Assembly: GCA_013289765.1 (NCBI GenBank)
Contig: JABCZI010000005.1
Span: forward strand, 124,001-188,000
Direction of reading: 5' to 3'
Length of the DNA stretch: 64,000 nucleotides
DNA from: Acidobacteriota bacterium
GTDB taxonomy: Bacteria > Acidobacteriota > Terriglobia > Terriglobales > Acidobacteriaceae
Numbering within the stretch: position 1 is the first letter of the stretch; every line of letters starts with the position of its first letter. Shown one piece after another: positions 1-64,000 of the stretch. The notes under the pieces are model-generated. The model was not told the DNA's origin and made no database searches. It saw only the letters and a program-made list of their open reading frames with translations. The position numbers were made by a program, and so were the translations under genes.

Positions 1-2
1 TT

Positions 3-350
3 TTTGGAATTTGTTTGGGGCATCAGCTAACTGGGATTGCGCTCGGCGGGAAGACTTTCAAGTTGAAGTTTGGACATCACGGCGGGAATCATCCCGTGAA
101 GCAGTTGAAGACGGGGAAGATCGAGATCACGGCGCACAACCATAACTTCGCCGTCGATCCTGATTCGCTGCCGCAGAGCGAAGTGGAGTTTACGCACATC
201 GATTTGAACGACTCCACTTTGGAAGGCCTGAGGCACCGCAATCTGCCGCTGTTCAGCGTGCAGTATCACCCGGAAGCTGCGCCGGGGCCGCATGATTCGC
301 ATTATCTGTTCAAGGATTTCGTGAAGATGATGGAGGAGTGGAAAGGGTGA
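3..350 (+). CDS. carA: carbamoyl-phosphate synthase small subunit (C-terminal part)
   Basis: The gene enters from before the window; only the last 115 codons are present. CarA is the glutamine amidotransferase subunit that releases ammonia from glutamine and channels it to CarB for carbamoyl phosphate synthesis (arginine and pyrimidine pathways). The visible part starts at the nucleophile elbow, reading FGICLGHQ with the catalytic Cys at 12-14, and contains the His-Pro-Glu of the triad ([13 protein letters not shown]) near 268. The usual partner carB lies 1.7 kb further on, separated by a restriction-modification pair, which is abnormal for carAB. The stop TGA (348-350) overlaps a GTG start of the next gene. 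Confidence 0.97.
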
Positions 351-1345
351 GCGCTCGGGCCATTCCGAAGATAGATTTGCCTAGCCATCTCGATCTGGCA
401 AAGTTCGTGCCGGAAGAGCTGCGCCGCCTCGGAGATCTCCAAAGCGCAATCCCGGAGGTTGCAAAGAATGAAGCCTACTTAACCCTTATTGAACGAGCAG
501 TGAAAGAGATTCCGACAAGGCATGTTCTTGTTCATGGCGACGCCAGAAAGATGTCGAAGGAAAAGGTTGGCAAGGCGCACCTTGTTTTGACCTCTCCTCC
601 CTATTGGACCCTAAAAAAGTATCGCGACAGCTCAGGCCAACTTGGTCACATCGTCGACTACGACGACTTCATCGAGGAGTTGGACCGAGTGTGGCAGAGA
701 TGTTTTGACTCGCTCGTTGTGGGCGGCAGACTTGTGTGCGTAGTTGGGGACGTCTGCCTCTCGCGCCGCAAAAATGAAGGGCGGCATACTGTGGTTCCCC
801 TCCATGCCACCATTCAAGAGCATTGCCGGAAAATCGGCTTCGATAATTTGTCTCCAATCATCTGGCACAAAATTGCCAATGCGGCTTACGAAGTAGAGAA
901 CGGTGGAGGCTTCCTGGGAAAGCCCTACGAGCCAAATGCAGTCATCAAGAACGACGTCGAGTTCATCCTGATGCAGCGAAAGCCAGGCGGCTACAGAACT
1001 CCCCAAGATGGTGCAAGAATTTTGAGCGTGATTTCGGCGAAGGACTATCAGAAATGGTTTCAGCAGATCTGGAATGGAGTGACAGGTGCGTCAACGAAGG
1101 ATCACCCTGCGCCGTACCCAGTCGAATTGGCTGAGCGTCTCATTCGCATGTTCAGTTTTGTTGGCGATACGGTGCTGGACCCATTCATGGGTACAGGCAC
1201 AACGGCCCTGGCTGCCTCGAAGTGGGGCAGGAATAGTGTCAATTTCGAAATCGACGCCGACTATTTGAGCTTTGCGGCCCAGCGACTAGAAAGGGAGCTC
1301 TCATCACTGTTCGCCAATCCTGTTTTAGTTATGGAGCAAGAGTAA
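347..1345 (+). CDS. DNA amino-methyltransferase (N4-cytosine or N6-adenine, beta class)
   Basis: A site-specific DNA methyltransferase that would protect host DNA from the nuclease encoded next to it. The catalytic motif IV, TSPPYW, comes before the SAM-binding motif [10 protein letters not shown], which is the beta-class order; the TSPPYW form is commonest in N4-cytosine enzymes but does not exclude N6-adenine. Length of 332 residues is normal for this class. The GTG at 347 overlaps the carA stop (GTGA) and has GGAGGA nine bases upstream; a GTG at 338 would add three residues. It precedes the nuclease gene by 4 nt. It is inserted between carA and carB, so it probably shares the car transcript. 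The recognition sequence cannot be read from the protein; if it matches its neighbour it would be CTCGAG. Confidence 0.9.
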
Positions 1346-1349
1346 GCAA

Positions 1350-2075
1350 GTGAATTCTGAAATAGATCTCAAGCTCAAGAGCGCGGTGGCTCAATTCTGG
1401 TCGAGTCGCGAAACTCAGGCGCAGAAGCAGGGAGCTAAGTCAGGCGTTCGCGACGCCGGCGCGAGGACCGCAGTCACTGGCGGAACTCAGATGGACGGTT
1501 TTGTGGCATTGGTTCGGGACCTATTGGAAGAGTCGGGCGTGGACAGGCCAGTGGTGTACTGCGAAAGGCACATCGAGTTGCCCGGATGGTTTCGGCCTGA
1601 AAAGAAATGGGATCTGCTTGTTGTCGTCGAGGGCTGTTTGATTGCAGCCATTGAATTCAAATCACAGGTCGGTTCTTTCGGAAACAATTTCAATAACAGA
1701 ACTGAAGAAGCGCTAGGCAGCGCGGCGGATTTGTGGGCAGCGTACCGGGAAGGGGCTTTTAAGCCCTCTGCTCGTCCTTGGTTGGGCTACTTAATGCTGC
1801 TGGAGGACGCTCCCGGTTCGACCCGGCCAGTTAAAGCGCAGGAGCCGCACTTCAGGGTGTTTGAAGAATTCAAGTCAGCTTCCTACGCGAGGCGCTACGA
1901 AATTCTCCTGACGAAGTTGGTCCGCGAAAGGCTTTACGACGCGACTTGCTTTCTGATGTCCAATAGTGCCGATGGTCTCAGGGGACAATACTCGGAGCCG
2001 GTTCCAGAGCTCAATTTCACGAACTTTATTTCGTCGCTTATCGCCAAGGCCATCGCCTGTAAGAAGACTCAATAA
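1350..2075 (+). CDS. type II restriction endonuclease, XhoI/PaeR7I-like
   Basis: Predicted double-strand DNA endonuclease of the XhoI family (characterised members cut CTCGAG). From memory of XhoI, the shared landmarks are GGxxMDGF near residue 48, LPGWFRPEKKWDLLV near 75, the PD-(D/E)XK core with IAAIEFKSQVGSFGNNFNNR (Glu and Lys of the active site, then the family-specific Asn-rich string), TEEALGSAADLWAA, and PHFRVFEEFKSASYARRYEIL. Length of 241 residues matches XhoI. The GTG start lies 4 nt after the methyltransferase stop, and the TAA stop directly abuts the carB ATG. The assignment to the family is firm; the specificity is inferred. Confidence 0.88.
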   Translation: MNSEIDLKLKSAVAQFWSSRETQAQKQGAKSGVRDAGARTAVTGGTQMDGFVALVRDLLEESGVDRPVVYCERHIELPGWFRPEKKWDLLVVVEGCLIAAIEFKSQVGSFGNNFNNRTEEALGSAADLWAAYREGAFKPSARPWLGYLMLLEDAPGSTRPVKAQEPHFRVFEEFKSASYARRYEILLTKLVRERLYDATCFLMSNSADGLRGQYSEPVPELNFTNFISSLIAKAIACKKTQ

Positions 2076-5378
<3,303 letters not shown>

Positions 5379-5463
5379 CTGAAGGTCCCGCCATTTTCGT
5401 CTAATCTTCAGACAAAATTGAGATTCCGCATAGTATTCTAGGAGTCATCCTTGGGAGGAACAC

Positions 5464-6540
5464 ATGCTTCTTCACGGTATCTTCGCTCCGATCAGCACTC
5501 CGTTCTATGCTGACGAAAACGTTTATTTTAAAAAGCTTGAAAGTAACGTCGAACGTTATTCGCGCACACCTTGCGCGGGCATTGTTGTGCTCGGCTCGAC
5601 CGGGGAAGCTGTTTTTCTATCCGACCAGGAGCGTCGCGATGTGCTGAAGTCCGCCCGCGAAGCAACAGCGCCGGGCAAAGTGCTGATCGCTGGCACAGGA
5701 ATCGAATCCGCGCTTGAGACCTTGCGGCTCACCGAATATGCCGCCGAAATTGGCTACGACGTGGCGATGGTGCGTACGCCGCATTACTACAAAAAACAGA
5801 TGCAGCCGGCGAATATCCTGGCGTTCTACCGAACGGTAGCTGACCGCTCGCCGCTGCCGGTGATGATCTATAACTTTCCACAGGCTACCGGCTACGACAT
5901 TCCTGCGGAGTTGGTCATTGAGCTGGCGGAGCATCCAAATCTGATCGGGATCAAGGAATCTAGCGGCGATGTCGAGAAAGTTCGGAAAATCGTCGAAGGA
6001 ACGCGTCACATCCGGCGCAGTTCCACCGTCACTGAGACGTTCGAGGCGGTGACTCCGCGCATGCTTACAGCCGCGACTTCGGGATCGAACGGAAATGGCG
6101 GGGAGTTGGTGCAGGTAGGGGCAGTGGGGGGAACGCCGGTCGAAAGGCCGTCCTCCGCAGCGGTCACGGTTATGGGCACAATGAAAACCCGGCAGAAGGA
6201 AACTGGATTTCAGGTTTTGGTGGGCGCTGCGCAGAAATTGCATCCGTCACTCGACGCCGGTGCCGCGGGAGCGATCCTTGCGTTCACCTGTGTTGCCCCA
6301 ACCGCGTGCTACGAGATTTATGCAGCCTGGAAGGAAGGCGACGCTGAGTTGGCGAAGTTGAAGCAGGATCGCATTGCTGCAGCAGCACAGAAAATTGTGG
6401 GCGAGTTTGGAATTCCCGGCGTGAAGTATGGCATGGATTTCAACGGCTATTTTGGAGGCCCAGCGCGCCTGCCGCAACTACCCGCAACAGCCGAAGTGAA
6501 GCGCGAGATAGAGCGACTTCTGGCGGATGTAAGGAACTAA
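5464..6540 (+). CDS. DapA-superfamily aldolase/synthase with internal insertion
   Basis: A Schiff-base lyase of the dihydrodipicolinate synthase/N-acetylneuraminate lyase superfamily. The TIM-barrel landmarks are present: GSTGEAVFLSDQER (GxTGE motif), the catalytic Tyr in PVMIYNFPQATGYD and the Schiff-base Lys in LIGIKESSGD. The length of 358 is about 60 above the usual 290-300: residues about 192-245 (ATSGSNGNGG through KTRQKETG) form a Gly/Ser/Val-rich insertion between the barrel strand after the Lys and FQVLVGAAQKLHPSLDAGA. The substrate is not determined; 4-hydroxy-2-oxoglutarate aldolase or another 2-keto acid aldolase is as likely as true DapA. RBS is GGGAGGAA, 5 nt before ATG. It ends just before a hairpin and the TetR promoter, so it is probably a separate unit. 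Confidence 0.85.
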   Translation: MLLHGIFAPISTPFYADENVYFKKLESNVERYSRTPCAGIVVLGSTGEAVFLSDQERRDVLKSAREATAPGKVLIAGTGIESALETLRLTEYAAEIGYDVAMVRTPHYYKKQMQPANILAFYRTVADRSPLPVMIYNFPQATGYDIPAELVIELAEHPNLIGIKESSGDVEKVRKIVEGTRHIRRSSTVTETFEAVTPRMLTAATSGSNGNGGELVQVGAVGGTPVERPSSAAVTVMGTMKTRQKETGFQVLVGAAQKLHPSLDAGAAGAILAFTCVAPTACYEIYAAWKEGDAELAKLKQDRIAAAAQKIVGEFGIPGVKYGMDFNGYFGGPARLPQLPATAEVKREIERLLADVRN

Positions 6541-6549
6541 TCAACAGGA

Positions 6550-6586
6550 GTGCCTTGGATAGTCTAGAGGATCCGATCCAAGGCAC
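6550..6586 (+). terminator. perfect 11-bp hairpin after the aldolase gene
   Basis: Arms GTGCCTTGGAT (6550-6560) and ATCCAAGGCAC (6576-6586) pair perfectly around a 15-nt loop, nine bases after the stop codon. It is followed by AATTAATTT rather than a clean T-run, so it is a weak intrinsic terminator or an mRNA 3' end stabiliser. Confidence 0.5.
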
Positions 6587-6604
6587 ACTGAATTAATTTG
6601 GGCC

Positions 6605-6654
6605 TTGTGGTGCGCCTCTTGTTTCTCGTATACTAAATTCGAACGAACGTTCGA
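6605..6654 (+). promoter_or_regulatory. tetR promoter with TetR-type operator
   Basis: A -35 like TTGTGG (6605-6610) and a -10 like TATACT (6629-6634) are 18 nt apart. The palindrome CGAACGTTCG (6644-6653) lies just downstream, where transcription would start, inside the overlapping repeat GAACGAACGTTCG. Such short CG-rich palindromes are typical TetR-family operators, for example in aryl- or acyl-CoA responsive regulons. Inference: autorepression of the following regulator. Confidence 0.6.
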
Positions 6655-6673
6655 CTTATAGGCTACAAAAGCA

Positions 6674-7336
6674 ATGGCCAGCCCTTCCATAGAGACCAGG
6701 ACTTCCCCCCGACGGCCTCGCAGTATCCTAAACAAGGGCACTCGATTCGATCAGCGCCTTGCCGAGATCCTTACCCACGCCACGGATGTCTTCTGCGATA
6801 AAGGCTATGAAGGCGCTTCCATGCGCGACCTTTCCCGCGCCAGCGGAATGTCGCTTGCGGGGCTTTACTACTATTTCGAATCCAAAGAGCGGCTGCTCTT
6901 TCTGATTCAGAAGCATACGTTCACCACCATCGTGCAGCGGCTGAAGTCGAGGCTGGAGGGGGTGAGCGATCCTGAGCAGCAGGTTCGCATCTTTATCCTT
7001 AACCATCTGGAATACTTCCTCGCCAATCCGGCCAGCATGAAAGTTCTATCTCACGAGGCGGAGGCGTTGAAGAATGGATTCGCTTCCGAAGTGGCGGCGA
7101 TCAAGCGCGAATACTACCGCATTTGCGTGGGATTGCTGGACGAGCTAAAGCGTGAGCGGGGGTTACAATTTTCCACTCGCATCGCGGTACTGAGCCTGTT
7201 CGGCATGATGAATTGGATTTATACATGGCACAACCCGAAAGTGGATGCCGATGCGGAGCAGATTGCGCGCGAGATGGGTGAGATCTTTCTGCGTGGCGTG
7301 ATGAATGGAAGCCGCGCTCGCAAGGACGGGCGCTGA
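6674..7336 (+). CDS. TetR/AcrR-family transcriptional regulator
   Basis: DNA-binding repressor of 220 residues. The N-terminal TetR helix-turn-helix spans about residues 30-76, with the typical VFCDKGYEGASMRDLSRASG...GLYYYFESKERLL pattern; the C-terminal two thirds is an all-helical ligand domain resembling the TetR_C acyl-CoA type. It sits immediately upstream of the aromatic-CoA operon and has a CGAACGTTCG palindrome at its own promoter, so it most likely controls the downstream genes in response to a CoA thioester. I could not find a second identical palindrome in the 114-nt gap before the operon. Confidence 0.88.
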   Translation: MASPSIETRTSPRRPRSILNKGTRFDQRLAEILTHATDVFCDKGYEGASMRDLSRASGMSLAGLYYYFESKERLLFLIQKHTFTTIVQRLKSRLEGVSDPEQQVRIFILNHLEYFLANPASMKVLSHEAEALKNGFASEVAAIKREYYRICVGLLDELKRERGLQFSTRIAVLSLFGMMNWIYTWHNPKVDADAEQIAREMGEIFLRGVMNGSRARKDGR

Positions 7337-7363
7337 AGGCGGATTTATTTTAGTCCCGACGAA

Positions 7364-7393
7364 ACCAGGGTTCCTCGCTTCGCTCGGAATGAC
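7364..7393 (-). repeat. half copy of a REP-like element
   Basis: ACCAGGGTTCCTCGCTTCGC and the following TCGGAATGAC match the right half of the cruciform at 43765-43856 with only a few differences. It lies in the gap between the regulator and the catabolic operon. It has no inverted partner here. Confidence 0.65.
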
Positions 7394-7450
7394 ATTTTGA
7401 AGGTGATGAGAAGAGAATTGATATTTACAACGAGATAAGGAGCTACAGAT

Positions 7451-8272
7451 ATGGCGACGACGACGCAGCCAGTGACCGGTGAAACGACCAAACAGCTTGT
7501 TAACTACCGCAGCGAGGGGGGCGTCGCGGTCATCGAGATGTGCGATCCGCCGGCGAATACTTATACCTACGAAATGAACCGGCAGTTGGACGAGGCCATC
7601 CTGCGCGCGCGCATGGAAAATGATGTCTACGTCATTTTGCTGACGGGAGCAGGGGACAAGTTTTTCTCTGCTGGCGCCAACATCAAGATGCTGTCGAGCG
7701 TCGATCCAACCTTCAAGTATTACTTCTGCCTACATGCCAACGAGATGCTGCTGCGGCTGGAGCACACACCAAAGCTGGTAATCGCTGCGATCAATGGCCA
7801 CTGCGTTGGAGGCGGCTTGGAAATTGCCATGGCTGCCGACATTCGCATTGCGCGCAAGGATGCTGGCAAGATCGGTCTGCCGGAAGTAAATCTCGGAGTT
7901 CTTCCCGGCACCGGCGGCACGCAGCGGCTCTCGCGGCTCGTGGGAAAGAGCAAAGCGATCGAATTGATGGTCACGGGCAACACGTTCTCTTTTGAGGAAG
8001 CGCAAGAGCTCGGCATTATCAATGACATCTACGAGCGCGACGGTTTCATGGAAAACATGATGGAATACGCGAAACAGTTTTGCCCGCCGAACAAGGCGGC
8101 TAAGGCCGTTGGACGGATTAAGCGCGCAGTCCAGACCGGCTGGGAGATTCCTATGGAATCGGCGCTGGCTGTCGAACGCGAGAACCAGCAGATACTTTTC
8201 CAGAGCGAAGATGCAAAGGAAGGCCTCGCCGCTTATGTAGAGAAGCGTCCCGCGGTTTTCAAGGCAAAATAA
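7451..8272 (+). CDS. enoyl-CoA hydratase/isomerase (crotonase) 1
   Basis: Hydrates or isomerises an enoyl-CoA. The crotonase signatures are complete: oxyanion-hole loop FFSAGANIKML (residues 71-81) and GHCVGGGLEIAMAADIR (117-132), with both catalytic glutamates of the hydratase type in place (Glu124 and Glu145, LPEVNLGVLPGTGGTQRL). The length of 273 is normal and too short for BoxC, the 550-residue ring-opening crotonase of the Box pathway. RBS AAGGAGC stands 7 nt before ATG. First gene of the operon; its TAA abuts the ATG of the aldehyde dehydrogenase. It could act on the ring-opened acyl-CoA. Confidence 0.9.
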   Translation: MATTTQPVTGETTKQLVNYRSEGGVAVIEMCDPPANTYTYEMNRQLDEAILRARMENDVYVILLTGAGDKFFSAGANIKMLSSVDPTFKYYFCLHANEMLLRLEHTPKLVIAAINGHCVGGGLEIAMAADIRIARKDAGKIGLPEVNLGVLPGTGGTQRLSRLVGKSKAIELMVTGNTFSFEEAQELGIINDIYERDGFMENMMEYAKQFCPPNKAAKAVGRIKRAVQTGWEIPMESALAVERENQQILFQSEDAKEGLAAYVEKRPAVFKAK

Positions 8273-9736
8273 ATGATTGCAGCCAAGGTGAAAGTTGAAT
8301 CCGGCCAGTTGCTGATCGATGGGCAATGGGTTGATGGTGCGAAGAAATTTGACACCATCAATCCGGCCACAGGAGAGGTGTTGACGCAAATTGCGGAGGG
8401 TAGCAGCGCGGATGTGGACCGTGCTGTCGATGCCGCGCGCCGCGCCCTCGAGGATCGGAACGGCCCGTGGCGGAAAATGTCGGCGAGCGAACGCGGGCGA
8501 CTGATCTGGAAACTTGCGGATTTGCTGGAGAAAAATATCGACGAATTCGCCGAACTCGAGACTCTCGACAACGGCAAGCCGATCTTCGAGTCGCGCTACG
8601 TCGATATGCCAATGGTGATTGACGTTCTGCGCTACTACGCGGGGCTGGCGACGAAAATCCACGGTGAGACTGTCAACACCTTAGAAACTGCGTTCACCTA
8701 CACCCTGCGCGAACCTGTCGGGGTGGTTGGCTTAATCGTTCCGTGGAACTTCCCGTTGCTTTTGGCTTCATGGAAGGTTGGCCCGGCGCTGGCTTGCGGC
8801 AACGCGATCGTGTGGAAACCGGCCAGTCAGACATCACTGACGACATTGCGGTTCGGAAAGTTGGCGATTGAAGCGGGCGTTCCAGCCGGCGTAATCAACA
8901 TTGTTACCGGCCCGGGAGTTGTGGGCAAAGCGATGGTGCAACATCCGGGAATCGACAAGATCGCATTTACAGGTTCAACAGCGGTGGGGCAAGAGATCAT
9001 GCGCAGCGCGGCTGATACCGTGAAGCGCATTACTCTCGAACTCGGTGGAAAATCGCCGAATATTGTTTTTGCAGATTCCGACATCGACAGCGCGGTAAAA
9101 GGTGCAATCACCGGAATATTTTATGGCAAGGGCGAGGTCTGCAATGCGGGCTCGAGGTTGTTTCTCGAAAGCAAAGTAAAGGACGAGTTCACCGAGAAAT
9201 TGGCGGCGCGCGCGGCCAAGATGCGACCGGCAGACCCGCTCGACCCGAAAACCCGGCTGGGGGCGATTGTCAGCCAGGAGCAGATGCAGACTGTGCTGGG
9301 CTACATTGAAGCGGGAAAAAGAGATGGTGCCAAGTTGGTTGCCGGCGGCAATCGTGTGAACGTGGATGGCGGCAAGGGATTTTTCATCGAACCTACAATC
9401 TTCGGCGACGTAAAAAACGACATGAAGATTGCGCGCGAAGAGATTTTCGGTCCCGTGCTCTCCGTGCTGGCATTTGACGATATTGATGAGGTGGTCGAGC
9501 AGGCCAATAATAATCCCTACGGCCTCGCGGCTGCGGTTTGGACTCGCGATGTCAAGAAGGCTCATAGCGTCTCGCGGCGACTAAAAGCCGGTACCGTGTG
9601 GATCAACACGTACGGATTGATGGACGCGTCGCTGCCCTTTGGTGGTTACAAGAGTTCGGGCTTCGGCCGCGAGTTAGGCATGCACGCGATTGAGCATTAC
9701 ACGGAGTTGAAAACAGTTTGGCTGAACATGGCGTAG
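8273..9736 (+). CDS. aldehyde dehydrogenase, NAD(P)-dependent
   Basis: Oxidises an aldehyde to the acid. The 487 residues are a standard class I/II ALDH: VPWNFPLL (157-164), NAD-binding FTGST (232-236), general base Glu256 in LELGGKSPN, nucleophile Cys290 in GEVCNAGSR, and EEIFGPVLSV near 390. It starts directly at the end of crotonase 1 and is followed after 7 nt by the BoxB-like gene. In the Box pathway the semialdehyde released on ring cleavage is oxidised by BoxD; this enzyme may play that role, though the sequence looks like a general ALDH (phenylacetaldehyde/betaine aldehyde type). Substrate inferred from context only. Confidence 0.92.
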   Translation: MIAAKVKVESGQLLIDGQWVDGAKKFDTINPATGEVLTQIAEGSSADVDRAVDAARRALEDRNGPWRKMSASERGRLIWKLADLLEKNIDEFAELETLDNGKPIFESRYVDMPMVIDVLRYYAGLATKIHGETVNTLETAFTYTLREPVGVVGLIVPWNFPLLLASWKVGPALACGNAIVWKPASQTSLTTLRFGKLAIEAGVPAGVINIVTGPGVVGKAMVQHPGIDKIAFTGSTAVGQEIMRSAADTVKRITLELGGKSPNIVFADSDIDSAVKGAITGIFYGKGEVCNAGSRLFLESKVKDEFTEKLAARAAKMRPADPLDPKTRLGAIVSQEQMQTVLGYIEAGKRDGAKLVAGGNRVNVDGGKGFFIEPTIFGDVKNDMKIAREEIFGPVLSVLAFDDIDEVVEQANNNPYGLAAAVWTRDVKKAHSVSRRLKAGTVWINTYGLMDASLPFGGYKSSGFGRELGMHAIEHYTELKTVWLNMA

Positions 9737-9743
9737 GAGCGGA

Positions 9744-10922
9744 ATGATGCCGGGTAAAGTTGCAAAAATCGGAACGTTTAGTGATTGGGAAGGTATGTTC
9801 AACGACTGGCGCAAAGATATCGGCGTCAACACGAAGGACATTGAAGCTTTTCACTTCGACACGCTCTATGGCGCGATCGATACGGAGGAGATCGAATTCG
9901 GTTCGTACAAGGGACGGCGCAAGTGGGAAAATCTGCGTCAGATTCCCACCCAGCAGATGCGCGATGCACTGATGAACATGATCGTCTACCAAGGCGATAC
10001 CGAATTCGCCAGCGTCGAACAGCAACGCAACCTTCTGGAAAATGCGCCCACCGACTGGGATCGACGTGCCATTACGCGCGTAATGATTGAGGAAATGCGG
10101 CACGGGTGGCAGATGTGCGCTTTGCTGGTGGATCACTTCGGTTATTCGGGCAAAGTCGAAGCGCAGAAAATGCTTGAGCGCCGTGCCTTCGAGAACAAAC
10201 GGTTACTGGGCGCATTCAATGTCGACGTCGACAACTGGATGGATTTCTTCACCTACACCGACTTCGTCGATCGAGACGGAAAGTTCCAGCTGCAGATGCT
10301 CAAGTATTCCGCATTCGCGCCGTTGGGGCGGTCGATGTCGTACATGCTTCGCGAAGAGGCCTTCCACATGGGCACCGGCAATGACGGCTTGCGGCGCATC
10401 GTAGAAGCCGGCGTCATCCCAGGATGGCTGATTCAAAAATATCTCAACAAATGGATTTCAAGTTCTTACGATCTCTTTGGAACTGACCATTCTTCGTCGG
10501 CACATTGGGCTTACGTGTGGGGTGTTAAGGGGCGCTACGATGAACCGAAGAACGAGCACGCTCCCGACCTCGACGATTTGAACGACTACAACCGTAATCT
10601 GTATCGCGACGAAGTTGCGGGTCTGATTGAGCGTTTCAACGGCGCTCTAAAGCCGGGGCAACCGAAGCTGTACGCTCCTAACATCAAGTTCAATCGTGAA
10701 ATCGGGCGCTGGGCACATCAGAAGTATCACGCGCAGACAGGTGAACTGCTCGATGATCGAGCTTACGAAGAGCATGTAAAGGAATACATGCCCGGTCCAG
10801 CAGACAGAAAGTTGTTGCTGGAGATTATCGAGACCGAGAAGAAATGGATTGCCGAGAAAACCGGCGCGCGCGATCCCCTCGCGAGCATTGGCGAAGTGCG
10901 AAAGTCAGCGATTAATCTGTAG
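9744..10922 (+). CDS. BoxB-like di-iron aryl-CoA epoxidase
   Basis: Predicted soluble di-iron oxygenase related to benzoyl-CoA 2,3-epoxidase BoxB (and more distantly PaaA), which epoxidises the ring of an aryl-CoA thioester. Motifs matching my recollection of BoxB are QGDTEFASVEQQ (Glu87), IEEMRHGW (Glu117, His120), VDRDGKFQLQ (Asp176) and REEAFHMG (Glu205, His208), which gives the full carboxylate/His ligand set. At 392 residues it is about 80 shorter than BoxB, lacking most of the first 60 residues. RBS TAGGAGC before ATG 9744; a second ATG follows at once. No reductase (BoxA) lies nearby. Oxygenase family is clear; the exact substrate is inferred. Confidence 0.82.
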   Translation: MMPGKVAKIGTFSDWEGMFNDWRKDIGVNTKDIEAFHFDTLYGAIDTEEIEFGSYKGRRKWENLRQIPTQQMRDALMNMIVYQGDTEFASVEQQRNLLENAPTDWDRRAITRVMIEEMRHGWQMCALLVDHFGYSGKVEAQKMLERRAFENKRLLGAFNVDVDNWMDFFTYTDFVDRDGKFQLQMLKYSAFAPLGRSMSYMLREEAFHMGTGNDGLRRIVEAGVIPGWLIQKYLNKWISSSYDLFGTDHSSSAHWAYVWGVKGRYDEPKNEHAPDLDDLNDYNRNLYRDEVAGLIERFNGALKPGQPKLYAPNIKFNREIGRWAHQKYHAQTGELLDDRAYEEHVKEYMPGPADRKLLLEIIETEKKWIAEKTGARDPLASIGEVRKSAINL

Positions 10923-10943
10923 CTGGTGCAGTGAGGAGTCACA

Positions 10944-11729
10944 ATGGCGGTTGCGGCGGAATCCAAACTCGCTCGGCTCACAGTTGATACTGACTCGCTC
11001 GTGGCGCGAATCGTCTTACGCCATGCGCCGCTGAACGTCATCGACATCGCGATGATGGAGGAGTTAGCTCAAACGCTGGCGGAATTGGAATTGCGCCCGG
11101 ATATTTCCGTGGTTCTGCTGAGCGGAGCGGGCAAAGCGTTTTCCGCCGGTGTCGACGTGGCTGCACATACTCCTGACAAAGTTGAAGAGATGTTGAGCAG
11201 GTTCCACGGCGTCATCCGGCTGCTGATTGCCAGCAAGAAGGTCACGATCGCGGCTGTGCACGGGCATTGCCTTGGTGGAGGCGCGGAACTCGCGATGGTT
11301 TGCGACATGGTTTACACCGGTGATTCAGCGCAGTGGGGATTCCCGGAGATTGAGCTGGGCTGCTATCCGCCGGTGGCGTGCACAGCGCTCGCTGCATTGG
11401 TGGGGCAGAAGCGCGCCGCGGAATTAATTCTTACCGGACGCACGATTAGCGGAACGCAAGCGGCGGAAATGGGGCTGGCCAATCGTGCGGTTGCCGCTGA
11501 AGAGTTGGCAGGGGTGGTTGACCAGACTGTGCAGGAACTGGTCGGGCTGAGTCCTGGGGCGTTGGCGGTTACGAAAAAGGCGATCTACGCGTGGGATTCA
11601 ATGCACTTCGATAAGGGCCTGGCCCGGGCGGAGAAGATCTACCTGGAAGAGTTAATGAAAACATCGGACGCGCAAGAAGGAATCTCGGCCTTCATGGAAA
11701 AACGCAGACCGGACTGGGCAGGGAAGTAA
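10944..11729 (+). CDS. crotonase 2, dienoyl-CoA hydratase (Dch/BamR)-like
   Basis: Second crotonase-fold protein, 261 residues. FSAGVDVAAHTPDKVEEML (66-84) and GHCLGGGAELAMVCD (107-121) form the oxyanion hole; Glu115 and Glu135 match the hydratase pair. The usual PGxGG loop is replaced by CYPPVAC, and the VDVxxHTPDxVxxM pattern is, as I recall it, characteristic of cyclohexa-1,5-diene-1-carbonyl-CoA hydratases of anaerobic benzoyl-CoA pathways. This subfamily call is from memory and needs a tree. RBS GAGGAGT sits 7 nt before ATG. Lies between the BoxB-like gene and a rhodanese in the same operon. Confidence 0.85.
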   Translation: MAVAAESKLARLTVDTDSLVARIVLRHAPLNVIDIAMMEELAQTLAELELRPDISVVLLSGAGKAFSAGVDVAAHTPDKVEEMLSRFHGVIRLLIASKKVTIAAVHGHCLGGGAELAMVCDMVYTGDSAQWGFPEIELGCYPPVACTALAALVGQKRAAELILTGRTISGTQAAEMGLANRAVAAEELAGVVDQTVQELVGLSPGALAVTKKAIYAWDSMHFDKGLARAEKIYLEELMKTSDAQEGISAFMEKRRPDWAGK

Positions 11730-11732
11730 CGC

Positions 11733-12056
11733 ATGGATTACGAGATCACGCCCGAGGAAGTCAAGACCAAGCTCGATCAAGGTGAAGAGTTCACTCTACT
11801 GGATGTCCGCGAGCCGTGGGAGTTTGAAACGGCAAGTATGGCCGGAGCGAAGCTGCTGCCCATGGGAGACGTGCCGTCACGGGTGCATCAGGAATTAGAT
11901 CCGGAAGATCACATCGTGGTGGTTTGCCATCACGGCGTGCGCTCCTTGAATGTGACCGCCTGGTTGCGGCAACAGGGTTTTGAAAAGGTACAGTCCATGC
12001 AAGGCGGCATTGATGCCTGGTCTCGCCGGGTGGATGGTACCGTGCCGCTATATTGA
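11733..12056 (+). CDS. single-domain rhodanese
   Basis: A 107-residue rhodanese-like sulfurtransferase. The fold landmarks LLDVREPWEFE and the active-site loop VCHHGVRS, with the persulfide-forming Cys, are present, as is the QGGIDAWS C-terminal motif. It starts 3 nt after crotonase 2 and precedes the three molybdenum hydroxylase genes. Xanthine-oxidase-type molybdenum enzymes need a cyanolysable sulfur on the cofactor, so a role in cofactor sulfuration is a possible reason for its place; this is inference. Confidence 0.9.
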   Translation: MDYEITPEEVKTKLDQGEEFTLLDVREPWEFETASMAGAKLLPMGDVPSRVHQELDPEDHIVVVCHHGVRSLNVTAWLRQQGFEKVQSMQGGIDAWSRRVDGTVPLY

Positions 12057-12060
12057 AAGC

Positions 12061-12106
12061 AGCTCTTAGCCGTCAGCCCGTTGCCGAGCCGGACAAGCTA
12101 AGAGCT
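12061..12106. repeat. 10-bp inverted repeat between rhodanese and reductase genes
   Basis: AGCTCTTAGC (12061-12070) and GCTAAGAGCT (12097-12106) are perfect inverted copies around a 26-nt loop, just after the rhodanese stop. No T-run follows. It could lower transcription into the reductase genes or stabilise mRNA ends. It interrupts an otherwise tightly packed operon. Confidence 0.6.
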
Positions 12107-12125
12107 AAAGGCTTATCGCCGAACA

Positions 12126-12644
12126 ATGAAAAAAGAACTCATCGAACTCAAAGTCAACGGCCGTAGTCACGAACTTGCGATCGAGCCAAGCGCCCTGTTG
12201 CTAGACGTGCTGCGCGGGGACCTGGAACTCACCGGCTCGAAGCGCGGTTGCGATGAATCGTCCTGCGGTGCATGCACTGTTCTGGTAGATGGTGCGGCCA
12301 TGATGTCATGCACCCTGCTGGCGGCCAGTTGTCAGGAGCGGGAGATTACGACTATCGAAGGCGTGAGTGAGCACGGCAGCCTGGCGGCCATTCAGAAAGC
12401 CTATGGAGATTGGGGCGGCGCGCAGTGCGGTTTTTGTACTCCAGGATTCATCATGACGGTGAAGTCGCTCCTGGCGGAGAATCCTGATCCATCCGAAGCT
12501 GACGTTCGCATGGCGTTAAGCAGCAACCTGTGCCGGTGCACCGGATATAGCCAGATGTATGAAGCGATCAGATCGGCGATTGCAGCGGAGCAGCATAGTG
12601 CGCTCAGTTCTACGGGAGGGTCGACTGGGAGTGCAAATGACTGA
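12126..12644 (+). CDS. hcrC: 4-hydroxybenzoyl-CoA reductase-type [2Fe-2S] subunit (gamma)
   Basis: Small iron-sulfur subunit of a xanthine-oxidase-family molybdenum enzyme. It carries two [2Fe-2S] clusters: the plant-type cluster with Cys42, Cys47, Cys50 and Cys62 (RGCDESSCGACTVLVDG), and the helical cluster with Cys101, Cys104, Cys136 and Cys138 (QCGFC, LCRCTG). Its 172 residues fit the family (about 160). Electrons pass through it between the Mo site on the large subunit and the FAD subunit. The last 8 nt overlap the start of the large-subunit gene. Symbol assigned because of the diagnostic cysteines in the companion FAD subunit. Confidence 0.88.
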   Translation: MKKELIELKVNGRSHELAIEPSALLLDVLRGDLELTGSKRGCDESSCGACTVLVDGAAMMSCTLLAASCQEREITTIEGVSEHGSLAAIQKAYGDWGGAQCGFCTPGFIMTVKSLLAENPDPSEADVRMALSSNLCRCTGYSQMYEAIRSAIAAEQHSALSSTGGSTGSAND

Positions 12645-15222
12645 TTTCTCCATCATCGGCAAGCCCACCGCGATGGTTGACGCGGCGGAGAAGACAACCG
12701 GCGCCGGCAAATACACGGACGACCTCCGCGTCCCTGGCATGCTCGTCGGAAAGATTCTTCATTCACCGTATCCCCATGCGCGGATTAAGTCGATCGATAC
12801 CAAACGGGCAGAAGTGCTCGATGGTGTCATAGCCGTGGTCGTGGGCAAAGACGCGCCTAATCCTTACGGAATTCTTCCTGTCGGTCACGATGAGCACGCG
12901 CTGGCGCTGGATAAAGTGCGCTATGTCGGAGATAACGTTGCATGCGTGGTTGCGATTTCCGAGTCCATCGCCGAGAAGGCGCTGGAGCTTATTGATGTGG
13001 ATTACGAAGTTTTGCCGGCATACTTCGATCCCGAAGAATCGCTGAAGGCGAAGACTCATCTTATCCATGACAATAAGCCCGGGAATTTAGAAAAGGATTA
13101 TCACCACGCCTTCGGGGATCCAGATAAGGGTTTTGCCGAGGCTGATCACAGGGCCGAAGCGCGTTTCATCGCGAATGAAGTGACGCATGCCGCCATGGAG
13201 CCGCATTCCACGCTGGCGTCCTTCGAACTCGATCCGCACACCGGGGAGATGGGTCGTCTCACGGTATGGTCGTCAACGCAGGTTCCGTACTATCTGCAGC
13301 ACAAGCTCTCGCTGGTGCTGGAAATGCCGATGTCGCAGATTCGAGTGATCAAGCCATTAGTCGGCGGGGGATTCGGTGGCAAGAGCGAAGTCATTCCGCT
13401 CGAAATTATCGTTGCGGTTGCGGCGCGCAAGGCGCAAGCACCAGTGAAGATCACGTATACGCGTGAAGAAGTATTCTGGGCGCATCGCGGCCGGCCGCGA
13501 ACCATTATTGATCTGAAAACTGGAATAAAGAACGACGGCCGCATCACCGCTGTGAAAGCGCGCGTGGTCCAGGATGGGGGCGCTTATTGCTCGTACGGCG
13601 TCGTTACGATTCTGTATTCCGGTGCACTGCTGGGCGCGCTTTACGACATTCCACATATTCAATACGACGGCTATCGCGTGCTCACTAACAAGCCCGCATG
13701 CGGCGCAATGCGTGGGCACGGAACGGTTAATGTACGATTCGCCTTCGAATCACAACTGGATGAACTTGCGGCAAAGATCGGAATGGATCCAGCAGAGATT
13801 CGGCAGCGGAATCTGCTCAAGCCTCCTTGCATTACCGTGAACGGGTTGCGCGTACAAAGCTACGGGCTGCCAGAGTGTATTGAGAAAACCGTCGAGCGTT
13901 CGGCATGGAAGCAGCGCAAAGGTAAACTGCCCCGGGGGCGCGGCTTGGGCATCGCATGCAGCCATTACGTGAGCGGGGCGGCGAATTCGATTATCCGCTC
14001 CGACATGCCGCACTCGACTGTGAACATTAAGATTGACCGCGACGGCGGCGTGGTTGTCTACACCGGCGCATCAGAAATCGGCCAGGGTTCGGACACCATG
14101 ACAGCCCAGGTCGCGGCCGAAGTACTGGGATGTTCACTGGCACGAGTAAGAGTGATTGCCGCTGATACGGATCTGACTCCGATTGATATCGGATCATATT
14201 CCAGTCGCGTTACCTTCATGGCGGGTAACGCCACGTTGCGTGCGGCTGAGGACGCGAAGAAGAGAATCGCCGCTGCGGCGGCGAAGAAAATGAATTGCGC
14301 CACCGAAGACATCGTGTTCCGCGATGACCTGCTTCTTAAGAAGGGAAGTGTCGTTCCCCCGGCGAAGAACGACAAATCTGAAGAAGCAGAAGTGACGCAG
14401 GGAGGGGCATCTGGCAGCGGGCGCGTGGAAGGACAGATCTTGCGCGGCTCGCTGCAGCAGAAGCGGAAAGAAGAAGGTCCGAAAGAATGGATGACATTCG
14501 AAGAAGCTGTGGTGGCAGCTATTGATTTTCACGGCGCCCTCACTGGCACTGGTTCCTACGCTCCTCCGCAGGAAGCGCGCGGCGGCAAGCACAAAGGCGG
14601 GGGCGTTGGTCCATCGCCCGCGTATTCTTATTCCGCGCAGGTGGCCGAAGTCAGTGTTGATGAAGAGACGGGAGAAGTGACCGTGCATAAAGTCTGGGCC
14701 GCACACGACTGCGGACGTGCGCTGAATCCGGTTGCTGTCGAAGGTCAGATCATTGGCTCAGTTTGGATGGGCATGGGACAGGCGCTCACGGAAGAGATGA
14801 TTTGGAAAGACGGCATGTTGATGAATGCCGGTATGCTGGAATATCGCAGTCCGTCGTCGGTGGAATCGCCCGAGGTCGAGCCCATCATCGTCGAGAGCAT
14901 CGATCCTGAAGGCCCGTTTGGGGCCAAGGAATGCAGTGAAGGATCGCTGGCCGCAACCATTCCGGCGATCGCAAATGCGATCTACGATGCCGTCGGAGTG
15001 CGCTTGCACGAGTCACCGTTTACTCCGGAGCGTGTGTTGGCGGCTCTGCGCGCCAAGAGAAATGCCAAGAATCTGAACATGACAGGAGGCATTGATCCTA
15101 CTGCGCCTGCGCGTCTTCGAGAGCACGGAGGTTCACTCTGCTTCCAGAACAAAGGACCAGAGCGGCATGCGCTTGATCCGGCGCGAAGCAAAAACTCATT
15201 ATCCAGTGCGGGTGCCGATTGA
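12637..15222 (+). CDS. hcrA: 4-hydroxybenzoyl-CoA reductase-type molybdenum subunit (alpha)
   Basis: Catalytic molybdopterin subunit. Recognisable are the first domain (GKPTAMVDAAEKTTGAGKYT), the cofactor loops LVGGGFGGKSE, ACGAMRGHG and GASEIGQGSD, and the active-site Glu loop PFGAKECSEGSL near the C-terminus. In Hcr it removes the phenolic hydroxyl of 4-hydroxybenzoyl-CoA reductively. At 861 residues it is longer than the 769 of the Thauera enzyme: there is a charged insertion near 565-625 and a C-terminal tail of about 50 residues. The ATG at 12637 overlaps the previous stop (ATGACTGA) and has GGGAG upstream; an in-frame ATG at 12559 would overlap hcrC by 86 nt and is unlikely. Stop overlaps the next TTG start. 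Confidence 0.87.
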   Translation: MTDFSIIGKPTAMVDAAEKTTGAGKYTDDLRVPGMLVGKILHSPYPHARIKSIDTKRAEVLDGVIAVVVGKDAPNPYGILPVGHDEHALALDKVRYVGDNVACVVAISESIAEKALELIDVDYEVLPAYFDPEESLKAKTHLIHDNKPGNLEKDYHHAFGDPDKGFAEADHRAEARFIANEVTHAAMEPHSTLASFELDPHTGEMGRLTVWSSTQVPYYLQHKLSLVLEMPMSQIRVIKPLVGGGFGGKSEVIPLEIIVAVAARKAQAPVKITYTREEVFWAHRGRPRTIIDLKTGIKNDGRITAVKARVVQDGGAYCSYGVVTILYSGALLGALYDIPHIQYDGYRVLTNKPACGAMRGHGTVNVRFAFESQLDELAAKIGMDPAEIRQRNLLKPPCITVNGLRVQSYGLPECIEKTVERSAWKQRKGKLPRGRGLGIACSHYVSGAANSIIRSDMPHSTVNIKIDRDGGVVVYTGASEIGQGSDTMTAQVAAEVLGCSLARVRVIAADTDLTPIDIGSYSSRVTFMAGNATLRAAEDAKKRIAAAAAKKMNCATEDIVFRDDLLLKKGSVVPPAKNDKSEEAEVTQGGASGSGRVEGQILRGSLQQKRKEEGPKEWMTFEEAVVAAIDFHGALTGTGSYAPPQEARGGKHKGGGVGPSPAYSYSAQVAEVSVDEETGEVTVHKVWAAHDCGRALNPVAVEGQIIGSVWMGMGQALTEEMIWKDGMLMNAGMLEYRSPSSVESPEVEPIIVESIDPEGPFGAKECSEGSLAATIPAIANAIYDAVGVRLHESPFTPERVLAALRAKRNAKNLNMTGGIDPTAPARLREHGGSLCFQNKGPERHALDPARSKNSLSSAGAD

Positions 15223-16202
15223 GCCTGCCCCAATTCAGGTTGCTGCGCCCGCGCGCGCTCAACGAGGCGATCGACTCGCTCGCGACTCACGAAGGCAATG
15301 TTCGGGTGCTCTCCGGCGGTACGGACTTGATTCCATCAATGCGACAGAAGCTGTTCGAGCCGGAGTATGTTTTGGACCTGCATGGCGTCACTGAACTTCG
15401 TGGGATAAGGCCGCAGTCCGATTCCGCGGTCGAAATTGGTGCGCTCACAACCCTCAGCGCCATTGAGAAGTCGTCCTACTTGCGTCGGCACTTTTCTGTT
15501 CTCACCGAGGCGGCGGCGACGGTTGCCTCGCCGGTGCTCCGCAACATGGGAACGATTGGAGGCAACATCTGCCTCGATACCCGTTGTCTTTGGTACAACC
15601 AGTCACTGACGTGGCGAAAAGGATGCGGCTACTGTATTAAAAAAGATGGTGATCTTTGCCATGTCGCTCCCGGCGGGACGAAGTGCTGGGCTGCGTTTTC
15701 TGCAGACACTCCACCCGCATTGCTCTGCTTGAATGCGCAAATCGAAATCGTCGGTCCCAATGGCACGCGTCGCATTCCATTGAAAGAGTTCTATACGGGA
15801 GACGGAGAAAAGTATCGTACGCTCCTGCCGACCGAACTGGTCACGCGGGTCTTTCTACCAAGGGAATCGGCGGACTATCACGGCGTTTATCGCAAGCTGC
15901 GGGTTCGCGGATCGATTGATTATCCACTGGCGGGGGTCGCAGTCGTGATGAAACACTCCAATGGTCAGGTGGAAGATGCCCGCATCGCAATGACGGCGGT
16001 GAATCCCGCGCCAATCCTGGTTCAGCGAGCCGGGGAGATGCTGATTGGAAAGGTAATCGACGACGCCCTGGCGGAAGCTGCTGGCGACATCGCAGCGCGA
16101 ACCGCCAAGCCTTTGACGACGTCGGCGCTCACGCCCGAATACCGGCGCGAAATGATTCGGGTCTTCACCAAGCGGGCCGTGCTGGCGGCGGCGAGCAATT
16201 GA
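15219..16202 (+). CDS. hcrB: 4-hydroxybenzoyl-CoA reductase-type FAD/[4Fe-4S] subunit (beta)
   Basis: FAD-binding subunit of the molybdenum enzyme (327 residues; LSGGTDLIPSMRQ and NMGTIGGNIC are the FAD loops). What sets it apart from xanthine dehydrogenase is an insertion after GGNICLDTRC that contains Cys123, Cys139, Cys147 and Cys156. Their spacing (16, 8, 9) is the same as that of the four [4Fe-4S] ligands I recall for Thauera HcrB, the low-potential cluster unique to 4-hydroxybenzoyl-CoA reductase. That makes a reductase more likely than a dehydrogenase. TTG start within the TTGA overlap with hcrA; no better start is available in frame. Confidence 0.88.
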   Translation: MSLPQFRLLRPRALNEAIDSLATHEGNVRVLSGGTDLIPSMRQKLFEPEYVLDLHGVTELRGIRPQSDSAVEIGALTTLSAIEKSSYLRRHFSVLTEAAATVASPVLRNMGTIGGNICLDTRCLWYNQSLTWRKGCGYCIKKDGDLCHVAPGGTKCWAAFSADTPPALLCLNAQIEIVGPNGTRRIPLKEFYTGDGEKYRTLLPTELVTRVFLPRESADYHGVYRKLRVRGSIDYPLAGVAVVMKHSNGQVEDARIAMTAVNPAPILVQRAGEMLIGKVIDDALAEAAGDIAARTAKPLTTSALTPEYRREMIRVFTKRAVLAAASN

Positions 16203-16210
16203 GCCAATCA

Positions 16211-17053
16211 ATGATCACCGATTGCCACATTCATATCCAGCCGGTGGAGATGTTCAAGCCGCAGGCGCTGGACCTCATGAAAAAGAAGCGGGCGAACTTT
16301 GACGAGATTGCGGAGTTCTGCCGCTCGCCGAAAGCTTTTCTCAAGTATCTCGACACGTGCGGCGTCGATCGCGCCCTGCTCATCAATTACGTGGCTCCCG
16401 AAGTGATCGGCTTCACCAACGGAGTGAATCAATTTATCGCGGACTACGTAAGAGAAGATTCGAAACGATTACTCTCTTGCGGCAGCCTGCATCCACGGCA
16501 CACGACCAACGTTCTGGCCGATATGGAGCAAATTCTGCGGCTCGGGATTCGAATGATCAAGATCCATCCGCCGCACCAGCTTCTGTTTCCGAACGATTAT
16601 TTGAATGGGGTGAAAGAACTGGAAATCATCTACCGCGCCGCCGAGGCCAATGGCGTGCCCGTGATGTTCCACACTGGAACCTCGATATTTCCGGGTGCCC
16701 GAAACAAATATGGCGATCCGATGTACGTGGACGATGTAGCCGTTGACTTTCCAAAGCTAAAAATACTGCTCGCGCATGGCGGACGCCCGCTATGGATGCA
16801 GACAGCATTCTTCCTGATCCGCCGTCACCCGAACGTGTATCTCGACATCAGCGGAATCCCGCCCAAAGCGTTGCTGAAGTATTTCCCTCGTCTCGATGAG
16901 ATCGCCGACAAAACCTTGTTTGGCACCGATTGGCCGGGGCCGGGCGTGCCTGATATTAAGAAGAACCTGGATGAATTCCGCTCTCTGCCTCTCAGCCAAG
17001 CCATGCAGGAACAGATCTTGAGCAAGACAGCGCTCAGCATTTGGCCGGCATAG
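16211..17053 (+). CDS. amidohydrolase family 2 (ACMSD-like TIM barrel)
   Basis: Metal-dependent hydrolase or decarboxylase of the amidohydrolase_2 family. Metal-site landmarks are DCHIHI at the N-terminus, the His in MFHTGTS, LAHGG and the Asp in FGTDWPG. About 280 residues, typical for the family. I chose ATG 16211 because the protein then begins right before DCHIHI; a TTG at 16199 overlapping the hcrB stop would add four residues. Last gene of the catabolic operon. Related enzymes decarboxylate aromatic or ring-cleavage acids (ACMSD, gamma-resorcylate decarboxylase); which reaction it catalyses here is unknown. Confidence 0.82.
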   Translation: MITDCHIHIQPVEMFKPQALDLMKKKRANFDEIAEFCRSPKAFLKYLDTCGVDRALLINYVAPEVIGFTNGVNQFIADYVREDSKRLLSCGSLHPRHTTNVLADMEQILRLGIRMIKIHPPHQLLFPNDYLNGVKELEIIYRAAEANGVPVMFHTGTSIFPGARNKYGDPMYVDDVAVDFPKLKILLAHGGRPLWMQTAFFLIRRHPNVYLDISGIPPKALLKYFPRLDEIADKTLFGTDWPGPGVPDIKKNLDEFRSLPLSQAMQEQILSKTALSIWPA

Positions 17054-17058
17054 CCCGG

Positions 17059-19155
17059 TTACTTGCCGGTGCTTGCGGCTTCTGCTTTGCCTCCCAGCAG
17101 TTCGTCTGCTAAACCGGAAGCACCGTAGATCTTGCGCAGAGCTTCCTGAATGCCGCGTGAATCCACCGAGACGGCTCGGCCCTGCACATCACTGTAGGCG
17201 AACTGCCACGGAAGTGATTCGATGTTGCCGTCGAAAATAATGCCTACAACTTCACCCTCCTTGTTCACTGTGGGCGATCCGGAGTTGCCGCCAATAATGT
17301 CGGCAGTCGACACAAAGTTCAGGGGAGTCTTGAGATCTAGTTTGGACTTCGAGGTCATCCAGCTTTGCGCAAGGTTGTAGGGAGGCTGATTGTTGTGCTC
17401 ATTCGCATGTTCAAAGGCGCCGCCCATAGTCGTGAAATAAGGGACATCTTTTCCGTTTTCTTTGTAGCCCTTCACCGCGCCATAGCTAAGGCGAAGGGTA
17501 AAGGTCGCATCCGGCGGCTGACTGAAGCCGCTTTGTGCGAAGCGGGTTTTGGCGATAAATGTGCCTTCGCGGCGGACGACCGAGTCAACCTTATCGTCGT
17601 ACCGCTTGCGCACCGCGCGAGCGTCGGGTTCGATCACCCGTAGGGCAACGATCAAGGGATCGATGCTGGCTGCGATCGCGGCCTGGCCGCCTTCGTATAA
17701 TTGTTTGCGTACGGCAACGTCATCCAACTTGGTGCCTGCAACGATCTCCTTCGCTGCGTCGGCTGGAGTTCTGCCATTCAGGACCCTCTGCACGTCCAGG
17801 TTGTCTTTGCCAAGCGCATCCTGCATCTCAGCCAGAGAATCCGCCAGAAGCACGGTATTCAGGCTTTTGTATACCGGTGCGGTAGAGAACAATTGCTGCT
17901 CCAGCGAGGGCAGCGCGGAATCGCGAAATTCGCGCAGGCGGTCTGCGTTCGGCTTCGTCTTTTCTTCCGCGGATCGCACCAAAACACGCGCAATCTGCGG
18001 CAACGTGGAGGCAAATCCGCGCAGCCGTTCCAGATAGGTCAGTTGAAGAAACATGTTGTGCTGCTGGTTCATTGCCTGCGCGATCTCTTCCCACGGATCG
18101 TGCGCGCCGGCATTTTTCGGATCCGCCTTGTAGGAAGCGCGCAGTTTGGCCTCGTCGGCGGTTTTGGCATCCATGATCGACTTATCGAGCAATCCTGTGT
18201 TGTATCCGGTAATTGCCTTTTGCGAATTTTGCATCCCGAAGATATCTTCCTTGGCGATGCGGGCGTTCTCCTCCGATTGCTTGCTGAAGTCCTGCAGCAA
18301 GGAAATGCGGCGCTTCAGCGATGCCAGCGTCAGGGGATAAGCAACGTCACGCGTAAAGTCCATTTGGGCCATCGTCTGCTGGCGGCTCGTGTTGCCGGGG
18401 TGGCCGGAAACAAAAATTAGATCTCTATCCTTCACGCCGCTATGCGACCAGCGCAAATAGTTGTCGAGGTGTGCCGGATGCCCGTCTTCATATACGCGAA
18501 AGAATGTGATGTCGAGATCGTACCGTGGATAGGTAAAGTTGTCGGGATCGCCGCCAAAGAACGCGGCGTCAAATTCAGGCGCAAACACCAGGCGCACGTC
18601 AGTAAACTTTTTGTATTTATACAGGTTATAAACCTGACCTGAGTAGAACGTAACTACGTCGCAGCGCAGGCCGGTGGAGCTTCCACAATCTTTTTCGATC
18701 TGTGACATGGCGGCGCGCTGTGCCTGGCCTGCGTCAGCCGCCGACATCTCCGGCTTTACTCCGGCATTTACCTTTTCGGTCACGTCTTCGATGCCAACCA
18801 GTTCATTCAATTCGAGGTTGGGGCACTTGCGTTCCTCGGCCTGCGTTTTCGCATAGAAGCCCGATTGGATATAGTCGTGGCCCTCGCTTGAAAGCTGCTG
18901 AACGCACCCCGCGCCGACGTGGTGGTTGGTGAAAGTCAATCCGTCCGCCGATACGAACGAACCCGAACCGCCATTGTTAAACCGCACCGACGATAGCCTT
19001 ACGTGGTCCAGCCATCGTTGCGTTAGTTCGAATCCATACTTGGCCTTAATTTTGTCCTTGGGAGCTTCGTTGTAGAGCCACATTCCTTCGTCGGCGGCGG
19101 CTACAGCTGGAAGAAAAAAGGACAAGGTCAGGCAAATTGTCAAGAATCGCTTCAT
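17059..19155 (-). CDS. S46-family dipeptidyl aminopeptidase (DPP7/DPP11-like)
   Basis: Secreted serine exopeptidase that removes N-terminal dipeptides. A signal peptide begins MKRFLTICLTLSFFLPAVAA; the mature protein shows FTNHHVGAGC (catalytic His79), the family-typical GGDPDNFTYPRYDLDITFFR and the Ser motif GGNSGSPT near residue 625. The 698 residues match S46 enzymes. The start was set at 19155, where the signal peptide begins and a CCGGAGAA lies upstream; the in-frame extension to 19368 is not plausible. The P1 specificity residue could not be assigned. Convergent with the amidohydrolase gene; divergent from citrate synthase. Confidence 0.92.
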   Translation of the reverse strand: MKRFLTICLTLSFFLPAVAAADEGMWLYNEAPKDKIKAKYGFELTQRWLDHVRLSSVRFNNGGSGSFVSADGLTFTNHHVGAGCVQQLSSEGHDYIQSGFYAKTQAEERKCPNLELNELVGIEDVTEKVNAGVKPEMSAADAGQAQRAAMSQIEKDCGSSTGLRCDVVTFYSGQVYNLYKYKKFTDVRLVFAPEFDAAFFGGDPDNFTYPRYDLDITFFRVYEDGHPAHLDNYLRWSHSGVKDRDLIFVSGHPGNTSRQQTMAQMDFTRDVAYPLTLASLKRRISLLQDFSKQSEENARIAKEDIFGMQNSQKAITGYNTGLLDKSIMDAKTADEAKLRASYKADPKNAGAHDPWEEIAQAMNQQHNMFLQLTYLERLRGFASTLPQIARVLVRSAEEKTKPNADRLREFRDSALPSLEQQLFSTAPVYKSLNTVLLADSLAEMQDALGKDNLDVQRVLNGRTPADAAKEIVAGTKLDDVAVRKQLYEGGQAAIAASIDPLIVALRVIEPDARAVRKRYDDKVDSVVRREGTFIAKTRFAQSGFSQPPDATFTLRLSYGAVKGYKENGKDVPYFTTMGGAFEHANEHNNQPPYNLAQSWMTSKSKLDLKTPLNFVSTADIIGGNSGSPTVNKEGEVVGIIFDGNIESLPWQFAYSDVQGRAVSVDSRGIQEALRKIYGASGLADELLGGKAEAASTGK

Positions 19156-19390
19156 GAAAATTCTCCGGAGGATGTGAACAGCGATTGCAGCCTCCTCGGC
19201 GTGCAAAACGAGACTTTTACTATACGCTGGCCGCGAAGCCCGCCGCAAAACGTGATCGGCACTGGGTAGTGGGTTCGGGCCTCTATGGAATATGGGCGGC
19301 TTTTCGCGTATAAAAGAAAGTTGCATTCGTCGCGCTTTCTCCTCGCGCGGTCCCGCAACAGTAATCAATCAGATTAATAAGCGAGAAATT

Positions 19391-20533
19391 ATGTCGAGCG
19401 TTACAAGTACCCTCGGCCCGAAAGGCTTGGAAGGCGTAGTCGCCACCTCTTCCACCATTTGTTATATCGATGGCGACCGCGGCGTGCTTGCTTACCGGGG
19501 CATTGATATTCACGAACTTGCCGATCATTCCAGCTTTGAAGAGACTTGCTACCTGTTGTGGTTCGGCCGCTTACCGAATCAGAGTGAGTTGAAGGACCTG
19601 AAGGAACGGCTGGCTCAGGAGCGTCACCTGGATCCGGCGATCATTGGATTACTGCGCAGCGTTCCCAGTTCCGCCCTGCCCATGGATGTCATGCGTACGG
19701 CGGTTTCCGCGCTAGGCATTTACGATGCGGACGAAAAGAATAACGACCATGATGCGAACGTCCGCAAAGCCATCCGGTTGACGTCTCAGATTCCAATGCT
19801 AGTTGCCGCCTATGATCGGATTCGCAAGGGTAAGCCGGTGGTCGAGGCCGATCGTTCGATGTCACATTCCGGCAACTTCTTGTGGCAACTAAACGGAACC
19901 AAGCCTTCCTCTACAGCCGAGCGTGCCCTCGATATTGCTTTGATTCTGCATGCGGACCATGAATTAAATGCGTCCACATTTGCGGCGCGCGTGACTGCTG
20001 CAACTTTATCGGATATGCATTCTGCAATTACCTCGGCCATCGGAGCCTTGAAGGGACCGCTGCACGGGGGTGCGAACGAGGCAGTCTTCCGAATATTGGA
20101 TGCGATTTATCGCAAGAAGGCTGATCCCGTCGAGCATATCCGCGAAATGCTGGCTCAGAAGAAAAAAGTTCCCGGTTTTGGTCATCGCGTGTATCACACC
20201 GAAGATCCACGGGCAACGCACCTGCGCGCGATGTCGCGCGATCTGGGCCAATCCAGCGGGCAGCCGCAGTGGTATGAGATGTCGGAAAAAATCGAGGCAT
20301 TCGTGAGGGCGGAGAAGAAGTTGAATGCCAACGTCGATTTTTACTCGGCGTCTACTTATCACGTGCTGGGTATCGATGAAGATATGTTCACGCCGGTATT
20401 CGCAGTCTCGCGCATCAGCGGGTGGGCAGCCCATGTCATCGAGCAACTCGACGACAACCGGCTGATTCGTCCGCGTGCCGATTATCAAGGACCGGAGTAT
20501 CCCAGTCACTACGTCGCGATTGAGAAACGCTGA
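19391..20533 (+). CDS. gltA: citrate synthase (or 2-methylcitrate synthase)
   Basis: Condenses acetyl-CoA (or propionyl-CoA) with oxaloacetate. Catalytic residues are visible: His in LHADHELNAST, His in GPLHGGANEAV and Asp in NVDFYSA, plus FGHRVYHTEDPRA of the oxaloacetate site. At 380 residues it is the short type II-like form of Gram-positives and archaea, which also includes PrpC; the sequence does not separate the two. ATG 19391 gives the usual short N-terminus; the open frame runs on upstream without support. It is divergently arranged with the S46 peptidase gene over 235 nt. Confidence 0.93.
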   Translation: MSSVTSTLGPKGLEGVVATSSTICYIDGDRGVLAYRGIDIHELADHSSFEETCYLLWFGRLPNQSELKDLKERLAQERHLDPAIIGLLRSVPSSALPMDVMRTAVSALGIYDADEKNNDHDANVRKAIRLTSQIPMLVAAYDRIRKGKPVVEADRSMSHSGNFLWQLNGTKPSSTAERALDIALILHADHELNASTFAARVTAATLSDMHSAITSAIGALKGPLHGGANEAVFRILDAIYRKKADPVEHIREMLAQKKKVPGFGHRVYHTEDPRATHLRAMSRDLGQSSGQPQWYEMSEKIEAFVRAEKKLNANVDFYSASTYHVLGIDEDMFTPVFAVSRISGWAAHVIEQLDDNRLIRPRADYQGPEYPSHYVAIEKR

Positions 20534-20590
20534 TCTCTCGCCCTCAATGAATTGCAGGGTTCGGATTACAAAAGCTTGTAGAATAGTAGC

Positions 20591-21760
20591 GTGATCAGCC
20601 GGATTTACCTGGACAATAACTCCACAACGCCCGTTCTTCCCGGGGTGGCTGACGCTATGCGTCCGTATTTTGGCGAGACCTTTGGCAACGCCTCGTCGAT
20701 CCACCACCATGGCCAGGAGACGCGGGCTGCGGTCGAGCGCGCGCGAGATTCTGTGGCCTTATTGTTGGGCTGCCGGCCCGCGGAGATCGTGTTCACCAGC
20801 GGTGGCACCGAGAGCGACAATCTGGCAATCGCGGGGCTAGCTTTGGCGGGTGACCACATTATCACCTCCACCATTGAGCATCACGCCGTGTTGCAGGCCT
20901 GCAAGCATCTGGGGGAAACGGGATGCGACGTAACCTATTTGCCGGTGGATGGCCGCGGACTGGTCGATCCCGATGAGTTGCGGCGTGCACTGAGGCCGCA
21001 TACAAAACTGATTTCGATCATGCTGGCAAATAATGAAACCGGAGTGTTGCAGCCGGTAGAGGAAATCGGAAAAATTGCTGCTGAGGCTGAAGTCTTTTTT
21101 CATACTGACGCAGTGCAAGCTGCAGGCAAGGTTCCGATCGACGTAGAGCGGATTGGCTGTCATGCGCTTTCGATTTCCGGCCACAAGATGCATGCACCGC
21201 AGGGAGTGGGCGCACTGTATGTGCGGAGACGGACCCGCCTTCAGCCGCTATTTTATGGAGGGCGGCATGAACGGTCCCGGCGTGCGGGAACTGAGAATGT
21301 TCCGGGAATCGTTGCGCTGGGCAAAGCCGCAGAGTTGACGATAGAAGGTTTCGAGCGGGGGGATGATAAGAAAATGTCCTCCCTGCGCGACCGCTTGCAG
21401 CAAGGAATTCGGGCGCAGGTCGAAGACGCGGGAGTAAACGGCGACGGGGCACCGCGCGTTCCCAATACTACAAACATTTATTTTGACCATATTGAAGGTG
21501 AGTCTTTGGTGATTGCGCTCGATCTAAAGGGATTGGCCGTGTCGACGGGGTCCGCATGTTCATCGGGTGCGATTGAACCGTCGCATGTGCTTACTGCGAT
21601 GGGATTGCGCGCCGATCGAGCGCGCGCCAGCATACGCTTTAGTCTGGGTAAACAGAATACGGCGGAAGACGTTGACCTCGCGCTTGCGTTAGTTCCAGAG
21701 ACCGTAGCGCGGTTGCGGGAGTTGTCGCCGGCGTATAGAAAGACAGCAATCAGCAGTTAG
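20591..21760 (+). CDS. iscS: cysteine desulfurase (IscS/NifS family)
   Basis: PLP enzyme that takes sulfur from cysteine and forms a persulfide for iron-sulfur clusters or tRNA thiolation. It starts IYLDNNSTTP, has TSGGTESDN, the PLP Lys in SISGHKMHAPQG, and the reactive Cys in STGSACSSG with the long loop of the IscS/NifS group. 389 residues, GTG start. The next gene is mnmA, 79 nt downstream on the same strand, so tRNA 2-thiouridine synthesis is a likely use; there are no isc or suf scaffold genes here. Confidence 0.92.
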   Translation: MISRIYLDNNSTTPVLPGVADAMRPYFGETFGNASSIHHHGQETRAAVERARDSVALLLGCRPAEIVFTSGGTESDNLAIAGLALAGDHIITSTIEHHAVLQACKHLGETGCDVTYLPVDGRGLVDPDELRRALRPHTKLISIMLANNETGVLQPVEEIGKIAAEAEVFFHTDAVQAAGKVPIDVERIGCHALSISGHKMHAPQGVGALYVRRRTRLQPLFYGGRHERSRRAGTENVPGIVALGKAAELTIEGFERGDDKKMSSLRDRLQQGIRAQVEDAGVNGDGAPRVPNTTNIYFDHIEGESLVIALDLKGLAVSTGSACSSGAIEPSHVLTAMGLRADRARASIRFSLGKQNTAEDVDLALALVPETVARLRELSPAYRKTAISS

Positions 21761-21829
21761 TATTTAGCCGTGCTCAGGCGTGTAAATCGCGGCGAATCTC
21801 TAGTGGCTGATTGCGAATTGCTAACTGCT
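21752..21829. repeat. 9-bp inverted repeat between iscS and mnmA
   Basis: AGCAGTTAG (21752-21760, overlapping the iscS stop) and CTAACTGCT (21821-21829) are perfect inverted copies; related AATCAGC/GCTGATT words lie inside. It nearly fills the intergenic gap and has no T-run. Confidence 0.45.
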
Positions 21830-21839
21830 CCAATAAAAC

Positions 21840-22952
21840 ATGCCAAAGCCCCAAACCATCGCCGTAGCCATGTCGGGAGGAGTCGATTCCTCCGCCGTCG
21901 CTGCCATGCTGCGCGCCGAAGGGCATAACATTATCGGCCTGACCATGCAGCTCTGGAACCAGCGGCGGCTCGCCGGACACGAGGGCATGCCCGAGCAAGT
22001 AACCGGCCGCTGCTGCTCGCTCGACGATGTCTACGATGCCCGACGCGTCGCCGAGCACATCGGCATTCCCTATTACGTGGTGAATCACGAAGAACGCTTC
22101 GAGCGGGACGTGGTGCGCCCGTTCGTTGCCGAGTATCTTTCGGGACGAACGCCGATCCCATGCAGCCTCTGCAACAATCATTTGAAGTTCGATCAGCTCC
22201 TCATAGTCGCGCAGCAGATTGGCGCCGATTGCGTTGCCACCGGCCATTACGCTCGGGTCGAGTATGACAACACGCGGGAACGCTGGTTACTAAAGCGTCC
22301 CGCCGATCGCAGCAAGGATCAGACTTATTTTCTGTTCGGGCTCACCCAGGAACAGCTCAGCCGGACTTTATTTCCCCTGGGCGGAATGACCAAGCCTGAA
22401 GTTCGCGAGTTGGCACGCAAGCAGGGCCTTGCTCTGGCCGAAAAGCCGGACTCCCAGGAAATCTGCTTCGTCCCCGGCGGTGACTATAAGCGTTTCATCG
22501 ATGCCTACCTTGCCGAGCGTGGCGAGGCTCTGCCCGATACTGCAGGCGAATTGGTGACCGCTAGCGGAGAAGTAATCGGCGAGCACAGCGGCATTCATAA
22601 CTTCACCGTTGGTCAGCGCAAGGGCCTGGGCGTAGCAACCGGTTCGCCCCTCTACGTGATCGAGATCAATGGAGCTGACAAGCAAGTGATTGTTGGAAGT
22701 GACAAACATCTATATTCGAAAACGCTTCTCGCCCGGCGCGTGAATCTGATATCGGTGGAGGAGTTGCGCGAACCGATCCGAATATCTGTGAAGATCCGCC
22801 ACCGTCACGAGCCTGCGGCCGGTATGCTCGAAAAGATTGGCGGAGATGAAGTCCGCGTCACGTTCGATGAGGCGCAGCGTGCAATCACTCCTGGTCAGGC
22901 TGCGGTATTCTACGATGGCGACCTGGTCGTCGGCGGGGCTTGGATCGCGTAG
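21840..22952 (+). CDS. mnmA: tRNA-specific 2-thiouridylase MnmA
   Basis: Thiolates U34 of Lys, Glu and Gln tRNAs, using sulfur from a cysteine desulfurase. The ATP pyrophosphatase loop is AMSGGVDSSAVAA near residue 10; the catalytic Cys lies in TPIPCSLCNNHLKF and the second, persulfide Cys in SQEICFVPGGDY. GQRKGLGVATGSPLYV near 260 marks the central domain. 370 residues, standard length. It follows the desulfurase gene, which forms a logical sulfur relay pair. Confidence 0.97.
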   Translation: MPKPQTIAVAMSGGVDSSAVAAMLRAEGHNIIGLTMQLWNQRRLAGHEGMPEQVTGRCCSLDDVYDARRVAEHIGIPYYVVNHEERFERDVVRPFVAEYLSGRTPIPCSLCNNHLKFDQLLIVAQQIGADCVATGHYARVEYDNTRERWLLKRPADRSKDQTYFLFGLTQEQLSRTLFPLGGMTKPEVRELARKQGLALAEKPDSQEICFVPGGDYKRFIDAYLAERGEALPDTAGELVTASGEVIGEHSGIHNFTVGQRKGLGVATGSPLYVIEINGADKQVIVGSDKHLYSKTLLARRVNLISVEELREPIRISVKIRHRHEPAAGMLEKIGGDEVRVTFDEAQRAITPGQAAVFYDGDLVVGGAWIA

Positions 22953-22962
22953 ACGTAATGGG

Positions 22963-23427
22963 TCAGGCGCGACTGGGCCACAGTTGCGCCACGGCTAACG
23001 CCACCGCAATTCCCAGCGACACTTCCACGAAGCGATGCAAGGCCACGATCCAGGCCGGATGCTGGTGCGCGACCAACAAAACGATGCTCAGCGTAATCGC
23101 TGCAAAACGATAAGCACCGCTCAATCGAAGCAGCGCGCAGAGTGCTCCACAGAGGAAAATCGCGACCGCATACACCAACGTACCGGAGGAAAAAAATGTG
23201 GCGATCAGCGCCCCTACGGCTGCTCCCAAGGCAGTGCCGGCAAAACGCTGCCAGGCGAGCGTCCTCGGATTGATCGTCGACTGAATGATAACAATGGCTG
23301 AAATCGGTGCCCAGTAAAACTCAGGAAGCTTCAGTAAGCGAGCGAGCAGCAAAGACACTACCGCTGCAATTGTGGTTCGAGCCGCGTCCAGAAGGGTATG
23401 AAACATCAACTTGTAGGAGTTTGTCAT
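22963..23427 (-). CDS. FUSC-like membrane protein
   Basis: Small integral membrane protein of about 154 residues with four to five hydrophobic segments; FYWAPISAIVIIQSTINPR and RFAGTALGAAVGALIATFF match the FUSC/aromatic-acid-exporter fold (half-size, lacking a cytosolic domain). Start set at 23427 (MTNSYKLMF); the open frame continues to 23538 with a basic, unlikely N-terminus. It converges on mnmA with a 10-nt gap. The transported compound is unknown. Confidence 0.75.
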   Translation of the reverse strand: MTNSYKLMFHTLLDAARTTIAAVVSLLLARLLKLPEFYWAPISAIVIIQSTINPRTLAWQRFAGTALGAAVGALIATFFSSGTLVYAVAIFLCGALCALLRLSGAYRFAAITLSIVLLVAHQHPAWIVALHRFVEVSLGIAVALAVAQLWPSRA

Positions 23428-23655
23428 CTCGAAGTCGCACGTTGCTTTTCGGCGCCCGCTGAGCAAGTGTAGTAGGTTTCGAGATTTGCAGCGTAAAAGG
23501 CGTACCGTGTTTTCTCGTCGTCGGACAGGATACGTCACTCATTCGTGACGATCTGGAGGTGTTCCGCCAGCAACGGAAAGGCATCATTCGCGCTGCACTC
23601 TGGTTACTTGCGACCATCCCAATCTTGCAGTGAAATTGTCATTACGGAGGGACAC

Positions 23656-24045
23656 ATGGGCCGCGTATTCGGTTTTATCAGCGTCGTTATCGTAATGGCG
23701 ATCGGATTGTACATTTTTTCCAAGCAGGCACAGAGTTCTTCTGCTGCGGCTGGGGCGAACAGCCCGCAAGCTGCTATCAACATTACGGGTGTAAAGAGCG
23801 ATCTGATCAGTATCGCCACCAGTGAGCGTCGATATTTCGCTTCCGAAGGGAAATATGCCTCTCTTGACGAGCTGATCTCTGCCAACTACGTTACGATGGC
23901 CCGCCAACGCCCACCATACACCTACGAAGTAGAGATTAGTTCGACTGGCTTCCGCGTCGTCGCTACCCGTTCCGGTGAGAACACCTCCTGCACGCCCGGA
24001 CGCCTGTCGGTTGATGAAAACATGGAGTTCCAAACGTCCGAGTAA
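23656..24045 (+). CDS. small secreted protein with pilin-like C-terminal domain
   Basis: A 129-residue protein with one N-terminal membrane helix (FGFISVVIVMAIGLYIF) followed by a region resembling the globular part of acidobacterial type IV pilin-like proteins: ATSERRYFASEGKYASLDEL, then PPYTYEVEISSTGFRVVATR. There is no prepilin peptidase site ahead of the helix. RBS GGAGGG 5 nt before ATG. Function unknown. The similar C-terminal pattern in the 55531-56517 protein suggests a shared domain family. Confidence 0.75.
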   Translation: MGRVFGFISVVIVMAIGLYIFSKQAQSSSAAAGANSPQAAINITGVKSDLISIATSERRYFASEGKYASLDELISANYVTMARQRPPYTYEVEISSTGFRVVATRSGENTSCTPGRLSVDENMEFQTSE

Positions 24046-24129
24046 GCCGGCGGAGCGTGTCGAGGAACTGATTTGCCACTCCAGAATGCGGTGTAAACTG
24101 CCTAGCAGAGCACCTGGAGCGACGAACGA

Positions 24130-25005
24130 ATGAAGAATGCCAAGCTGGCAAAATCCTACCGCATTGATGACGGCAAGCATTTTCGATTAAAAGATTTCGA
24201 TCCCGCCGATATAGGGCACTGGCACTCGGAAGATGCCGCTCGCGAGAAACTGCAGGAGGATATTGCGCGGATGGCCGACCTGCAGGACAAGCTGTACGCT
24301 CAGGATCGGTGGTCGGTGCTACTGATCTTTCAGGCCATGGATGCGGCTGGTAAAGATGGCACCATCAAGCACGTCATGTCAGGCGTGAATCCCGAAGGCG
24401 TCCAGGTACATTCATTCAAAGCGCCATCGGAAGCGGAGCTGCAACACGACTTTCTGTGGCGAACGACAGTGCCGCTGCCGGAGCGCGGGCACATCGGAAT
24501 CTTTAACCGGTCTTATTATGAAGAGGTGTTGGTTGTGCGGGTCCATCCCAAGTTGCTGGAGAATGAGAGAATCCCATCTTCGCTGGTGACCAAGAATATC
24601 TGGGAGGAACGTTACGAAGATATTTCTTGCTTCGAGCGGCATCTGGAGAGAAACGGAACCGTGATCCGGAAGTTCTTCCTGCACCTTTCGAAGAAAGAGC
24701 AGAAGCGGCGTTTCCTGGCACGGCTGGAAACACCTGACAAGAACTGGAAATTCTCGGCAGACGATATTCGGGAGCGCGAGTGTTGGGATGACTATCAACA
24801 GGCTTACGAGCAGATGATCCGCCATACGACAACGAAGAATGCCCCGTGGTACGTTGTTCCCGCGGACAATAAATGGTTTACGCATTTGGTGGTTGCGGCG
24901 GCGATCGTGGAAACCCTGGAAGATATGGAACTTGCGTACCCAGAGGTTGATGCCGCGAAAAGCAAGGAACTCGAGGTCGCTCGCAAACTGCTTCTGAAAA
25001 AATGA
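24130..25005 (+). CDS. ppk2: polyphosphate kinase 2 family protein
   Basis: Transfers phosphate between polyphosphate and a nucleotide. Walker A is FQAMDAAGKDG near residue 75; FNRSYYEEVLVVRVHP carries the conserved R-Y-Y lid region and NKWFTHLVVAAAIVETL closes the domain. 291 residues fits single-domain PPK2 enzymes (class I or III; not resolved). ATG 24130 with GGAG ten bases upstream. No pap or ppx gene beside it; it appears to be transcribed alone. Confidence 0.92.
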   Translation: MKNAKLAKSYRIDDGKHFRLKDFDPADIGHWHSEDAAREKLQEDIARMADLQDKLYAQDRWSVLLIFQAMDAAGKDGTIKHVMSGVNPEGVQVHSFKAPSEAELQHDFLWRTTVPLPERGHIGIFNRSYYEEVLVVRVHPKLLENERIPSSLVTKNIWEERYEDISCFERHLERNGTVIRKFFLHLSKKEQKRRFLARLETPDKNWKFSADDIRERECWDDYQQAYEQMIRHTTTKNAPWYVVPADNKWFTHLVVAAAIVETLEDMELAYPEVDAAKSKELEVARKLLLKK

Positions 25006-25132
25006 GACTGGTGAACTGCAACCAAGTTTGCAAGCTCGCTTTCCAATTCAACCCGTTCGGCATTACCATAACAACGATTCGCTGCGACGATTCACTTCGG
25101 TAAACTCTTCTTCACAACGGGGACAGACGAAC

Positions 25133-28100
25133 ATGGGCGTTCAAATCTGGTTTAGCACTTTTGGAAAGATGTCGAAGTGGTTGCCGCTATGGCTGGCAAT
25201 ACTAGTGCTTTTGACGCAGAGCGCAGTTTTTGCCCAGACCAAACCGCAACGGCAATCGAAGGCGGTGAAGTCCAACCAATCTGCTACACCTGCGACCACT
25301 CCTGCCACGGAAGAAAAACTCGTTGCGGAAGAAGAGTCCAGCAAGCCCGAAGATAAGCCCTTCAAAGGGATGAAGTATCGCCTTATCGGTCCCTTCCGCG
25401 GCGGGCGTTCGCTAACCGCGGCTGGAATTCCCGGCGATCTGACAACCTATTATTTCGGCGCGACAGGCGGCGGGGTATGGAAGTCAACCGATGGCGCCAT
25501 GACCTGGTCGCCCGTCTTCGACAAACAGGGAACTGGAGATATTGGCAGCCTGGCCGTCGCTAATTCCGATCACAACACGATTTACGTCGGCACCGGAGAG
25601 GCTTGCCTGCGCGGCAATATTTCTCAGGGCGACGGAATCTATAAATCTTTGGACGCCGGTAAGACATGGAAGAATGTCGGCCTGCACGACAGCCGAGCTA
25701 TCGGCAAAGTCATCGTCAACCCGAATAATCCTGACATCGTTTTTGCAGCTGCTCTCGGCCATCCTTATGGGCCAAATACCGAGCGCGGAATTTTCCGCAC
25801 AATTGATGGTGGCAAAACCTGGGAGAAAGTTCTCTATAAGGACGAAAATACCGGAGGCGTCGACGTTGCATTCGATCCTCGCAATCCCAACATTCTTTTT
25901 GCTGCGCTGTGGCAGGTGCGGCGTAGTTCATGGAACATGAACGACGGCGGGCAGGGAAGCGGGCTGTATCGCTCGGCTGACGGCGGCACAACGTGGAAGC
26001 GGCTGGAAGAACATGGTCTACCGAAGGGTCCGTACGGCCGCATTGGGCTGGCTGTCGCGGCAAACTCGGATCGGGTGTACGCGCTGGTGGAGGCACGTAA
26101 TCCGGATGGCGGATTGTATCGTTCCGACGATGGAGGCGAGACTTGGGACTTCGTCAATCCCAGCCACAGTCTCTGGCAGCGGCCTTGGTATTACATGCAC
26201 ATCATTGCCGATCCGAGAGACGAAAACGTTGTCTACATCATGAATGTGGAAGCCTTCAAATCAACCGACGGCGGCCATCTTTTTAATAAGATAAAAGTAC
26301 CGCATGGGGACAATCACGGTTTATGGATCGATCCCAGCGATACGAGGCGGATGATCGCATCCAACGATGGGGGCGTGACAGTAAGTTTGGATGGCGGCAA
26401 GAACTGGACGCGCGAAGACAATCAACCCACCGCGCAGTTCTACCATGTCATTACTGACGGTGCTTGGCCCTATCGTGTCTATGGCTCGCAACAGGACTCC
26501 GGAACGGTGGCCATTGCCAGTCGGAGTGATGAGGGTTCGATTGACCGTCAGGACTGGTATGACGTAGGTGGAGGCGAGGCTGGTTACATCGCGCCCTATC
26601 CGCCGGATCCGAATGTTGTCTATGCCGCGGATTACCAGGGAAACATCACCCGCTACGACCGGCACATTGGGCAAGTGAAATCTATCACTGAGCAGCCGGA
26701 ACTTTCGGATGCCCTGGGGGCGGGTGTTCTTGAGCATCGTTTCCAGTGGACCGCGCCTGTGGTGATTTCTCCAAACGATCCCAACACGCTCTATCACGCA
26801 GGCGAGCGGCTGTTCAAGACCACGGATGGCGGAGTGCATTGGCAGGCAATCAGTCCGGACCTCACGCGTAACGATAAGAGCAAGCAGCAGCCTTCGGGTG
26901 GCGAGATTACGCTCGATGACACCGGCACCGAATACTACGACACCATCTTCGCTGTCGCTGAGTCGCCCATCGCGAAAGGCTTGATCTGGGTGGGCACCGA
27001 TGACGGTCTGATCCAAATTACTCGCGACGAAGGAAAGAACTGGACCAACGTGACGCCAAAAGATATGCCGGAGTGGAGCCGCGTCAGCCAGATCGACGCT
27101 TCATCGCTCGATGCCGGCACAGCCTATGTTGCCGTCGATCGCCATCAGAACGACGATCTGAAGCCCTACGTCTACAAAACTACTGACTACGGGAAAACCT
27201 GGACCAAGCTCACCAACGGAATTCCCGAGGGTAGTTTCGTTCGCGCGGTTCGCGAAGATCCGAAGAAGCGCGGTCTGCTCTACGCTGGAACAGAGGGCGG
27301 AGTCTATGTTTCTTTCAACGATGGAGCGGATTGGCGCCCACTCAAACTGAACCTGCCAGCTACGCCGGTTCACGACCTCATTGTCAAAGATAACGATCTT
27401 ATTGTGGCGACTCACGGTCGTGCGTTTTGGATTCTGGACGACATCAGCCCGTTGCGCCAGTTCAGCGACGATGTGCAGAAGAAGGCGGTACATCTTTATA
27501 CTCCGGGGCCGGCTTACCGTATTCAGGCTGGAGCGGATGGCGAACATCATCCTTCCAAGCGAACTGGGCAGAATCCGTCCGCTGGAGCAGTAATTTATTT
27601 CTATCTGGCGGATGCTCCGAAGGCGGGGACAGAAACGAAACTTGAGATTCTGGATGCTTCTGGAAAGACGATTCGCAAATATTCGAGTATCGAGACAAAA
27701 GCGCTCGACGAGCCACCGGATCCAGACGACAAGAAGCCGGAAAAAGAAATCAAACCCGAGGGCGGGTTGAACCGCTTCGTGTGGGATTTGCGTTATGAGG
27801 AAGCGCATCGCGTTCCGGGTTACTATCTCTGGGAATACGGCGGGGGAGCGAAAGGCCCGGTGGCCGCGCCGGGGAAATATCAAGTGCGTCTTACGGTAGG
27901 AGGAGAGAGTCAGGTTGCGCTGCTTGAGGTGAAATTGGATCCTCGGGTAAAAGTGGGCGAGGAAGATTTGGCGCAACAATTCGCCATGCAAATGCAACTT
28001 CATGACCAGCTCAACACTGTGTACGACGCGGTGAATCAAATTCAAGACGTGCGGTCGCAAATCGCCGGGCTGAAGCGGCGGCTGCCGCAAAATGCCAGCG

Positions 28101-28462
28101 CCAAGACGATTGCGGTTTCAGCTGACGATCTGGAGAAAAAACTGATAGCTGTCCGCGATCAGCTGGTCAACCTGACCATTAGCGCGAATGAAGATTCGCT
28201 TGCCTACCCGCCGCAACTCGACGCCAGGTTGGCGTATCTTGCGATGGACCTCGGAACAGCGGACTCTGCTCCCACACAAGCCGAACAGCTTCAATTCGAG
28301 AAGCTGAAACGGCAAACAACGGAGTTGTTGGGGCGCTGGGAGGATTTGCAAAGCCACGACCTTGCAACCTTCCGGAAACTGACTGCTGAAAGCAGCTTAT
28401 CGACCGTAGTGGTGCCTCCTGCAGGCCGAGTGGGAGAATCGGAAAATACCGAGAGTCACTAG
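25133..28462 (+). CDS. secreted Asp-box/sortilin-type beta-propeller protein
   Basis: A large exported protein of 1109 residues (start at 25133) with a signal peptide ending in QSAVFAQ. The bulk is a double propeller built from BNR/Asp-box repeats such as STDGAMTW, SLDAGKTW, TIDGGKTW, SADGGTTW and SDDGGETW. The C-terminal 250 residues form a separate region with FVWDLRYEEAHRVPGYYLWEYG, a fibronectin-like PGKYQVRLTV strand, and a helical end. It resembles the Vps10/sortilin-domain proteins that are common in Acidobacteriota and often annotated as glycosyl hydrolases; no catalytic residues were recognised. A later ATG at 25169 would start exactly at the hydrophobic segment, but its purine tract directly abuts the start. 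Confidence 0.8.
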   Translation: MGVQIWFSTFGKMSKWLPLWLAILVLLTQSAVFAQTKPQRQSKAVKSNQSATPATTPATEEKLVAEEESSKPEDKPFKGMKYRLIGPFRGGRSLTAAGIPGDLTTYYFGATGGGVWKSTDGAMTWSPVFDKQGTGDIGSLAVANSDHNTIYVGTGEACLRGNISQGDGIYKSLDAGKTWKNVGLHDSRAIGKVIVNPNNPDIVFAAALGHPYGPNTERGIFRTIDGGKTWEKVLYKDENTGGVDVAFDPRNPNILFAALWQVRRSSWNMNDGGQGSGLYRSADGGTTWKRLEEHGLPKGPYGRIGLAVAANSDRVYALVEARNPDGGLYRSDDGGETWDFVNPSHSLWQRPWYYMHIIADPRDENVVYIMNVEAFKSTDGGHLFNKIKVPHGDNHGLWIDPSDTRRMIASNDGGVTVSLDGGKNWTREDNQPTAQFYHVITDGAWPYRVYGSQQDSGTVAIASRSDEGSIDRQDWYDVGGGEAGYIAPYPPDPNVVYAADYQGNITRYDRHIGQVKSITEQPELSDALGAGVLEHRFQWTAPVVISPNDPNTLYHAGERLFKTTDGGVHWQAISPDLTRNDKSKQQPSGGEITLDDTGTEYYDTIFAVAESPIAKGLIWVGTDDGLIQITRDEGKNWTNVTPKDMPEWSRVSQIDASSLDAGTAYVAVDRHQNDDLKPYVYKTTDYGKTWTKLTNGIPEGSFVRAVREDPKKRGLLYAGTEGGVYVSFNDGADWRPLKLNLPATPVHDLIVKDNDLIVATHGRAFWILDDISPLRQFSDDVQKKAVHLYTPGPAYRIQAGADGEHHPSKRTGQNPSAGAVIYFYLADAPKAGTETKLEILDASGKTIRKYSSIETKALDEPPDPDDKKPEKEIKPEGGLNRFVWDLRYEEAHRVPGYYLWEYGGGAKGPVAAPGKYQVRLTVGGESQVALLEVKLDPRVKVGEEDLAQQFAMQMQLHDQLNTVYDAVNQIQDVRSQIAGLKRRLPQNASAKTIAVSADDLEKKLIAVRDQLVNLTISANEDSLAYPPQLDARLAYLAMDLGTADSAPTQAEQLQFEKLKRQTTELLGRWEDLQSHDLATFRKLTAESSLSTVVVPPAGRVGESENTESH

Positions 28463-28942
28463 GAGTGGCGTTCACGGAAGAGAACCTGTGAGCGCCGCTT
28501 GTGTGGAATCATTTCGGAGGCATTACCCTATTACTTCCGTGCCATGGAAATGGCACTGTCGAGCCTTGTCCGGCCGATTGCCCGCTGCTATCTTGCCGAT
28601 AGTGATGCTGATCCTCCCCTGTGGTGATTGCGGAGTGGATGACATTGGGGGTGTGTATGAGGTTTATGCATCTGTGTTATGCGGCTCTAGGCTTCGCAGT
28701 GGCTCGTTGGGTATTTAATCGGCAGCCCGTGGCTGATCCGGTTGCGCGTTTGCGATCTTCGGGTCTCCTGTAGAACGGGCTGGGCGCCCGGCCTGTTGCG
28801 CCTTCATCTCGTGAGCGCGCGCCCGCTTTACCTCTTGCTTGTATTTCCTTCCACGCGCGGATGCGATTACTAAAGTTCTCCTGGTAATCTCCGTTTCGCT
28901 GTCTACTCTCACTACAATCGCGTTAGGACCCCTGGCGCATAC
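28463..28942. other. 480-nt gap without a supported gene
   Basis: I see no convincing gene. GTGCCAT and ATGGCAC (28539-28556) form a 7-bp hairpin with a 4-nt loop but no T-run. A 65-codon basic reading frame on the minus strand (28715-28912, GTG start, no RBS) has no recognisable homology and is probably spurious. TACAAT at 28913-28918 could be the -10 of the next gene, with no clear -35. Confidence 0.5.
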
Positions 28943-29830
28943 GTGTGTATATCGAAACCAAACCGCTCGAAATTCGTCCTGCAGTTTCTGGGGATGATCT
29001 TGATAGCGTCGAGCTCTTACGTCCTTGCCCAGGAGGAACCGGGGGAGGCTCCGCTGGGCGATGTGGCTCGTAGTTTTCGAAAAAGGGCGGCTCCGTCGGA
29101 AGCAGTTGTTGATAACGATAATCTATCCAAGGTAGTGGATGATGCTGAAAGCCGGCGTGGGGCTGGCTCATCACCGGTATTCTCTCTCGATCCCGGTGGA
29201 AAGAACATCCACGTTTCTTCTCCCGACGTCACTTGCAGCTTGTCTTTTAGCGGCCAAAGAACTTCGTCGGTGACTGACTCACTCCTGCTGGATGATTTGC
29301 CCCGCAGCGAACTAGCCAAGATCGATGGACCGGCAACCGTCGACGGAGATTCCCTGCAGGTTTCAATACATAACGGAACCGCGTGGGAGCTGCGCGAAGT
29401 TGTTATCGGGTTGACGATCGTGAAGCGGCCAGAGTTCGGGCAAACAAATTCTTCCCACGGTCAGGCGCGGATCGTTCCAGCGGCATCGGGCGGCCAAGAT
29501 TCAGCCAGTCAATCCCAGCAGGATTCCTTCCAGAAGCAGCCGGATATGACACTATTGCTGCGGGCTAAAGGATCGGCAGCTCCGGCCGCCACAGCTCTCT
29601 TTCGCACATCTTTGAATTTTGCTCTCTTTCCCGACCAGGACTGGCACTGGGCCATCGTAAAGGCTAAAGGTATTCCGCCACAGATATTGCCGGACGTCGC
29701 GCGAGCCGAGCAGGAATTATCGCAGCCTGGGCCGGGTGACGCGGCCATGCAAGCACTGCCGCCGACTCCAGCGCAATCGACGGCGCCACCGCTCTTGCCT
29801 ACGTTGAATCCGACCACCGCGGAACGCTGA
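28943..29830 (+). CDS. exported protein of unknown function
   Basis: I do not recognise this protein. It has 295 residues from GTG 28943, with an N-terminal hydrophobic segment (LQFLGMILIASSSYVLAQ) that looks like a signal peptide. Then follow an acidic/polar region, a short beta-rich segment around DSLQVSIHNGTAWELREVVIGLTIVKR that may be an Ig-like sheet, and a Pro/Thr-rich tail (LPPTPAQSTAPPLLPTLNPT). A second possible start is ATG 28994 at the hydrophobic core. It stands upstream of purQ with a 57-nt gap, and no functional link is evident. Confidence 0.65.
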   Translation: MCISKPNRSKFVLQFLGMILIASSSYVLAQEEPGEAPLGDVARSFRKRAAPSEAVVDNDNLSKVVDDAESRRGAGSSPVFSLDPGGKNIHVSSPDVTCSLSFSGQRTSSVTDSLLLDDLPRSELAKIDGPATVDGDSLQVSIHNGTAWELREVVIGLTIVKRPEFGQTNSSHGQARIVPAASGGQDSASQSQQDSFQKQPDMTLLLRAKGSAAPAATALFRTSLNFALFPDQDWHWAIVKAKGIPPQILPDVARAEQELSQPGPGDAAMQALPPTPAQSTAPPLLPTLNPTTAER

Positions 29831-29887
29831 CATCAGCCGGGAATCTCATCGTGCTAAACTGACCTTATCCCACCCTTAGGACAGGCG

Positions 29888-30595
29888 ATGAAATTTGGAG
29901 TCATCATCTTTCCCGGTTCGAACTGCGACCACGACGCGTTCTGGACCATTCAACAGGTTGCCAGGCAGCCGGTAACTTTTCTTTGGCATGAATCTCATGA
30001 CCTTCAGAATTGCGATGCCATCATTGTGCCCGGAGGCTTCGCGTTTGGGGACTACCTGCGCACCGGCGCCATTGCCAAATTTTCTCCCGTGATGGATTCC
30101 GTACGCCGGTTTGCCGGTGGCGGAGGGCTGGTGTTGGGAATCTGCAACGGCTTCCAGATCCTGTGCGAGGCCGGTCTGCTGCCGGGAGCCCTGATGCGGA
30201 ACATCGGCCTGAAGTATGTTTGCAAACCGGTGCAAGTACGCGTGGAGAATGTTGCGACGCCTTTTACCAATGCATGTTCGCCAGGGGAAGTATTGACGAT
30301 CCCCATCGGACATATGGAAGGAAACTATTTCTGCGATCAACACACCTTGGATAGCTTGCGTCGAGAGAATCGCATCGTGTTCCGCTACGCAACCGCGACA
30401 GGTGAGATTTCGGCGGCGGCGAATCCGAACGGTTCGCTGGACAATATTGCCGGAATTTGCAGCCCAGGCGGTAACGTAGTTGGCATGATGCCTCATCCCG
30501 AAAGATCTTCCGAGCCCGAACTCGGCGGCACCGATGGAATGAAAATTTTCCATTCCATGATCGGGGCAATGACCGGCGCAATGAGCAGCAAATAA
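29888..30595 (+). CDS. purQ: phosphoribosylformylglycinamidine synthase, glutaminase subunit
   Basis: Supplies ammonia for the fourth step of purine synthesis (FGAR to FGAM). Class I amidotransferase: [11 protein letters not shown] at the start, [14 protein letters not shown], nucleophile Cys in [14 protein letters not shown], and the His/Glu of the triad in [11 protein letters not shown]. 235 residues, typical of the small PurQ of the PurSQL complex. The partners purS and purL are not in the window, so the gene stands alone here. Confidence 0.96.
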
Positions 30596-30749
30596 TCTCC
30601 TTCCTTCCCCTACTGTACGTTTCCGTACCGAGTAAAATTCTGTTTGAAAAATTCGCGCGTTGATGGTAGGTTTCTCGGCGAAAGTTGCTTCCCCTTTCGC
30701 CCAAATGGAATTGAAACGATTACGCAAAATAAAGGGAGAAGTGTGTCCG

Positions 30750-31895
30750 ATGACCGCGAAGCAGATTTTCGAGGCTTTTTCTGAAACGTTAATGCACGAT
30801 GAGCGAATCCTCAGCCCCCGAGAACGGGAATTGCTCACGAACATTTTGCAGACCTCCAGAACAGTCTCTAACAGCAATCCGGAGACTCAATCCGCTGTAG
30901 CAGCGGCGATAGCCCGGTCAGTCGGTGAAACCGTAGCTCAGCGGGCATTTACACTTTTGGGTGGCAGCATTGTCGAGCAGATTTTGGCAGGCGGGGGAAT
31001 CTCAGTTGGAGGAGAAATTTCTCCTGCCACCACAGTGCAGTTTGGGGTTCCTCAGCCCCCGAGCAAAGTTCCCCAACCCCCGAGCGGACCCGGGCCAAAA
31101 GGTGTTCCACAGCCGCCGGGCAAAGGTGCTCCCCACCATCATCCACATCATCCTGGTGTTCCTCAACCTCCCGGCGGGCCGCAAGGTGTTCCACAGCCGC
31201 CGAGCGGCCCTCAAGGTCTGAGACCGGAATCGGTACCGGTGCAGTCGGGAGCACAGCAAGGTCGACTCGATTCGAGAAGCAGCGTGGGTCTGGATACGCC
31301 TGCGACTATGCACACAGCAAGCGTCGTCCTGGATGAGTTTCTGGCTCCTCACGAACTCGATGAGCTTATTGCCTATACACTGCGGCACGAGGAAGACTTC
31401 CAGAACAGTGAAGTGATTTCGCCTAGCGGAGAGCCTGGCGTCGTCGATTTTTCGCATCGCCGTTCGCGAGTGCTCATGGACTTGGGAAAACATCAGGAAG
31501 TTATTCTCGAACGAATTCGCTGCGTGCTCCCGAGGGTGCTGTCTCAGTTGGGGATCGAGGAGTTTCCCATCACCGACGTAGAGGCACAGATCACGGCCAG
31601 TAATGATGGAGACTTTTTCGCGACACATAGCGACGATGCACAAGAAGCAATCGCGTCCCGCCGCGTCACCTTCGTTTACTTCTTCCACAGAGAGCCGCGC
31701 CCATTCGAAGGCGGCGAGTTGCGCCTCTTTGACTCGTCCGGCGACCACGGCCGCGGCTATCAAACTATCGTGCCGCAGCAAAACCAGATTGTATTTTTCC
31801 CGTGCTCCGTTTCGCACGAGATAACCCGCGTGGCATGCCCTTCGAGGGCTTTCGCTGACAGCCGCTTCACTTTAAACGGATGGCTTCACAAGTAA
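30750..31895 (+). CDS. leader-like domain, VPQPP-repeat linker and P4H-type 2OG-Fe(II) oxygenase
   Basis: A 381-residue protein of three parts. Residues 1-80 are helical and resemble a leader or docking peptide (MTAKQIFEAFSETLMHDERI, then SVGETVAQRAFTLLGGSIVE, then a Gly-Gly stretch). Residues 99-156 are a low-complexity linker with five VPQPP units and a His run, HHHPHH. Residues 185-381 are a prolyl-4-hydroxylase-like dioxygenase: Fe ligands His293, Asp295 (HSD) and His356 (SHEITRV), and Arg372 (SRFTLNGW) for 2-oxoglutarate. ATG 30750 has AGGGAGAA upstream; an ATG at 30660 would add 30 basic residues and lacks support. The last 16 nt overlap the next gene, another putative 2OG oxygenase. 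Inference: it may hydroxylate prolines, possibly its own linker. Confidence 0.8.
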   Translation: MTAKQIFEAFSETLMHDERILSPRERELLTNILQTSRTVSNSNPETQSAVAAAIARSVGETVAQRAFTLLGGSIVEQILAGGGISVGGEISPATTVQFGVPQPPSKVPQPPSGPGPKGVPQPPGKGAPHHHPHHPGVPQPPGGPQGVPQPPSGPQGLRPESVPVQSGAQQGRLDSRSSVGLDTPATMHTASVVLDEFLAPHELDELIAYTLRHEEDFQNSEVISPSGEPGVVDFSHRRSRVLMDLGKHQEVILERIRCVLPRVLSQLGIEEFPITDVEAQITASNDGDFFATHSDDAQEAIASRRVTFVYFFHREPRPFEGGELRLFDSSGDHGRGYQTIVPQQNQIVFFPCSVSHEITRVACPSRAFADSRFTLNGWLHK

Positions 31896-32929
31896 AAGAC
31901 ACGGCATGGCTTGAATGGATAGCAGGCCTGATGGGGCGAGGGTCGCGGCAGACACGGACTGCGACTTTGCCCCCAGGTCAGTTCCATTGTCTGCTCGATG
32001 AATTGCCACTGCACCTGATCCCGCAGCGCGAATTCGACGTTGCGCAGTTGGGCCGGAACCCCCCTAATCATCCATTATTCCTTGACCCACTCTGTGTGCT
32101 TTTGTCGGACGGCCGAGTTCCGGAGGAACTGGAATTGCACCGGGATTTGCTGGAGAATTTCAATTTGCAGGGAACCGTGGCCTGGGTCAAGGATCCAGCA
32201 ACCCTGTCTCTATCTCCCTTTTGGCTAAGTCCGCGATTGGAAGCCATCGTTTCGCTTTTTCCCCCGGGGGAACCGGCGCCCGATTCACTTTCGAGTAATT
32301 TGCGTCTCCTGCTGGCAACCGCTGGTATTTTGACGCGCGAAGATGAGGCCGGGCGCCGTACCTCAGAATGGGATGACATCGTCAGGGAAAGTGCCAGGGA
32401 GTTTCGTGAAAAGGGATACGTCGCGATCGCCAACTTGATTCATCCCTTCAATCTGGCGGCGCTGCGGCGTTATTACCGGCATGCAGTGCGGCGAAAATCC
32501 ATTCCGCTTGGGGACGAGCAATGTCCGCTGCGATATGGCGTGCATAACGAGAAGGTGGCGCGGTTCTTCCACCATCAGATCGCGAAGCCGCTAGCAGCCA
32601 TCGTAGGAGAAGCAATCAAGCCTTCTTATGTTTATTCGGCCTCTTACCTAAGCGGCGCCGAACTGAAGAAGCATATTGATCGGCAGCAATGCGAATTCAG
32701 CGTGACGTTATGCCTGGATTTTTCGCCCGAACCCAAGATGGCCACCTCGTGGCCAATACTTCTCGATACGGTTGCGGGAACCGTAGAGGTCTATCAGGCG
32801 TTGGGCGACGGCCTGGTCTACCGGGGAACAAGACTGCCTCATTACCGCGATGTTCTGGCCGAGGGACATATGTCGACGTCCATTTTCTTTCATTACGTGC
32901 CCGCGGATTTTTCGGGCGGGCTCGATTAG
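31880..32929 (+). CDS. second 2OG-Fe(II) oxygenase-like protein
   Basis: A 349-residue protein starting inside the end of the preceding oxygenase gene (16-nt overlap, translational coupling). The C-terminal half looks like a 2-oxoglutarate/Fe(II) dioxygenase: YSASYLSGAELKKHIDRQQ gives His265 and Asp267, and GDGLVYRGTRLPHYRD gives the distal His321, followed by SIFFHYV. The N-terminal half (about 1-160) is not recognised; it contains PHL/PLF-rich segments and LRLLLATAGILTRED, like a winged-helix binding region. Membership is weaker than for its neighbour because the 2OG-binding Arg is not evident. The two genes presumably act together. Confidence 0.65.
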   Translation: MASQVKDTAWLEWIAGLMGRGSRQTRTATLPPGQFHCLLDELPLHLIPQREFDVAQLGRNPPNHPLFLDPLCVLLSDGRVPEELELHRDLLENFNLQGTVAWVKDPATLSLSPFWLSPRLEAIVSLFPPGEPAPDSLSSNLRLLLATAGILTREDEAGRRTSEWDDIVRESAREFREKGYVAIANLIHPFNLAALRRYYRHAVRRKSIPLGDEQCPLRYGVHNEKVARFFHHQIAKPLAAIVGEAIKPSYVYSASYLSGAELKKHIDRQQCEFSVTLCLDFSPEPKMATSWPILLDTVAGTVEVYQALGDGLVYRGTRLPHYRDVLAEGHMSTSIFFHYVPADFSGGLD

Positions 32930-32956
32930 ACAGGTCTAAATTGTTTTCCGTGCGTT

Positions 32957-35506
32957 TTACCGCAAACCGGAAATCAAATAAAGCACGGAGAAAACCTGAT
33001 AATAGCTGTATGCCCAGCGCGAACCGTCACGGTTCACAACCACCGGAGCAATCGAAACTACCCCTACATTGCTTTCGGGTTGCAATTCCTGGACGACCGT
33101 CTTCTTTCCTGTGACCAGGTTGACCTTGTATAACCCGGTCGGAGCCTGCCCCGGACGATATCCGTAAACCGCCGCACTATCTTCCGTCCACCGAATTGGA
33201 CTAAAACCTGCTTCCAGGTTGGGAATGGGACGCGCTGCCCCTCCGGCGATAGGATATACAGCGACTAATCCGGCGTCGTTGGCTCGAATAATATATTGCC
33301 CATCGGGCGAAACCAATCCTCCGGTAATCCCTTCCGGAGTGATAGGTACCGGTTTTCCTCCCTCCAGATCCACCAGATAACAGCGCGCTGCGCGTCCGGG
33401 TTCGTTGGCGATTAGAGTAATGCGCTTTCCATCCGCCAGAAAATGAGCGGATCCGTTATGAATCTGCTCCAGGCCTGATGTAGCAATCCTGCGGGATTGG
33501 CCAGGCCCGATGGGGATGAGCTTCACCTCTCCTGGGCTACCGGGAAGAATTGAAATGGCCCATTTACCGTCTGGAGAAAGTCCGCCCCCGCTCCCTTCAC
33601 CTAATTCCACAGGCAGAGTTCCGTCGATTTTGCGAATCGCGAGTGCATAGTGGGCTCCGGCGGCCGAACTGGAATCTTCGAACAAGACCGACTGGCCATC
33701 TGGCGAAATATCCTTGGCAATACTCCAGTCGTGCCACGAGAGATCCACGGGTTTGCCATCTCGCGTAGCAGTGGCCAGCGCCAGCCGCTCGGCATCCAAG
33801 CTCACCAACACTCGACCATCCGGAGCTACATCCTCCAGGGTCATGCCTTCAGGTAAATCCAGAATTCTTCGAAGTCGTCCGGACAAATCCGCTGCGAGCA
33901 GATCACGGTTCGTACCCTTTTCGACTCCGGTGAACCAGACTTCTTTTCCATTGGGGCTCCAGGCCAGCCCGGCCTCAGAAACCCACTCTGGCGTAAGCAC
34001 GGTCATATGGCCGCTCAGGTCGATCGACGCAACCCAGCCGCGGTCATCCCAAAGAGCAGGATGGTCCATGAAAGCGATCTTGTCGGAATGAGGAGAAAAA
34101 CGCACGTGGCTGATCCATCCGTTGCTCTGGTAAAGAACGTGGCCGATGGGATATTCGATGCGATCGCGCCCAAGAGTATGGTGGACGACGGCGAGTTCGC
34201 CCTTCGCATCCCAATCCGCCCAGGACACATCTTCAAGGATTTCCCGCGGCGAGCCGCCCGCCAGCGGAGTTCGGGCGAGCATGCCGGAGGTTTCCAGATG
34301 TGCTAAGTGAGTTCCGTGTAGTGTTATCGCCAGTTCACCCGTGCGCGAAATCGCGAGCAGGTTCGCATCCGTTACATTCAGCGGCTGGGTCAGAAGGGAA
34401 TCGCCCACAGTGGAGAACAGCTGCAGCGGTTTGCCGTTCCATGCCGCCCCGTAAACAATCGCCTGAAAATCTGGACCAAAGCGCGCCGAGTAAACCGTTC
34501 CAGCTTCAAAGGTCAGGCGGTGATAGGAGAGAGAGCTCGTCTTCTCGCGCCACCGGCTCGCCAGAAGCAACAAGGTCGCAGCTAGGAGCACTCCGGCGAT
34601 TGCCCAGGGGACAACCTTCACTGGCTTGCGAAATGAGCGACCGCGGCTGGCACGTCCACTCGGTGCGTTGGCAAGGGTATCCAGCGCAAAAGCGAGATCG
34701 CGAGCCGACTGAAATCGATTCTCTGGATCTTTCTCCAGGCAATGGTGAATCACTTGCTGGAAAGCTACGGGAATACCGGCCTCCTCCAGATTGATCGCAG
34801 GTGGATCTTCTCGAAGGACCGCCGTAATTGTGTCAACCTCGGTCTCACCGCGAAAAGCTCGGCGGCCGGTCAGCATTTCATAGAGGATCGCGCCTACGCT
34901 GAAGATGTCGCTACGATGGTCTACCGCTTTGCCGCGCAATTGCTCCGGCGACATGTAAGCGACGGTGCCGATTACGGTGCCGCTCTTGGTGACCGTGGTT
35001 AGATCTTCTACGGGACGATCGGATCCTTCCGGCGCCGACTGCAGTTTTGCCACTCCGAAATCCAGTATCTTGATCCGGCCCTCGGTAGTAACGAATAAGT
35101 TTTCCGGCTTCAGATCGCGGTGGATGATGCGTCTATCGTGCGCTGCGATGAGTCCTTGAACGATTTGCAAAGAATAGTCAGCGGCTAGGCGTAGAGTAAG
35201 GGCTCCTTCGGCCAACCGCTTGCGCAGGGTTTTGCCCTCTAATAACTCACAAACGATGTACGGAGAACCTTCATTGAAGCCGACGTCATAGATGGCGACA
35301 ATGTTGGGATGATTCAGCGCAGCTGCGGCACGAGCTTCGAGCTCGAACCGGCGGAGGTGATCCGGGTTGTCGCTGGATGCGGGCCGTATTAGCTTCAGAG
35401 CGACATCGCGCCCCAACCTCTCATCGCGCGCCCGAAACACATCTCCCATTGCTCCGGAGCCGATCTTTTCTAGCACGCGGTAATGACTTATGAGTGGACC
35501 AGTCAT
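32957..35506 (-). CDS. Ser/Thr protein kinase with membrane helix and TolB-like propeller
   Basis: Membrane-anchored PknB-type kinase of 849 residues. The kinase domain (about 8-270) has the Gly loop IGSGAMGDVFRARD, the VALKLI Lys, HRDLKPENLF, DFGVAKL and GTVAYMSPEQL. One transmembrane helix (VVPWAIAGVLLAATLLLLAS) follows near 305. The C-terminal 500 residues are a WD40/TolB-like sensor propeller with repeats such as SPDGKWAISIL and SPDGQYIIRA. This layout is abundant in Acidobacteriota. Convergent with the oxygenase pair, 27 nt apart; no functional relation is shown. Confidence 0.95.
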   Translation of the reverse strand: MTGPLISHYRVLEKIGSGAMGDVFRARDERLGRDVALKLIRPASSDNPDHLRRFELEARAAAALNHPNIVAIYDVGFNEGSPYIVCELLEGKTLRKRLAEGALTLRLAADYSLQIVQGLIAAHDRRIIHRDLKPENLFVTTEGRIKILDFGVAKLQSAPEGSDRPVEDLTTVTKSGTVIGTVAYMSPEQLRGKAVDHRSDIFSVGAILYEMLTGRRAFRGETEVDTITAVLREDPPAINLEEAGIPVAFQQVIHHCLEKDPENRFQSARDLAFALDTLANAPSGRASRGRSFRKPVKVVPWAIAGVLLAATLLLLASRWREKTSSLSYHRLTFEAGTVYSARFGPDFQAIVYGAAWNGKPLQLFSTVGDSLLTQPLNVTDANLLAISRTGELAITLHGTHLAHLETSGMLARTPLAGGSPREILEDVSWADWDAKGELAVVHHTLGRDRIEYPIGHVLYQSNGWISHVRFSPHSDKIAFMDHPALWDDRGWVASIDLSGHMTVLTPEWVSEAGLAWSPNGKEVWFTGVEKGTNRDLLAADLSGRLRRILDLPEGMTLEDVAPDGRVLVSLDAERLALATATRDGKPVDLSWHDWSIAKDISPDGQSVLFEDSSSAAGAHYALAIRKIDGTLPVELGEGSGGGLSPDGKWAISILPGSPGEVKLIPIGPGQSRRIATSGLEQIHNGSAHFLADGKRITLIANEPGRAARCYLVDLEGGKPVPITPEGITGGLVSPDGQYIIRANDAGLVAVYPIAGGAARPIPNLEAGFSPIRWTEDSAAVYGYRPGQAPTGLYKVNLVTGKKTVVQELQPESNVGVVSIAPVVVNRDGSRWAYSYYQVFSVLYLISGLR

Positions 35507-35648
35507 CTGCAGGGGTGCAACCTCGCTGGCATGTTAGGGTGCATGTCCATTAGAGTCAATAACCCAAATGTGCCGGGCGCAGGTCGGGTTGGCGGAAGTT
35601 GGCAAATCTGCTGTGCCTGTAGCGGTCGGGCCGGGCCGAATCGGATCG

Positions 35649-35657
35649 TGGTATAAT
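35649..35657 (+). promoter_or_regulatory. extended -10 promoter of yebC
   Basis: TGGTATAAT is a perfect -10 hexamer with the TGn extension, 91 nt before the yebC start. No good -35 is seen at the expected distance, as is usual for extended -10 promoters. Confidence 0.55.
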
Positions 35658-35748
35658 CCTTCTTCGCCTAGGTATTTTCGAGGCAGCCTGTGATCTTTCT
35701 ACGGGCGAATCCCGCGATTAAACGAAATTATCAAACCGAGGTCTAGCC

Positions 35749-36498
35749 ATGTCTGGCCATTCAAAATGGGCCACAATTAAGCACAAGAAGGGCGCGCTTG
35801 ACGCTAAGCGCGGCAAGATTTTTACCCGACTCATCAAGGAAATTAGCATTGCCGCAAAAAACGGGGGCGGTGATCCTGACTCTAATCCACGCCTGCGCGG
35901 CGCCATTGTCGCTGCCAAAGCGGAGAATATGCCCGCCGACAACATCAAGCGGGCCATTCAGCGTGGCACGGGAGAACTGCCCGGTGCAACCTACGAAGAG
36001 TTCTCTCTCGAAGGCTATGGACCGGGTGGCGTTGCGGTTCTGCTCGATATCAACACCGACAATCGCAACCGAACCGTTAGCGAAATTCGCCACTGTTTCG
36101 GCAAGAACGGCGGGAACATGGCCGAAGCCGGCGCAGTCTCTTGGATGTTCCACAAGAAGGGCGACATCGTTATTCCAAAAAGCGCAGCAAAGGAAGACGA
36201 CTTGATGAACATCGTCCTCGAAGCGGGTGGCGAGGATCTGAACGACGATGGCGAGAATTGGGAGATACTTACCGCGCCTTCAGCTTTTGAAACGGTGCTT
36301 GAGGCCGTGAAGAAAGCTGGAATCGAGCCGGCATCCTCCAGCGTTGCCATGATCCCACAAAACTACATCAAGCTTGAAGGTCAGGCGGCTAACACCATGA
36401 TCCGGCTTATGGAGGCTCTGGAAGATCAGGATGATGTGCAGAACGTGCACTCCAACTTCGATATTGACCAGAAGCTCTTGGAAGAAGTAGCGGGCTAG
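35749..36498 (+). CDS. yebC: YebC/PmpR-family protein
   Basis: Conserved cytoplasmic protein, probably a translation-assist or regulatory factor. It begins [20 protein letters not shown], the family hallmark, and continues [17 protein letters not shown] and [15 protein letters not shown]. 249 residues, the normal length. A good intrinsic terminator follows 25 nt after the stop, so it appears to be a single-gene unit. ruvC, which is often adjacent, is absent. Confidence 0.97.
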
Positions 36499-36522
36499 TC
36501 GAGTCGTGGAGAATTTATTTCG

Positions 36523-36550
36523 AGCCGTCCTCACCGGGACGGCTTTTCTT
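36523..36550 (+). terminator. intrinsic terminator after yebC
   Basis: AGCCGTCC (36523-36530) and GGACGGCT (36537-36544) form an 8-bp stem with a 6-nt loop, followed by TTTTCTTCTT. A clear Rho-independent terminator. Confidence 0.9.
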
Positions 36551-36740
36551 CTTGCCGGTGAAGTCAGAAATAAAAAGTTTTCAACACAATCGTGGAAAAT
36601 TCTGTGGAAAAACGCCAAACTATCTTTGTAAATGACTCAGCGGAAATGAGTTCAGCATTTTGCACCGGAGCGAGGGCTGGCACTTTCGTGGAGCATCTGC
36701 GAAGCAGAGCGGATTGCCTCCCTACGGCTGTGATCGCGAG

Positions 36741-37496
36741 ATGACTCTGAAAATCAGGCTCGACAAACTGTTGGTCGAGCGTGGACTGGCCGCCTCGCGA
36801 GAGCGCGCCCAAGCGCTTATTCTTGCCGGAAAAGTTTTGGTCAACGATCAGAAACTGGAGAAAGCCGGCGCGCAGGCGCCTGTGGATGCGGCCGTCCGCC
36901 TGCTTGGCGAAGACCTGAAATATGTCAGCCGCGGCGGACTCAAACTTGAACGGGCGCTTGAACACTGGCACATCAATGTTGAAGGCAAGGTTTGTCTCGA
37001 TGTCGGGGCTTCCACAGGTGGGTTTACTGACTGCCTCCTGCAGCACGGTGCTACTCGGGTGATTGCGATTGATACTGGTTATGGCCAGATGGATTTCAAA
37101 CTGCGGCAGGATCCTCGCGTTCGTCTTCTGGAAAAAACTAACGCCCGTTACGTAACCGACCAAGTTATCGGCCAAAGCATCGACCTCATTGTCGTAGATG
37201 TAGCATTTATCTCGGCAACGCTGGTTATCCCCTCAGTGGTCAAAGCCGCTTTCCCATCTTCGATGGAGGAACGCAGCGGACGGCAGGTGATCGTTTTGGT
37301 TAAACCTCAATTCGAGGCGGGGAGAGAATTTGTGGGGAAGGGCGGGATTGTGCGCGACGAAACTGCTCAGCTGGCAGCTGTCGAAAAAGTAAAGAGCGCA
37401 ATGCTAACTCTGAACTGCATTCGCACTGATGTCATCGAATCGCCCATCCTCGGTGCGGAAGGAAACCGCGAATTTCTACTCCGAGCGGACTTCTAA
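36741..37496 (+). CDS. tlyA: TlyA-family rRNA 2'-O-methyltransferase / hemolysin A
   Basis: S4 domain plus a Rossmann methyltransferase. RLDKLLVERGLAASRERAQALILAG is the S4 RNA-binding start; the SAM site is CLDVGASTGGFTDCLLQHGA, and VLVKPQFEAGRE and GIVRD near the end are family marks. 251 residues. The frame is open back to 36660, but ATG 36741 starts right before the S4 domain. The nadK gene follows after 74 nt. The exact target nucleotide in rRNA is not deducible. Confidence 0.94.
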   Translation: MTLKIRLDKLLVERGLAASRERAQALILAGKVLVNDQKLEKAGAQAPVDAAVRLLGEDLKYVSRGGLKLERALEHWHINVEGKVCLDVGASTGGFTDCLLQHGATRVIAIDTGYGQMDFKLRQDPRVRLLEKTNARYVTDQVIGQSIDLIVVDVAFISATLVIPSVVKAAFPSSMEERSGRQVIVLVKPQFEAGREFVGKGGIVRDETAQLAAVEKVKSAMLTLNCIRTDVIESPILGAEGNREFLLRADF

Positions 37497-37570
37497 TCCT
37501 GCGCGGGTTTGTGGTCCTCCTCGTACTTAGCGCTTTTGCGTTGTGTACAATCTTTCTTTCGCTATTTCAC

Positions 37571-38452
37571 ATGTCAAGCTCGCCATTATCTTCCCGGTCA
37601 AAAATCGCGGCCATCATTTCTCGTCCGGAACGCCCGGAGGTGGCACGTACCTTGCCTGCTTTGCTGGGGTGGTTGCATGACCACGGCTACGACGTAATCC
37701 TGGATCCGGTGACCGCAAAATATTCCGATGGCCAACAGGAAGTGTTGCGCTCAGAAATGTCTTCGCGGCCTTTGGATCTGGTAGTGGTGCTGGGCGGCGA
37801 CGGGACGCTGTTGTCAGCCGTACGAGCCACCGCGGCTACCGATGCGCCGCTGCTTGGAGTAAACCTGGGATCGCTCGGATTTCTTACCGACGTTCCGCTT
37901 CCGTCCCTGTTCCCCATGCTCGAGGAGATCGCACAGGGCCGGACGCCCGTGGACCAGCGCTCTCTGATGCAGTGTGAATTGTTGCGCGACGAAAAAGTCC
38001 TTGGCAGCTACCTGGCATTCAACGACGTCGTAGTGAACAAGACCGCGCTGGCTCGGCTTAATAATTATGACTTGTTCGTTGACAAAGCGTTTGTCTCAAG
38101 CTACCGCGCGGATGGAATGATTGTAGCCACCCCGACTGGTTCAACTGCCTATTCCCTCTCCGCAGGCGGGCCCGTGGTCATGCCGGCGGTGAAGGCTTTT
38201 GTGGTGACTCCGGTGGCGCCGCATTCGCTTACTCACCGTCCCTTGGTTGTGCCGGATTCAGTCGTCATCGAAATTCTTCTGCGCAGCGATGAGGAAGTTG
38301 CCTACCTGAGCCTTGATGGCCAGCCCGGTCTCGATCTGCGGGACGGGGACCGAGTCCGTTGCCGGCTGTCTGAGCACAAAGTCTGCCTGTTTCGGACCAC
38401 TACTGATTTCTTCCATGTGCTTCGCACCAAGCTGAAGTGGGGAGAAAGATAG
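37571..38452 (+). CDS. nadK: NAD kinase
   Basis: Phosphorylates NAD to NADP. VVVLGGDGTLLSAVR is the GGDG motif, VNLGSLGFLT the following conserved loop, and RADGMIVATPTGSTAYSLSAGGP the NAD site. The start is uncertain: GTG 37511 would add a hydrophobic 20-residue stretch that does not belong to NAD kinases, so I take ATG 37571 (293 residues), although no Shine-Dalgarno is visible. Converges with lysA. Confidence 0.95.
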   Translation: MSSSPLSSRSKIAAIISRPERPEVARTLPALLGWLHDHGYDVILDPVTAKYSDGQQEVLRSEMSSRPLDLVVVLGGDGTLLSAVRATAATDAPLLGVNLGSLGFLTDVPLPSLFPMLEEIAQGRTPVDQRSLMQCELLRDEKVLGSYLAFNDVVVNKTALARLNNYDLFVDKAFVSSYRADGMIVATPTGSTAYSLSAGGPVVMPAVKAFVVTPVAPHSLTHRPLVVPDSVVIEILLRSDEEVAYLSLDGQPGLDLRDGDRVRCRLSEHKVCLFRTTTDFFHVLRTKLKWGER

Positions 38453-38479
38453 CCGACGCTGTGAAGTCGAACTGGGGGA

Positions 38480-39808
38480 CTACAACTCTGCCGAATACAG
38501 TTCCCGCAATTCTTCGCGACGCCGTATTAGCTTGACGGATTTCTTACTCACCAGCACCTCGGCGGGCCGCGGACGCGTGTTGTAGTTGGAAGCCAGCGCC
38601 ATTCCGTAAGCGCCTGCATCGAGAATCGCCAGTAAACTATTTTCCTCGAGGCGGGGCAAGGCGCGATCGCGAGCAAAAAAGTCGCCAGATTCGCATATCG
38701 GACCCACCACGTCGACGGTCTCCATCTTCACACCTGAGTCCGCAGGTCCTGCTACGGGGACGACCTCATGATAGGCGCCATAAAGTGACGGGCGGATCAG
38801 ATCGTTCATAGCTGCGTCGACCACCAGAAATCGCTTACCGTCATTCTGTTTCGTATAGACAACAGAGGTAAGCAAAGCACCGGCAGGCCCTATAATCGCT
38901 CGTCCCGGTTCGAGCAGTAAATGCACATCGAGGCCGCGTAAAGGATTGCACACGGCATGGGCGTAGCGCGCGACAAGGGCATCAAAGTCCGACGATTGAT
39001 CCTGGTAGGAAATCCCCAACCCGCCGCCGATGTCAACGTAACCGATTTTATGTCCGTCTGAGCGCAACTCGCGAACCAGGTCTGCCACTCGCGCTACTGC
39101 TTCGGCAAAAGGCGCAACATCCGTGATCTGGGAGCCGATGTGGACACTCACGCCTGCGACTCTTAGATATCTTGCCCCGGAAGCCTTCGCGTAAAGCTCG
39201 CGCGCATCGCGGATGGGCACTCCGAACTTGTGCTTCCGCAACCCTGTAGAAATGTAGGGATGAGTATCGGCGGCGACGTCCGGATTAACGCGCAGAGCCA
39301 CGCGCGCCGTCCTGCGCAACCGTGTCGCGCATTCGGCCAGCGTCCAGAGTTCGGATTCGCTCTCCACATTGAACAGCAAAATCCCGGCCTTCAATGCGGC
39401 GGTCATCTCGTCGCGAGATTTTCCCACACCAGAGAAAACGGTCTTCTTCGCGGCGCGCCGGTCTGCGACCAGCATCCGCTCGAGTTCTCCGCCGGAAACT
39501 ACATCAAAGCCGCATCCTTCGCGAGCCAGCAAACGAAGAATATTGATGTTGGAATTTGCTTTGACCGAATAACAGATAGTGTGGGACACGTGACGAAACG
39601 CGTCTTGAAACGTCGCAAGCCTTTCGCGAACTGCGGTTGCCGAATAAACGTAGAGTGGCGTTCCGAAGCGCTTGGCCAATTTGGAGAGAGGGATTTCTTC
39701 ACAGTGGAGGGCGAAGTCTCCACCCCGGCGAAAGAGACTCTTTCGCTGCTCGCGAAAAATAAATGCCGGCGGCCGTTCGACTACCGTGGGCAGGATACGC
39801 TGAGTCAT
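38480..39808 (-). CDS. lysA: diaminopimelate decarboxylase
   Basis: PLP enzyme making L-lysine from meso-diaminopimelate. The PLP Lys is in CYSVKANSN near residue 82; HIGSQI and YVDIGGGLGISY are phosphate/PLP loops, LLEPGRAIIGPAG follows, and GPICESGDFF carries the active-site Cys. 442 residues, with about 25 extra N-terminal residues. Its ATG overlaps the stop of the upstream phosphatase gene (ATGA), so both are on one transcript. Confidence 0.97.
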   Translation of the reverse strand: MTQRILPTVVERPPAFIFREQRKSLFRRGGDFALHCEEIPLSKLAKRFGTPLYVYSATAVRERLATFQDAFRHVSHTICYSVKANSNINILRLLAREGCGFDVVSGGELERMLVADRRAAKKTVFSGVGKSRDEMTAALKAGILLFNVESESELWTLAECATRLRRTARVALRVNPDVAADTHPYISTGLRKHKFGVPIRDARELYAKASGARYLRVAGVSVHIGSQITDVAPFAEAVARVADLVRELRSDGHKIGYVDIGGGLGISYQDQSSDFDALVARYAHAVCNPLRGLDVHLLLEPGRAIIGPAGALLTSVVYTKQNDGKRFLVVDAAMNDLIRPSLYGAYHEVVPVAGPADSGVKMETVDVVGPICESGDFFARDRALPRLEENSLLAILDAGAYGMALASNYNTRPRPAEVLVSKKSVKLIRRREELRELYSAEL

Positions 39809-41592
39809 CTTCGCCTGGAAGCAGCTGGCGGGCCGCCGTCTTTTACTTTAATCGCCAACACGGTCTGGTCGTCGAAGGTCTCGACCCCCGCAGAATGCTC
39901 AGCCACTGCCTGGAAAAGAGAGGCCACGACGGAATCGGCCGATTGATCCGCGCACTCCGCAATGATCTTCTCCACGCGCCCCCGGCCAAATAGTTCTCCT
40001 TGACGGTTTCGGGCGTCCAAAATGCCGTCACTAAAAAAGACAAACATATCTCCGGGCTTCATTTTGAATCGAAACTCGTCATAGCTCGCATCGTCGAAAA
40101 GGCCCAGAGGTAAGCCTGTCGCCTCAATTATGCTGTTTTTTCCCTCATGAACCAGAACAGGCCGCGGCAAGCCCGAGTTCGCCACCAGGAGCGTGCGGTG
40201 TTCATCGTCCCAGACCGCATAGATGAGCGAAACAAATTGTGCTTCGATACGACGCTCGGCAAGCGACAGATTTACTGCCGAGAGCATCTCGGCTGGTCCC
40301 GGCTCAATGGGCGCATGGGACCGTAGAATGCCGCTCACCAGCGCGGCATAGATGGCCGCAGGCGCTCCTTTGCCGCTGACATCACCGATCACAATGCCGA
40401 GTCGCGAAAGGGAATAGGGAATGAAATCGTAGAGATCTCCACCGATGGCTCGCGCCGGAGTAAATTTCGCCGCCAGTTCCAAATGCCCAAGTTGGGGCAA
40501 GGTCTGCGGAAGTAGCCTCATCTGCAGTTCCCGGGCGAGCGCCAGATCCCGCTCCAATCTTCGCTCCTGTTGCGCAATTTGCTCATACAGGCGCGCGTTC
40601 TCGATGGCGATCGCAACCTGCGCGGCCAGAGTCGTTACGGTGCGCCGGTGCTCGTCGGTAAAGAAACCGCGCCGTGTATGCTCGAGATCAAGAACTCCGA
40701 TTACTTTGTCCTTGTAGATGAGTGGCACCGCCAGTTCGGATCGTGTTTCCGGATTCGCCTCGACATAGCGCGGATCTTTGCTCACATCGGGTACCAGTAT
40801 CGCCTGCATTGTCTGGGCCGCTTGCCCGACTAAGCCGCGACCCAGAGGAATCTCCTGCTTGACCTGAACATTCTCGTTGAACCGCAGGGAGAACCGATGC
40901 TGCAGCTTCTCCCCAGAAGCGTCCAGCAGAAGAATGCTGAAGATCTGGAAATCAATCAACCGCTGGAGAAGCTCCGCAATGCGGCCCAGGAGTTCATCCA
41001 GATTCAAGATCGACGTCAACTCGCGCGCAATCTCATTCAACAAAAGCAGAATTTTTGCCTGCTTCGTGGTTCGTGTATAGAGCTGCGCGTTCTCGATTCC
41101 CGCCGCCATGCGCGATGCAATCAGCGTCAACAATCGCTTGTGCTCTTCGGTGAAATAATCTTGGTGCCGTGCCTCCAGGTCAATCACGCCGATCACCCGG
41201 TTCTTAGTGGTTAGCGGCACGGCGAGTTCCGAGCATACGTTGGGAACGGCGGCGATGTACCTTGGGTCCTGAGCTACATCACCGATGAGAATGGCCTGGC
41301 GCAATTGCACCGCCAGTCCAGTCACCCCCTCGCCGACTTTTATGCGAGATCTCTCCGCAAATTCCGGCGGATATCCCACTTGAAAGCGAAAGCGCAATTC
41401 TTGCGTCTTTTCGTTTAAAAGAAGGATCGCAAAAATCTCATAGTCAATGACCTTGCGGACGACCTCGGCGACACGGCGGAGGGTCGTATCCAAATCGAGC
41501 GAGGTCGCCATCACGTCGGAGACCTCGAGCAACAGCGGATCGACTTGCACGTGCTTTTCCTGATTGCTTAGAACAGAGCCCATTTTTTCCAT
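39805..41592 (-). CDS. GAF-GAF-SpoIIE/PP2C phosphatase (RsbU-like)
   Basis: A signalling phosphatase of 595 residues: two GAF domains (about 25-170 and 195-345), a linker coiled region (RRLERDLALARELQMRLLPQ) and a PPM-type SpoIIE domain (360-585) with IGGDLYDF, IGDVSGKGAPAAIYAAL and MFVFFSDGILDARNRQGE. Such proteins dephosphorylate anti-sigma-factor antagonists. The first GAF may sense a small ligand or redox state. The stop overlaps the lysA start by 4 nt. No partner anti-anti-sigma gene is in the window. Confidence 0.93.
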   Translation of the reverse strand: MEKMGSVLSNQEKHVQVDPLLLEVSDVMATSLDLDTTLRRVAEVVRKVIDYEIFAILLLNEKTQELRFRFQVGYPPEFAERSRIKVGEGVTGLAVQLRQAILIGDVAQDPRYIAAVPNVCSELAVPLTTKNRVIGVIDLEARHQDYFTEEHKRLLTLIASRMAAGIENAQLYTRTTKQAKILLLLNEIARELTSILNLDELLGRIAELLQRLIDFQIFSILLLDASGEKLQHRFSLRFNENVQVKQEIPLGRGLVGQAAQTMQAILVPDVSKDPRYVEANPETRSELAVPLIYKDKVIGVLDLEHTRRGFFTDEHRRTVTTLAAQVAIAIENARLYEQIAQQERRLERDLALARELQMRLLPQTLPQLGHLELAAKFTPARAIGGDLYDFIPYSLSRLGIVIGDVSGKGAPAAIYAALVSGILRSHAPIEPGPAEMLSAVNLSLAERRIEAQFVSLIYAVWDDEHRTLLVANSGLPRPVLVHEGKNSIIEATGLPLGLFDDASYDEFRFKMKPGDMFVFFSDGILDARNRQGELFGRGRVEKIIAECADQSADSVVASLFQAVAEHSAGVETFDDQTVLAIKVKDGGPPAASRRR

Positions 41593-41655
41593 GATAGCAG
41601 CCGCTTGCGAGTACCTAGTATCCAGTAACGAGTGTCGCGATTTTGAGGCTGCCGA

Positions 41656-42207
41656 TCACTCGCGCGGTACGACGCAGATGTCGGCCAGATTGCGGTAGCG
41701 CTCGGCATAATCCAGTCCGTAGCCAACGACGAATTCATCGGGAATGGTAAAGCCGACATAATCGCCTTGCAGCGGCAGCTTGCGGCGCGAAGGCTTGTCT
41801 AGCAGGGCCGCGATCTTCAACGATCGAGGTTGATGCGCGAGCAGCAGCTTTTTCAGGACGGTGAGCGTCAGCCCGGTATCTAAAATGTCTTCCACCACAA
41901 TGACGTTTTTATCCTTCATGGATTGGTCAACGTCTTTTGTCAGTCTTACTTCGCCTGTGGAATCCCACCCGCTCTTCAATTCCTGAGAAGGGCTGGGACG
42001 GTTGCCGTAACTAGAGACGCCAATGAAGTCGAAGGTCGCGTCCAGCTTGATTTGCCGCGCCAGATCGGCCAGGAAAATCGCGGACCCCTTGAGCACACCC
42101 ACCAGAATTACAGGCTGGCCTGCAAAGTCGCGTGTGATGTCCGCGCCCAGTTCCACGATTCGTTTCGCAATGTCTTCCCGCGAAATCAGCACCTTAAGTT
42201 CTGCCAT
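41656..42207 (-). CDS. hpt: hypoxanthine phosphoribosyltransferase
   Basis: Purine salvage enzyme converting hypoxanthine or guanine and PRPP to IMP or GMP. The PRPP loop is VIVVEDILDTGLTLTVL; LVGVLKGSAIFLADL and GYGLDYAERYRNL are conserved. 183 residues, the common short bacterial type. Transcribed away from the MBL-fold gene. Upstream of the phosphatase-lysA pair by 63 nt on the same strand. Confidence 0.96.
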   Translation of the reverse strand: MAELKVLISREDIAKRIVELGADITRDFAGQPVILVGVLKGSAIFLADLARQIKLDATFDFIGVSSYGNRPSPSQELKSGWDSTGEVRLTKDVDQSMKDKNVIVVEDILDTGLTLTVLKKLLLAHQPRSLKIAALLDKPSRRKLPLQGDYVGFTIPDEFVVGYGLDYAERYRNLADICVVPRE

Positions 42208-42305
42208 GGCGTTTCATATTAAACTAAACTTCATTGGACGGCGCATGCTGCCATTATTTCACTGGAAAATCGAGCGACAGAGGTCGCAGTCGGAGGAATA
42301 CAGCA

Positions 42306-43106
42306 ATGAATCTTAAAGGCGTTCAACTTACATGGCTGGGACATGCGACATTTCGAATTGACACGCCCGACGGCCGCACCATCATCATCGACCCGTGGAT
42401 CATGAACAATCCCGCGTGCCCACCATTCGAGAAAAAGCTGAAGCACGTCGACGTTCTGTTGTGTACGCATGGCCACGGAGACCACATCGGGGACGCGGTC
42501 GAAGTCATCAAGGAGCATAATCCGCAAGTGGTTGGCATGCCTGAACTGTGCGGGTGGCTGGAGAAAAAGGGCGCTAAACAAACCTTGATGATGAACAAGG
42601 GCGGCACGCAGAAGGTTGGCGATATTAAGGTCACTATGGTGCACGCCGATCATTCTTGTGGCATCCAGGACGGCGATCAGCTTATTTACGGCGGCGAGGC
42701 TTGCGGCTATGTCGTTGAATTCGAAAATGGAGTCAAAATCTACCACGCCGGCGATACGAACGTCTTCGGCGACATGGCGATCATTCGCGATTTGTACGCT
42801 CCTGAAATTGTCATGCTGCCGATCGGCGATCACTTTACGATGGGACCGCGCGAGGCCGCTTACGCCTGCAAATTGCTCAAGCCCAAAACGGTGATTCCGA
42901 TGCATTTTGGCACGTTCCCCATGCTGACGGGAACGCCGAGCGACTTTCAGAAGCTGGTGCCGGGTGTTGAAGTCGTCACCATGACCCCCGGTGTTACGGC
43001 TGGGCAACTTGCAAGCGCGGGACTTGATGCGCCTGCTGCAATTCGAAAGGGAACACGTGACTCAAAACAATCCGAAGGGCAAGCCAAAGAAAGAAAGCAA
43101 GCCTAA
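42306..43106 (+). CDS. metal-dependent hydrolase, MBL fold (UPF0173 type)
   Basis: Cytosolic metallo-beta-lactamase-fold hydrolase, 266 residues. Metal motif THGHGDHIGD near residue 58, further ligands in VHADHSCG, YHAGDTNVFGD and MHFGTF. WLGHATFRI at the N-terminus is typical of the UPF0173/YtkL group. GGAGGAATA before ATG 42306 decides the start. Substrate unknown. The next gene overlaps its 3' end. Confidence 0.9.
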   Translation: MNLKGVQLTWLGHATFRIDTPDGRTIIIDPWIMNNPACPPFEKKLKHVDVLLCTHGHGDHIGDAVEVIKEHNPQVVGMPELCGWLEKKGAKQTLMMNKGGTQKVGDIKVTMVHADHSCGIQDGDQLIYGGEACGYVVEFENGVKIYHAGDTNVFGDMAIIRDLYAPEIVMLPIGDHFTMGPREAAYACKLLKPKTVIPMHFGTFPMLTGTPSDFQKLVPGVEVVTMTPGVTAGQLASAGLDAPAAIRKGTRDSKQSEGQAKERKQA

Positions 43107-43749
43107 CTGGCGACATTACGACTTCACGACGGCCGGTCCGGTTGACGATTATTTGTACTCGATGCTGCCTCCCCGCGATGCGGTGCTGGCGGAGATGGAG
43201 GACTATGCCAGCAAACACAGTATTCCTATCGTTGGTCCGGCGGTGGCGCGAGTGCTGCATCAACTGGCCTTAATGATCAACGCTAAAACGGTCTTCGAGT
43301 TGGGCTCGGCGATAGGCTATTCGACGATCTGGTGGGCGAGGGCCGTCGGGGAAAAAGGCCGCGTCATCTATACCGATGGCGACGCCAAAAATACCGAGCG
43401 CGCTCGCCGTTACTTCGAGCGGGCCGGGGTCGCTGATCGAATCACTTTGCACACCGGTGACGCGCTTGAGGTGCTCTCGGAACAGAAACAGCAGTACGAC
43501 ATCATTTTCAACGACGTGGATAAAGAGGACTATCCGCGAGTGCTACGCCTGGTTTCGCCACGACTGCGTAAAGGTGGATTATTCATCACTGACAATGTTT
43601 TGTGGAGCGGGAAGGTCACGCAGAAGAATCCCAAAGAAGCATCGACCAAGGCAATTCTGGAATTCAATCGCGAGCTTTATAAGTCTGAGGAATTTTTTAC
43701 TACGATCCTGCCGATTCGCGATGGATTGGCAGTCGCGCTGAAGAAGTAG
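43057..43749 (+). CDS. O-methyltransferase (COMT-like, class I)
   Basis: SAM-dependent methyltransferase of the catechol-O-methyltransferase type (PF01596). FELGSAIGYSTIWWARAV is the SAM loop, IYTDGDAKNTERAR the acidic strand, NDVDKEDYPRVL the metal-site Asp region and GGLFITDNVLWSGKV a hallmark of the family. The reading frame begins at 42991, but GTG 43057 with AAAGGGA in front is the more likely start (230 residues). It still overlaps the preceding gene by 50 nt. Substrate unknown; a phenolic compound is possible. Confidence 0.88.
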   Translation: MTQNNPKGKPKKESKPNWRHYDFTTAGPVDDYLYSMLPPRDAVLAEMEDYASKHSIPIVGPAVARVLHQLALMINAKTVFELGSAIGYSTIWWARAVGEKGRVIYTDGDAKNTERARRYFERAGVADRITLHTGDALEVLSEQKQQYDIIFNDVDKEDYPRVLRLVSPRLRKGGLFITDNVLWSGKVTQKNPKEASTKAILEFNRELYKSEEFFTTILPIRDGLAVALKK

Positions 43750-43764
43750 CAGCCGCACTCTGCT

Positions 43765-43856
43765 GTCATCCCGAGCGAAGCGAGGGACCTTGGTTCTTAC
43801 ATGCAGCATTGCCGCTGCATGCGAACACCAGGGTCCCTCGCTTCGGTCGGGATGAC
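43765..43856. repeat. REP-like cruciform element
   Basis: Two arms of about 25 nt are inverted: GTCATCCCGAGCGAAGCGAG at 43765 and CTCGCTTCGGTCGGGATGAC ending at 43856, with one mismatch. A second small hairpin ATGCAG/CTGCAT (43801-43819) fills the loop. It lies between two convergent genes. A half copy is at 7364-7393. Confidence 0.85.
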
Positions 43857-43911
43857 AATCGTCAGCGACAATCGACAATCGTCGGGGACAATGATAATCG
43901 ACAATAGTGAG

Positions 43912-44694
43912 TCAGATCGACTTCACCGGAATCGCCAGCAGATCCTCCACCAACCCGACTTCTTTCTGCAGAAAGGGTTCGGCGTGCGTCACGCCGCCGA
44001 GCATGCCGTAATATCGCGCCATCGAGTCGACACGCGCGCGAATTTCGTCATGGGCAGGGAAGAGGTCTTTGCCTGCTTCCTGATCACTGAACTGCGTTTT
44101 GTACGCCAGGATGGAAGCAAGCTTCTGCTCGAACTGGTGGCTGATATCCACCACGAACGTGGGCCGCACGTCATAGTAAAGCGTAGCGTAGACGATTTTG
44201 AATGGACGATGCGGCGCGAGTTTCGTAGGGCCGTGATCCTCCAAAGCCTTCGGTTTCAGCGCTGATTTTTGATTGAGTGCTTCTTGCGGGTCCAGTTTCG
44301 CCAATCCCGCCAAAAAACACGCCTCGTATCCTAACACCGAAGTGGTGTAGTGATCTGGATGCCGTCCCAGCCAATAGGGCAGAATCACGACACGCGGGCG
44401 GGTTTCGCGGATAACACTGGCCACTTTGAGCCGGTTCTCCCACGTATTTTCGACGCGGCCATCGGGGATATCCAGGGCGCGCCGCCAGCTTGCGCCGAGA
44501 ATTGTTGCCGCGTCAGCGGCTTCGCGTGCGCGATCGCCAGAGCTGCCGCGCGTGCCCATCTCGCCTTGCGTCAGATCGAGAATGCCGGTGCGCTGGCCGC
44601 GCTGAGACATCTTCAGAAGCGTGCCGCCGCACGTTTGCTCAACATCGTCGCGGTGGGCGGCTATCGCTAGAATGTCGAGGGGCATAGAGGACAT
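43912..44694 (-). CDS. bshB1: bacillithiol biosynthesis deacetylase BshB1 (LmbE/PIG-L family)
   Basis: Zn-dependent N-deacetylase that makes glucosaminyl malate for bacillithiol. The motif AIAAHRDDVEQTCGGTL replaces the usual AHPDD with AHRDD; GEMGTRGSSGDRAREAADAA and LPYWLGRHPDHYTTSVL (third metal His) are family marks. About 260 residues from ATG 44694, a little longer than usual. A TTG at 44703 and an ATG at 44685 are alternative starts. The upstream DUF190 gene ends 1 nt before, so it is the last gene of the fluoride riboswitch-controlled operon. bshA and bshC are not in this window. Confidence 0.88.
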   Translation of the reverse strand: MSSMPLDILAIAAHRDDVEQTCGGTLLKMSQRGQRTGILDLTQGEMGTRGSSGDRAREAADAATILGASWRRALDIPDGRVENTWENRLKVASVIRETRPRVVILPYWLGRHPDHYTTSVLGYEACFLAGLAKLDPQEALNQKSALKPKALEDHGPTKLAPHRPFKIVYATLYYDVRPTFVVDISHQFEQKLASILAYKTQFSDQEAGKDLFPAHDEIRARVDSMARYYGMLGGVTHAEPFLQKEVGLVEDLLAIPVKSI

Positions 44695-44695
44695 G

Positions 44696-45025
44696 TCAGT
44701 CAAGATTGCCTTGTTCCAGCACTACGTTCTCGCGGACTATTAACCTGTGCGCCGCCATTTCCTTCAGCATGGGAAGCACGCGGTTAACGTGTTCGTCCGT
44801 GTCCACAAATGTGATAACGACCGGTAGTTTGCCCCCGGCCTCTACCATGTGCGCTGTTTTCACGCGATGCCGTCCGAGAAATCCGGCTACGGCATGGAAA
44901 GCGGTTGCGGCATAGACATTTTCCTGTCGCAGGTAATTCAGAATCTCCATGTGCAGAGGCCTGCGGCGCCATTGGTCGGCTTCATTCAAATAGATTGTGA
45001 CTTGCACAGCCATTGCGTTCGCCAT
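44696..45025 (-). CDS. DUF190 protein, CrcB-associated
   Basis: Small cytoplasmic protein (109 residues) of the DUF190 family, ferredoxin-like fold related to PII-like proteins. Typical strings: VTIYLNEADQWRRRPLHMEIL and GKLPVVITFVDTDEHVNRVLPML. DUF190 genes are commonly next to crcB. It starts one base after the crcB stop and its own end meets bshB1, so the three genes are one transcript. Function unknown; possibly a regulator of the channel. Confidence 0.9.
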   Translation of the reverse strand: MANAMAVQVTIYLNEADQWRRRPLHMEILNYLRQENVYAATAFHAVAGFLGRHRVKTAHMVEAGGKLPVVITFVDTDEHVNRVLPMLKEMAAHRLIVRENVVLEQGNLD

Positions 45026-45026
45026 T

Positions 45027-45404
45027 CTACAGCACCCGCGCCAACGCCATGCCCGCCAATGCCGCGGCCAGGCATAACAGGTTATTTGCGAGAATGTTGA
45101 TGAGCATCAGAGCCCACTGCCCTTGCTCGAAATAAGCCATGGTTTCGAATGCGTAGCTGGAGAAAGTGGTGAAAGAGCCGCAGAAGCCGATCACCACCAG
45201 TAACCGCCAATGCGGATCGATCAGCACGCGTTCAGTCGTCCAGACAATAAAAAGGCCGACGATGAAGCTACCGGCAATGTTGATGAAAAGAGTGCCATAT
45301 GGAAACACTGGACCAAGTTCCCGGGCAGCGATGCGGCTCAACAAGTAACGCAGGTTGGCACCGACAATGGCGGCGATGGAGATGGCAAGGAAGTTTTTCA
45401 GCAC
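45027..45404 (-). CDS. crcB: fluoride channel CrcB/Fluc
   Basis: Membrane protein of 125 residues with four helices that exports fluoride as a dual-topology dimer. GFCGSFTTFSSYAFE is the family signature with the Phe box; NLRYLLSR near residue 17 and GTLFINIAGSFIVG carry conserved polar positions. GTG start with GGAG seven bases before it. A fluoride riboswitch precedes it directly, which confirms the assignment. Confidence 0.96.
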   Translation of the reverse strand: MLKNFLAISIAAIVGANLRYLLSRIAARELGPVFPYGTLFINIAGSFIVGLFIVWTTERVLIDPHWRLLVVIGFCGSFTTFSSYAFETMAYFEQGQWALMLINILANNLLCLAAALAGMALARVL

Positions 45405-45411
45405 GAATCTT

Positions 45412-45491
45412 CTCCTACAAATCGGACTTGAATTTTGTAGGAGTTATCAGCCTGAAGTGCGGCGCAGGCGGTTGTGGCGAACTCCATCGCC
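45412..45491 (-). promoter_or_regulatory. fluoride riboswitch (crcB RNA motif) with SD-sequestering hairpin
   Basis: On the minus strand the aptamer runs from 45491 to 45437. It begins GGCGATGGAGTTCGCC (5 bp GGCGA/TCGCC stem), then GCCTG/CAGGC pair in the second stem, and it ends GGCTGATAACTCCTAC, matching the known crcB motif (compare GGCGATGGAGTTCGCC and TAATGACTCCTAC of the Pseudomonas syringae element). Its 3' strand CTCCTACAAA (45443-45434) is perfectly complementary to TTTGTAGGAG (45421-45412), which contains the crcB Shine-Dalgarno. Ligand binding would hold the 3' strand in the aptamer and free the SD: a translational ON switch. The mechanism is inferred. Confidence 0.93.
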
Positions 45492-45502
45492 TTGAAAAAT
45501 CA

Positions 45503-45540
45503 TTTAACCACAAAGGGCGCGAAGGTTCACGAAGGAAGTG
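45503..45540. repeat. dispersed AACCACAAAGG repeat, copy 1
   Basis: TTTAACCACAAAGGGCGCG then AAGGTTCACGAAGGAAGTG. It matches, in inverse orientation, 53221-53255. It lies between the riboswitch and the end of the polyprenyl synthase gene. Confidence 0.7.
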
Positions 45541-45551
45541 CAAACAGGCGG

Positions 45552-46433
45552 TTACTTTTTGCGTTCGACCAGGTAGCGGGCTAGCTCTTTGAGGGGTTCG
45601 GCACGTTCGCCGAAGCTGCTTAACTCTTCGAATGCGGCGCTTACCAGGGAATCCGCCTTGCGGAGGGACTCGTCGACTCCAAATAGCGCGGGATAAGTTG
45701 CTTTTTGGGCTGCAGTGTCCTTACCGGCGGTCTTTCCAAGTTGTTCGGAGGTTTGGGTCACGTCGAGCACATCGTCCACAATCTGAAAGGCCAGACCTAT
45801 GGATTGACCGATGGCACGCAGTTTCTTTACTTCGCTGTCTTTCGCTCCGGCATACAGGGCGCCACTGACCAAGCTCGCGGTGATTAGCGCGGCGGTTTTA
45901 GCGCGATGAATATATTCCAGCATTTCTGCCGTGGGCTGAGTATGCTCGGCTTCCAGATCCACCACCTGTCCGCCGATCATGCCGTCCCGCGTACCGGTGC
46001 CGCGTGCGATCTCTTCGATGATTCGTACTCGCGCTTCTGGCGGGCATTCTAGCCGCGCCATGACTTCGTAGGCTTGGGTCTGAAGCGCGTCTCCCGCCAA
46101 AATCGCGAGAGCTTCTCCGAAAACTTTATGGCATGTGGGGCGACCGCGCCGCAGATCGTCGTTGTCGAGGGCAGGAAGATCGTCGTGGATCAACGAATAG
46201 GTGTGCAGCATCTCGAGCGCCGCGCCCAGTTCCTCGATCTTCTTCGGCAACGATCCGGCAATCATGCGTCCGGCCTCCATGCAAAGCACAGGCCGCAAAC
46301 GCTTGCCGCCGGCAAATACGCTATGCCGCATCGCTTTGTGGATGGACTCCGGATGCTCGGTTTCCAGCGGAATCAGGCGGTCCAGTGCCGCTTCAGTCAG
46401 CGCCCGGCCTTGCTCGAGGGATTCTTGCAGCAT
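45552..46433 (-). CDS. ispA: polyprenyl (farnesyl/geranylgeranyl) diphosphate synthase
   Basis: Prenyl-chain elongation enzyme. First Asp-rich motif HDDLPALDNDDLRRGRPT near residue 80, second DDVLDVTQTSEQLGKTAGKD, and the characteristic AGGKRLRPVLCM. About 293 residues when started at ATG 46433 (MLQESLEQGRAL), where homologues begin; the frame extends to 46547 into the neighbour gene. The FARM shape (DDxxxxD, with a small residue before) fits an ispA-type short-chain enzyme, but chain length is not certain. xseB lies 580 nt away on the same strand, as in many bacteria. Confidence 0.93.
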   Translation of the reverse strand: MLQESLEQGRALTEAALDRLIPLETEHPESIHKAMRHSVFAGGKRLRPVLCMEAGRMIAGSLPKKIEELGAALEMLHTYSLIHDDLPALDNDDLRRGRPTCHKVFGEALAILAGDALQTQAYEVMARLECPPEARVRIIEEIARGTGTRDGMIGGQVVDLEAEHTQPTAEMLEYIHRAKTAALITASLVSGALYAGAKDSEVKKLRAIGQSIGLAFQIVDDVLDVTQTSEQLGKTAGKDTAAQKATYPALFGVDESLRKADSLVSAAFEELSSFGERAEPLKELARYLVERKK

Positions 46434-46533
46434 TTGAGCAGTGAGTATATCAAGACAGAGGTATGCCCCGGAGCTTGACTCCGAGTCAGCGCCAAGTTTG
46501 CCTGAACGCCTCTGGAAGGTGCGCCGTGAGACT

Positions 46534-46902
46534 TCACGCCACTGCACTCTTTGCGATCGCCACGTTCCTCAGCGCTGAAGTCAATACGTTTTGTATATCA
46601 TCAGCACGGCAGACGTCGCTGGCGCCGGCCTCCATTGCCGCAATCCATAGTTCCTCATCGGGCACGCGATGCGTGCACACAATCGGCAGCGACGGAAAAT
46701 CATCGCGCAGGTTCCGTACATCGGTCAGCCGGGAATGTTCGATATCAAGAATCACCACCTCCGGCCGAGTCCTGGCGACGCGCTCACGAAGTTCCGCTCC
46801 AGAGTGCGTCATATGTATGGAATGAAAATGAGAAGAAAGGCGACCGGCCAGGGATATCGCGACGTTGGAATCGCTTTCAAAAACTACTACACTCAAGCCC
46901 AT
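46534..46902 (-). CDS. stand-alone receiver-like domain protein
   Basis: A 122-residue CheY-like protein. LSVVVFESDSNVAISLAGRL and VVILDIEHSRLTDVRNL match the beta1-alpha1 and beta3 (phosphate-acceptor Asp) parts of a response-regulator receiver. The acidic pair is reduced to E-x-D, and the conserved Lys of beta5 is not evident where HRVPDEEL occurs, so phosphorylation may be impaired. No histidine kinase is next to it. Sits between ispA and xseB on the same strand. Confidence 0.72.
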   Translation of the reverse strand: MGLSVVVFESDSNVAISLAGRLSSHFHSIHMTHSGAELRERVARTRPEVVILDIEHSRLTDVRNLRDDFPSLPIVCTHRVPDEELWIAAMEAGASDVCRADDIQNVLTSALRNVAIAKSAVA

Positions 46903-47014
46903 AGATCCTCCTGACGTGGTACCGTCATGAACTTCGGACTAGGGCTGCGGGGAAGGGTTTGGAACCGCTACTCCACAGACATTACAAATAAAGGAGCTCC
47001 GCGGCGTTAGCCGC

Positions 47015-47254
47015 CTACCTGTCGGGAGACGCTTTTTCCGTCAAGGGCTCAAACGGTTCGGCCTGGAGCTTCCCGTTCTTCTTCAGCAAGATTTCTACCT
47101 TGCCTTCGGCTTGCTCCAATTCCTTGCGGCAAGCCGAAGAAAGGTTCATGCCTTCTTCAAAGAGAGTGAGGCTCTTTTCCAGCGGTACCTCTCCCTTTTC
47201 TAGTTCCTGAACAATTTTTTCCAGGCGCTGAAGGCACTCTTCGAATTTAGGCAA
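47015..47254 (-). CDS. xseB: exodeoxyribonuclease VII small subunit
   Basis: 79 residues, coiled: FEECLQRLEKIVQELEKGEVPLEKSLTLFEEGMNL is the family pattern. It binds the large subunit XseA, which is not in the window. It is followed on the same strand by the receiver-like gene 112 nt away and the polyprenyl synthase gene further on, a common xseB-ispA neighbourhood. Confidence 0.93.
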   Translation of the reverse strand: MPKFEECLQRLEKIVQELEKGEVPLEKSLTLFEEGMNLSSACRKELEQAEGKVEILLKKNGKLQAEPFEPLTEKASPDR

Positions 47255-47359
47255 CGGGGTTTTGCTCCTTCTCTATTGTACTGATTCATTTCTGTCGAAT
47301 GTCCAGTGTTTTTTCGTCAAAAAGTGGGGAAGCCCATTCTATTTTCCACAAAGGGAATG

Positions 47360-49222
47360 CTACGCGGTGGCCGAAGCCTTGCCGCCGAGCGCCTCAAGAA
47401 CATCCACCGCTGAGCTATACCGCCCTTGCGGTGCGCTGATTTGAGCGCCCTGTACCAGCGGCCGAACCGCAATCAGCATTTCCCTGGCAATGGCTACGCC
47501 CTCGGCTCGGGCCAGTTCTGGAGATTGAGCCCGTGCCATGCGTTCCAGGATTAAATCCGGGACGGAGACTCTCAGTTCGTTCTTCATGAACTCGGCATTC
47601 CGCACGCTGACCAACGGCCAGATCCCCGCGACTACGGGAATGCGGCAATGCTCTATTCTTCGCAGAAAGTTTTCCAGCAGACGAATGTCGAAAACGGGCT
47701 GGGTTACGGCATATTCCGCTCCCGCAGCAACCTTGTACTCAAAGCGCCGGATTTCCTCGTCAAGGTCGGTGAGTCCAGGATTCGCGCCCACCCCAATCAC
47801 AAAGCCGGTCCCGGCGCCAATCGGATTGCCCCCGATGTCTACGCCCCGGTTCAAGTTGTGAACAATATTGACCAAGCCGATCGCGTCCACATCGAATACA
47901 GCTGTCGCATCCGGATAATTCCCCATTTTCGGAGGATCGCCAGTGATGCAGATCAGGTTCCTGATACCAACCGCAGCGGCTCCGAGAAGATCACTCTGAA
48001 TGCAAAGCACATTCCTGTCACGGCAGGTGTAATGCAGAATCGGATCGATTCCCGCCTCGCGTTGAACCAGCAGTGAGAGTGCCTGATTGCTCATGCGCGC
48101 CGAAGCCCGCGGACTGTCTGGAATATTCACCGCATCCACGCCGACGGATTTCAGGAACCGCGAACCCTCCAGTTCCTTGCTGATGTCGGTTCCTTTGGGA
48201 GGAACTACTTCCACCATGGTGACGAATTCACCGCGAGCCAGCTTCGCGCCGAGACTCGATCGCTCCTCTAAGGGTTGGGCTGGGCTGGTTATCGGCGCAG
48301 ACGCTGCTCCAGCCGCCTGTGCGACGGCAGCCCTTCCTCTGGCTTCTCCCACGCGGAGAGCGGATTTCATGACGCGAATATGGTCTGGGGTCGTTCCGCA
48401 ACATCCTCCAACGATGCGGGCGCCGGCGGCGACAAACTTGCGAGCGTAGCTCGCCATGTACTCGGGAGAGCAGAGGTAGATGTTCCGGCCTTCTACAGCG
48501 CGCGGAATGCCTGCGTTCGGTTGCGCGACCAAGGGCAGGGTAGTGGCGGCGCGCACGCGTTCAATGGCGTCCAGCATGGCAACCGGTCCTACACTACAGT
48601 TGCAGCCGATCACATCGGCGCCCCACTCCTCAAGCCGGGGGGCAAAGTTCTCTGGCGTCGAGCCGTCCAGGCAGTTGCCGTCTTCGTCGATCGTAACCTG
48701 CACGATCAAAGGCAACTTCACGCCCACGTCCTTGACCGCCAGCATGGCCTGGTGCAGTTCTTCCAGGTATCCGAAGGTTTCCATCATGAGCAAATCAACG
48801 CCACCCTCGGCCAGGGCCGCGATCTGCTCGCGAAAGGCCTGACGGGCTTCTTCGAAAGACGTTTTCCCGAGCGGCTCGATTCTTGTCCCAAGCGGGCCAA
48901 CCGATCCCGCGACCCACACATCGAAACTCTTGGCGGCGTCTTTCGCGAGCCGCGCTCCCGCACGATTAATGTCACGTACTTTGTCGGCAATGCTATGCCG
49001 GGCGAGCCGGAAAGCATTGCCTCCGAACGTGTTGGTTTCGATGATTTCGGCGCCGGCTTGCAGGTAGTCGTGATGAATGGCACGAATCAGATCCGGCTGC
49101 GAAAGATTCAACTCGTCGTAGCAACGGTTGATGAAGACGCCTTTGGAATAAAGCAGGGTGCCCATCGCTCCGTCGCAAAGTATGGGTGACTGCTTGATGC
49201 GGGTAAGAAGGTCAGCTGACAT
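47360..49222 (-). CDS. yitJ: bifunctional homocysteine S-methyltransferase / 5,10-methylenetetrahydrofolate reductase
   Basis: 620 residues, two domains. The N-terminal homocysteine methyltransferase (1-290) has LCDGAMGTLLY, ETNTFGGNAFR and the Zn motif GCNCSVGPVAML plus VGGCCGTTPDHI with the paired cysteines. The C-terminal MTHFR domain (330-610) has MVEVVPPKGTDISKEL, ITGDPPKMGNYPDATAVFD and VTQPVFD. It remethylates homocysteine to methionine and makes the methyl donor. The fusion is like YitJ of Bacillus. No SAM riboswitch is seen upstream. Confidence 0.93.
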   Translation of the reverse strand: MSADLLTRIKQSPILCDGAMGTLLYSKGVFINRCYDELNLSQPDLIRAIHHDYLQAGAEIIETNTFGGNAFRLARHSIADKVRDINRAGARLAKDAAKSFDVWVAGSVGPLGTRIEPLGKTSFEEARQAFREQIAALAEGGVDLLMMETFGYLEELHQAMLAVKDVGVKLPLIVQVTIDEDGNCLDGSTPENFAPRLEEWGADVIGCNCSVGPVAMLDAIERVRAATTLPLVAQPNAGIPRAVEGRNIYLCSPEYMASYARKFVAAGARIVGGCCGTTPDHIRVMKSALRVGEARGRAAVAQAAGAASAPITSPAQPLEERSSLGAKLARGEFVTMVEVVPPKGTDISKELEGSRFLKSVGVDAVNIPDSPRASARMSNQALSLLVQREAGIDPILHYTCRDRNVLCIQSDLLGAAAVGIRNLICITGDPPKMGNYPDATAVFDVDAIGLVNIVHNLNRGVDIGGNPIGAGTGFVIGVGANPGLTDLDEEIRRFEYKVAAGAEYAVTQPVFDIRLLENFLRRIEHCRIPVVAGIWPLVSVRNAEFMKNELRVSVPDLILERMARAQSPELARAEGVAIAREMLIAVRPLVQGAQISAPQGRYSSAVDVLEALGGKASATA

Positions 49223-49327
49223 GGATTAGTCAGAATACAGGATGCGTACACTTTCTTGCATCCCAGTTAAGAGGAGAGGATTGCTGAGCGTATTTGCATG
49301 GATCTCCGCAAGTCCGGTCTCGCGCTC

Positions 49328-49336
49328 TGCTATAAT
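49328..49336 (+). promoter_or_regulatory. extended -10 promoter of the lipoprotein propeller gene
   Basis: TGCTATAAT, a perfect -10 hexamer with the TGn extension, 53 nt before the TTG start at 49389; no clear -35. Confidence 0.5.
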
Positions 49337-49388
49337 CCCCTATTTCACGCATAAATCTATCGTTTTCCTGCAGTTAGGAGCTTGACGT

Positions 49389-50684
49389 TTGAAGAGAACC
49401 AGTCTTTTGTCCGCGCTGTTAGCCACTGCCTGCACTTTGGTTTCCTGTAACAAAGGACTCAATGTAACCAAGCCGCCGAGCGGGCTGACGACGCGCGTTT
49501 TCGCATCGCAGGGAGTTTCCAGCTTATCGTCAGCCGCGGGGCTGGTAATCATTGATGCCAGCCTGGACATCCTGCCGCGAGTTTCACAGATCCCTGCGGG
49601 CACGGCTCCCGGACTGATGGTGCTATCGCCGCAAAGAACAACTGTGCTGGTGTTCGATTCGGCGACGAACAGCGTGGAAGTTGTAAACTCGAAAACCGAG
49701 ACCCTCACCGGAAGCGTCCAACTTCCCGGCCCGAGCACGAGCATGGTTGCGCCTGGTACTGGCTACGGTTACGCAGCCGTGCCTAATGCCGTTCTGAACG
49801 GCTCAGCGCCGGGAGCGGTTGTAGTTATGAACCTTACCTCCGGGGGCATCGCGGCCACGATCAACGTGCCGAATGCGCAAACCGTAGTCGCAAGTCCGGA
49901 TGGAACCGAGCTTTTGGTTTTTAGCAGCGATTCCGATTCCATAACCCTTGTATCGCCCTTCTCGGTTAACACGGGAAATCCGGTTACGACGATCGTTCCC
50001 GGGTTTGATCGCCCAGTAAATGCGGTGTTTGGGAGCAACGGCGCGGCCTATATTTTGAATTGCGGCCCACAGTGTGGCAGTTCCAGCGCTAGCGCCAGCG
50101 TGCAGCTTCTGAACTTTGGCGCCACGCCCAGCGCCGGCGCATCCGTGGCAGTTGACGGCGCTACCATCGGCCTCATCAACGGGAGCACGCTTTATGTAGC
50201 TGGGACTGCCACGGCTTCAGCAAGCAATACCTCGCCAAACAATCTCTGCGGCCAAACGACGACTGCCAAGATCTTCTGCGGCCGACTCGATCTTGTCGAT
50301 CTCGGATCGATGACGGTGACCAATAGCCTGATCATCACTGATGGTTATCATGACCGCATGAATATGAGCGGCAATGGGCAGCTTTTCATCGGGTCGCACA
50401 CTTGCAGCAATGTGGGTAATGTCAATGCGCCGCAGGGCGAAGTGCGCGGCTGCTTGTCGATATTCAATACCACGACAGGAGCGGTCGTCATTCCGCCGGA
50501 CAACGGCGATGTGACCGGGCTGCAAGGCTTTACCGACCGTTTCGTTGAGTACGTAGCGGAAGGCGGGAACCTGCGGGTTTACGACACGACAAAAAATATA
50601 CTTCTGATCAACTCTACGCTTACCACCGGGACCATCAACATTACCGGACAAATTATCGACGTAAAGGCTGTTGATTTCTACTAG
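49389..50684 (+). CDS. lipoprotein with YVTN-type beta-propeller repeats
   Basis: Exported protein of 431 residues. Signal peptide MKRTSLLSALLATACTLVSC ends at a Cys that fits a lipobox (LVSC), so it is probably lipid-anchored. The rest contains propeller repeats such as VVASPDGTELLVFSSDSDSI and low-complexity Ser/Thr/Gly stretches, with FDSATNSVEVVNSKTETLTG. TTG start with GGAG eight bases upstream. Function not known; such proteins are usually surface or cell-wall binding. Confidence 0.78.
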   Translation: MKRTSLLSALLATACTLVSCNKGLNVTKPPSGLTTRVFASQGVSSLSSAAGLVIIDASLDILPRVSQIPAGTAPGLMVLSPQRTTVLVFDSATNSVEVVNSKTETLTGSVQLPGPSTSMVAPGTGYGYAAVPNAVLNGSAPGAVVVMNLTSGGIAATINVPNAQTVVASPDGTELLVFSSDSDSITLVSPFSVNTGNPVTTIVPGFDRPVNAVFGSNGAAYILNCGPQCGSSSASASVQLLNFGATPSAGASVAVDGATIGLINGSTLYVAGTATASASNTSPNNLCGQTTTAKIFCGRLDLVDLGSMTVTNSLIITDGYHDRMNMSGNGQLFIGSHTCSNVGNVNAPQGEVRGCLSIFNTTTGAVVIPPDNGDVTGLQGFTDRFVEYVAEGGNLRVYDTTKNILLINSTLTTGTINITGQIIDVKAVDFY

Positions 50685-50695
50685 CGGCGCTGGTG

Positions 50696-53161
50696 TTACT
50701 TTGCTGGTTCCAGCAGCAGCCGATGCACTTTGTTCGCCTCTACCGCTCGCGGGGTGAACGGCAGCGTGAATGTAAAGCCTTCGTACCAAGCATTCCATTG
50801 ATCAAGATAGTAAGGGCTAAGAAAATTTCCGCCCTGGCCGGTGACCGTATTCAATGTGGATTGGTCGAGGTCGGCAAGGTTCGCGGTGAAGCGTTCGGAA
50901 GGTCCGTGGTGATGCGTCACAGCTTTTACGGTGTAACCGCTGCCCGACTGTTCTTTCACACCAGGCGCAGCCCAGCGCCGAATTAACGGAATCTTCCCTA
51001 GCACCGGATGGTCAATTTCAACCGTGTTTACGCTTCCCCAGGTCCAGCTCGACAGATTCTTGGGAGCTGACGCCTCGCTGACGGCACTTTCCACCGCTGC
51101 AGCAATCAGTTCGTCGTAGTTCGAATATTTTTCCGGAAGCCACCGCTTGGGCTGATGCAGCAATACATTCTGCAGCCACACGGTTTGCATCTGCCAATGG
51201 TAAGTTTTCCAACTCAGCATTCCATCCTGCTGCTTCGGATCGTCCGGGGCAGACCCCAGGCGGGGCTCGAGCAGTAATCGCGTCAGTTCCTGTGCCGAAC
51301 GCACCGCGATTGTTGCTGCCGTCGAAGAAGCAGCCATTCGTCCGTCCCAGTTGCGCATAAGATCGGCAGCCTGTTTGGCGCGCGCCGAAGGTTTCGATGC
51401 ATGATCGATGGCGTACACAAAACGCTCCGCAGCGAAGAGATCATTTTCCGAGTGAATATCGGTCTGAAGCGCAAGCATATCGGAAGGCGCAAATTTTCGG
51501 CCGGATTGCAGCACATGATAAATCCGCTCGGTGCGCCAAGGCGCTTCCCAGGCGGAGCTAATGGAGTAGGGGAAATCGTCTGGCGCAATGCGCCCATTCG
51601 CCGTAGCTATTATTCCCGACGGAGGGTTATAGATGTGCGGCAGCTTTTCGAAAGGAATATAGCCAGTCCATTCGTGCGCGTCGTCTGCGCCGCTGACCGG
51701 CTGACTGCCGTCGCCGGCGGCGCGAATCGGAACGCGGCCCGTGGCCTGGTATCCGATGTTGCCATCGACATCGGCATAAACCACGTTTTGTCCCGGAGCA
51801 TCGAGTTGAGCGAACGCTTTGCGAAATTCCTCCCAGTTCTGTGCCGTATCAATATCAAAAAAGGGCATGTGCAGGCCATCATACAAAGTCCAACGCAGCG
51901 CTACCGCGCGGGTTTCTCCCTGCAAAATATCTGTGATGATCGGGCCATGCCGTGTAGTTTTCACGTCAAGGTTTACATCGGGCTTGCTCTTGACATGAAT
52001 GACCTCGATGCGGTGCTCGGGCTGCTGCCAGCCGCCCGGCGTCTCGTATGCTCCCTCCCGATTGAAGTTCTCGATAAATGCATCTGCCACCGTTGGTCCA
52101 ACGTTCGTAAAGCCCCACGCGATCCGCTGGTTGTGCCCAACGATGACGTAAGGCATGCCGGGCAGGGTAACTCCAGCGACATCAAGGTTGCCAGATTTGA
52201 GATGCGCTTCGTACCACAGGTTCGGCATCTGATGCCCAAGATGCATGTCATTCGACAGCAGCGGCTTGCCGGTGACGGAATGCGCTCCTGAGACCACCCA
52301 ATCGTTCGATCCATTCACGGCTTCGGGAGTGTGCTGTGCCCAGATCTCCTCCGTGGTGCTGCGCTGTCGTGTCACCGAGTTATCAGGTCCATCGTCCTCG
52401 TCATCCTCATCGTCGGAGTCCACCGGAGTCTGCTGATCGTTGAGGTTTTCCCGCATGACCGTGGGCGGGCGGTCGTGCCAGGAACGGTTGACATAGAGAT
52501 CGAAGGTCAACTCGGGTCCCAGCTTGCCTAGAATTCTTTCTCTATCTAGTGCATCCCGGAAAGTGTAAAAGTTGAGGTCCTTTACCATCTGGTTGGCGAT
52601 GACAATGGAATCCTCCGCCAGCCAGGGCTGCGGCCGATACTTTAGAATCCGGAACTCAATGGGAAGGCGGCTGCCGTGGTTTTCGATGAAGGCATTTACT
52701 CCGCGCGCGTAGGCGTCAAAGTACGAGTGATCGCGAGGACTTGCCATCTGCAACGACTTCCTGGCCGCAGCGCGCAGCCCGAGGACACGTTGCTCGCGGT
52801 CGATCTTAAGCGTCTCCTCGCCCAGAATCTCGGATAGTTCTCCGGATGCGAAGCGCCGCATGATATCCATCTGCCAAAGCCGATCCTGGGCCGTGATGTA
52901 ACCTTGGGCAAAAAACAAGTCTGCCAGGGTAGCGGCCTCGATTGCCGGGACGCCGTGGGCGTCCCGCGTCACCTTCACACTCGCGGACAGACCATTCACC
53001 GGGATGCTTCCATCCAGCTTGGGCAGCGCGGCGCGCGCGACGGAATACGCATAAGCGAGCGCGGAAACGACTAGCAAAAGAAGTATCAATAGTATCCAGA
53101 GAAGAATGCGTACGCCGGTCGAACGCCGGGTAGCAGCCGTGGTCGCCGTAACTGTTGTCAT
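50696..53161 (-). CDS. penicillin acylase family (Ntn) amidohydrolase
   Basis: Periplasmic N-terminal-nucleophile amidase precursor of 821 residues, split by autoproteolysis. One N-terminal membrane helix (LLWILLILLLLVVSALAYAY) starts near 20; the alpha region ends in an acidic linker (DSDDEDDEDDGPD), and the beta chain would begin at the Ser of NGSNDWVVSG, followed by GKPLLSNDMHLGHQMPNLWYE. C-terminal signature NLADLDQSTLNTVTGQGGNF is typical. Substrate may be an acyl-homoserine lactone or an acyl-amide; not determinable. I set ATG 53161 because the in-frame extension to 53290 runs through a dispersed repeat and the Fur box. Confidence 0.9.
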   Translation of the reverse strand: MTTVTATTAATRRSTGVRILLWILLILLLLVVSALAYAYSVARAALPKLDGSIPVNGLSASVKVTRDAHGVPAIEAATLADLFFAQGYITAQDRLWQMDIMRRFASGELSEILGEETLKIDREQRVLGLRAAARKSLQMASPRDHSYFDAYARGVNAFIENHGSRLPIEFRILKYRPQPWLAEDSIVIANQMVKDLNFYTFRDALDRERILGKLGPELTFDLYVNRSWHDRPPTVMRENLNDQQTPVDSDDEDDEDDGPDNSVTRQRSTTEEIWAQHTPEAVNGSNDWVVSGAHSVTGKPLLSNDMHLGHQMPNLWYEAHLKSGNLDVAGVTLPGMPYVIVGHNQRIAWGFTNVGPTVADAFIENFNREGAYETPGGWQQPEHRIEVIHVKSKPDVNLDVKTTRHGPIITDILQGETRAVALRWTLYDGLHMPFFDIDTAQNWEEFRKAFAQLDAPGQNVVYADVDGNIGYQATGRVPIRAAGDGSQPVSGADDAHEWTGYIPFEKLPHIYNPPSGIIATANGRIAPDDFPYSISSAWEAPWRTERIYHVLQSGRKFAPSDMLALQTDIHSENDLFAAERFVYAIDHASKPSARAKQAADLMRNWDGRMAASSTAATIAVRSAQELTRLLLEPRLGSAPDDPKQQDGMLSWKTYHWQMQTVWLQNVLLHQPKRWLPEKYSNYDELIAAAVESAVSEASAPKNLSSWTWGSVNTVEIDHPVLGKIPLIRRWAAPGVKEQSGSGYTVKAVTHHHGPSERFTANLADLDQSTLNTVTGQGGNFLSPYYLDQWNAWYEGFTFTLPFTPRAVEANKVHRLLLEPAK

Positions 53162-53220
53162 GGGCACATCGATTCTAGGTGAGGCAGGCACACGGCACAA
53201 ATACCATAAAGAAGCCCATC

Positions 53221-53255
53221 GTTCTTCTTTGTGTAACTTCGTGTCCTTTGTGGTT
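53221..53255. repeat. dispersed AACCACAAAGG repeat, copy 2 (inverted)
   Basis: Read on the minus strand it is AACCACAAAGGACACGAAG then TTACACAAAGAAGAAC. It matches the copy at 45503-45540 in most positions. It lies in the penicillin acylase/Fur intergenic region. Confidence 0.7.
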
Positions 53256-53268
53256 GACACCTTGCTCC

Positions 53269-53289
53269 TGAAAATGAATTTCATTTTCA
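53269..53289. promoter_or_regulatory. Fur-type box, perfect 10-1-10 palindrome
   Basis: TGAAAATGAA, T, TTCATTTTCA form a perfect inverted repeat with one central base. Core 19 nt aligns with the 9-1-9 form of the classical Fur box GATAATGAtAATCATTATC. It ends 28 nt before the Fur-family start codon, and 107 nt before the penicillin acylase start on the other strand. Autoregulation and control of the divergent gene are inferred. Confidence 0.8.
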
Positions 53290-53317
53290 AGATGCCCGAA
53301 TGCTATTCTGACTCTTC

Positions 53318-53818
53318 ATGCTGCAGAAGCGCATCGATGACCAGCCTTCAATTTCCCGCGAGATGGTGCGCGCGGCTCAGGATATTTTGCACCGGCACCT
53401 TAAGCGGGTTGGTTTGAAGCAGACCGCGCAGCGAGACACGATTTTGCGCTCCTTCCTCGAAACTCGCGACCACCTTTCGACCGACGAATTGCATCGCTTA
53501 GTGCAGAAGAAGGATGCAGGCATCGGTTACACAACCGTCTATCGCACGCTGAAGTTGCTGGCCGAATGCGGCCTGGCCAGCGAGGTTGCATTCCACGATG
53601 GAATTGCGCGCTATGAGCACCAGTACAACCGGCGCAGCCATCATCATATGGTTTGCACCGAGTGCGGAAGTTCAGTGGAGTTCTTCTCCAATGAAGTGGA
53701 CCAATTGGAGCAGGAAATTGGCCGCAGACACAACTATGCAACGACTCGTCACACTTTCCAAATCTATGGCGTTTGTGAGGATTGCCGCAAGAAAAACGGT
53801 GACCGGCGGCCGGTCTGA
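53318..53818 (+). CDS. fur: Fur-family metalloregulator
   Basis: Metal-dependent DNA-binding repressor, 166 residues. The N-terminal winged helix runs through GLKQTAQRDTILRSFLETRDHLSTDEL and IGYTTVYRTLKLLAECGLASE (DNA-recognition helix). RRSHHHMVCTECG and CEDC supply the structural Zn sites. Length and CxxC pairs fit Fur/Zur/PerR; which metal it senses is not certain. Its own promoter region carries a Fur-box-like palindrome 28 nt upstream. The next gene, a zinc-ribbon protein, follows after 2 nt. Confidence 0.93.
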   Translation: MLQKRIDDQPSISREMVRAAQDILHRHLKRVGLKQTAQRDTILRSFLETRDHLSTDELHRLVQKKDAGIGYTTVYRTLKLLAECGLASEVAFHDGIARYEHQYNRRSHHHMVCTECGSSVEFFSNEVDQLEQEIGRRHNYATTRHTFQIYGVCEDCRKKNGDRRPV

Positions 53819-53820
53819 AG

Positions 53821-54276
53821 ATGCCTATCATCTGTCCTAATTGCGCCGCCTCAATGCCCGATACTGCTGCCTTTTGTCCCATCTGCGGCTGCGGTATGCG
53901 ACCATCCACGCGCGCGCAGGGGATGGTCGGAGTGCTGCCTGAGAAGTTGGCGGGCGCACTATCTTATTTCATATTGCCGGCCCTGCTATTCCTTTTGGTC
54001 GAGCCCTACAAGAGCAACCGCTTTGTGCGCTTCCATTCTTTTCAATGTATTGGAATGTCTCTGGCGGCCGTAGTTATTGGGGCGATTCTTCGAATTTCGG
54101 GTGTCGTGCTATTTATTATTCCAGTCCTCGGTCCTTTGCTCGTCTCGCTGGTATCGATGGTTGTAAGCTTGGCATTTTTGATTCTCTGGATTGTGCTGAT
54201 CGTGAAGGCTCTACAGGGGGAGATGTTTAAAATTCCCCTGGTAGGTGACTTCGCGGAACACCAAACGTTGTCGTAG
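53821..54276 (+). CDS. zinc-ribbon membrane protein, DUF4870-like
   Basis: A 151-residue protein. The N-terminal zinc ribbon has ICPNCAASMPDTAAFCPICG; the rest has three hydrophobic helices (YFILPALLFLLVEPY, AAVVIGAILRISGVVLFII, LVSLVSMVVSLAFLILWIVLIV) like DUF4870 proteins. Starts 2 nt after the Fur-family gene on the same strand, so it is probably in the Fur operon. Function unknown. Confidence 0.82.
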   Translation: MPIICPNCAASMPDTAAFCPICGCGMRPSTRAQGMVGVLPEKLAGALSYFILPALLFLLVEPYKSNRFVRFHSFQCIGMSLAAVVIGAILRISGVVLFIIPVLGPLLVSLVSMVVSLAFLILWIVLIVKALQGEMFKIPLVGDFAEHQTLS

Positions 54277-54532
54277 GTGCAGTCGCTGGTACCGCGATAA
54301 GCAGGTTAAGTGCCGACGCACCTAGAGATCACGTAAAGGTATGGTTCCGTAAAATGGGGCTGTTCCCAAGCCTTCGTTTTTAGCAGCGAAGGGATCGGCG
54401 CATATGGCGACTGCCGTGGCCCTTGACTTTCTTTCTCTAAGCTGTCATTCCTATTAGCTTTTACCTTGCGCCCCGAAATGCGCCGGAAGTGGTTTTGGGG
54501 CGACGGGAATTCTTGGTTCACTGGGGCGTTGA

Positions 54533-55507
54533 TTGAAAGTTAAAGTCTTCTACCACGATAAGTGTTTCGATGGAGCTTCTTCGGCAGCGCTTTTCTCCCG
54601 CTTTTATCGCGAGCGAATTCGCGAAGACGCCGACTTCACCTTCTCCGGATTGTTGCATCGCGCCGGTGCGCTGTTTAACGAGTCTGATTTCGACGGCGAC
54701 GAAAATGCCATCGTCGATTTCAAGTACTCCAGTTCGCCAAAGATCACCTGGTGGTTCGACCATCACGAGAGCGCATTCCTCTCTCCCGACGACGCTGCTC
54801 ATTTCGAGCGCGACCAGAGCAATCGAAAATTCTACGATCCCGACTTCAAATCCTGCACCAGCTTTATTGCCATGATCGCGCAACAGCGCTTTGGCTTTGA
54901 TCCCGCTCCCATGGCTGACCTTATATGCTGGACTGACATCATTGATGCTGCCCAATATCCCGACGCGAAGACCGCGGTGGAAATGCGGGAACCCGCGATG
55001 AAGCTGACCATGGTGATTGAATCCGCGCCCGATCAGCGTTTCGTGCCGAATTTGATCCCGCTACTGGCGACGAAGCCGCTGGCTGCAATCTTGGAAGAGC
55101 CCTTCGTAGCGCCACTTTTGCCGCCACTTCTGCGCCGCCACGAACTCTCCAAAGAGATCCTTAAGCAACGGACTGAGTGTAAAGATGGGACGATTTTCTT
55201 CGACGTCGCCGATCACGATCTCGAAGGTTATAACAAGTTCGTACCCTATTATCTGCATCCCGAATCCATTTACAGCGTAGGGCTCAGTAAAAGTAGTTTT
55301 CGTGTGAAAGTGTCGGTCGGATCGAATCCCTGGGCTCCAGAGGAACCGGTGGTTAACCTGGCGAAGATATGCGAGCGCTACGGCGGAGGCGGACACGCCC
55401 GCGTGGGCGCTATTTCATTCAACGTCAACCAGCATGCTGAAGCGATCCAAGCTTCGCGGGATATCGTCAACGAACTGCGCGCTGCAGTGCGTTCGGGAAA
55501 ACGCTGA
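54533..55507 (+). CDS. DHH-family phosphoesterase
   Basis: 324 residues. The DHH metal motif is WWFDHHES near residue 74; an upstream YHDKCFDGASSA supplies the first metal ligands and the C-terminal GGGGHARVGAISF is the DHHA1 substrate motif. Family members cleave cyclic dinucleotides, nano-RNA or pyrophosphate; the assignment within DHH/DHHA1 is open. TTG start (54533), GGGG in front. Not obviously operonic; 255 nt from the gene before. Confidence 0.8.
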   Translation: MKVKVFYHDKCFDGASSAALFSRFYRERIREDADFTFSGLLHRAGALFNESDFDGDENAIVDFKYSSSPKITWWFDHHESAFLSPDDAAHFERDQSNRKFYDPDFKSCTSFIAMIAQQRFGFDPAPMADLICWTDIIDAAQYPDAKTAVEMREPAMKLTMVIESAPDQRFVPNLIPLLATKPLAAILEEPFVAPLLPPLLRRHELSKEILKQRTECKDGTIFFDVADHDLEGYNKFVPYYLHPESIYSVGLSKSSFRVKVSVGSNPWAPEEPVVNLAKICERYGGGGHARVGAISFNVNQHAEAIQASRDIVNELRAAVRSGKR

Positions 55508-55530
55508 ACACAAAATTTCACGGCATTTAC

Positions 55531-56517
55531 TTACTGCACTGGCGCTCCGCTCGCTAGGCAAGTTGCCGCATTGCCGTCAGCCGAGGAGCGAATCGCCCCG
55601 GTTTGGTCCGAACACAACGCCCGACGGCCGAGGTTATTCATTGCGGGGGCGGCCACAAGGTGGAAGCTGGTTGCAGGAGCTCCCGTACATCCCGAAAGCG
55701 TGAATACGTAGCCGTACTTCTTGCCGCTCGCCAAGCCGCTCGGGATCAACATTGCCTGGTGCTCGTTGGGAACACCGCCGCCGAAGCCATCCAGATCGGA
55801 AAGCGTGCAGGTGTATCCGACCGTGCGATAGTTGGCGCTGTAGGTATTTTCGGCTTGCAGAATCGATTGCATCGCAGCCAGCACGGATGCGTCGCTACCA
55901 AAAGTCGTCGTTGATGCTTGATTCACCGGCTGCAGGAACCCTGCTGCTGGGGCGGTTGCTCCTCCTCGCGCTTTTAGCGCCTCGGTCATGCCCTTAAGAA
56001 AATCGGGGTCCGCCAGCGGCACCCGCACCGTTATCTGAATCTCATTTAGCTTCCAGATGCCGGATTCCATTTTCATGCCAAAAGTCATGCGCGGGAGAAA
56101 CGGAGTCTTTTGAAGCTGCTTGTCTTTATAGGTCTGGAAAGATAGGTCAATGTCGTCTTCGTCTCCGCGCAACGAATCGTGGTCGACCTTGATCTCGAAC
56201 CTTTGTCCAGACTGAGGTTCTTGGGCGACGAGTAGCAGGGAGCCGGTTTCAAAGGTTTCGAAATTCTTTCCCTTTGCCTGGACCTGAGAAGCGATCACGG
56301 AATACTGCTGCATGGTAGTCAGCGCGCCGGAGGTTGCCAGAGTCACCAAAGTGGCCGACGGCAAATGTTTGGCAAATGTTCCCGGAGTCTTGCTGAAGAA
56401 CATTTCGAGCAGAGCCTGCCTCGCGGTTTGCGGTGAGCCGGAATTATCGGACGTCTGTGCCCCTGCGGCCGCGGCGCCAATCGATAACAACACCAGAATG
56501 CCTGCGAACTTTTTCAC
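55531..56517 (-). CDS. secreted protein with pilin-like C-terminal domain
   Basis: A 328-residue exported protein. I place the start at GTG 56517, because a strong GGAGGT lies four bases in front and the signal peptide MKKFAGILVLLSIGAAAAGA follows. The middle (45-190) has a beta-rich segment of unknown type. The C-terminal 110 residues (ILQAENTYSANYRTVGYTC onward, then YGYVFTLSG, RALCSDQTGAIRSS) resemble the pilin-like domain of the 23656-24045 protein. Function unknown. Confidence 0.72.
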   Translation of the reverse strand: MKKFAGILVLLSIGAAAAGAQTSDNSGSPQTARQALLEMFFSKTPGTFAKHLPSATLVTLATSGALTTMQQYSVIASQVQAKGKNFETFETGSLLLVAQEPQSGQRFEIKVDHDSLRGDEDDIDLSFQTYKDKQLQKTPFLPRMTFGMKMESGIWKLNEIQITVRVPLADPDFLKGMTEALKARGGATAPAAGFLQPVNQASTTTFGSDASVLAAMQSILQAENTYSANYRTVGYTCTLSDLDGFGGGVPNEHQAMLIPSGLASGKKYGYVFTLSGCTGAPATSFHLVAAPAMNNLGRRALCSDQTGAIRSSADGNAATCLASGAPVQ

Positions 56518-56644
56518 GGGACCTCCTTGCAATATCACGATCTTGTCACCTTGGGGCACCGGTCTCTAGTTACCGAGGTAAGGAAGTTTGAAGAATGGTG
56601 GACCCTAAGCGGCCCGTGTTAACCTGAAAGCTCTTCCACGCTGA

Positions 56645-57181
56645 ATGCTCTCCCCGGCAGCAAAAATCGACTTTCACCGCGCCCAGAAAAGTCTGTTGCG
56701 GGCCGTGGCAACACTCGAATTTGTAAAGGGAGTCTTCGTTCTATTGATCGGCCTGTGCGCGATTCTGCTCGTACGGAAAGATGCTTGGGTCGTGGCCGAG
56801 AGTCTGCTGGCACTGCTTCACATAAATACGGATCGCCACGTAGCCCAGGTGTTTCTCGACTTTGCCGATAACCTCACCGATACCCGCCTGTGGGCCGCCG
56901 CAAGGCTGGCATTTGTCTATTCCGCCCTTCGCTTCGCCGAAGGCTACGGCCTATGGAAGGAACGAACTTGGGCGGAATGGATTGCGTTTCTTTCAGGCAC
57001 CCTGCTTTTTCCACTCGAGATTCGAGAACTACTGCGCGGCATCACTGTGGTGCGATCATTACTATTTGCGGTCAATATTGGAGTTGTGTCTTATATGTTT
57101 TTCCTATTGCGCGCCGGGCGCCGCGAGCGGCGGCTGCAACGCCTCGCGGACGTGGAAACCCGCGACCAGCAAGCCAATTAG
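56645..57181 (+). CDS. DUF2127 membrane protein
   Basis: 178 residues, four hydrophobic segments: VKGVFVLLIGLCAILLV, WAAARLAFVYSALRFAEGY, WIAFLSGTLLFPLEIRELL and VVRSLLFAVNIGVVSYMFF. The GLWKERTWAEW and LFPLEIREL strings are typical of DUF2127. Function unknown. The secreted protein gene at 57250 follows on the same strand after 68 nt. Confidence 0.82.
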   Translation: MLSPAAKIDFHRAQKSLLRAVATLEFVKGVFVLLIGLCAILLVRKDAWVVAESLLALLHINTDRHVAQVFLDFADNLTDTRLWAAARLAFVYSALRFAEGYGLWKERTWAEWIAFLSGTLLFPLEIRELLRGITVVRSLLFAVNIGVVSYMFFLLRAGRRERRLQRLADVETRDQQAN

Positions 57182-57249
57182 GGTCCAACGACTCTGTCCG
57201 CGCCCGCTCGATCTGCATCATACTTAGGGAGTTGCTTCGTGGAGGATTT

Positions 57250-57771
57250 ATGCGCAGTCTACTCTCTGCTCTCCTGCTGGTTTCTTCTGCGACATTGGTT
57301 TGTGGGCAGGACACAAACTTCGCCAATGGGCCGCAGTATCTGATGACCGGATCGCCGCTTTTTGCGCGTCCTGTAGCCACACCTTCTATGGCTTTGCAGG
57401 ATGCCCCGCTCGAAATCGGCGCTGACAACGGTACTGGAGTTCTGATTTCCGGCGCAGAAAATCAAACTGTTTTGCCTCCCCAGGCTGTCACCCTTCCTAA
57501 GATCGACTTGTTCCCGATCTACTATGGCGTGGTTCCGGTTAGCGACATCGAAATCAGTTTTGCCGAATCCTCTTCCGCACCATCCGCCACTGAGCTTCCT
57601 GCCAGCATTCTAGACACGGGAGTTTGGCAGACGACCACAGCCCAAGCGTTAGAGGAGCGGGGTTACGGAATTCCGTTGGGGGAAGTCGCGGCTCGCCGTA
57701 AGGCCCATGCCAAGCACACGACTCGGGTCTATACGAATGCGGATATCGACCGACTGCGCTCCGGAAGCTAA
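57250..57771 (+). CDS. secreted protein of unknown function
   Basis: 173 residues with a signal peptide (MRSLLSALLLVSSATLVCGQ). The mature part has no recognised domain; the sequence KIDLFPIYYGVVPVSDIEISF is the only ordered-looking stretch, and the C-terminal end is basic (VAARRKAHAKHTTRVYTNADI), suggesting nucleic-acid or surface binding. ATG 57250 with GGAGGA 3-4 nt ahead decides the start; an open frame runs upstream through the preceding gene and is not used. Tail-to-tail with the RNB gene. Confidence 0.75.
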   Translation: MRSLLSALLLVSSATLVCGQDTNFANGPQYLMTGSPLFARPVATPSMALQDAPLEIGADNGTGVLISGAENQTVLPPQAVTLPKIDLFPIYYGVVPVSDIEISFAESSSAPSATELPASILDTGVWQTTTAQALEERGYGIPLGEVAARRKAHAKHTTRVYTNADIDRLRSGS

Positions 57772-57799
57772 TCGCACGACTTTCGAAGCGAGATGCGGA

Positions 57800-59263
57800 C
57801 TATAGGCGGGCGAAATCGATGTAACCATGCTGCACATCAGTGCGAATCAATTTAACCCGCACTTTGTCGCCTACGTCCAAGCCCTGCTGCCCTTGAGCCA
57901 GTAAGCCCTCTACGCGCGGTTGCTGAATCCGCACAAACGTTCCGTGCGGAGTTACGCCAGTCACAATGGCGTCGAAGAGCGTGCCAATGCGTTTCTCCAT
58001 CGCGGCAGCAGCCATGCGTTTCGACATTTCGCGTTCCACTTTCTTCGCGGCATTCTCTCTGTCAGTACAGTTCGCGGCGATGGCAGAAAGCTCATCGTCC
58101 GAGTATGGAGCGGACCGTCCGGCGAGCACTGCCTTGAGCAGCCGCTGGGTCACAATGTCAGGGAATCGCCGATTGGGAGCAGTCGAGTGCGTGTAGTCCT
58201 GAACGGCGAGGCCGAAGTGTCCCGGCGCGGGGTCACCCGGGCGTTCGAGAACGTACTCGCCGGGGCCTATCAACTTAATCACGGCAAGCGAAAGATCGGC
58301 AAAATGATCCGGGTCCGCCGTCTTGCGCTTGATGAGGAAATCGTTGAGGGCTTTGGAGTCAGGCGCAACAGGAAGTTTCTCTCCGTGGATTGCCGCCAGT
58401 TGTACGATGCGATCCCAGCGTTCCGGCTGCTTCACGATGCGGCGCAGCGACGAAACTTTTTCCAGCATTCGCGCCACGACACCGTTGGCGGCGATCATAA
58501 AGTCTTCAATCAGATCGGTGGCGTGGTTTTTCTGCTGGTTCACCACATCGATAACCTGCTCATTCTGCACCAGAGGACGGAGTTCGTCGGTCTGGAGGTT
58601 GAGCGCCCCATTTTCGTAACGCTGAGTTTTTAGCTTCTGCGCCGCTTCGTCTTGCAAGCGCAGTTGGTTCTGCATATCCGCGGAGGCCGCCACTTTCGGC
58701 GGTGCCGCTGCCGTGCCTTCCAGCCATGCTCCCACCGAGTTGTACTGGAGCTGCGCTTGGTTTCGAACCAGCGCTCGGTACACTTCGCTGCTTTTCACGT
58801 GGCCATCGTTATCTACGACGAACTCGGTGACTACGCTCAGCCGGTCCTGATTTTCCAGCAGGGAAGTCTTGCCCGTGGAAAGCTCTTCCGGCAACATCGG
58901 GAAGTTGCGAACGCCGGCATACACGGTCGTCGTTGCCTTGGCCGCGTGTTGATCAATTGCACTCTGTTTGGGGATGAAGGCGTCTAAATCGGCAATACCG
59001 ACCAGAACTTTCACGTCACCGTTCGGTAGTCGCTCCGCGAATTCAATCTGATCCAGATCTCGCGACGTGTCGTTGTCGATGGAAGACCACAATAGTTTCC
59101 GCAGATCGCGGACGTCTCCTCCAGGAGTGAGCGCTGGAGGGTTCGCCCGCAGTTGTGCCAGTTGCTGCTGCACGGCAGGTGGGAAGTCCGGTTCAAAACC
59201 GTACTGCCGCATGATGTCTTTTGCCGCGGCTTGCAGGTCGATGTGCGAAGAACCAGTCGTCAC
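57800..59263 (-). CDS. RNB-domain exoribonuclease (RNase II/R type)
   Basis: 3'-to-5' exoribonuclease, 487 residues. The RNB catalytic Asp cluster is SIDNDTSRDLDQIEFAE near 62; DYTHSTAPNRRFPDIV is the conserved C-terminal RNB motif (YTHxTxPxRRxxD); the C-terminal 80 residues (TLFDAIVTGVTPHGTFVRI) are an S1 RNA-binding domain. It lacks the two N-terminal cold-shock domains of RNase R/RNase II, making it about 160 residues short. Its start overlaps the stop of the GlmS-like gene by 4 nt (ATGA). Confidence 0.9.
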   Translation of the reverse strand: MTTGSSHIDLQAAAKDIMRQYGFEPDFPPAVQQQLAQLRANPPALTPGGDVRDLRKLLWSSIDNDTSRDLDQIEFAERLPNGDVKVLVGIADLDAFIPKQSAIDQHAAKATTTVYAGVRNFPMLPEELSTGKTSLLENQDRLSVVTEFVVDNDGHVKSSEVYRALVRNQAQLQYNSVGAWLEGTAAAPPKVAASADMQNQLRLQDEAAQKLKTQRYENGALNLQTDELRPLVQNEQVIDVVNQQKNHATDLIEDFMIAANGVVARMLEKVSSLRRIVKQPERWDRIVQLAAIHGEKLPVAPDSKALNDFLIKRKTADPDHFADLSLAVIKLIGPGEYVLERPGDPAPGHFGLAVQDYTHSTAPNRRFPDIVTQRLLKAVLAGRSAPYSDDELSAIAANCTDRENAAKKVEREMSKRMAAAAMEKRIGTLFDAIVTGVTPHGTFVRIQQPRVEGLLAQGQQGLDVGDKVRVKLIRTDVQHGYIDFARL

Positions 59264-60408
59264 TCGGTGACCACTGCTTTAACCAGATTGCGCGGCCGGT
59301 CCACGTCGTATCCTTTTGCTGTCGCCACGTGATAGGCGAACAGTTGCAGCGGAATGACTTCGAGGATGGGCAGCAACAATTCGGGCGCGGGAGGAACGAA
59401 GAATACGTCGTCAGCGACGGCGGTTACCTCGCTGTCGCCCTCGGTCGCCACCGTTACCAGTTGCCCGCGACGGGATTTAACTTCCTTCATTACTTCGAGA
59501 GTGCGCCGGTAGCGCAGCAACGAATCCGGATCGCGTTTGTCGCAGGTTGCGAGCACGACGACGGGAAGCGTTTCATCCACCAGCGCGTTTGGTCCATGTT
59601 TCAACTCTCCCGCGGGATAGCCTTCCGCGTGCGCATATGAGATTTCCTTTAGCTTGAGCGCACCTTCGCGAGCGATGGCGTAATGCACCCCTCGACCCAG
59701 GTATAGGAATTTTTCAGCCTGAAAATGCTTTTGCGCGAATTGCTCCGCTAAGCCATCCCAAATTCGGAGGTTGCTTTCGATTGCTTCCGGAAGCCGCAGC
59801 AGGCGCTGCAAGTAAGAGCGCGTCACTTCTGAGGTCATTCGGCCACGTTTGCGAGCCAGAAACAACGCCATCAAGTAGAGAACTGTAACCTGCGTTGTGA
59901 AACTCTTGGTCGCCGGCACGGCAAGTTCCGGGCCAGCCCCCGTGATCAATGCCGCGCTGGCTTCGCGAGGAATAGTCGCCTCGGCGACGTTGGACACAGC
60001 GATCGTTTTGACGCCCCGTGTCAAAGCTTCGCGTTGCGCGGCAATGGTGTCAGCAGTTTCACCCGATTGCGTCACCACCATCACGATTGGTTCCACCGCC
60101 GCATGCGTCGAGCGATAACAGTACTCGCTCGCATATTCCACGTCCACGGCGACGCCGGAGAGATCTTCGATCATGATTTCGCCCGCCAGGCCCGCGTGCC
60201 GGCTCGAGCCACTGGCGGCGATGATCAGCTTTTCAAAGGTCAACAAGGCACTTTCAATAGTGTCAAGTTCCCCAGGAAATAGAAGGTCGTTCTGCAAATG
60301 CCGTTCGATGGTCTTAGCGATGGCTTGCGGCTGTTCATAAATTTCCCGGTGCATAGCATGGGAGAATCCGCCGGACGAAGGATGAGCTCTGTCTTTAGGT
60401 GTGGTCAT
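59260..60408 (-). CDS. GlmS-like SIS-domain protein without glutaminase domain
   Basis: 382 residues that match only the isomerase half of glucosamine-6-phosphate synthase: two SIS domains with ASGSSRHAGLAGEIMIEDL, TQSGETADTIAA, AISYAHAEGYPAGELKHGP-type strings (EISYAHAEGYPAGELKHGPN), and the terminal DVDRPRNLVKAVVTE characteristic of GlmS. The N-terminal Cys-dependent glutaminase domain (about 240 residues) is absent. It could use free ammonia, or work as a GlmS-like deaminase (NagB-II type). The C-terminal end is more GlmS-like than NagB-II-like. Overlaps the RNB gene by 4 nt. Confidence 0.85.
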   Translation of the reverse strand: MTTPKDRAHPSSGGFSHAMHREIYEQPQAIAKTIERHLQNDLLFPGELDTIESALLTFEKLIIAASGSSRHAGLAGEIMIEDLSGVAVDVEYASEYCYRSTHAAVEPIVMVVTQSGETADTIAAQREALTRGVKTIAVSNVAEATIPREASAALITGAGPELAVPATKSFTTQVTVLYLMALFLARKRGRMTSEVTRSYLQRLLRLPEAIESNLRIWDGLAEQFAQKHFQAEKFLYLGRGVHYAIAREGALKLKEISYAHAEGYPAGELKHGPNALVDETLPVVVLATCDKRDPDSLLRYRRTLEVMKEVKSRRGQLVTVATEGDSEVTAVADDVFFVPPAPELLLPILEVIPLQLFAYHVATAKGYDVDRPRNLVKAVVTE

Positions 60409-60489
60409 ATCTCGACTGCGGCTGAGAGTAAATCATTTGCCACGCCGGGAGCAAACCGGCGCCGTTGCCCGTCGATCATCATTCATCAA

Positions 60490-60539
60490 ACGGAAAACGG
60501 CGCCCGGACCAGCATCTGCCTCGCGGTCCGGGCGCCGTT
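60490..60539 (-). terminator. strong hairpin terminator after the porin gene
   Basis: A perfect 15-bp stem, AACGGCGCCCGGACC (60496-60510) with GGTCCGGGCGCCGTT (60525-60539), loop 14 nt. On the minus strand it follows the porin stop by about 20 nt and ends in TTTTCCGTTT. A T-rich tract also follows on the plus strand, so it can work both ways. Confidence 0.88.
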
Positions 60540-60558
60540 GTTGTTTTTTACTGGTTCG

Positions 60559-62397
60559 CTATTGCGGCAGATAGTAACGGAACGAAGTGAAGAACATGTT
60601 GTCCAACCCTTCGGGCTCCAATCCACTCTTGCCACTCCAGGTGATGCGGTCGACATAAGAATACTGCAAGCCCCACTGCAAGCGCCCGCGATTTACTTGC
60701 TCTCTCGAGCCGTCGTAAATCTTGTGCCAGAAGCCGGCCGTCCCTTCAATTAAGGCTCGGGTATCGCCCGTGCAACTGGCCAAACCGCCTGGAGTGAATC
60801 CGGCAACCGTCGCTCCCGGCACGGTCTCAAGATAGCAACCGTTGTTGGCAAAGGTGGGTGCGCCGTAGCCGACTTGCTTTCCGGTGACTGGATCGAAATC
60901 GAAAGTTCTCTTCGCGTATTCCGAGCCAACGTTGAAATAAACATCCAACTTCGGGCTATGCCATTCGAGCGTCGTCAAACCTTGGTACTGGCGCATCAGA
61001 TTGAGGCTTCCATTGGCACGAATCGAGGCATCGGAAAGACCGCTGGTGCCGTACCGGCCGATTCCGTCGCCTCCGAGAGCATGTAAGCCGAAATCAATAC
61101 GCTTGTGGTAGAACGACCATCGGGCATTGGCGCCAATCCCAAAGCCATTCTTGGATAGGTTATTGGCAAAAATCGTGTTTGGCCCGGCGGTCGCGCTGCC
61201 TCCGCAGAATGCGGTCGCAGACACATCGACGCAGGGGAACACGCGATCGCGGAACCGGCTGTATATTCCGAATACTTCATAGTGTCCGAAGCCCGGTTCA
61301 AACGCCACCTTTGCAATCACATCGGGCGACGGATTAAACGCGTAGTTTGCAACGTTGGCCAGCGCACTGGTTCCCGCTGAGTTGTAGAGACCGCCAGCGT
61401 TACCGGCCGAGCCCACCAGGAAGTTGTTAACGTTGCCGTGGCTGGTAATAGTGGCTTGCGAGTCTTCCACTGAAGCCGCGAACCAAATCTTGTTGTTAAG
61501 GTTTTTGGAAACGCGAAATCCATACTGCCGTGCCCAACTGAATCCCACGGTATACTGCGGGTCAATCGTCATAGGCACAGCTTCCGTGCGATTATCGGTT
61601 CCTTTCTTGGTCTCTGTCACCAGGCTCCACATCTGGCCGCCGGTGAAAGTCCAGCCACTGTTAAGTGCCGCTTGGGCGAAAGCTTGCCGTTGCCGCAGCG
61701 TGTAGCTGTTGCTCTGGTTGTTGTTGGAGGTGACTCCGGCGGATAGGAAATCAGCTTCGTAGTATCCGGCAATTTTCATGTTCGCCAATTCCCCTTGAGC
61801 CAACAAGGAAATACGCGACTGGCGGCCTGACCCGAAGAACTCGGTCACGCTGCTTTGAGAAGCGCCCGGCATGGTCAGAGAGTTAAAGGGCGTGTTGATG
61901 TCGGCTGCAAGGGCGCGAGTCCGCGTCACAGTTTCAGCCGCCAGGAAGCCACCCGGGGTTAGCGTGATTCCCTTGTAATGTATGGTGGTCGGAGGCTCTG
62001 AAATTCGCTTCTGGGTTTCCTGCACGGTCACTGTCGTATTGAGCAGATTCGTCTTCAGGTCGGAAACGTCGCTTTTAAGCGCTACGACGCTCTGTTGCTG
62101 CTGAGAAGCCTGCGCCTGAGCGGCATCGGCTTTTCCCGCTGCGTCGGTCGCGACTGCCTGGACCTGCTGCACCGCCTGATCCTTGCTGCGCAAAGTGTCG
62201 CGCAGATCCTCAATTTCTCTCTGCTGTCGCGCCAAAGCGGCTTGCTGCGACGCAATGGCGTCTTTTAATGCCTGCACGTCCGCGGCTGTAATCGGGGCAG
62301 CCTTGGTCTTTTTGCGTTTTGGCTCAGCAGTGGTTTGCGCCACCAACGATGTCGCTAGAAACAATATCGCGCACATCTTCCAAACGTATTTCATCAC
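60559..62397 (-). CDS. outer-membrane porin with N-terminal coiled coil
   Basis: 612 residues. A signal peptide (MCAILFLATSLVAQ) is followed by a coiled coil of about 45-140, rich in Gln/Ala (DAIASQQAALARQQREIEDL), then a beta-barrel with GFLAAETVTRTRALA, SGRQSRISLLAQGELANMKI and a C-terminal aromatic strand FFTSFRYYLPQ. The form resembles DcaP- or OprP-like porins, which also carry coiled-coil extensions. Substrate unknown. Three 11-bp direct repeats (Pho-box-like) lie in the upstream region, so a phosphate-linked role is possible. Start M1 or the following M2. Confidence 0.8.
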   Translation of the reverse strand: MMKYVWKMCAILFLATSLVAQTTAEPKRKKTKAAPITAADVQALKDAIASQQAALARQQREIEDLRDTLRSKDQAVQQVQAVATDAAGKADAAQAQASQQQQSVVALKSDVSDLKTNLLNTTVTVQETQKRISEPPTTIHYKGITLTPGGFLAAETVTRTRALAADINTPFNSLTMPGASQSSVTEFFGSGRQSRISLLAQGELANMKIAGYYEADFLSAGVTSNNNQSNSYTLRQRQAFAQAALNSGWTFTGGQMWSLVTETKKGTDNRTEAVPMTIDPQYTVGFSWARQYGFRVSKNLNNKIWFAASVEDSQATITSHGNVNNFLVGSAGNAGGLYNSAGTSALANVANYAFNPSPDVIAKVAFEPGFGHYEVFGIYSRFRDRVFPCVDVSATAFCGGSATAGPNTIFANNLSKNGFGIGANARWSFYHKRIDFGLHALGGDGIGRYGTSGLSDASIRANGSLNLMRQYQGLTTLEWHSPKLDVYFNVGSEYAKRTFDFDPVTGKQVGYGAPTFANNGCYLETVPGATVAGFTPGGLASCTGDTRALIEGTAGFWHKIYDGSREQVNRGRLQWGLQYSYVDRITWSGKSGLEPEGLDNMFFTSFRYYLPQ

Positions 62398-62741
62398 ACT
62401 CTCCTATTTTTGCACCTAGCGTTTAAAAGCTAATGCTTGCGTCTATAAAATCAGCCCGAGGTGGGCAATTAAACACGAAAGCCCCACGATTCCTATATCG
62501 GAACGATTTCGCATTATTAGGCAGATGTTCTCCTTCTATCGCCCCCGTGTTACAAGACGGTTACAGATCGGTGAATTTCTGATGAATGGCAGATCAAAAT
62601 GCCGAGTCAGCTGTCTTCGCCACCCCCACGTCAATGCGGCCGTTTAATTAAGGCATGAGCCGCAGCTTGCACGTGCCTTAAGGTCTTGAGCTATTGTGCG
62701 CACACCTGATAAGATTCGCACCATTTCTCTTCGGAGGTCTC
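62398..62741. other. 344-nt divergent intergenic region
   Basis: This gap separates the divergent porin and NTF2-like genes. It holds promoter elements for both directions that I could not place with certainty, and the 11-bp direct repeats listed separately. GGCCGTTTAATTAAGGCATG is a partial inverted repeat (GCCT/AGGC) near 62640. No open frame is supported. Confidence 0.5.
62549..62581 (+). promoter_or_regulatory. 11-bp direct repeats, Pho-box-like
   Basis: GTTACAAGACG, GTTACAGATCG and GTGAATTTCTG start at 62549, 62560 and 62571, one helical turn apart. Such GTTACA/GTTCAC repeats with 11-bp phasing match the binding sites of PhoP-type response regulators. Lies between the porin and the NTF2-like gene. 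Confidence 0.45.
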
Positions 62742-63227
62742 ATGCTGAATCGCTTCACCTTCGCCTGTATCGCAGGGCTCACGTCAGTGGCTTTGGCTCA
62801 ACAGCCAACAGTACCGACTCAGTTCGGCGAAGGGAAATCCACTAAAGTGTCCGCCAATTCAAGCCTGTGGGACGTATTCCAGGCGAAGATCAAAGATGAA
62901 TGGGAGGCGCTAAAGAACAAAGATAAGAAGGCTTACGGCGAAATACTGGCGGACGATTATGAGGGTGTGGAAGTCGACGGCAGGGGCGAGCGGAATAAAG
63001 TGCAAGCGGTAAACGAGTTGGGTGAGACTAACATTTTCAACTACACCCTCTGGGGGTTCAAACTGATTCCGCTGCCCCCCGACGGAGCCTTTGTCGTATA
63101 CGAAGTCACTATGCAGTTTCCCCCAAAGGCTCAGGTACGTTATTCGAGGGTCTATATCACTGAGCTGTGGATGAAGCGAGCCGGGAAATGGAAGGAAGTA
63201 CACTACCAGGAAACACACGTGAAATAG
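62742..63227 (+). CDS. secreted NTF2-like protein (DUF4440 type)
   Basis: 161 residues; a signal peptide (MLNRFTFACIAGLTSVALAQ) is followed by a cone-like NTF2 fold: EWEALKNKDKKAYGEILADDYEGVEVDG and the terminal TELWMKRAGKWKEVHYQETH. ATG 62742 with GGAGGT 4 nt upstream. Enzymatic activity is not predictable; DUF4440/SnoaL-like proteins bind small ligands. Possibly controlled by the direct repeats upstream. Confidence 0.78.
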   Translation: MLNRFTFACIAGLTSVALAQQPTVPTQFGEGKSTKVSANSSLWDVFQAKIKDEWEALKNKDKKAYGEILADDYEGVEVDGRGERNKVQAVNELGETNIFNYTLWGFKLIPLPPDGAFVVYEVTMQFPPKAQVRYSRVYITELWMKRAGKWKEVHYQETHVK

Positions 63228-63302
63228 GGGTTTTTCCCGCCTAGAAATTCATGCAACCTCCACAATCGCGCTGCCATCCCATCGGTTAAGAGGAGAATTC
63301 CG

Positions 63303-63674
63303 ATGATAAAAGTGTGCTTTGCTCTGCTGCTGTTTTCGGGCGCCTTTCTTGTTGCGCAAGATGGTTATCCGAGCAACAACGGCCAGAAGGAAGTGAAAGA
63401 TTCCAAGGGACAGATAACGGTCCGAGGCTGTGTCAGCCGTTCTGGCGGCGATTACACGTTGATCAAGCAAAACCCGGCGATGACCTACGAACTACAAGGC
63501 ACTCACAACGTGAAGTTGAGGGACTATCTCGGGCAACGAGTGGAGGTCACCGGCGACGAATCGACGACCCTGAGCAGCAGTTCCGACGCAATGAATAAGA
63601 CTGGCTCCGCGGCTCCCACAACAATAACTGTGACCTCGGTCCGGACCATCGACAAAGATTGCACGGTGCGCTAA
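63303..63674 (+). CDS. small secreted protein, OB-fold-like
   Basis: 123 residues, signal peptide MIKVCFALLLFSGAFLVAQ. The central part VRGCVSRSGGDYTLIKQNPA, then YELQGTHNVKLRDYLGQRVEVTG, has the pattern of small periplasmic OB-fold proteins (DUF5818-like) common in Acidobacteriota. A disulfide may link the Cys in RGCVS and DKDCTVR. RBS GAGGAGAATTCCG before ATG. Function unknown. Confidence 0.75.
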   Translation: MIKVCFALLLFSGAFLVAQDGYPSNNGQKEVKDSKGQITVRGCVSRSGGDYTLIKQNPAMTYELQGTHNVKLRDYLGQRVEVTGDESTTLSSSSDAMNKTGSAAPTTITVTSVRTIDKDCTVR

Positions 63675-63728
63675 AGAGACAGAGATAAGGCTAGAACTGC
63701 GCTGTTTTGACCGTTATCAGGGATGCGG

Positions 63729-64000
63729 CTAATCGCAATCCGGCGGCATTGCCATGATTTCGGAGTTCGAGTCGCAAGGCGGCTTTTTCTTGGCCGGCTC
63801 GAGCAACGAGGGATGGTTATAGCGCAGAATCCATAGACCCTCATTATTCACCACATAGAGTAAACTGTGGCCGCCATCGGGAAGCAAGCTGGTAACTTTG
63901 GTGAATGTCTCGAGCGTCTTCGGGTTACGCGGATCGCTGAGATCCAGGACGCGCACAGTCTCAGTTGGATGACTGCTGTTGGTTAAAGTCGTTGGAGTTT
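63729..64000 (-). CDS. LVIVD-repeat protein (C-terminal part)
   Basis: The gene enters from beyond the right edge; only the last 90 codons are present and the frame is open to the edge. VRVLDLSDPRNPKTLETFT followed by LYVVNNEGLWILRYN matches the LVIVD/beta-propeller repeats of secreted acidobacterial surface proteins. It ends in a Lys/Pro/Cys tail (EPAKKKPPCDSNSEI). Function unknown. Confidence 0.7.
   Translation of the reverse strand, partial: TPTTLTNSSHPTETVRVLDLSDPRNPKTLETFTKVTSLLPDGGHSLLYVVNNEGLWILRYNHPSLLEPAKKKPPCDSNSEIMAMPPDCD

Follow-up and report, generated by a model that had tools for sequence, protein, structure and literature searches.

Can a peptide-modifying enzyme carry its own substrate on the same polypeptide chain? 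This question is raised by two overlapping genes of a soil Acidobacterium (Acidobacteriota), located within a stretch of 64,000 nucleotides that is analysed here as a whole and called the window. The first gene, P1, places a proline-rich repeat between a conserved N-terminal domain and a prolyl 4-hydroxylase-like (P4H-like) 2-oxoglutarate (2OG)-Fe(II) oxygenase, and the second, P2, encodes another putative oxygenase. An earlier note had read this arrangement as a possible self-contained proline hydroxylation system. From the comparison of homologues, the account we favour, with a probability of roughly 0.45, is that P1 and P2 are a pair of peptide-tailoring oxygenases and that the proline-rich stretch built into P1 is what they modify.

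Two overlapping genes with oxygenase signatures

P1 occupies positions 30750..31895 on the + strand (ATG at 30750, stop at 31895; translation could also begin at an in-frame GTG, 30741) and encodes 381 amino acids. P2 follows at 31880..32929 (+, 349 amino acids)—both reading frames and their overlap are found where the earlier note had placed them. The P4H-like catalytic domain of P1 (31299..31892, +) matches the oxygenase family PF13640 with an E-value of 1e-16 and 62.1 bits against a curated cut-off of 27. It bears the presumed iron ligands H293-x-D295 (31626..31634, +) and H356 (31815..31817, +) as well as R372 (31863..31865, +), which, from family knowledge, we take to be the 2OG carboxylate ligand. 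These four columns are invariant in a 30-row catalytic alignment, bearing out the claim that the iron and 2OG residues are complete. The catalytic profile matches the solved prolyl 4-hydroxylase 6t8m (E 8.2e-8), and weaker single-sequence and model matches are to 3kt1 and to YbiX models; by this sequence relation, a prolyl 4-hydroxylase is suggested. In Pfam and NCBIfam, only oxygenase families match P1, and a borosin-type N-methyltransferase domain was not found. Among seven close pairs from the genus, pN/pS of the catalytic domain is 0.13–0.21, with dS >1 in several of these pairs. P1 shares its catalytic domain and the H-x-D…H…R pattern with prolyl 4-hydroxylases and PKHD-type hydroxylases, of which no member is known to carry its proline-rich substrate in cis. 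The literature searched, to which subscription journals mostly did not belong, yielded no bacterial prolyl hydroxylase fused to a proline-rich substrate.

For P2, the earlier call of a dioxygenase holds as far as the H-x-D…H facial triad is concerned: H265-x-D267 (32672..32680, +) and H321 (32840..32842, +) are invariant in 19/19 alignment rows. A conserved Arg or Lys about ten residues past the distal His is missing from these 19 rows; R323, two residues past this His, is invariant in them and lies in a region modelled with pLDDT <50. Neither Pfam nor NCBIfam gives a significant match for P2 (the sole Pfam row, RTE1, has a non-significant E of 0.18), none of the 32 P2 family members matches any Pfam family at E ≤0.1, and the N-terminal region of P2 is unrecognised. 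Distant relatives give weak matches to oxygenase families, all below cut-off. Hence, P2 is a putative oxygenase whose activity we infer from its sequence. The structure prediction that the note had called for was run, and reached a mean pLDDT of 52 for P2 (10-row alignment) with no significant Foldseek match (best row HalB, E 1.3); for the N-terminal domain of P1, it reached 57.6 (9-row alignment), again with no significant match. We therefore make no fold claim for either. Two further ideas found no support: homology of P1 and P2, between which hhalign found no relation, and a PqqD-like recognition domain in the P2 N-terminus, for which hhalign gave a probability of 0.1% (three-row PqqD against seven N-termini of P2 relatives, both shallow profiles).

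The overlap (31880..31895, +) measures 16 nucleotides in 28 of 32 P1–P2 pairs, 22 in three and 17 in one, other genera included, so that translation of the two genes is probably coupled. Upstream lies a purQ-type glutamine amidotransferase gene (29888..30595, +), downstream a convergent Ser/Thr protein kinase gene (32957..35506, −). Of 17 loci from the genus that were checked, 15 keep the order purQ, P1, P2 and kinase. The exceptions are L032, which reaches a contig edge before purQ, and the locus of G028, L038, which keeps purQ and has neither P2 nor the kinase. This conserved order marks the pair as an inherited fixture of the genus rather than a mobile island. A P1 search of 61 genomes gave 31 matches, all within the window's genus (31/37, which leaves six genus genomes with no match; 0/24 elsewhere). 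P1 is one intact fused reading frame in 28 of these 31; of the broken copies, one is split over contig ends (G015), one has a frame break (G036) and one is fragmented with P2 missing (G028). Ten neighbours in the window were scanned, of which nine have a Pfam family, mostly a housekeeping one; no protease, exporter or other gene for ribosomally synthesised and post-translationally modified peptides (RiPPs) was recognised among them. A scan of the window for separate reading frames of 40–160 amino acids likewise gave none when a proline content of 25% or more and a ribosome-binding site of five or more bases were required; a laxer setting (20% proline, four-base site) gives three.

The N-terminal domain and the proline-rich repeat

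The N-terminal domain of P1 (residues 1–89, 30750..31016, +) is under purifying selection, as indicated by pN/pS values of 0.06–0.24 in the same seven genus pairs (dS >1 in several) and of 0.31 in a more distant pair of homologues, G600 and G678 of family f7. The earlier note described it as helical and leader-like. Four helices are indeed predicted, at low confidence, but the domain has no significant match in Pfam or NCBIfam and matches no known leader family; a likeness to TerB found no support in the Pfam scan. Its profile hits at least 2/297 genomes of a phylum sample and at least 5/299 of a class sample, and every hit listed is a fused P1. A free-standing copy, which the note had proposed to search for, is absent among the matches listed from these two samples. 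The Gly-Gly stretch pointed out in the note is present at residues 71–72. It is kept in place in 23/29 fused genus proteins, sits about 27 residues ahead of the repeat and is missing there in both f7 homologues, and it therefore does not represent a conserved cleavage motif.

The proline-rich segment (residues 98–163, 31041..31238, +), a candidate substrate by its sequence and the comparison of homologues, contains the five VPQPP units noted before, in the region of residues 100–151. They start at residues 100 (31047..31061), 107 (31068..31082), 119 (31104..31118), 137 (31158..31172) and 147 (31188..31202), all on the + strand. The His run HHHPHH between them (residues 129–134, 31134..31151, +) is restricted to the window's species, 1/29 fused genus proteins. 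On the DNA level, 2.1 copies of a 30-bp unit stand in tandem (31155..31217, +). The richest 60-amino-acid stretch of P1 is 38% proline, compared with 20% for the runner-up among 48 mechanically called window reading frames of at least 150 amino acids; this is no chance composition.

What is conserved here is composition. The segment is proline-rich in all 29 fused genus proteins (28 genomes with one intact reading frame plus L022) and in both f7 homologues, 31/31 in total, and the repeat unit differs by species: VPQPPSGP, APQPPTPGP or KEPDPPGVRAPTKPLREAPLPPSP in the genus and GGPGPK in family f7. Proline makes up 27–42% of the segment in the 29 genus rows and L083, when cut at window residue 165; the linker of L097 was judged proline-rich by eye, outside this 30-row count. 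PQPP occurs in 27/30 linkers. Compared with shuffled sequences, however, PxP reaches z ≥2 in only 3/30 linkers and z ≤0 in 21/30. Since PxP is not enriched in 27/30, only composition can be called conserved, and the substrate claim rests on proline content and not on a motif. The linker ahead of the catalytic domain varies from 61 to 141 amino acids, and Tandem Repeats Finder detects arrays in 20/31 linker DNAs, which makes the turnover of units look like slippage and homogenisation. Proline-rich spacers are common in proteins, and repeat slippage also makes them change fast.

Relatives with other arrangements

Beyond the genus, the catalytic profile of P1 finds 11/250 genomes class-wide at E ≤1e-20, G600 of family f7 included, and a search of this family finds P1 in 2/89 genomes, G600 and G678. 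Both bear a divergent N-terminal domain, a GGPGPK-type linker and P1 followed by P2. The N-terminal domain of G600 is 41–46% identical to the genus rows, and its pair lies beside the same convergent kinase (53% identical).

Four pairs lack the N-terminal domain and the linker: L052 (G189), L041 (the second P1–P2 pair of G031), L077 (G436) and L053 (G180). In L041, L052 and L077, no proline-rich reading frame was found beside P1–P2. The note had named repeat-less homologues as evidence for a mere spacer; such pairs do exist, but as the N-terminal domain is missing there too, they do not prove it, and we do not take L041, L052 and L077 as settling the matter.

The locus of G180 is built differently. 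A separate reading frame of 68 amino acids with PKPGPVPGAAPTA-type repeats (7660–7866, +), preceded by the Shine-Dalgarno sequence AAGGAG, stands directly upstream of a short P1, and the locus adjoins the same convergent kinase as the window pair. This reading frame is in frame with P1, its TAG stop lying 15 nucleotides ahead of the P1 ATG, so that a once-fused gene may recently have come apart—the separate state may be the older one or a later product. No N-terminal domain was found in G180 among the candidates scored (the best 17 of 31 and 17 of 41), and because of this the repeat in that genome apparently connects nothing. Such reading frames are rare: a search at the stricter setting (40–160 amino acids, proline ≥25%, ribosome-binding site ≥5 bases) over 36 loci longer than 8 kb, 509 kb in all with some overlap, gave only two, the one of G180 and an unrelated one. 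A laxer scan of 16 P1/P2 loci, blind to the 10%-proline peptide of L078 described below, gave the G180 frame alone (two nested starts). In a tree of 24 catalytic domains, which took in 16/29 fused genus rows, the fused forms cluster (91/83) and the other pairs and L053 fall outside. As it covers only these 16 rows and L053 forms a long branch of unsure placement, we do not use the tree as proof that the fusion arose from separate genes.

Some more distant relatives reside in RiPP-type loci. P2 relatives occur in 5/297 genomes of the phylum and in 12/119 of the order to which G301 belongs. Their neighbours in G301 and G361 are PqqD-domain proteins that carry an SRRQ-type stretch as well as a tail rich in Cys and Pro—two proteins of G301 reach the curated PqqD cut-off, and that of G361 misses it. 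A similar protein beside the P2 relative of G386 is cut by the contig end. The P2-like genes of L070–L075 have, by eye, no leader/repeat or PqqD-type neighbour. Among plasmid records, five carry P2-like genes and ten P1-like genes, two carrying both; six regions, covering 8 of the 15 matches, were viewed. The Eleftheria terrae plasmid encodes P1 and P2, with P2 fused to a sulfotransferase, and shows by eye no proline-rich reading frame with the pair. In Hyphomicrobiales UR115, P1 and P2 are four nucleotides apart within a lasso-type cluster: downstream follow a weakly ATP-grasp-like gene, an Asn-synthetase gene (best model lasso cyclase, 200.8 bits; cut-off 525), a lasso-type PqqD (77.7 bits against a cut-off of 80), a sulfotransferase recognised by eye and a gene with a weak match to HprK. 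Azospirillum oryzae has a P1-like gene in a lasso-type cluster where B2 protein and PqqD are annotated; G504 has one in a lasso-type locus with cyclase-like and HprK-like neighbours, and in Pseudanabaena one accompanies LanM and Nif11 precursors. Outside RiPP-type loci are a P1-like gene of Gloeocapsa with NRPS genes nearby, a P2-like gene from a locus that encodes an NRPS and, by eye, the genes of G238 and G601.

In G379 (L078), a short P2-like gene adjoins a peptide of 89 amino acids that has QPSPGG repeats and a leader of the double-glycine type; its match to the mersacidin-type leader model is below cut-off (E 0.02). Like P1, it combines a leader or leader-like part with Q-P repeats by a P2-like oxygenase; unlike P1, it is free-standing and has a different leader. 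It is a single case, on a contig of 4.6 kb.

Substrate, spacer or docking segment

Enzymes fused to their own peptide substrates have a precedent. In borosins of the OphMA type, a peptide N-methyltransferase is fused to its own core peptide (PMC7878506). Borosins and P1 are alike in uniting a modifying enzyme and a substrate—in P1 a candidate one—on one polypeptide, and differ in that the enzyme is a methyltransferase there and an oxygenase in P1, and the core lies at the enzyme C-terminus there and the repeat ahead of the enzyme in P1. Moreover, no protease gene is recognised near P1, and its self-modification is putative. The corallotide system CorA/CorC has a PF13640 oxygenase that hydroxylates repeated motifs of a large precursor, and an oxygenase pair, SmaO/SmaX, is given for another graspetide cluster (PMC13097080). 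The likeness lies in a PF13640 oxygenase with a repeat-bearing substrate, a candidate one in P1. The differences are that corallotide hydroxylation affects Lys, follows cyclisation by a graspetide synthetase and acts on a separate precursor; no such synthetase was found among the window genes scanned. Since both the borosin fusion and the corallotide oxygenase are known, P1–P2 is not a categorically new system. The earlier remark that a precursor–enzyme fusion would be unusual has to be qualified by the borosins.

In the reading we prefer, P1 and P2 would be translationally coupled 2OG-Fe(II) oxygenases of the ribosomal-peptide-tailoring kind, and their substrate would be the proline-rich repeat peptide, fused to P1 behind the conserved helical domain. 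Much as a leader would, this domain might provide a handle for recognition or assembly, used either by P2 or in self-assembly. The P4H domain, together with P2, would hydroxylate repeat prolines in cis or between copies of the protein, and P2 perhaps modifies a residue other than proline. A more elaborate version is tentative: a once-separate repeat peptide, as it is separate in G180, would have been fused between a recognition domain and a prolyl hydroxylase, the coupled second oxygenase completing the modification, so that enzyme and substrate form a single polypeptide and each species has its own hydroxylated polyproline repeat. The retention of proline-richness in 31/31 fused homologues while the unit is replaced argues for the repeat as substrate, and the reading as a whole also draws on the purifying selection on the N-terminal domain, the 16-nucleotide overlap shared by most pairs and the catalytic match to 6t8m. 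The unenriched PxP, the P1–P2 pairs with no proline-rich reading frame and the N-terminal domain with no leader-family match argue against it, as do the ten scanned neighbours with no protease or exporter among them and the P1- or P2-like genes outside RiPP-type loci. The idea of a substrate-like linker is supported in part: it gains from the retained composition, the separate reading frame of G180 and the RiPP-type relatives, and loses from the missing motif and from these pairs. Architecture, conservation and gene context are observed, whereas the modification of the repeat, proline as the target residue, the handle role of the domain, and the product with its function are inferred. If the substrate reading is true, oxygenases would join the few modifying enzymes known with their own peptide substrate, and separate and fused states would be shown in related bacteria. 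Species-specific hydroxylated polyproline repeats would then be available for study, and two oxygenase families of which little has been described, chiefly that of P2, would become easier to approach.

The main rival is a plain spacer, a reading that we hold to be less likely: a flexible, extended segment between a small helical dimerisation or docking domain and an ordinary peptidyl oxygenase, whose sequence can drift provided that disorder and stiffness are kept. It stays in play because the repeat keeps nothing but its composition, and the variable linker length, the units differing between lineages, the DNA arrays that fit slippage turnover and the unenriched PxP all agree with it. A spacer is at odds with G180, where the segment is a reading frame of its own with no domain ahead of it to be linked, and with the N-terminal domain never being seen with a linker that is not proline-rich. 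More doubtful is an action of P1 and P2 in trans, on some other target in the cell such as EF-Tu, a protein of the ribosome or an unlinked peptide, with the proline-rich segment docking P2 or the target. EF-Tu is a hydroxylase substrate. The ribosomal protein uS12 is the target of a known prolyl hydroxylase (PMC4396695). Action in trans is also consistent with the repeat-less pairs L041 and L052, which adjoin two giant proteins, with the glycosyltransferases beside L041 and L077 (beside L053 by eye only, with no Pfam match) and with the sulfotransferase fusion of Eleftheria. Against it, the same housekeeping-type neighbours recur in 15/17 genus loci with no other candidate substrate, and no free-standing N-terminal domain is among the matches listed.

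A decaying or relic locus, in which the fusion is an evolutionary by-product and the repeat has no present function, is very improbable. It could explain the 6/37 genus genomes with no match and the state of G028 with its fragmented P1 and no P2, yet it is hard to reconcile with purifying selection on both the N-terminal and the catalytic domain, with the invariance of the presumed catalytic residues and with the one intact reading frame kept in 28 of the 31 genomes that have a match.

Genes adjoining P1–P2 pairs

Where P1 (the P4H-like oxygenase) and P2 (a putative oxygenase) form a pair without the fused repeat, a recurring neighbour is a glycosyltransferase (L041:4244-6241 and L077:8782-10593) or, as judged by eye, a glycosyltransferase-like gene (L053:6552-7466)—an arrangement that would fit a transfer of sugars onto hydroxylated residues. 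Two giant ORFs adjoin such a pair at L041 (1539 and 965 aa; L041:7924-14990) and two more at L052 (1390 and 1077 aa; L052:10292-17707), and neither of the giant ORFs at L052 has a Pfam match. On the Eleftheria terrae plasmid, a P1-like gene, whose N-terminal part is long and unrelated, is followed directly by a fusion of a P2-like domain to a sulfotransferase (L108:6275-9771).

In the window, a 1144-aa ORF with sortilin/VPS10-type and BNR-repeat matches lies upstream of the P1–P2 locus (25028-28462); a relative is found on the same side in several loci of the genus.

Precursor-like proteins and peptides

PqqD-type domain fusions adjoin P2-like genes at two loci with distant P2 relatives (L054:2694-6473 and L069:6152-6745). 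In these proteins, the PqqD-type domain is combined with an SRRQ/TAT-like stretch of hydrophobic residues and with a tail rich in Cys and Pro. Such a build resembles that of a precursor with a built-in recognition domain.

In genome G379, an 89-aa peptide with a double-Gly leader and four QPSPG-type repeats adjoins a P2-like oxygenase on contig C658 (L078:1915-3060), together with a JmjC-like gene and a 436-aa gene of no recognised kind. This is possibly a proline-rich RiPP locus. Contig C403 of the same genome (L103, L105, and L106) encodes several peptides in which a double-Gly leader precedes a short tail rich in K, P and G; it also carries genes that by eye we take to be TfuA- and YcaO-like and—likewise by eye—a P4H-like oxygenase.
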